Below, piece by piece: positions 1 through 21,924 of a DNA stretch of 21,924 nucleotides; the stretch's first letter is position 1; every line of letters starts with the position of its first letter. The translations under genes were made by a program, and so were the position numbers. The stretch covers positions 1-21,924 of the IMG/VR virus record IMGVR_UViG_3300025102_000333; one strand, 5' to 3'. The DNA is from a virus. The notes below the pieces were generated by a model, which saw nothing but the letters and a program-made list of their open reading frames with translations, ran no database searches and had not been told where the DNA came from.

Positions 1-6
1 TCTCCT
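1..6 (-). promoter_or_regulatory. Ribosome binding site of a gene lying off the left edge
   Basis: Read on the minus strand this is AGGAGA, immediately after the stop codon of the 94-aa gene. The same AAATAGGAGA context precedes the 341-aa gene at 2449, so a further leftward gene of the same operon probably begins just outside the window. Confidence 0.5.
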
Positions 7-12
7 ATTTAA

Positions 13-297
13 TTAACCGAGTGTATCCCCTTTGTCATCTTCGAAATGAGCTGAACCACTTATTACAGGTGGTGTTGGAGCTACATAATACTCTGAACCG
101 GTTAGATGTCCAATCAGTTTACCTTTTACAGCAGTAAGATTTGCGTCTTCTGCTAACTCGTGGTCAACAAACTGATGATACTGTCCATCTGAACCTGATA
201 CTCTTAATACCCAATATGCAAAATCACCATCGGTAAATTCTTTTCTAGCTGAATCTAACTTTGATGCTTCTGCTTGAGCCTCTGTAAAATGTGCCAT
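13..297 (-). CDS. Small hypothetical protein, 94 aa, distal end of the baseplate operon
   Basis: I do not recognise this protein. It is a short, acidic, soluble-looking polypeptide with no signal peptide or membrane segment. The N-terminal third looks helical (EAQAEASKLDSARKEF), and residues 25-50 have aromatic and beta-like character (FAYWVLRVSGSDGQYHQF). The ATG start is supported by AAGGAG about 9 bases upstream. It is the last complete gene of the leftward tail operon, separated by a 40-bp gap from the 358-aa virion protein, and another gene seems to follow off the edge. By position it may be a tail accessory or fibre-related protein, but nothing in the sequence proves this. Confidence 0.6.
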   Translation of the reverse strand: MAHFTEAQAEASKLDSARKEFTDGDFAYWVLRVSGSDGQYHQFVDHELAEDANLTAVKGKLIGHLTGSEYYVAPTPPVISGSAHFEDDKGDTLG

Positions 298-315
298 TAT
301 ATTTTCTCCTTAATA

Positions 316-327
316 TGTAACGTTACA
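316..327. repeat. 12-bp perfect palindrome in the gap before the 94-aa gene
   Basis: TGTAACGTTACA is a perfect dyad with no loop, in the 40-bp gap between two leftward genes and just upstream of the AAGGAG site of the 94-aa gene. The lack of a loop favours a protein-binding site over an RNA hairpin. It could also be chance in AT-rich spacer DNA. Confidence 0.35.
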
Positions 328-337
328 ACTATAAATA

Positions 338-1414
338 TTAGTTTGTGTCAAATCTTACCACAAAACTTAAAGACATTTCTTTATCATTTTTTATTGGTTT
401 TGCTGTTTTACCTATTGCCATCAATTCGTTGTTATCATTGTACAAACCAATTGTAGTAACATAAGTTGCAAAATCAGAATGAGTTGCCTCACCTATTAAT
501 TCCGTACCGATTTCGTATTGTCCATTTTTAAATGAACTTGTAGCAAACCCTATCATTTCATATGGTGTTGAATCTCTATATGTACCTACTAAGTTTGTGT
601 TTTGATTATAATTAGTACTATGAAATCCAACACTACCACTCATTCCTACTTTTAAACTTCTATTAGTTGTATGTAAAAAATCATCCTCTTCTAATTTACA
701 AATATATTCTCTTTCATATATAGTCTGTGTTGAATCAAATGTTACTGTAAAGTTACCAGCACCTATAGCAGAATATGAACCAGTATCGGTAATTACCATC
801 AACCCATCATCATAAAATATATTACCAACTACACTACCACTATTATTTGAATCTGGTTGTCTTACAGAATAACTAGAACTAAATGCAACATCGTATAAGT
901 TTCCATATCCATCATCTTGTAAAATTACTTGAGGACTACTATCATTATCAACTAATCGTATTGATTGTCTACCAATTGTTTCACCAAATAACTCTTGTGG
1001 TATAGATATAACATTTGCACTATTGTGTAATTGTCTTGATTTAGGTCGTCTCAATACCATCTTCGAAGTATCAGCGTTGGTATCATATAAATGACTTGTC
1101 TTAGTATATTCGACAACACCATCTGTGTTAATAGGTGTACCATGAATATAATCTTTATGTCCAAGCATTTGATTTACATCACGATAATACATTGTATTAA
1201 TCATATAATAACTAGGTATTTCATAAAAAGAAGCTGTGAATATAGTTTTAGAATCTGATGTAGTGTTCCAATTATATAAATTAGAATCAGTTCCTTTGGT
1301 AATTGGTATAGAATATACACCACTACCACTATCATTATTAGTTACAGTAAAAGTTTTGTTAACTTCAAATGGTGAGATTAAAATATCATCAGAGTCGATA
1401 TTCTTGAATATCAT
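338..1414 (-). CDS. Virion structural protein, 358 aa, paralogue of the adjacent 341-aa protein
   Basis: This is a Ser/Gly/Asn/Thr-rich, beta-predicted protein with no membrane segment, typical of phage tail or baseplate components. The N-terminus (FKNIDSDDILISPFEVNKTF) and a later stretch around YICKLEEDDFLHTTN resemble, from memory, a family of uncharacterised structural proteins in T4-like marine phages. The last 45 or so residues (TYVTTIGLYNDNNELMAIGK, then KPI) match the end of the neighbouring upstream gene, showing shared ancestry. The start at 1414 is supported by AGGAG 6 bases upstream, and that site overlaps the stop codon of the 341-aa gene, so the two are probably translationally linked. 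The exact role (fibre connector, baseplate rim or tail decoration) is not determinable from sequence. Confidence 0.75.
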   Translation of the reverse strand: MIFKNIDSDDILISPFEVNKTFTVTNNDSGSGVYSIPITKGTDSNLYNWNTTSDSKTIFTASFYEIPSYYMINTMYYRDVNQMLGHKDYIHGTPINTDGVVEYTKTSHLYDTNADTSKMVLRRPKSRQLHNSANVISIPQELFGETIGRQSIRLVDNDSSPQVILQDDGYGNLYDVAFSSSYSVRQPDSNNSGSVVGNIFYDDGLMVITDTGSYSAIGAGNFTVTFDSTQTIYEREYICKLEEDDFLHTTNRSLKVGMSGSVGFHSTNYNQNTNLVGTYRDSTPYEMIGFATSSFKNGQYEIGTELIGEATHSDFATYVTTIGLYNDNNELMAIGKTAKPIKNDKEMSLSFVVRFDTN

Positions 1415-1423
1415 ATGAAACTC

Positions 1424-2449
1424 CTAGAAATCTAGTTTTACTTTGATAAGTGCTTCTCTTGCTCTTGACTTTAATATTGGTTTACTTAACTTAGCAATTG
1501 CTAATAACTCATCAGAACTATTATACATACCTACAGTTGTGATGTAAGTTTTAGGATCTGCTTTCATACCTGGTATGATTTCCTTTACACCTGCAACAGA
1601 CTGAGTATAGTATGTTTCATTAGTAGTAGAGTTAAAGTTATTTGATGTAGCTCTTACGAAATAATGAACTGAGGTTATTTCTTCTTTACGTTTCATAGTA
1701 AATTTACTACCGAGAACAATAGCATCGAAAAGTTTTCTATTATTTCTATTATCTGAGTTAGAACCACTTGCGGTAATTAATGCTAGTGGTGCAGCACTTA
1801 ATCTTTCTGGATTAAGAATTAAAGTTCCTAGACTTGGATAGAATGTTCCGTAAGAACCTATCGTAGAATTTTCAGAAGCAGCTGCAGTATTTATTGTAGT
1901 ACCACCTTCCAATGTTCCACTTACTATATTATATTCTGGTGAAAAGTTTCTTTCAAAAGTATTTCCACCTTTATTGGTAGATGAATCATCAATCAATTTT
2001 ACTTGACCAGCACTAGAACTAAGATGTAATTCCCAACCACCTGGTTCAATTGCTTCTCTCATTCTAGCTCTGTTTACAGATATAGCGTAAATTTGTTTTG
2101 AAGTAGTATTACCTTGAAAAGTAAAATTTGTTGTTTCAGGTGGATTAATTAAATTATTAAACTGACCAAAAACAGCTGCAGTAGTTCTATCACCAGTAGC
2201 ACCTTTGGTTCCTAATGAACCACTACCTTCTCTGTGACCATAAACAATTCCAAACTGAATAGATGCGGATGCATTTGCAGCTGGATTATATCTATACACA
2301 TCTATATTATAATCACCTGTATTAGTGTATTGAGTTGATGAACTGAAGAATGTTTCCATTGTACCATCACCGTTTTGCCATATACCTGACGTAACGATTC
2401 CAATATCTTCACTTATATCTTCAGCTGTAAAATCTTTGAATGAACTCAT
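1424..2449 (-). CDS. Virion structural protein, 341 aa, first of a tandem paralogous pair
   Basis: This protein is Ser/Thr/Asn-rich, soluble and beta-predicted. The C-terminal block TYITTVGMYNSSDELLAIAK followed by LSKPI lines up with the end of the next gene (about 15 of 25 positions identical by eye). A less clear match precedes it (KFTMKRKEEITSVHYF against the YICKLEEDDF region). The N-terminal two thirds do not align, so the pair appears to share a C-terminal module under different front ends. That arrangement is common where related proteins plug into the same baseplate site. The start is ATG with AGGAG upstream, and the preceding 215-aa gene ends 17 bases away. The virion assignment rests on context and composition. 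No enzymatic motif is visible. Confidence 0.75.
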   Translation of the reverse strand: MSSFKDFTAEDISEDIGIVTSGIWQNGDGTMETFFSSSTQYTNTGDYNIDVYRYNPAANASASIQFGIVYGHREGSGSLGTKGATGDRTTAAVFGQFNNLINPPETTNFTFQGNTTSKQIYAISVNRARMREAIEPGGWELHLSSSAGQVKLIDDSSTNKGGNTFERNFSPEYNIVSGTLEGGTTINTAAASENSTIGSYGTFYPSLGTLILNPERLSAAPLALITASGSNSDNRNNRKLFDAIVLGSKFTMKRKEEITSVHYFVRATSNNFNSTTNETYYTQSVAGVKEIIPGMKADPKTYITTVGMYNSSDELLAIAKLSKPILKSRAREALIKVKLDF

Positions 2450-2465
2450 TTTTAAAATCTCCTAT

Positions 2466-3113
2466 TTAATAGCTTATACTTCCACCAGGTCCAAAATTTA
2501 TTGGAGCTCCTGACTCAGGATCTAGAGGGTTATTTCTTGGTTGTTTTGATAGAGGATCTTTTCCTGAACCTGCATCTTCTTTAACACTAATTGTAATAGT
2601 TTGTACTAAACCAGAACTTTTACCTTGTATAGTTACATCAGTAGTTGCAAGTGTATTAATTGATTGTGCTATTAATGTAGCTTGAGGACCTACAAAAGTT
2701 TTACTTGTCCCTCCATTAAATTTTACTATATTCGTATTACCTATTGTAAAAATATAATTTTCAGTAGGTGAACCAACCGTTTTTGGTTTTAATACAATAT
2801 CTGTATCTTTTGTAACATTGCTATAGTTAGTACTATCTATGTTCAATTGTGCTCCAGCTTGAGATTGATTTACTAAAAAACTACGAAATGCAGTTCTGTT
2901 AGGTGTAGCTTCTAGTAGAGACATATTTTCTATGACTGTACCATATGAATCTGTTCCATTAGGATGAGTTACATCATATAATGTATAATCTATTTCCTCA
3001 TCACTAAGAGCAAACTTTGTTATGTTTAAATCACCACCAGCTGCTAATACTTCACGACCTCTTTTCGTTAATATTGCATCTACGGTTATACTTGAATTGT
3101 CTAAAAATCCCAT
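2466..3113 (-). CDS. Phage tail/baseplate structural protein, 215 aa
   Basis: The first 60 residues (MGFLDNSSITVDAILTKRGR, then EVLAAGG, ITKFALSDEEIDY and DVTHPNG) form a pattern I associate with a conserved but functionally uncharacterised structural protein of large T4-like marine phages. The remainder is beta-predicted and Thr/Ser-rich, ending in a Pro/Gly-rich tail. No signal peptide or membrane helix is present. The ATG is preceded by GGAG at 8 bases. A 78-bp gap of very AT-rich DNA separates it from the upstream 1543-aa gene, one of the few real gaps in this operon, so an internal promoter is possible although no convincing -35/-10 pair was found. Confidence 0.7.
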   Translation of the reverse strand: MGFLDNSSITVDAILTKRGREVLAAGGDLNITKFALSDEEIDYTLYDVTHPNGTDSYGTVIENMSLLEATPNRTAFRSFLVNQSQAGAQLNIDSTNYSNVTKDTDIVLKPKTVGSPTENYIFTIGNTNIVKFNGGTSKTFVGPQATLIAQSINTLATTDVTIQGKSSGLVQTITISVKEDAGSGKDPLSKQPRNNPLDPESGAPINFGPGGSISY

Positions 3114-3191
3114 GTTATTGTCTCCAAAGATTGTTGTGTTGATATAACTTTTCTATAAATAAATATCTATATTTAATTTTTTTTAACATTT

Positions 3192-6100
3192 TTATCTTCT
3201 ACCTCGTTTTGGCTTTATCTTTTTACTTTTTCCTTTTTGGTCTACACTCAACTTACTTATACCCTTAGTAGTTGGTACTGCAACAGTTGCAGCGGTTTGT
3301 GTAACTATAAATGGTAAATCTCCATCAATGGTAGTTTCTGATGTATTTTTTACACCTTCGTAAAACATTCTTTTGAATGCAGTGTTATCTTGATATGATG
3401 TATCTAAATCTGTTTCATGTAAAGAACGTGAATTGTATAAATTTTCAAACGGATTAATACTATATCTAGAACTATTATTATAATTATCTTCACTATTATA
3501 AAAGAACTTATATTCTTTATTATTTTCAGATATTCTTTGATTTATTATCATAGCACCAGTTGCTTCTGAGTATATTGAATCGGGTCCTCCGTAAGTAACA
3601 CTACCACTTATGTATAAATTTCTATCATCAAAATTGTCATTTGTAGTAAAATTATATAAAGATGGTTTTCTAAATGTATCGGATGAATCTATATTACCTT
3701 CATAGTTTGGATACTCCGTTTCTATTTTTAATATTGAATGACTAGCTTCTTGGTAAACACCGTCCTCATCTGTATTAAAATGAAAATTTGTTAGATTTAT
3801 TTCAGAACTATAATCTATCTGTGTGAAAGATGGATGATCTCTTTGTATTGGATTTTTAGACCTTTCAAATATATTTGGTTCTATAATAGTACCAACTTGT
3901 GGTTTAGCTCTCATTGGTAAAATTTTTCTAAATTGTTTAAATATAGATTGGTCGTAGTATTTTATCAAATGCATATAATCCCAAAAATCATTATTACCAG
4001 TGTACTTTTTAAAATATTTATCAGCTGATTCTTTTAAATCTCTATATTGTAATTTAAAGTTATCACGAGGATCTCCTAATAAGTCATTAAAATCTAAGTT
4101 AGCAAACGAAGATATTATGTCATCATTTACGACATCTGTTGGTGAGAAATAAATACCGACTTTAGGAGAATCAATTGGTGAAAAATCATTTGAACTAACA
4201 TCAAATCTTTCTTTTACACTTAAACTAGCAGCCATCTTATCCAAGGGCCCGTCTGACGCATTACTTAAGGAATTATTTTCTATTCTTATTTTATCTGTAT
4301 TTCTTCTGTTAGGTCCGTAATTTGGTATAAAAGTTTTAGTTTGGTCAACAACTGACTCGAATGTATTCAAACCACCAAACCCAATTGCAAATCCTGGTGA
4401 TGTGGTAGTTTGATTGGAACTAACATCTCGTATTGTAGTACCATCTGATAATACACTATTATCATCAAAAGAATATCTAACTGCCAAACTTTCGTATGAT
4501 GATGATGGACTATTACCAACATATGATTTCGGGTCACTTACGTGATTGTTAAAAAATTGTTCTTTTAAGGGTTCATTCCACATTCTAAATTCCATCATTG
4601 AACCTGAAAGTTGAGCTCCAAAGTCATCTGAGGGTTTACCACCTATATATAAAATTCCACTGCCTGTCCAAGAAGCATTATACGAAGATGATGTAGAACC
4701 AGTTATATGTAGAACCGTATTTGAATCTTGTACAATTTTATCTATACCATCTGAATACTTCTTGACAAAAAGTTGATAATTAAAAGAATCACCGATACTA
4801 TCTGTATTAGTTGGTGCCTTTCTTAATGAGACATCATCCCAATATATAGTTGACTCAGGTTTCATGTTTTCAAATCTTATACCTAATTTAGATGTGTTTG
4901 GAAATCTAATTGTCTTAGTAACTGTAACATTTTTCCATTCACCCTCAACTAAACCAACAACATCTGATGATTTAATTCCTCCAAATGTATTTATAGAAGT
5001 TTGATTAGAGTTTACATCTTCACTCCAATTTACTACATTTTCGTTAGAGTCTAATTCAAATACTCTTAATCTTCCAATAGAATCTACCGTACTACCAGAT
5101 GCTTTTGCAAATGCACTAAATATGTAAGTTTCACCTGAACTTACTGATGCAACCGACGCAGGTTCTGAACCTGAACTAAATCCCAATGTATATGATAAAT
5201 TGTTTTCATCTAAATTTGAATTGTTTATGTGTTGTAATGCCTTAGTTCCAGTTCTTGATACATTAGAACCACTTACTATCTCAATCTCACCAGAAACTGC
5301 ATTCACAGAAGAACCAGTAATAAATGGTGGATTAAATAATTGAGTGGTTTCAAAAGATGGATGTGGAAATAATTCAGTTTCTACTTTTTCTTTTTTCAAC
5401 ATTACAGAATAATAATCACCATCATATATTGGCAGTAATGAAGAACTAATTACTGAAGAACCACCTGAACCAGATAGTGTAAATGAAACCGTACCTAAAT
5501 TATCTGAAGAACCATTATCTTTTAATCCTATAGCCCACTCTGTACCTTTTTGTACTAAAGTTTGATTTGAACCACTTGCAGCTCTAAATCTAAACTCTAT
5601 TGTTTCTGGTTTCCTACTAGTATTAGAATCATCACTCCAGCTTGCAGATATATGTTGAGCTCCTCTAAATCCTAATGCTCTTGTAAACCTTCTTTTTGTT
5701 TCAAAAGGTGCACGTTTAACATCTGCGTCCAATCCACCAAATTCTCTGACTTTTAAAATAGTTGATGGTACACCATAACAATTTAATATTGCTTTTAATG
5801 AACCAAGAGTACCCTTTGATTTTAATATAAAAGGCATACTTGCAATTAATCTTTTGGTTATTTCTTTAGAAACATCGGCTTCTGTTGGTGAGTCAAGTGA
5901 ACCAGAAGTGTAGAGTGAATATGAGGTTCCATTTAACTTTCTACCAAATCCATATCTACTCAAATCCAATAAATCTTTTCCATCTTGTGTAGTCCACCCT
6001 AGTGATTTTGCTAATGAAAAAACTAAATCTTTAGAAAACCCATCTTTTAAGTCTAATCTTCTATCTGTAATATCAGACATTGATTTTATATAAGCCCAAA

Positions 6101-7823
6101 GTTCATCGAATTGTTGACCTACCATATCCATAAAATCTAAGAATTGAACATTTTGAGAATCACTACGCACGTGGTCTGGTAATAAATTAACCAAACGATT
6201 ACCGTTTCCAGTATCATAAAAAGAAGCACTAAATAGTTGACCTGTTTTACTTGATACTGAACCATACCAATCTGTAAAATCAGCATGGGATGAACTTACA
6301 GGTTCAAAAGGATTTTCATAAGTACCACTTCCTGTTTTAGGCCATGATGCATTTGGAAATTCACCTATTGAACTTGTAACATAATTAGATTGTTCAAAAT
6401 ATAAATACTTTTCATAACCATCAAAATTATTTTTAATATCTCGTATTTTATTATGATGAATCTTAAGGTCGGCTTCTCCGTTTGTTACACCTACAAATGA
6501 ACTACTTAATACTGTCTGCTCTTCAATCTGTTGAACTTTGTATTTAAAATTTTCCAATCTTCTTTGTGCAGAAGAAAAGTTTACAAAATTTTCATAGTTA
6601 GAATAATCAATTGACAATTCAACTGATGATTCTTTTAAAAATTTATCTTCTATATCATCTTTTAATCTAGTATCTGTTGTAACTAAATCACTATATGTTT
6701 TAAATTCAGTTTGTCTTTTTGTTATAGGTGATTCACTTGGTAAATTATCTTTTGGTATTAGTACTCGAAAATCTTCATCTTCTTGTGCATATCCAACCAA
6801 CTCAACTGTTTCTGTTAATGGTGGTAATACTTCTCTAACAACATACGTCAAATCTTTTTCATTTATATCATCTGGTATAGGTTCATATGTTTTATATACT
6901 ACAGAGTATGGTAACGTAGGTACAGTTTTATTATCATATTTAACATTTGTTGTTAAAATTCTCTTATCATCACCAAAATGTAAATATGTATTTAAATCTC
7001 TCCTATCTCCAAACGTATTACTAATAGTCCAATTTGTATATTGACTAGTTGGTTCTATAGCAACTTCAGGTTGTAATCGTGTCTTTAAAGTACTAAAACT
7101 TGTATCTATATGTATAACATCATTATCTACGTCTCTTATGTTAGCAACAAATGGTTGGTATATAGGTGTAAATACAGGTTCTGGTATATTTGGAAAAAGA
7201 CTGAAAGAAAATTCATCTAATTCAGCATTTATATTATCAGTAAAATTGTCTGATGTAATAGCTCCTGTAAGTGTTTTAAGATATCCTTTTATATCAACTT
7301 GAATTATAGAATTTGGAGCTATCAACAAAGAATTATTAATGATACCTGCTTGTATAATTGCTGCTATATCGATTGGAAAAAAATCATCACTTTGATAGTT
7401 GGTTTCCTGTTGGCCTATTGTGCCCAGCTCAAATATGTCACCCATGCTCAACCCATCAGCCGCTATAAGATTTTTAAATGCAATAGGAACACGACTTACC
7501 AATTGTCCATTGATATAAAATCCTAAGTCTAAAACTTCCATTAATGATTGATCAATCTCCCCCTCTTTTTCCATTTTGGTTGTTACATATGTCGGTAACG
7601 GATTTTTTAATTTAATTGTAATAGTTTCGTCACCTCTAGCAATAAGAGGTGGATTATATGCTGAATCTTCATACCAACCTTCACCCAACACATATGCAAA
7701 TCGTTCACTATATTCGTTACTAGCAATCTGTGAGGTACTATCAAGTCCATCAGGTCGTTGTGAATCGTCTCCTCCTAAAAGTACATTAACTGGTGGTAAT
7801 TCTATGTAAGGTTTATTAGCCAT
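3192..7823 (-). CDS. Giant baseplate wedge protein, P2 gpI / T4 gp7-like, with nested lectin and CBM-like domains
   Basis: This 1543-aa protein is the largest in the window. Residues 1-540 are a beta-rich N-terminal region. Residues about 546-700 (NLLPDHVRSD, DMVGQQFDELWAYIKSMSD, then SMPFILKSKGTLGSLKAILN) follow the logic of the P2 gpI family, the counterpart of T4 gp7, which pairs with gp6/gpJ in the wedge. Residues about 735-810 and 1010-1120 look like two halves of a LamG/concanavalin-like jelly roll (TIEFRFRAAS; LYIGGKP; GSMMEFRMWNEPL). Between them, residues 815-1003 look like a CBM4_9-type module (PHPSFE, SGETYIFSAFAKASG, EGEWKNVTVT, IYWDDVSLRK). The C-terminus is strongly basic (KGKSKKIKPKRGRR). 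The start shares a base with the stop of the upstream gene (TAATG). It follows gp6 in the operon by three genes. The wedge role is inferred from family and context; the glycan-binding role is a guess from fold patterns. Confidence 0.75.
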   Translation of the reverse strand: MANKPYIELPPVNVLLGGDDSQRPDGLDSTSQIASNEYSERFAYVLGEGWYEDSAYNPPLIARGDETITIKLKNPLPTYVTTKMEKEGEIDQSLMEVLDLGFYINGQLVSRVPIAFKNLIAADGLSMGDIFELGTIGQQETNYQSDDFFPIDIAAIIQAGIINNSLLIAPNSIIQVDIKGYLKTLTGAITSDNFTDNINAELDEFSFSLFPNIPEPVFTPIYQPFVANIRDVDNDVIHIDTSFSTLKTRLQPEVAIEPTSQYTNWTISNTFGDRRDLNTYLHFGDDKRILTTNVKYDNKTVPTLPYSVVYKTYEPIPDDINEKDLTYVVREVLPPLTETVELVGYAQEDEDFRVLIPKDNLPSESPITKRQTEFKTYSDLVTTDTRLKDDIEDKFLKESSVELSIDYSNYENFVNFSSAQRRLENFKYKVQQIEEQTVLSSSFVGVTNGEADLKIHHNKIRDIKNNFDGYEKYLYFEQSNYVTSSIGEFPNASWPKTGSGTYENPFEPVSSSHADFTDWYGSVSSKTGQLFSASFYDTGNGNRLVNLLPDHVRSDSQNVQFLDFMDMVGQQFDELWAYIKSMSDITDRRLDLKDGFSKDLVFSLAKSLGWTTQDGKDLLDLSRYGFGRKLNGTSYSLYTSGSLDSPTEADVSKEITKRLIASMPFILKSKGTLGSLKAILNCYGVPSTILKVREFGGLDADVKRAPFETKRRFTRALGFRGAQHISASWSDDSNTSRKPETIEFRFRAASGSNQTLVQKGTEWAIGLKDNGSSDNLGTVSFTLSGSGGSSVISSSLLPIYDGDYYSVMLKKEKVETELFPHPSFETTQLFNPPFITGSSVNAVSGEIEIVSGSNVSRTGTKALQHINNSNLDENNLSYTLGFSSGSEPASVASVSSGETYIFSAFAKASGSTVDSIGRLRVFELDSNENVVNWSEDVNSNQTSINTFGGIKSSDVVGLVEGEWKNVTVTKTIRFPNTSKLGIRFENMKPESTIYWDDVSLRKAPTNTDSIGDSFNYQLFVKKYSDGIDKIVQDSNTVLHITGSTSSSYNASWTGSGILYIGGKPSDDFGAQLSGSMMEFRMWNEPLKEQFFNNHVSDPKSYVGNSPSSSYESLAVRYSFDDNSVLSDGTTIRDVSSNQTTTSPGFAIGFGGLNTFESVVDQTKTFIPNYGPNRRNTDKIRIENNSLSNASDGPLDKMAASLSVKERFDVSSNDFSPIDSPKVGIYFSPTDVVNDDIISSFANLDFNDLLGDPRDNFKLQYRDLKESADKYFKKYTGNNDFWDYMHLIKYYDQSIFKQFRKILPMRAKPQVGTIIEPNIFERSKNPIQRDHPSFTQIDYSSEINLTNFHFNTDEDGVYQEASHSILKIETEYPNYEGNIDSSDTFRKPSLYNFTTNDNFDDRNLYISGSVTYGGPDSIYSEATGAMIINQRISENNKEYKFFYNSEDNYNNSSRYSINPFENLYNSRSLHETDLDTSYQDNTAFKRMFYEGVKNTSETTIDGDLPFIVTQTAATVAVPTTKGISKLSVDQKGKSKKIKPKRGRR

Positions 7824-9253
7824 TAGTTGTGAGTCTCTATTATTGCAGGTAATGCAATTGTTGATGTTTGATTTGAAGTATTATCTTTAATTGTTAACTT
7901 TATACCTATACGTAATCCATTACCAAAAAGTTCTACTCTTAACTTAGAACCTTGTCTCTCATTGTCAGAACCAGTTTCTCCAGCTATAGTTTGAGATGCT
8001 TTAAATGAATTTTCAGGTGTTCGTGTTGCATACTCAGCACTTGGTGTTATTATTCTAAAACTTCCACCTGAAGTTGCACCTACATCTCTAGGTTGTATTC
8101 TATCATATGAATCTTTTTTGAATACACCACCATCATCTTTATCCCATCCAAATACTTCCCATGTGTATGTAGTAGCAGCGTCTGCTCTAAGTGTTGAATT
8201 ACTAGCAAAATCTAAAACAGGTTCAGGATCGTTTCGTTTTACCCATATTGGATCAAATGCACTATCTTTTAAATTTCGTATATCTTCAATTTTTCTACCA
8301 TCTCCTTGAAAATCAAAAGTGTCAAAATTTTGAATAGCCATTGGTATATCTTGATTATAATTTAGATTTTTAAATATATCATAGGCTGGAGAAAAGAAAA
8401 TATCTCCTGGAGCGTTCTTCAAATTATTATCTGTAAATCTCGTTCCATCCACTGCTTGGTCTAAATAAAAACTTGCTTCAAGGGCTTCAGTACCAGTTAG
8501 CTCAGATGGAGTTTTTCCTAATTCTTCTGGACTAATTGGAGTTGGTGGACTTTCGTAACCTACTATAAAAACATTTGGTATTATTATTTTTCCATTTTTC
8601 ATCGAGTCTTCAAATTGCGGATTGGTTTCTGAATTTGAAAATTTTATTGTTTTTGAGTTTCTTTTTTCTGAATTTGTATCACCTACAAATTCTATATTAC
8701 TCGAATCCATAGGTGATGCAACAACTTTTTTATTTGTTGCGGCTAGTCTGTAAAAATCTCTAATGTACTTTTCATTTTTTATTTTTTGTGGTACTAACCG
8801 TATTTCAGTTCTAGATGGTGATATCTCGTGAGATATATATTTATTTTCTTTTATAAATAAACTTTTATCTATTTGATTTATGTCAACATCTCCATTAAAT
8901 ATTTCATCATTTTCATCTGTAACCACAGTTTCGTATGAACCAGCTAATTTTCTTAAAAAGTTATATGTAACTTTAAACCTACCTCTATCATATCCTAGCT
9001 TTCTAAGAATAGTACCAGTTTTTAACTTAATACCCCCCTTTTCATCATCATAATAATAATCAGTTGAATCAGCAACTGAAGTTTCTAATAAATTATCATT
9101 GATGTCATATATTAAGACCTCAACATAATCTTCAGAATCATTGCCAAAGTATCCACCAAAGTATGCATTTTTGTATGATATACTACTATTATACTCAAAT
9201 TTTCTGTTAGAAAGTAATAATTCTTTATCAAATTCTTTTAACTTACTTGACAT
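7823..9253 (-). CDS. Predicted baseplate/tail structural protein, 476 aa
   Basis: I do not recognise a named family. The protein is soluble, mixed charge at the N-terminus (KLKEFDKELLLSNRKFEYNS) and beta-predicted thereafter, with no signal peptide, membrane helix or catalytic motif. Residues 30-110 have a compact beta pattern (DYVEVLIYDINDNLLETS, then FKVTYNFLRKLAG). The C-terminal 50 residues (LRVELFGNGLRIGIKLTIKD) read like an exposed beta-sandwich edge. It is joined by TAATG one-base overlaps to both neighbours, the 198-aa gene upstream and the 1543-aa wedge gene downstream, which suggests coupled, roughly matched synthesis of wedge components. It could be a counterpart of another T4 wedge protein such as gp8, but I cannot show that. 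Confidence 0.65.
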   Translation of the reverse strand: MSSKLKEFDKELLLSNRKFEYNSSISYKNAYFGGYFGNDSEDYVEVLIYDINDNLLETSVADSTDYYYDDEKGGIKLKTGTILRKLGYDRGRFKVTYNFLRKLAGSYETVVTDENDEIFNGDVDINQIDKSLFIKENKYISHEISPSRTEIRLVPQKIKNEKYIRDFYRLAATNKKVVASPMDSSNIEFVGDTNSEKRNSKTIKFSNSETNPQFEDSMKNGKIIIPNVFIVGYESPPTPISPEELGKTPSELTGTEALEASFYLDQAVDGTRFTDNNLKNAPGDIFFSPAYDIFKNLNYNQDIPMAIQNFDTFDFQGDGRKIEDIRNLKDSAFDPIWVKRNDPEPVLDFASNSTLRADAATTYTWEVFGWDKDDGGVFKKDSYDRIQPRDVGATSGGSFRIITPSAEYATRTPENSFKASQTIAGETGSDNERQGSKLRVELFGNGLRIGIKLTIKDNTSNQTSTIALPAIIETHN

Positions 9254-9849
9254 TAGTCTACTGGCTCCCCTTCTGGTATACTATCTATTATTTCTAAAGT
9301 TCTAGTTTTTACATCTTTCCATGTAGCACCGATTGCATAAAAGGATTGTAAATCAGGAAAAGGTCTTTTTTGATTTCCATCTATTAACCATTTTCTATTA
9401 TCTTCAGGATTGTCTGATGTCATAGTATCACCATTTTCCAATCCCTCTGGTAATGGATCTGCTATTTCTATTTGTAATATTTCCGAAAATTTTCTATCTA
9501 CTAAATTGTCTGAATTACTACTCTTTACACGTTCTTTTATAACATCAGTCTGTATAGAACAAGATTCTTTTTCAATCAAATCTTTAAAATCAGTATACTC
9601 AGTAATTCCTTCTATTTCTGCTCTATTCAATGCAGTATCTAATGTGGAGTAATCTGAGTTATCACGAAATATACCATTTTCAATACCCAAACCTGTAGTA
9701 ATATCTTCAAAAGAATATAAGACACCCTCTTCATTTCTAAATAAATTTTTAGCACGTAAAACTAAATCAGATAAATACTTACTTCTAAGTTTATCAATAA
9801 AGGAATTATAAAAACCTACATTGTCTAATTCTTTTTTTGTATAAGGCAT
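9253..9849 (-). CDS. Predicted baseplate-associated protein, 198 aa
   Basis: No family is recognised. The first 45 residues are predicted helical and basic (YTKKELDNVGFYNSFIDKLR, then SKYLSDLVLRAKNLFR), followed by an acidic, mostly helical body and a proline-rich C-terminus. There is no signal peptide, membrane segment or catalytic motif. The start codon overlaps the stop of the DNRLRE-like gene, and its own stop overlaps the next start, in both cases as TAATG. Its place between gp6 and the gp7-like gene suggests a small wedge or connector subunit. Confidence 0.6.
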   Translation of the reverse strand: MPYTKKELDNVGFYNSFIDKLRSKYLSDLVLRAKNLFRNEEGVLYSFEDITTGLGIENGIFRDNSDYSTLDTALNRAEIEGITEYTDFKDLIEKESCSIQTDVIKERVKSSNSDNLVDRKFSEILQIEIADPLPEGLENGDTMTSDNPEDNRKWLIDGNQKRPFPDLQSFYAIGATWKDVKTRTLEIIDSIPEGEPVD

Positions 9850-10949
9850 TACTGACTAACCTTGAACGTGAATCCTTCGTTAAAATATTGGTCAAGTTCA
9901 TCAACACCACTACCACTTCGGACTCTAAATTCTAAACGATAGTATCTTTCAGGTTGATAACCATTTAAATCCAACATAAAATAATTACCAGTAGAGTCAC
10001 AACTTAATTTTGAACCACTACCATAAGGAACAATTACTTCTTCAGTCTCTGCATCTAATATAGAATAAAAAGATGAACCACTAGGTAAATATTTTACTGA
10101 AAGATTAGCTGGTGTTGTAGAATATGAAGCTTCAGGAAATCTTTCTCTACCAACTAATCTAAATTTTACTCTAGAACTTTCTTTATACTCTGCCCGTAGT
10201 CCTTTCATATAAATCGTCATATCTTCTAAGTTTGTCATTGTTAATGGTGAAAGAGAACCACTATTCCAACTAGAATCATCCCAAACTGTTTCCAATGTTG
10301 GTGGATATTTAGTATGAGTATCTGATGAAAAGAACGATAAATCACCAAAAAGTTTTGTATTACCCTCGTCTGCATTAGAGTCTAAATTTCCAACACTACC
10401 ACTTCTTTTTACCATAAATCCATCGTTGGAAATAGAACCTGATAACCATTGATTCACTATATCAGTAACATTCATTCTAATGTCTACTGTTTTATGACTT
10501 ATAGAATGAGATGCTTCAAACCCACTTCCACTAAACCAAGTTCCACCACTTGCACTAACTGCACTACTCCAAAGAGTACCATCTGTCAATCCTTGTCTAA
10601 AGTTCCAACTACAACCTTCTTCTGTAATTGGATTGTCATAAGTATGTCCTTGTCCCATTGTCCATGATTGACTTATAGGATATGCATATATACTTTGTGA
10701 TATATCTAGGTTACTAGATTTTGCATCAAATAAATTTAAATAATATGATGGATTGGTTATTGTACCATCTACTATAGAAGATGATATTTCTGCTAAATCA
10801 AATTTAATAAGTATTCTAGAGACGTTTATTGCATCACCAGCATCACTAACTGTTTTTTGTATTTCTAATACTTCGTCTAACCCAGCATTTAAACTACCAC
10901 TTTTTTGGTAAATAGTTGTATCTTTTTCTGCAAATGTAAAATAATGCAT
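9849..10949 (-). CDS. Virion protein with DNRLRE/CBM96-like beta-sandwich domain, 366 aa
   Basis: The N-terminal 200 residues match the plan of DNRLRE/CBM96-type adhesion modules. They open with a strand ending in an extended small-residue segment (FAEKDTTIYQKSGSLNAGLD), continue with SRILIKFDLAEISSSI and SYYLNLFDA, then a Trp-containing SQSWTMGQG and a CSWNFRQG segment, and finish with VDIRMNVTDIVNQWLSGSIS followed by DGFMVKRSG. These modules are best known from extracellular bacterial and archaeal proteins. The C-terminal half is a second beta region (VKFRLVGRERFPEAS; RYYRLEFRVRSG). No signal peptide is present, as expected for a virion protein assembled in the cytoplasm. It follows gp6 after TAATAATG and overlaps the next gene by one base. 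A surface-exposed baseplate or fibre-anchoring role is inferred; the domain call is by pattern only. Confidence 0.65.
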   Translation of the reverse strand: MHYFTFAEKDTTIYQKSGSLNAGLDEVLEIQKTVSDAGDAINVSRILIKFDLAEISSSIVDGTITNPSYYLNLFDAKSSNLDISQSIYAYPISQSWTMGQGHTYDNPITEEGCSWNFRQGLTDGTLWSSAVSASGGTWFSGSGFEASHSISHKTVDIRMNVTDIVNQWLSGSISNDGFMVKRSGSVGNLDSNADEGNTKLFGDLSFFSSDTHTKYPPTLETVWDDSSWNSGSLSPLTMTNLEDMTIYMKGLRAEYKESSRVKFRLVGRERFPEASYSTTPANLSVKYLPSGSSFYSILDAETEEVIVPYGSGSKLSCDSTGNYFMLDLNGYQPERYYRLEFRVRSGSGVDELDQYFNEGFTFKVSQ

Positions 10950-10951
10950 TA

Positions 10952-12940
10952 TTACTCCCTAACTCCTAAATTATCACCCAATACTTTTCCTTTAATATCT
11001 GAGTTAGGAAACTTAACTTCAAATATACTTGGATCTAATGCTGGATACAAAATACCACCACGTAATGATGTGTTTATATCAAAGAAATTACCTGAGTAAC
11101 CTTGAGCTATTTGATATTTGTTTTCAACTACAACTGCTAAATTATTTGGATTATTTTCTGTTGGATTGACAACTGTTGCAACACCATCTACTAATGATAA
11201 TTCATAAACTAAATCAGCAAGAACTATTGGTTGACCTATCTGCCATCTATCAATATCAAAGAAATTTTGTACTGTACTAACACATCTTAGTAAAACTTCA
11301 TTTTTATTAAAACCAATTTTTGTTAATATTGCAAAGTTAACTGCTATGTTAATAATATATGCATCCTTAATATTAATAGCATCAGTAACTAATCTATATT
11401 GTGATAAATAAGTTTTTAAATTTTGTTTTGTTGTTTGTGTTAATGGTGCTAATTTTTTATTAGAGTTAAATCCAAGAGTATACATATTCATTGCTAATGG
11501 ATTTGGTATATTATTAACTTGTAAATCTTTTAAACTAGTTCCAACATCTGATTCGGTTATTTCTCTTTCTAATTTTTCAGCCATACCTATTTTACTTAAT
11601 TGTTCATCTTGAGACATGTGAACTTTTGAAACTGTTCCAAATTTAGCTGGTAAGGAGTAAGCTCTTACAATATAATCTTCTTTAGTAACTGCTCTTTGTT
11701 GTGCTTGAAAATACGCTAATGCATTTTCTCGTGTTTCTCTAACAGCTTCACCAGATGAACCACCAGCAGCTGGTTTAGGATTATTAAATGCAACGGAGTC
11801 TTTTGATTCTTGTACTAGTGAAGTAGAAAGACCATTATCATTGATGGTAAAATTTATTACTCCTAACTGATTGATATCACCCATACCTACATTATCATCT
11901 ACACCACCACCATGTGAATACTCTATGGTCAATGTTGTATTTGCTGGTGCCATACCAAATGTACTTGTCTTCAAAAAATTAGAAGGATCAAAAGCGGTAG
12001 TTAAAAAAGAGGGACTACCTGGTAAATTAGAACCTACGTTTGTTGGATTTGGTACAATTTCTTCATCAGGATTATCTGATATCCCAGCTCCAAATTTTAA
12101 AACAGTTTCATCATTTTCATTTATAAAAGTTGTAAATCTTCTAGATACTCTTTTAAGTTTTAGTATGTAAGCTACACTTTCTCTATCACCAATAGAAGAA
12201 GGATCGTTTGCTGAGTTATTTTCCATATTTTCAAAAATTGTATCTCTAGCTAAAGAATCAACTTCATACCATTTATTTCCATCACTATCTGTACAAGATA
12301 TAATTTCTATTACATCTGAATTTCCTAATTTTATTTGAGTATACTTTTCAGCTGAACCAAAATCAAAAAACTCTGTAGATATTTCACCACTTCTTGCTTT
12401 TACTTTTTTCTTCAATAAAAATTTTGTTGGTTCACCACTATCAGTTTCAAAGATATTAACTTCTCTAGTATCGTATGAACTAGAAAATTTAAAGTTTACA
12501 TCTTCTAAAGTTCTAAAAGTAGTTCCATTTGAACTTGCGTTTATTTGAGTTCCTTCGTCAATTGTCAAAGCATATCTAAAATCTGGTTTACCGTTAAGTG
12601 CTGGAACTGTTTGAAATGTATCAAGAACAACATCAGCTGGTGAAGTTGTCTTTGGTTTATATCCAAAAGATTGTGCAATATTGTATACATTACTTTTTTC
12701 TTCAGCATACGCTAGAAGTGTTTCTCTAAATTGTGAATCAATGTAGTAAGAAAGAACATCACCAACATAAGAAGCCATTTCAATAAACATCATACCAGGT
12801 GAAGCTTCGTTAAAATCATTGTAGGTATTTGGAAAGTATTGTTTAGCAAATTCTATAAGATTTGATTTAAAATCACTAAAGTCTTTATTTAAATAATTTA
12901 CAGATTTTACTGAATCCTTTTTTATACTTGTACGTGCCAT
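10952..12940 (-). CDS. gp6: Baseplate wedge protein, T4 gp6 / P2 gpJ-like
   Basis: The length (662 aa) is essentially that of T4 gp6 (660 aa). Residues 41-100 carry the typical N-terminal segment (NDFNEASPGMMFIEMASYVG, then DVLSYYIDSQFRETLLAYAEE and SFGYKP). Residues about 398-442 show the hallmark EAVRETRENALAYFQAQQRA, VTKEDYIVRA pattern of the Baseplate_J family, and the C-terminus has LRGGILYPALDPSIFEVKFP. gp6 dimers form the inner ring of the wedge and bind gp7-like and gp25 subunits. Here gp25 lies immediately upstream with a TAATG overlap, and a gp7-like gene lies three genes downstream, matching the usual wedge gene set. No truncation is apparent. Confidence 0.88.
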   Translation of the reverse strand: MARTSIKKDSVKSVNYLNKDFSDFKSNLIEFAKQYFPNTYNDFNEASPGMMFIEMASYVGDVLSYYIDSQFRETLLAYAEEKSNVYNIAQSFGYKPKTTSPADVVLDTFQTVPALNGKPDFRYALTIDEGTQINASSNGTTFRTLEDVNFKFSSSYDTREVNIFETDSGEPTKFLLKKKVKARSGEISTEFFDFGSAEKYTQIKLGNSDVIEIISCTDSDGNKWYEVDSLARDTIFENMENNSANDPSSIGDRESVAYILKLKRVSRRFTTFINENDETVLKFGAGISDNPDEEIVPNPTNVGSNLPGSPSFLTTAFDPSNFLKTSTFGMAPANTTLTIEYSHGGGVDDNVGMGDINQLGVINFTINDNGLSTSLVQESKDSVAFNNPKPAAGGSSGEAVRETRENALAYFQAQQRAVTKEDYIVRAYSLPAKFGTVSKVHMSQDEQLSKIGMAEKLEREITESDVGTSLKDLQVNNIPNPLAMNMYTLGFNSNKKLAPLTQTTKQNLKTYLSQYRLVTDAINIKDAYIINIAVNFAILTKIGFNKNEVLLRCVSTVQNFFDIDRWQIGQPIVLADLVYELSLVDGVATVVNPTENNPNNLAVVVENKYQIAQGYSGNFFDINTSLRGGILYPALDPSIFEVKFPNSDIKGKVLGDNLGVRE

Positions 12941-13410
12941 TAATATCCTCCTCCACCAGAACTTCCACCACTACTATCACTACCATCAATTTCTGTTCCC
13001 TCTTTGGCATCCAATGTCAAAGATTGATTTACCTCTGGATTTAATGTAGTAGAGTATTTTATAGTAACAATAACAGACTCAGCGTTATCTTCACTTTGCA
13101 AAGTGGCAATATCTATTATAGTAATATATGGTAAAAATCTATTTACTGCTTGTGTAATTGTTTCCGAAATTTTTTGTGGTAACTTATCATCTATTGGTTC
13201 AAAACACACTTCTCTAAGTCTAGATCCAAACAGTTCATTTCTAGGCCTTTCACCAGGATATGTTAACAATAAATTTCTAAGATTGTGTCTAGATTGTTCT
13301 AATGAATTTTTAGTCATAGCAAAACTATTGTTGTTGTCTGCTCTTAATGGAAAAGACAACCCAACATATGTTTTAGGATCTAAATCTATTTCTCTAGCAC
13401 TTCTTGGCAT
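12940..13410 (-). CDS. gp25: Baseplate wedge protein, gp25/gpW family
   Basis: Residues 15-130 follow the GPW_gp25 family. They include an N-terminal YVGLSFPLRADNNNSFAMT, a conserved helix SLEQSRHNLRNLLLTYPGER, then RNELFGSRLREVCFEPID (the FEP motif), ITQAVNRFLPYI and a strand pair with VIVTIKYST. Subunits of this family seed the tail sheath at the baseplate wedge. The usual length is 110-140 aa; the excess here is a low-complexity Ser/Gly tail (residues 140-156, DGSDSSGGSSGGGGY). The start shares a base with the stop of the 151-aa gene and the stop shares a base with the gp6 start. The old 'lysozyme' label for this family is not supported, and I see no lysozyme motif. Confidence 0.9.
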   Translation of the reverse strand: MPRSAREIDLDPKTYVGLSFPLRADNNNSFAMTKNSLEQSRHNLRNLLLTYPGERPRNELFGSRLREVCFEPIDDKLPQKISETITQAVNRFLPYITIIDIATLQSEDNAESVIVTIKYSTTLNPEVNQSLTLDAKEGTEIDGSDSSGGSSGGGGY

Positions 13411-13865
13411 TAACCCAATCCTCCTTGTTTCTTCTTATCTAAAGCTTTCATTAAAGCACTATAGTCTTTTGTTAAAGCATTTGTTACATGTTCTGGAACT
13501 TGGTCAACAGACTTTCCAGCTTTTTTAATTGTATCCACTGCTACCATATCTCTTTGTACCTCTTCTGGTTGACTATAACCTAATAGTTCAGTCATTCTTG
13601 AGGAATCAAATGTTCCACCACCCATTGTTGGATATTCACTTGATTGTTTTCTACTAAGACCAACTGTTTCGTTCAGAACATCATTTAAAGATTTATTGTT
13701 AGTGTACTTTATGTCCTCTTTATGTTCTGATACTTGTGGTATAACATCAGTTAATTGTTGTTGGTTTGAAGTTTTCTGTTCGTTTATAAATATCTCGTTA
13801 ATCTCTTTTTTGATTTCTCTACGAACAACTTCTTGAATTATTTTTACTAATTGTTTTTTAGTCAT
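13410..13865 (-). CDS. Small predicted tail/baseplate accessory protein, 151 aa
   Basis: No named family is recognised. Residues 1-30 form an amphipathic basic helix (TKKQLVKIIQEVVRREIKKE). Residues 31-75 are Gln/Asn/Ser-rich and probably disordered, and the C-terminal half contains short helices (GYSQPEEVQRDMVAVDTIKK, then DYSALMKALDKKKQ) and ends in glycine. There is no membrane segment or signal peptide. Its position between a gp5-like hub gene and gp25 suggests a scaffold, chaperone or linker for baseplate assembly. The start has AGGAG near it, overlapping the stop codon of the upstream gene, which places it within the same translationally linked set. Confidence 0.65.
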   Translation of the reverse strand: MTKKQLVKIIQEVVRREIKKEINEIFINEQKTSNQQQLTDVIPQVSEHKEDIKYTNNKSLNDVLNETVGLSRKQSSEYPTMGGGTFDSSRMTELLGYSQPEEVQRDMVAVDTIKKAGKSVDQVPEHVTNALTKDYSALMKALDKKKQGGLG

Positions 13866-13873
13866 GACAACTC

Positions 13874-14887
13874 CTATACTGTTTTTACTGTGCTACTTAA
13901 ATATGTAGCTGTTCTTATTGATGTTTGTAATTTTATATTTACCTCTCCTAACTCTACATTTTGTTCAGTTAAAGAGTTTATTTCTTCTAATGATTGTGGT
14001 GTTGGTGGCTGTATTGCTGCTAAGGTTGCTAACTTAGCAGTGTTTGCAGCTATGGCAGCGTTATTCTGTGTTATTGTTCCAGTAAACACTTCGTCTAATA
14101 ATTCTTTTAATTTATTACCAAGTACAACAGGTTCTATTTCTGCTTCAACCGAACTACCCAATCTAACATCATCTCCACTTATAAATATACCATTAGATTT
14201 TATTAGTACTTTTTTTCCTTCGATTGTATTACCATCGAATTTATCTTTCATACCTCGTGATAATAAATATATAGAAGAATCATCACCATCAATTTTTTCT
14301 TTTCTAGAGTCTCCATCTGATTCATCAACATGTGTAGATATTTTTATTTTTGGTGTATTGTCGTGTCCATCGAAATGTAATGTTTGACCAAATCTACCTT
14401 CAAACGTTATACACCCTTCACCGATATCAATTGGTTTTACTTTTTTTCTTTGAAAGTTTTTTCCGTATTTAGTGGTAGAATCATAATCACCAACTACACC
14501 AGGTATTGAGTTTTCATTTACAGAATTTTTTCTGTTAGTTATATCTGTAAAATATACCACACCTTCTCTTTCGATAACATTTACATGTTCACCAACCAAA
14601 GGTACAGTTGTGGTATTAGTTTGAGCTGGTATAACAAGACCAGGATCTGATTTACCATTTATTAATATACCTCTTACACCCAATCTTACACCTGGTTTAT
14701 TTCTGATGACTTCTTTAACTTCCAAACGATCTGTCTCGTGGTACTCACTCTCACTAAATTGTGTTACTTTTTTTATATATGAACTTAATTGTAGTGGAGT
14801 AGGAAGTCTACCCATTTTCATATCAGCTGGAACATCTAAACCATCGTTTGCTTTTACAGCATATCCAACTTTAGAGTTTTTTGGCAT
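13874..14887 (-). CDS. Baseplate hub/spike protein, gp5-like OB-fold without lysozyme domain
   Basis: Residues about 66-118 (VRLGVRGILINGKSDPGLVI, then VPLVGEHVNVIEREGVVYFT) look like the OB-fold strand set of T4 gp5/gpV-type hub proteins. Residues 159-250 form the following beta stretch with patterns common in gp5-like proteins of marine T4-like phages (CITFEGRFGQTLHFDG, KKVLIKSNGIFISGDDVRLG, then EPVVLGNKLKELL). The C-terminal 80 residues are helical and Ala/Asn/Gln-rich, probably a coiled segment. I see no lysozyme-like catalytic insertion and no long octad beta-helix repeat, so the membrane-piercing needle may be another protein. It is the second gene of the operon, and its start overlaps the stop of the 131-aa gene as TAATG. 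The hub role is moderately well supported by motif pattern and context. Confidence 0.65.
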   Translation of the reverse strand: MPKNSKVGYAVKANDGLDVPADMKMGRLPTPLQLSSYIKKVTQFSESEYHETDRLEVKEVIRNKPGVRLGVRGILINGKSDPGLVIPAQTNTTTVPLVGEHVNVIEREGVVYFTDITNRKNSVNENSIPGVVGDYDSTTKYGKNFQRKKVKPIDIGEGCITFEGRFGQTLHFDGHDNTPKIKISTHVDESDGDSRKEKIDGDDSSIYLLSRGMKDKFDGNTIEGKKVLIKSNGIFISGDDVRLGSSVEAEIEPVVLGNKLKELLDEVFTGTITQNNAAIAANTAKLATLAAIQPPTPQSLEEINSLTEQNVELGEVNIKLQTSIRTATYLSSTVKTV

Positions 14888-15282
14888 TAATTTATCCTAT
14901 CAGCGTTTTCTATTTTATTGTGTATTTTATCCGATTCTGTTTGTATATCTTTGATTGTATCTTCGATACCAGAAAGTAATTGAGTTTTTTCTTCTTCTGA
15001 TAATCCAAATTCGTCTTCTGCTCCAGCTTTACCCTCAGCAGATATAAGTCTCTGAACAATACCAGCCATCTTGACAAGTTGGTCATCATTTCTAACATTT
15101 ATTTCTAAATACTCTTTAATCATAGGAACTATCTGTACAGCAGTATCCCCATCCTTGATAAATTGAACAAGTTCTTTTGTCAATACATCAAGTTGTTTTC
15201 TGTTAAATTGTGTGTTGTCATAAATGTCTTTGAAAAGTGATGATAGTGATTTACCATCAAATATTTCATAATCTATACTCAT
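14887..15282 (-). CDS. Predicted baseplate/tail protein, 131 aa, first gene of the leftward operon
   Basis: The N-terminus (MSIDYEIFDGKSLSSLFKDI) and the following YDNTQFNRKQLDVLTKELVQ region resemble, from memory, an uncharacterised conserved protein next to baseplate genes in T4-like marine phages. It is all-helical, with an acidic C-terminal half (EEEKTQLLSGIEDTIKDIQT) likely to form a coiled coil, and has no membrane segment. The ATG has an AGG-type site about 8 bases upstream. It is the promoter-proximal gene of the baseplate operon and abuts the divergent regulatory region. Its exact function is unknown. Confidence 0.7.
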   Translation of the reverse strand: MSIDYEIFDGKSLSSLFKDIYDNTQFNRKQLDVLTKELVQFIKDGDTAVQIVPMIKEYLEINVRNDDQLVKMAGIVQRLISAEGKAGAEDEFGLSEEEKTQLLSGIEDTIKDIQTESDKIHNKIENADRIN

Positions 15283-15301
15283 AGTTAAACCTATATGTTT
15301 T

Positions 15302-15329
15302 TATATAGTAATAAATATATCGTTATCAA
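15302..15329 (-). promoter_or_regulatory. Candidate sigma-70-like promoter for the leftward baseplate operon
   Basis: On the minus strand TTGATA (15329-15324) lies 16 bases before TATATA (15307-15302), which would start transcription near 15295, just upstream of the 131-aa gene. The -35 matches 5 of 6 consensus bases and the -10 matches 4 of 6. In such AT-rich DNA this is suggestive only. No T4-type TATAAATA box faces this operon here. Confidence 0.3.
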
Positions 15330-15341
15330 AAAAAGACAATA

Positions 15342-15383
15342 TATAAATATATACTGAAAAATATTATTAAATGAGGTTATAAT
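15342..15383 (+). promoter_or_regulatory. Candidate rightward promoter elements for the 73-aa gene
   Basis: A perfect T4-type late box TATAAATA lies at 15342-15349, and a separate consensus -10 TATAAT lies at 15378-15383 with only a weak -35 (TGAAAA) near 15355. The late box would start RNA near 15355; the TATAAT would start it near 15390, at the foot of the leader hairpin. Because this phage carries a gp55-like sigma factor, the late box is plausible. The same 8-mer also occurs by chance elsewhere in the window. Confidence 0.35.
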
Positions 15384-15392
15384 TATATACGA

Positions 15393-15415
15393 GGGTTTTT
15401 TTAAACCCTTTTTTT
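15393..15415 (+). terminator. Terminator-like hairpin in the leader of the 73-aa gene
   Basis: GGGTTT, TTTT loop, AAACCC followed by seven T residues has the form of an intrinsic terminator on the plus strand. It sits downstream of the late-type box and about 20 bases before the start of the 73-aa gene. It could attenuate read-through, end a short RNA, or protect the 5' end of the message. The stem is short and half A-U, so termination may be partial. On the minus strand no T-run follows. Confidence 0.45.
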
Positions 15416-15435
15416 CTAACTAACGGGAGATAACC

Positions 15436-15657
15436 ATGCAGGAAATAATAACAATGGTAAAGGGATATATAGATGATATTGTTCATTTATTAGTTTCTTT
15501 CGTAGCTGTAGGTGCTGTTTCTGAAGTAATATTCGGAACTGGCATTTTCGGTGTCAATGTTATTGGTAACCTCACATCCATCATTAATAAGTTCGGCGAG
15601 TCGGGTTTCGCTGGGCTTGTCGCCTTATTGGTGTTGGTGGGTTTATTTCGTAAGTAG
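15436..15657 (+). CDS. Small two-helix membrane protein, 73 aa, holin-like candidate
   Basis: This is the only rightward gene in the window. It encodes an acidic short N-terminus (MQEIITMVKGYIDD), a hydrophobic helix at about 14-36 (IVHLLVSFVAVGAVSEVIFG), a glycine-rich linker with an amphipathic segment (NLTSIINKFGESG) and a second helix at about 57-70 (GFAGLVALLVLVGLF) ending in the basic FRK. A good ribosome site (GGGAG) lies 9 bases before the ATG. The gene has its own promoter elements and a strong terminator, so it is an isolated, probably highly expressed unit. Its third-position G/C rises sharply in the second half. Size and topology fit a class II holin, a small virion membrane protein or a host-envelope modulator; no lysis partner is seen nearby, so the function stays open. 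Confidence 0.75.
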   Translation: MQEIITMVKGYIDDIVHLLVSFVAVGAVSEVIFGTGIFGVNVIGNLTSIINKFGESGFAGLVALLVLVGLFRK

Positions 15658-15694
15658 GTACGGAATAGCTTAATAGTCCTACGCTATTAGGCAA

Positions 15695-15730
15695 AAAGAA
15701 AGGGGAACGAAAGTTCCCCTTTTTTTGTTT
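15695..15730. terminator. Bidirectional intrinsic terminator with GAAA tetraloop
   Basis: GGGGAAC (15702-15708), loop GAAA, GTTCCCC (15713-15719), then seven T residues form a strong intrinsic terminator for the rightward 73-aa gene. Read on the minus strand the stem is followed by TTTCTTTTT, so it can also end the leftward transcript of genes far upstream of the opposite block, although the gene converging here, gp55, ends at 15750. An additional small inverted repeat (TAATAG/CTATTA, 15671-15689) lies just before it. Confidence 0.85.
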
Positions 15731-15749
15731 GTGTGGGGGGTGTGTTCTC

Positions 15750-16505
15750 TTAAAATATTGAACCTGTATTTGCTGTATCTATTTTACCACCTTCTTGAAA
15801 CTCTTCCATCATATTAAAGTAATAATTCTTCATTTGATTTATTACCCTAGTTATATGTTGAGTATTAGAACCAGTCATTTCACGAATCATAATATACAAA
15901 GCTTTCTTATTAAAGTTTTCTATATTTCTTCTTCTACGAAATAATTCTAAAACAGAATCTGCAACTAGTATATCTTTTTGTCTTCTAAAAATATTTGTTA
16001 TATTGTTATCCCAATATTCTAACATTTGTTCGACAAATTCTATATTAAAATCATTTACATCACCATCAGCAGATTCTTTTGTTACATTTCTATTATAATC
16101 CAAAACGGTTATTTGGTCATGAATTTTCATTTTTTTATAATTGTTATTGTTATGAAGTATTAACCAATTTTTACCAACAACAGAGAAGTATGAAAACGCT
16201 CTACCCTTTTCAACATTATACTTTGGCATTTGCATTACTAAGAAAGCAACTACTTCATGTTTAACTTCTTCAATAGGATAATCAAAATAGTAAAATTTAA
16301 AAGTATGAATTAAATTTTCAGCTAATTTATTAAAAGCAAATGCTATATGTTCTTTATAAATTTTATTTTTTATAACTGGACTATCATGATTATTATATCT
16401 AATAATTGCATTCTGTACTGGTGTTCCAAAATAGATTTTACTCTTCTTTTTTCTTTTTCTTTTAAATTTTGGTTTTGGTTTATTTGACTTACTTGTCATT
16501 AACAT
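15750..16505 (-). CDS. gp55: T4 gp55-like sigma factor for late transcription
   Basis: The protein is 251 aa (T4 gp55 is 185 aa). Residues 5-23 are an unusually basic, Lys/Pro-rich extension (KPKPKFKRKRKKKSK). Residues 50-120 resemble the sigma region 2 segment of phage late sigma factors (YPIEEVKHEVVAFLVMQMPK, then KGRAFSYFSVVGKNWLI). Residues 200-232 look like a small helix-turn-helix (ALYIMIREMTGSNTQHITRV). gp55 directs host RNA polymerase to TATAAATA-type promoters. The start at 16505 has a GAGGGGGG ribosome site very close; the ATG six bases further in (16499) has better spacing, so the first two residues are uncertain. The gene overlaps the 86-aa gene by 17 bases and ends the modification operon. 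A structural role is excluded by the motif pattern. Confidence 0.78.
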   Translation of the reverse strand: MLMTSKSNKPKPKFKRKRKKKSKIYFGTPVQNAIIRYNNHDSPVIKNKIYKEHIAFAFNKLAENLIHTFKFYYFDYPIEEVKHEVVAFLVMQMPKYNVEKGRAFSYFSVVGKNWLILHNNNNYKKMKIHDQITVLDYNRNVTKESADGDVNDFNIEFVEQMLEYWDNNITNIFRRQKDILVADSVLELFRRRRNIENFNKKALYIMIREMTGSNTQHITRVINQMKNYYFNMMEEFQEGGKIDTANTGSIF

Positions 16506-16749
16506 CTTCCCCCCTCAGGTCATTTAGTTTGTTTACGGTTTGTTGTATTTGTTTAAATATTGCACCTGTTTCATCATCTGATTGGAAACTACCTTTGGTA
16601 TCAATAAGTTTTAATTCAGTATTGACAGAAATAATCATTTCATTAAATCCCTCAACCCAACTTTCTAAGACTTCAGTTTTTCTCATCAAATTCCACACTA
16701 CGTAAGATTCCAATATTAATAAAACTCCTAGAATAATTTCTATAATCAT
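16489..16749 (-). CDS. Small single-helix membrane protein, 86 aa
   Basis: One N-terminal hydrophobic helix (residues 2-20, IIEIILGVLLILESYVVWNL) is followed by a charged, mostly helical soluble part (residues 24-86) that could form a coiled coil (IFKQIQQTVNKLNDLR). This is an N-anchored topology with the bulk on one side of the inner membrane. The helix lacks a signal-peptidase site and looks like an anchor. The start codon overlaps the stop of the HD gene as ATGA, and the end overlaps the gp55 start region. No family or function is recognised. Confidence 0.65.
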   Translation of the reverse strand: MIIEIILGVLLILESYVVWNLMRKTEVLESWVEGFNEMIISVNTELKLIDTKGSFQSDDETGAIFKQIQQTVNKLNDLRGEDVNDK

Positions 16750-17525
16750 GATTCTTCTCCAAATAGTTCATTAAATAAATCTTTAGATTTTTCAGAAAGT
16801 TGTTCAGAAATTTCGTCTGAGTTTGTTGCCTCTTTTATTCTTTCAACACTTTGTTTAGTTCGTTGGTCTTCTTCTTGTTTAATCTTAAGATTTAATTCAT
16901 ACTCTATCCTAGTAGTAGCCATGTCTGCTTGATGTATAATAAGTGGCATATTAGATTTTAATTTCTTTTCTGGTGCATATGATTTTAGATACTGAATATT
17001 TCCATCATCATACATTCCATCTGCAAGTTTAATACCCAATACTTCATTTATTGACATTTTAATTCCAAACTGATTTAATATCCAAAGACCTCTATCTGGT
17101 GGTGTTAGAAAAGGAATATCAGGATTATTTACATATAATTTTCCTTGATTTTTAACATGCCAATCTGATTCATTTGGGATATAATGGTCACTATCCATAT
17201 CACCAACTTTACCTAAGTCATGATGAAGAGCAGCAAAGATAAGTTCTTCCATAGTATAGTCATCAACATAAGCTCCGTTGTCTTTCCATATCTTATAAAA
17301 CTCTTTACTATAATGTACAATGTTTAAGATATGTTGTACATAACCACCTGGTGTACATAGGTGAAAATGTAACTGACCAGAAGCTGGTGCAACACACATC
17401 CTATCTTCGAAGTGTTTGTACATTTCTAATAACTTTTCTTTACGCTCACCTTCGAATGTATCTTCAATAAGTTGAATTAGTTTATTCCAATTTTGTTGGA
17501 TTTGTTCTGATGTAAATTCTATCAT
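16746..17525 (-). CDS. HD-domain metal-dependent phosphohydrolase, 259 aa
   Basis: The metal-binding HD pattern is intact: H65 (GGYVQHILNIV), H101-H102-D103 (FAALHHDLGKVG) and D201 (IIHQADMATT). HD proteins hydrolyse phosphate esters, often of nucleotides. A histidine-containing stretch at 51-57 (QLHFHLC) and a segment at 111-125 (DSDHYIPNESDWHVK) may add to the pocket. The C-terminal 50 residues are charged and helical. The start is ATG with GGAG 7 bases upstream, eight bases after the dpdA stop. Its position in the preQ0/DpdA operon suggests nucleotide metabolism (a nucleotidase acting on pools changed by infection), but the substrate cannot be read from sequence and similar HD genes occur in other T4-like phages. 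Confidence 0.78.
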   Translation of the reverse strand: MIEFTSEQIQQNWNKLIQLIEDTFEGERKEKLLEMYKHFEDRMCVAPASGQLHFHLCTPGGYVQHILNIVHYSKEFYKIWKDNGAYVDDYTMEELIFAALHHDLGKVGDMDSDHYIPNESDWHVKNQGKLYVNNPDIPFLTPPDRGLWILNQFGIKMSINEVLGIKLADGMYDDGNIQYLKSYAPEKKLKSNMPLIIHQADMATTRIEYELNLKIKQEEDQRTKQSVERIKEATNSDEISEQLSEKSKDLFNELFGEES

Positions 17526-17534
17526 ATATACTCC

Positions 17535-18719
17535 TTAAAAAAATGTATGTTCTTTTACTTTGATTTCGTTTTTTAAATTACTCATTTTTTGAAAAAGTTG
17601 TTTATACTTTTCAAAAACATTTATTGGTTTGTCACTCTTTACCATTTCGTCTAAAGCTTTTAAAAGTTTAAACATATCTCTCGAAACAACTTGTTCTAAT
17701 ATATGGTCATGACTGTGTACATAGTATTCTGCTTTGTCAATAGCCTCCTTGAATATCATTAAGTTATGTAATCTTATTGCAGTAGTACAAGTACTTTTCC
17801 ATTCTATAGTGTCTTCCCAAATAAGAGATTCTTTCAAGTATTCTTTATCAAACTCTGTAGAAACTGGTAGATAAGAAAATGGTTGTTCTTTAAAAGAATC
17901 ATCATGTTTAGGAACATTTATAGATTGAAAGGAAGCTTTCTTAAAATTATAATCTAGATAGTAACCACCAAAAACAACTGCTCTATCTGGTGATGAACTA
18001 TCTGTTGTTACAATTACTTTAGAGTCTACTTCGTTTAAAGATTTTTGTAATTGGTTTAACATTAAGAAATCAGATACTTTGGAAATACCTAAAATATGAA
18101 ACCATTTGTTACTTTCATTTAGATGTTCTTTACCATTTAATAAAGATAAAACACCTGACATGAAAGCATATACGTTTCGTCCACCACCACCGACAGCCCA
18201 TCCTTGAAATGGATATTGTTTTACTTCATCGTACCAACTCATATATTCTAATTCGTTAGTACCTTGAACTACATTTAAGAAGTCTGTATTACCACTTTGA
18301 TTATCTGCAAAGTATTTAAAATTATCTTTACTAATTTTTAAACACTCTTCGTATTTACCCTCATATTTCATCTTTGGTGGTATATCTAAATTCATTGCAA
18401 TATCTGAATTATTTTCTAACCAAACAAAAACTTTCTCTACAAGAGACTTATCCCATTTCAAAGCACCTGATGCAATTTGGAATCCACCAGAATCACCCAT
18501 AATTAAATTATCTTTCGTAAATCCAAATTCATCATAGAAGTTAGGATGGTTCTTAAAAAAGTGACCTGCAGATATTAAGAACTCGGTATGTCTATATCTT
18601 TCAGGAAAGTCTTTTGAATAAAATCTAGATGTTAATCCATTTCTTAAAATAACATTTTTTCTTAAAGCTTGACCGAATCCAGCTACTGAAAACGATGGAA
18701 AATATTTGAACTTACTCAT
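17535..18719 (-). CDS. dpdA: DpdA-like DNA-guanine transglycosylase
   Basis: This 394-aa protein has the tRNA-guanine transglycosylase (TGT) core: D76 in MGDSGGFQI (proton-handling Asp), D112 in LDIPPK, Q152 in VVQGTN, the glycine loop GWAVGGGGR (173-181) and D240 in VTTDSSSPDR at the place of the nucleophilic Asp. The usual TGT zinc cluster CXCXXC plus His is not present: only C311 and H318 remain near the expected place (STCTTAIRLHNL). That divergence, and co-location with a full preQ0 pathway, point to the DpdA branch, which exchanges guanine in DNA for a 7-deazaguanine, and not to a tRNA enzyme. The start overlaps the phosphoribosyltransferase stop as ATGA. The expected product is DNA carrying preQ0, or a derivative if other enzymes lie outside the window. 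Confidence 0.85.
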   Translation of the reverse strand: MSKFKYFPSFSVAGFGQALRKNVILRNGLTSRFYSKDFPERYRHTEFLISAGHFFKNHPNFYDEFGFTKDNLIMGDSGGFQIASGALKWDKSLVEKVFVWLENNSDIAMNLDIPPKMKYEGKYEECLKISKDNFKYFADNQSGNTDFLNVVQGTNELEYMSWYDEVKQYPFQGWAVGGGGRNVYAFMSGVLSLLNGKEHLNESNKWFHILGISKVSDFLMLNQLQKSLNEVDSKVIVTTDSSSPDRAVVFGGYYLDYNFKKASFQSINVPKHDDSFKEQPFSYLPVSTEFDKEYLKESLIWEDTIEWKSTCTTAIRLHNLMIFKEAIDKAEYYVHSHDHILEQVVSRDMFKLLKALDEMVKSDKPINVFEKYKQLFQKMSNLKNEIKVKEHTFF

Positions 18720-19114
18720 ACTAAATAATCCTGTATTTCTTTACTATCTTGAGATTCCCAAGGATAAACAATCCATTTATTACCCTTTTCACTTATCCAA
18801 TAATCAGGTATAACGATAGATTGTTTATGGTAATCTAATGTTGCAAATGTAGCGTTGTTACATACTTCTAATTTTTTATATCGTTCTAAAGTAACACCTG
18901 TGTCTGCAATATCATCTACAATTAAAAACTTTTTACCATACATATCTCTGAGGTCTGTAATTAATGGTATACCCAACTTATGACTTACCAACACTGCAAC
19001 TATTAGTCCACCTCTAGGTACACCATACACAGCTTCAAAAGATTCGTGTTTTAATCTCTGACATAAATCAAGTACTCTACCTTCGATGTCTTCCCAATTA
19101 TAAAATGTTTTCAT
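18716..19114 (-). CDS. Purine-type phosphoribosyltransferase, 132 aa
   Basis: Residues 31-36 (GVPRGG) and 64-76 (LIVDDIADTGVTL) are the PRPP-binding signatures of type I phosphoribosyltransferases, and the C-terminal PDYW ... KWIVYPWE (103-120) fits xanthine/guanine/hypoxanthine-type members. The reaction would join PRPP and a purine base to give the nucleotide, in the cytoplasm. At 132 aa it is shorter than typical Gpt (about 150 aa) but all motifs are present. The start shares a base with the folE stop (TAATG) and its stop overlaps the dpdA start (ATGA), so it is tightly coupled to both. The base specificity (guanine, xanthine or a deazapurine) is not readable from sequence. Confidence 0.82.
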   Translation of the reverse strand: MKTFYNWEDIEGRVLDLCQRLKHESFEAVYGVPRGGLIVAVLVSHKLGIPLITDLRDMYGKKFLIVDDIADTGVTLERYKKLEVCNNATFATLDYHKQSIVIPDYWISEKGNKWIVYPWESQDSKEIQDYLV

Positions 19115-19743
19115 TATTTTAAATCCCTTATAAAATTATAAAATTCTTCACGTACTCTAGCTTTATTTTTAAATACATTACTTAGTTTAGCAGTCTTCAT
19201 AGTAGCATCATGTTTAACACCACGAACACAAGCACACATGTGATTAGCTTCTATCATAGTTGCAACACCAATATTATCTGTACACTCTTCATCAATGTGG
19301 TCATGAATTTGCATTGTTAAGTTTTCTTGTACTTGAGGTCTACGAGCATAAAACTCAACGATACGATTTAATTTACTTAAACCAATAACCTTACCATCTG
19401 GTGTAGGAATATATGCAACGTGAGCTTTACCAATAAAAGGTAAGTGGTGATGTGAACAAAATGAATGTACTGTTATGTTACCTTGAAAAACTACACCATC
19501 ATAACCATCGATGTTATCAAATGCTGTTATCTTTGGTGACTTACTATATACACCACTAGCCAAATCATTGACAAAAGCTTTTGCAACTCTAATCGGTGTA
19601 TCTGAAGAATTAGGATCTTCTCTCCAATCAAATCCAAGAGCTGTCATATAATTACCATAATGAACAGCAGCTTCTTCAATCATTTTTAGTTTTTCTTGTT
19701 CTGTTAATGGATGATTTCCATTTGCATGTTTTAATTTAGTCAT
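19114..19743 (-). CDS. folE: GTP cyclohydrolase I, first step of preQ0 synthesis
   Basis: This 209-aa protein has every hallmark of type I FolE: the zinc ligands C96 and H99 in [12 protein letters not shown] and C170 in [12 protein letters not shown], the [20 protein letters not shown] block (121-140) and the C-terminal FIRDLK end. It converts GTP to dihydroneopterin triphosphate, the substrate of QueD. The residue after the zinc Cys (C172 in MCACVRGV) differs from the usual Thr but is not catalytic. The start follows directly on the queC stop (TAAATG), and the stop overlaps the phosphoribosyltransferase start. In a phage, with QueD/E/C present, the role is 7-deazaguanine and not folate synthesis. 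Confidence 0.95.
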
Positions 19744-20457
19744 TTACACTTCCTCATATTTTGTAACGTCTTCTAATCCAGCTTTCTCAAAAGCCAATAT
19801 TCTATCTGTACATGCTCCACATTTACCACAGCCATCACCTGTGTAACATGATATAGAATTTTCAAAAATATATTTAAAATCTAAACTTAACTCATCACAT
19901 ATATTTTTTGCATCTTTAATTATTTCACATTTCTTTTTATTTACATACGGTAAATAATAATTTATATTTTCTGTATTTACATTTCCTATCTTAAATGCAT
20001 CTTCTAGCTTATCATAAAATTCTGGTGTACAATCAGGTGGAATAATATTACCATCTCCAGCATGTACTCCTAAACATACATCAACCTTTGTATCAGAATC
20101 TTTAGCAATAGAAACTGCAAACCCATAAAGAACTGAAGAGAATATTGCATTTCTATTTGGAACAAAATTCATTTTCATTTTTGATTCATCTGTAGTACCA
20201 GTAGGTACATCGATATCAGAACTTGTTAATGACGAATTGAATGTCCCAAATACTGAAGATAAATCTACTCGTTGATTTCTAATTGGTAAATCTTTATATT
20301 CAAGATAATGTAGGATACGAGCTAGACCATCTAACTCAACTTTATTTTTTTGACCATAGTAATAACTTATGGTGTGTATATCGTAACCTTTTTTTATAAG
20401 ATGTAATAACAATGCAGTGGAATCTAGTCCACCACTTAAACTTAATATTGCTTTCAC
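19744..20457 (-). CDS. queC: 7-cyano-7-deazaguanine (preQ0) synthase
   Basis: This 237-aa protein has the PP-loop ATPase motif SGGLDST (8-14), the internal FVPNRN (98-103) and VHAGD (131-135) segments and the C-terminal zinc site C204, C210, C213, C216 (SCYTGDGCGKCGACTDR). It converts 7-carboxy-7-deazaguanine to preQ0 with ATP and ammonia. No N-terminal glutamine-amidotransferase fusion (Gat-QueC, found in phages making dG+) is present, so the expected product is preQ0 itself. The start is GTG, overlapping the TGA stop of the membrane protein gene as GTGA, with GGAG further upstream. Length and motifs are normal. Confidence 0.95.
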   Translation of the reverse strand: MKAILSLSGGLDSTALLLHLIKKGYDIHTISYYYGQKNKVELDGLARILHYLEYKDLPIRNQRVDLSSVFGTFNSSLTSSDIDVPTGTTDESKMKMNFVPNRNAIFSSVLYGFAVSIAKDSDTKVDVCLGVHAGDGNIIPPDCTPEFYDKLEDAFKIGNVNTENINYYLPYVNKKKCEIIKDAKNICDELSLDFKYIFENSISCYTGDGCGKCGACTDRILAFEKAGLEDVTKYEEV

Positions 20458-20687
20458 TTATCTAACTTTCTCCAATTTAAATAACCATAAACATTTAAAA
20501 CCATAAGAACTACTGCTAACATTACTTGAGGATTTGCTTTAATGTTAATTGAATATATTAACATAAATAAATTACCTAAAAACCAAACCACCCAAGACAT
20601 CTCAAGTTTCTTTGCATTTAAATAATACCCAAATAGTATAGAAGCTGTTCCTAACCATCCTAAAATTTCTATTATATTATACTCCAC
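20454..20687 (-). CDS. Three-helix membrane protein (SemiSWEET/PnuC-like), possible precursor transporter
   Basis: The protein has three hydrophobic helices at about 5-23 (IIEILGWLGTASILFGYYL), 30-48 (MSWVVWFLGNLFMLIYSIN) and 53-72 (PQVMLAVVLMVLNVYGYLNW). The GWLGT opening and the WFLGN and NVYGYLNW elements resemble three-helix bundles such as SemiSWEET/PQ-loop proteins and PnuC halves, which work as oligomers to move small solutes. The start is chosen as GTG at 20687 (77 aa) because GGAG lies 6 bases before it; an upstream in-frame TTG at 20699 would add four residues but has no ribosome site. It overlaps the queE end by 11 bases and the queC start by 4, so it is embedded in the preQ0 pathway. 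A role in importing queuine, preQ or another precursor is inference only. Confidence 0.7.
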   Translation of the reverse strand: MEYNIIEILGWLGTASILFGYYLNAKKLEMSWVVWFLGNLFMLIYSINIKANPQVMLAVVLMVLNVYGYLNWRKLDK

Positions 20688-21426
20688 GTTTATCTCCAAA
20701 AGCTATAATATGTAATCTGTCGGTATAGTTGTAACCTTCATCTTCACATATTTTCATTAACCAAACTCTTCTTTCATTTAGTTGTTCAGATACTAAACCT
20801 TCTGGCATTAACCAAACCATATTATTTGGAATGTCTAATATCTTTTGCAACTCTTTAACTTCTTGTAAATCTTTTTCATTTGATATAACTGGTTTTAACT
20901 GATAGTCTTCATGGTTGTCAATCAGTTGTCTCATAGCATCGTAGTTACATCTCCACTTCTCGTGTTGTTGTCTATCTTTTTCTGTAACCTCACGATTAGC
21001 ATAGGTCATCCAAGTACCTGGTCTTGGTGTAGAGTTGGATAACTTTGGTGATAGTGAAATACAATCAGCTTCTGTTTGAACAAACTCACTACCTTCAGTT
21101 TCTATTGTTATTGTGTGGTCATACCTTTTACCGATAACACATAACTCTTTTAATAACTTTCCATGAATTGTAGGACCTCCACCTGTAACCATTGTATGTT
21201 TGATTTGTGGATTTGATTCATATACCTTTACAACATCATTTAATGTGAATATACCTTTTTCAGGTTTCCAAGAAGCATAAGGTGTATCACAAAATGAATC
21301 TGAAAATTGACATCTCAATCTACAACCGGTAACTCTGATAAGAATATGTGGAACACCCATGTACTTACCTTCACCTTGAAGACAAGTATAGGTTTCTCCT
21401 AATGGTTGTTTTTTAGTGTAATTCAT
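20677..21426 (-). CDS. queE: 7-carboxy-7-deazaguanine synthase, atypical radical SAM enzyme
   Basis: This radical SAM enzyme turns 6-carboxytetrahydropterin into 7-carboxy-7-deazaguanine. From the ATG it is 249 aa. It has GETYTCLQGEG then GVPHILIRVTGC, the usual QueE lead-in, and the cluster motif C35, C39, C46 (GCRLRCQFSDSFCDTPYASW) with six residues between the second and third Cys where the canonical CX3CX2C has two. TMVTGGGPTIHG (77-88 region) and ETEGSE follow the family, as does the C-terminal LMPEG. The start is chosen as ATG at 21426 because a strong promoter puts the mRNA start there; an in-frame TTG at 21441 would add five residues but lies inside the promoter. No ribosome site precedes either, which fits a leaderless message. 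Confidence 0.85.
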   Translation of the reverse strand: MNYTKKQPLGETYTCLQGEGKYMGVPHILIRVTGCRLRCQFSDSFCDTPYASWKPEKGIFTLNDVVKVYESNPQIKHTMVTGGGPTIHGKLLKELCVIGKRYDHTITIETEGSEFVQTEADCISLSPKLSNSTPRPGTWMTYANREVTEKDRQQHEKWRCNYDAMRQLIDNHEDYQLKPVISNEKDLQEVKELQKILDIPNNMVWLMPEGLVSEQLNERRVWLMKICEDEGYNYTDRLHIIAFGDKRGV

Positions 21427-21432
21427 TGGTTT

Positions 21433-21461
21433 AATATACAACTTTTTTTAATCAATGTCAA
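21433..21461 (-). promoter_or_regulatory. Strong sigma-70-type promoter upstream of queE
   Basis: On the minus strand a perfect -35 TTGACA (21461-21456) and a -10 TATATT (21438-21433) are separated by exactly 17 bases. The -35 is 6 of 6 and the -10 is 5 of 6. It lies in the 45-bp gap after queD, the only noncoding stretch in this operon. The predicted first base, seven bases past the -10, is about 21426, which is the A of the queE ATG, so the transcript from here would have no leader. Confidence 0.65.
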
Positions 21462-21471
21462 GTACTTTTTT

Positions 21472-21912
21472 TTATTTAATATGATATTCTGCCATATTGT
21501 CTTCGTGTTCCCAACATTGAACTTTAGATACAGATGCTCTTCCATCTGTTTCTCTTTGTACAACGTCTTGTAAATACTTTGCAACTAACTCAGCAAACTT
21601 TTCACATCCAACACCATTCTCTAATATTCGTAAATCTATAACTCCACGATTATGCATTTCTTTGAACATCTCAAGTTCAGGATCGTCAGCAGCAACACAA
21701 GTGGTATGGTCAAACATATTCTTTAACCATTCTTTGACTCCGTTACGTTTAAAACATCCAAAGTCAATTACCCAACCATTATCATCTAGTTCACCTTCGA
21801 ACCAAACTTTAAAACAGAATGCATATCCATGAATTAATTTACAATGTGAATCAGCTCTCCATTGTCTGAAAGCTGTACTATAACCTATAAAGCGTTTATA
21901 ACTTTTATACAC
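21472..21912 (-). CDS. queD: 6-carboxytetrahydropterin synthase-like protein, noncanonical zinc site
   Basis: This 146-aa QueD/PTPS-family protein would convert dihydroneopterin triphosphate to 6-carboxytetrahydropterin. It has the family plan: YSTAFRQWRA (11-20), the catalytic Cys C24 in SHCKLIHGY, GWVIDF (46-51), FDHT (67-70), the VGCEKFAELV helix (101-110) and CWEHEDNMAEY (133-143). Two of the three usual zinc His residues are missing: the AAHR His is F15, and the second His of HGH is Y30; only H28 remains, with H23 nearby as a possible substitute. I recall the STAFRQWRA/HGY form from other marine phage proteins, so this may be a real subfamily. The start is GTG with GAGAGG about 5 bases upstream; the promoter would be off the right edge. 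Confidence 0.85.
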   Translation of the reverse strand: MYKSYKRFIGYSTAFRQWRADSHCKLIHGYAFCFKVWFEGELDDNGWVIDFGCFKRNGVKEWLKNMFDHTTCVAADDPELEMFKEMHNRGVIDLRILENGVGCEKFAELVAKYLQDVVQRETDGRASVSKVQCWEHEDNMAEYHIK

Positions 21913-21924
21913 TATAACCTCTCT

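Follow-up and report, generated by a model that had tools for sequence, protein, structure and literature searches.

How does a protein of a probable phage baseplate come to carry one jelly roll inside another, and what might the inner one do there? The question arises from a 1543-aa protein of a marine phage, encoded on the minus strand at positions 3192-7823 of the window (the whole stretch of DNA analysed, 21,924 nucleotides of IMG/VR record IMGVR_UViG_3300025102_000333) and placed in a baseplate operon from its open reading frame and neighbouring genes. A preliminary description had proposed that at 4800-5640, corresponding to residues ~728-1008, a CBM4_9-like jelly roll interrupts a LamG-like domain of a baseplate wedge protein. 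No Pfam model matches the whole protein at E ≤ 10, and this domain assignment therefore needed both relatives and structure.

The AlphaFold2 model of residues 691-1182, built from an alignment of 84 sequences (model residue n is protein residue n+690), has a pLDDT of 86.0 and a pTM of 0.82. Solved LamG/ConA-like domains align by VIA-align to model residues 22-474, that is, to both halves of the outer fold, with Z 19.1 for 6lvb (208 residues), 19.0 for 4dqa and 18.9 for PAPP-A (8d8o), and about 14-15 for laminin LG4-5 and neurexin. CBM folds align mostly to model residues 120-318, equivalent to protein residues 810-1008, and include CBM22 (4xup_C, Z 15.2), CBM61 (2xom, 14.8), CBM4-2 (2y6j, 14.6) and CBM16 (2zey, 14.2); the same insert superposes on domains of the phage tailspikes Klebsiella K2-2 TSP (8iqe, Z 14.8) and CBA120 TSP4 (5w6h, Z 14.5), and its best Foldseek match is 4xup_E (E 2.1e-7). 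The model thus confirms a two-sheet domain of LamG/ConA-like fold, which spans residues ~712-814 and ~1010-1165 (Z ~19 across the two halves) and is interrupted by a predicted beta-sandwich jelly roll of the CBM4/16/22 type (~815-1009, superposable on solved CBMs at Z 14-15). All on the minus strand, the first LamG half (residues 712-814) occupies 5382-5690, as delimited by AlphaFold2, VIA-align and LamG profiles in uninterrupted relatives; the nested jelly roll (residues 815-1009) occupies 4797-5381, as delimited by AlphaFold2, Foldseek, VIA-align, NF048003 and CBM_4_9 and by its lack in LamG-only relatives; and the second LamG half (residues 1010-1165) occupies 4329-4796, from AlphaFold2 and VIA-align. 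The break and resumption placed earlier at ~812 and ~1010 are at most a few residues from the boundaries found here (~814/815 and ~1010), and the lectin-like fold is present as described but begins near residue 712, about 20 residues before the start suggested at ~735.

Two separate fold families therefore occupy two ranges of one model, and a single continuous or unrelated fold was not seen in the predicted structure. In a BFVD fold search the best query TM-score among the 50 matches listed was 0.41, so no listed match superposes on the entire nest as one body, although this rigid-body score may overlook a hinged relative. The fold alone does not imply sugar binding, as stig cyclases such as HpiC1 match the insert equally well (VIA-align Z 14.3-14.6).

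The fold assignment of the insert is firm, whereas its profile scores fall short of formal family membership. Against CBM_4_9 (PF02018) the window insert scores 14.1 bits (E 0.062; gathering cut-off 25.9), and nine of 29 members' inserts match this model at E ≤ 10 (best E 0.004); the CBM4_9-like label proposed earlier is thus borne out by fold and only weakly by profile. The GTA_spike_fiber model (NF048003) gives 25.0 bits for the window insert (E 2.3e-5; curated cut-off 36) and matches 24/29 members' inserts at E ≤ 1 (best E 4.5e-6). Pfam LamG profiles do not match the window protein at E ≤ 10, but among uninterrupted LamG relatives, at E ≤ 1, they do so in some cases (Laminin_G_3 in 8/32, best 1.5e-6; Laminin_G_2 in 7/32).

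Relatives of the protein supply an independent view of the same architecture. An IMG/VR search with the window protein gave 42 loci, and further searches were seeded with Microcystis phage Mel-JY01, Flavobacterium phage immuto, a huge-phage homologue and a mixed alignment; the combined set comprises 167 loci including the window's own, with one search contributing 80 of 580 confirmed candidates and many loci from the seeded searches sitting on contigs already in the set. The insert and both LamG halves are present in all 29 distinct near-full-length sequences (window included) of the first alignment. Mel-JY01 has the LamG region and lacks the insert, as does the huge phage LR756508, while immuto has neither LamG nor insert, with only about 25 residues separating the core anchors.

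Both anchor motifs are present in 130 of the 167 loci, and the states were counted on these; the 37 loci with one or both motifs missing (truncated or variant), nine of which contain the insert, were excluded. Neither domain is found in 11 anchored loci, where the inter-anchor stretch is 32 aa, a class in which LamG-less loci without the regex anchors (e.g. L153, L155, L157-L161, L163) are left out or undercounted. LamG alone is found in 60 loci (305-328 aa), LamG with the CBM-type insert in 53 (481-506 aa) and other lengths in six (371-395 aa). Collapsed to 107 distinct sequences, the anchored loci comprise 49 with LamG and CBM (window included), 48 with LamG, five with neither and five others. 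The insert profile detects 53/53 long-spacer loci and none of the 77 loci in the other classes, the 60 LamG-length loci included; profiles of the two LamG halves, partly built from the same sequences on which they were run, detect both halves in 53/53 LamG+CBM loci, 60/60 LamG-length loci and 0/11 of the shortest class. In the LamG-only rows inspected, the insertion point is a turn of roughly 10-25 residues that the insert replaces. Predicted structure, fold comparison and relatives that lack the insert or both domains therefore agree on a jelly roll nested within a second jelly roll, as the preliminary description had proposed.

The nest has a further level. The conserved core of the protein consists of an N-terminal piece (residues 275-711, 5691-7001, minus strand), delimited from alignments and weak TIGR02242 and Tail_P2_I matches, and a C-terminal piece (residues 1170-1325, 3849-4316, minus strand), delimited from alignments, sequences and anchor spacing, which is kept in LamG-bearing relatives and has counterparts, by eye, in LamG-less ones. 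Because LamG-less relatives keep the core pieces that flank LamG about 25 residues apart, the arrangement is a three-level nest, with the CBM-type insert in LamG and LamG between two conserved core pieces.

The insert is closely tied to this setting. Among the at least 80 loci of a scan seeded with the insert (80 of 87), both LamG halves surround it in 79/80; the 80th (L247) has the N half and lacks the C half, in a short locus that stops at the contig end. Across open reading frames of at least 250 aa from the 167 loci, all 62 insert hits above 60 bits fall in this family's protein, and those below 60 bits are one truncated copy and chance matches within the same proteins. By tblastn up to E 10, the phages collection contained no match to the insert, and a profile search (P0001) of genome contigs for other occurrences confirmed 0/60 candidates and thus provides no host link. 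One relative (L105, 7795-8103) carries an unrelated segment of ~100 aa at the same LamG turn, with no Pfam match at E ≤ 1. It is a tentative and rather doubtful idea that this turn is a general socket, such that contractile phages would insert various modules into one particular hairpin of a lectin-like baseplate platform; if so, the baseplate would have exchangeable adhesins of its own, apart from the fibres. Separately, L139 and L140 have longer loops elsewhere in LamG.

We built a core tree with the LamG domain and insert left out, using 104 distinct sequences of 124 usable rows and a quick method with SH-aLRT support only. The 45 LamG+CBM rows of the 104 form a single clade set off by a branch with SH-aLRT 100, and the seven rows with neither domain fall on one side of another branch. 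The simplest reading of the order of gain is none, then LamG, then LamG plus CBM, which is not proof since the tree is midpoint-rooted and long branches meet at its base. We infer accordingly only in outline that a LamG domain was gained between the two conserved core pieces and that later, once in the lineage, a CBM-type jelly roll would have been gained in a beta-turn of that LamG domain.

Whether the receiving protein is a wedge protein bears directly on what the nest might do. Upstream of the 1543-aa gene, PHROGs comparisons identify a gp25-like gene (12940-13410) and a gp6-like gene (10952-12940), neighbours that point to a contractile-tail baseplate. A comparable gene order surrounds the relative in Flavobacterium phage immuto, in which the annotation names the products of two nearby upstream genes a baseplate assembly protein and a baseplate wedge protein. 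The core itself gives fainter signals: in the window, Tail_P2_I (PF09684) matches at 5757-5876 with 12.2 bits against a cut-off of 20.6, and TIGR02242 at 5766-5897 with 12.6 bits against 51.85. Among 45 related records, sub-cut-off matches occur in 18 for Tail_P2_I and 13 for TIGR02242 (two of the latter, L145 and L046, being the same phage), leaving 27 and 32 without a match. These scores are 11-15 bits, except for one 5-bit second match in L105, and every match lies in this protein's reading frame and either stops short of the GG anchor that precedes LamG or overlaps it. Of 15 records taken from L100-L144, with LamG alone or with another insert, none matches Tail_P2_I and one (L105) matches TIGR02242; Tail_P2_I was also not found in the LamG-less clade, and some control genomes match these models at the same loose threshold.

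Broader comparisons of the core returned little. Against 18 proteins, six each from T4, HTVC008M and A511, profile and HH comparisons gave nothing credible (HH probabilities all <1%; best hmmsearch E 0.032, to the compared part of VrlC), and no relation to T4 gp6-gp11 was found. Searches of PDB sequences with A1, A2, A3 and A6 yielded nothing beyond chance hits, PHROGs searches with 10 family members reached a best E of 0.029 with no function, Pfam searches with 14 LamG-less members gave nothing credible, and an AlphaFold2 model of a LamG-less relative (L145 residues 1-752, 14 rows) was of low confidence (pLDDT 44.5, pTM 0.39). The proteins gpI and gp7 are equivalent, and on gene order and these sub-threshold matches the core is likely, if unproven, of the gpI/gp7 type. 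The earlier designation as a wedge protein agrees with gene order (gp25-like, gp6-like, and further on this protein), but no above-threshold relative of the core was found.

The operon around the gene has features of its own. The 476-aa protein encoded directly upstream (7823-9253, minus strand) matches the N-terminal part of longer proteins of ~1400-2290 aa in six of 14 relatives compared (L100, L105, L109, L123, L140 and L144; blastp E 4e-12 to 3e-28), and the match is weaker or absent in the other eight. The gene appears to have been split in the window lineage, with the putative downstream half bearing a new hypervariable N-terminus. The product of the gene that follows the gp6-like gene, a 366-aa protein (9849-10949, minus strand), has a weak match to the Disaggregatase related repeat (PF06848; 21.3 bits versus 33.9).

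Parts of this operon differ widely in how they evolve. In tblastn at E ≤ 1e-3 over the clade, the core, LamG halves and insert are each recovered in 51/51 loci, the insert with a median identity of 57%, whereas the hypervariable N-terminus (residues 1-200; 7224-7823, minus strand) is recovered in 5/51 and matches no Pfam model at E ≤ 1; identity across the clade is down to ~35% in the upstream proteins of 476 and 198 aa. Selection was assessed on 43 of the 49 distinct sequences and 54 close pairs, for which pN/pS is 0.19 in the insert, 0.17-0.18 in the LamG halves and 0.13-0.17 in the core; the corresponding mean pairwise identities are 61%, 68-72% and 69-74%. Near-invariant residues of the insert include F824 (41/43), W933 (42/43), W963 (43/43) and D996 (43/43). 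The insert is under purifying selection and fixed in the clade, and its low pN/pS and presence in all 51 loci indicate that it is maintained and behaves differently from the operon's most variable, host-range-like region. Host-range variation is more plausibly sought in residues 1-200 than in the CBM.

Known systems offer two close parallels. In the Bacillus herellevirus Vp4, the baseplate wedge 3 protein Gp119 carries two CBMs and decorates B. cereus cells, while the CBM-less homologue Gp177 of Deep-Blue does not, and the A511 homologue Gp105 is also without CBM (PMC11406892). The two cases share a CBM-type module (CBM16-type in Gp119) in a myophage wedge or probable wedge protein that is missing from homologues; they differ in that the available parts of that report describe cell binding for Gp119 and no CBM inside a LamG domain, and we found no sequence relation between the window core and six A511 baseplate-region proteins. 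Evolved Dits of siphophages carry CBMs in loops of their galectin domain and through these bind, with lower affinity, the hosts that the RBP also recognises (PMC7291167). What is shared is a jelly roll of carbohydrate-binding type seated in a loop of another, peripheral jelly roll with a lectin-like fold, here one turn of a LamG domain that is presumably peripheral. Unlike in evolved Dits, the gene order here is of the gp25/gp6 contractile type, the outer domain is LamG/ConA-like rather than galectin, the LamG domain is itself an insertion, and the nest is known from sequence and predicted structure.

More distant likenesses concern the modules. The insert resembles the GTA head spike fibre domain through the weak, sub-cut-off NF048003 match (24/29) and shares its fold with the CBM-type domains of K2-2 TSP and CBA120 TSP4, but those domains are on head spikes (by family name) or tailspikes, whereas this one is nested in LamG. 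Pelagimyophages and cyanomyophages are likewise marine contractile phages with lectin-like domains in structural-operon proteins, and pelagimyophage structural operons reportedly include unidentified proteins with concanavalin A domains (PMC7029224); the window core, however, shows no relation to the six HTVC008M baseplate-region proteins compared, including the compared part of VrlC. Among literature titles and the beginnings of abstracts we found no baseplate protein with a CBM in LamG, and literature searches on baseplate wedge and laminin G in phage, and on the GTA head spike, found no paper.

What, then, might the inner jelly roll do? We think it somewhat more probable than all alternatives together that the protein belongs to the periphery of a contractile-tail baseplate, probably in the gpI/gp7-type wedge position, and that the nested CBM is a constitutive accessory adhesin. 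The insert's two termini meet in one surface turn, which would leave the outer fold intact and allow the module to project outward; it may then hold the landing baseplate, weakly and multivalently, to host-surface or environmental polysaccharide, with specific fibres or variable domains deciding the host. Baseplate position, outward projection, exposure of the module and glycan binding are all points that we infer. Glycan binding by the predicted CBM-type insert is plausible because the Vp4 wedge Gp119 with its CBMs binds cells and evolved Dits carry CBMs in galectin loops. Against an adhesin stand the insert's Pfam and NCBIfam matches, which are below curated cut-offs, the non-glycan roles that jelly rolls of the same fold also serve, and the lack of confirmed wedge homology for the core. 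A purely structural role, in which the nested jelly rolls bind no glycan but widen the wedge or provide docking for fibres or neighbouring subunits, is a possibility we regard as serious if distinctly less probable. The insert is strongly conserved at a single position and changes almost as slowly as the core and LamG, and its fold does not show its function, being found in enzymes that do not bind glycans. Yet a comparable operon lacking the insert occurs in relatives with LamG alone and in those with neither domain, so the insert is dispensable for building a baseplate as such, and among solved structures it matches carbohydrate-binding modules and phage tailspike domains best.

That the nested CBM is instead the main receptor-binding domain for host range seems improbable. 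It is a carbohydrate-binding fold on a baseplate protein and evolves slightly faster than its surroundings (61% versus 68-74%), but its fixation at a median of 57% identity in 51/51 loci and its pN/pS of 0.19 argue against a rapidly changing host-range determinant, while variability is concentrated in residues 1-200 and in the upstream 476-aa and 198-aa proteins. Fixation in the clade and purifying selection thus make a conserved accessory adhesin the likelier of these two roles. That the nest is an artefact of assembly or annotation, or a misreading of one continuous fold, is scarcely credible: we found no point in its favour, the same architecture recurs in 53/130 anchored loci (49 distinct sequences, window included), and the two fold families lie on separate ranges of one confident model.

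Baseplate proteins with an added CBM, including one placed in a loop of a lectin-like domain, are already known; what sets this case apart is the combination of a probable contractile-tail wedge, LamG as the fold that receives the module, the three-level nesting and a natural series of relatives. That graded series (no lectin, LamG, LamG plus CBM), within one baseplate protein of mostly uncultivated phages, suggests how phages may add sticky parts, here a predicted module of sugar-binding type, to the baseplate on which they land, and it would extend the evolved-Dit principle to a probable contractile-tail wedge. Matched homologues with and without the module lend themselves to asking whether surface polysaccharide is gripped by baseplates as well as by fibres.

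Elsewhere in the window, a run of minus-strand genes at 17535-21924 resembles, by eye, what we take to be a 7-deazaguanine/queuosine-type set (tgt-like, phosphoribosyltransferase, FolE-, QueC-, QueE- and QueD-like), which suggests DNA or tRNA base modification. The protein encoded at 15750-16505 (minus strand) is presumably, from its appearance by eye, similar to a late sigma factor of the T4 type (gp55-like).
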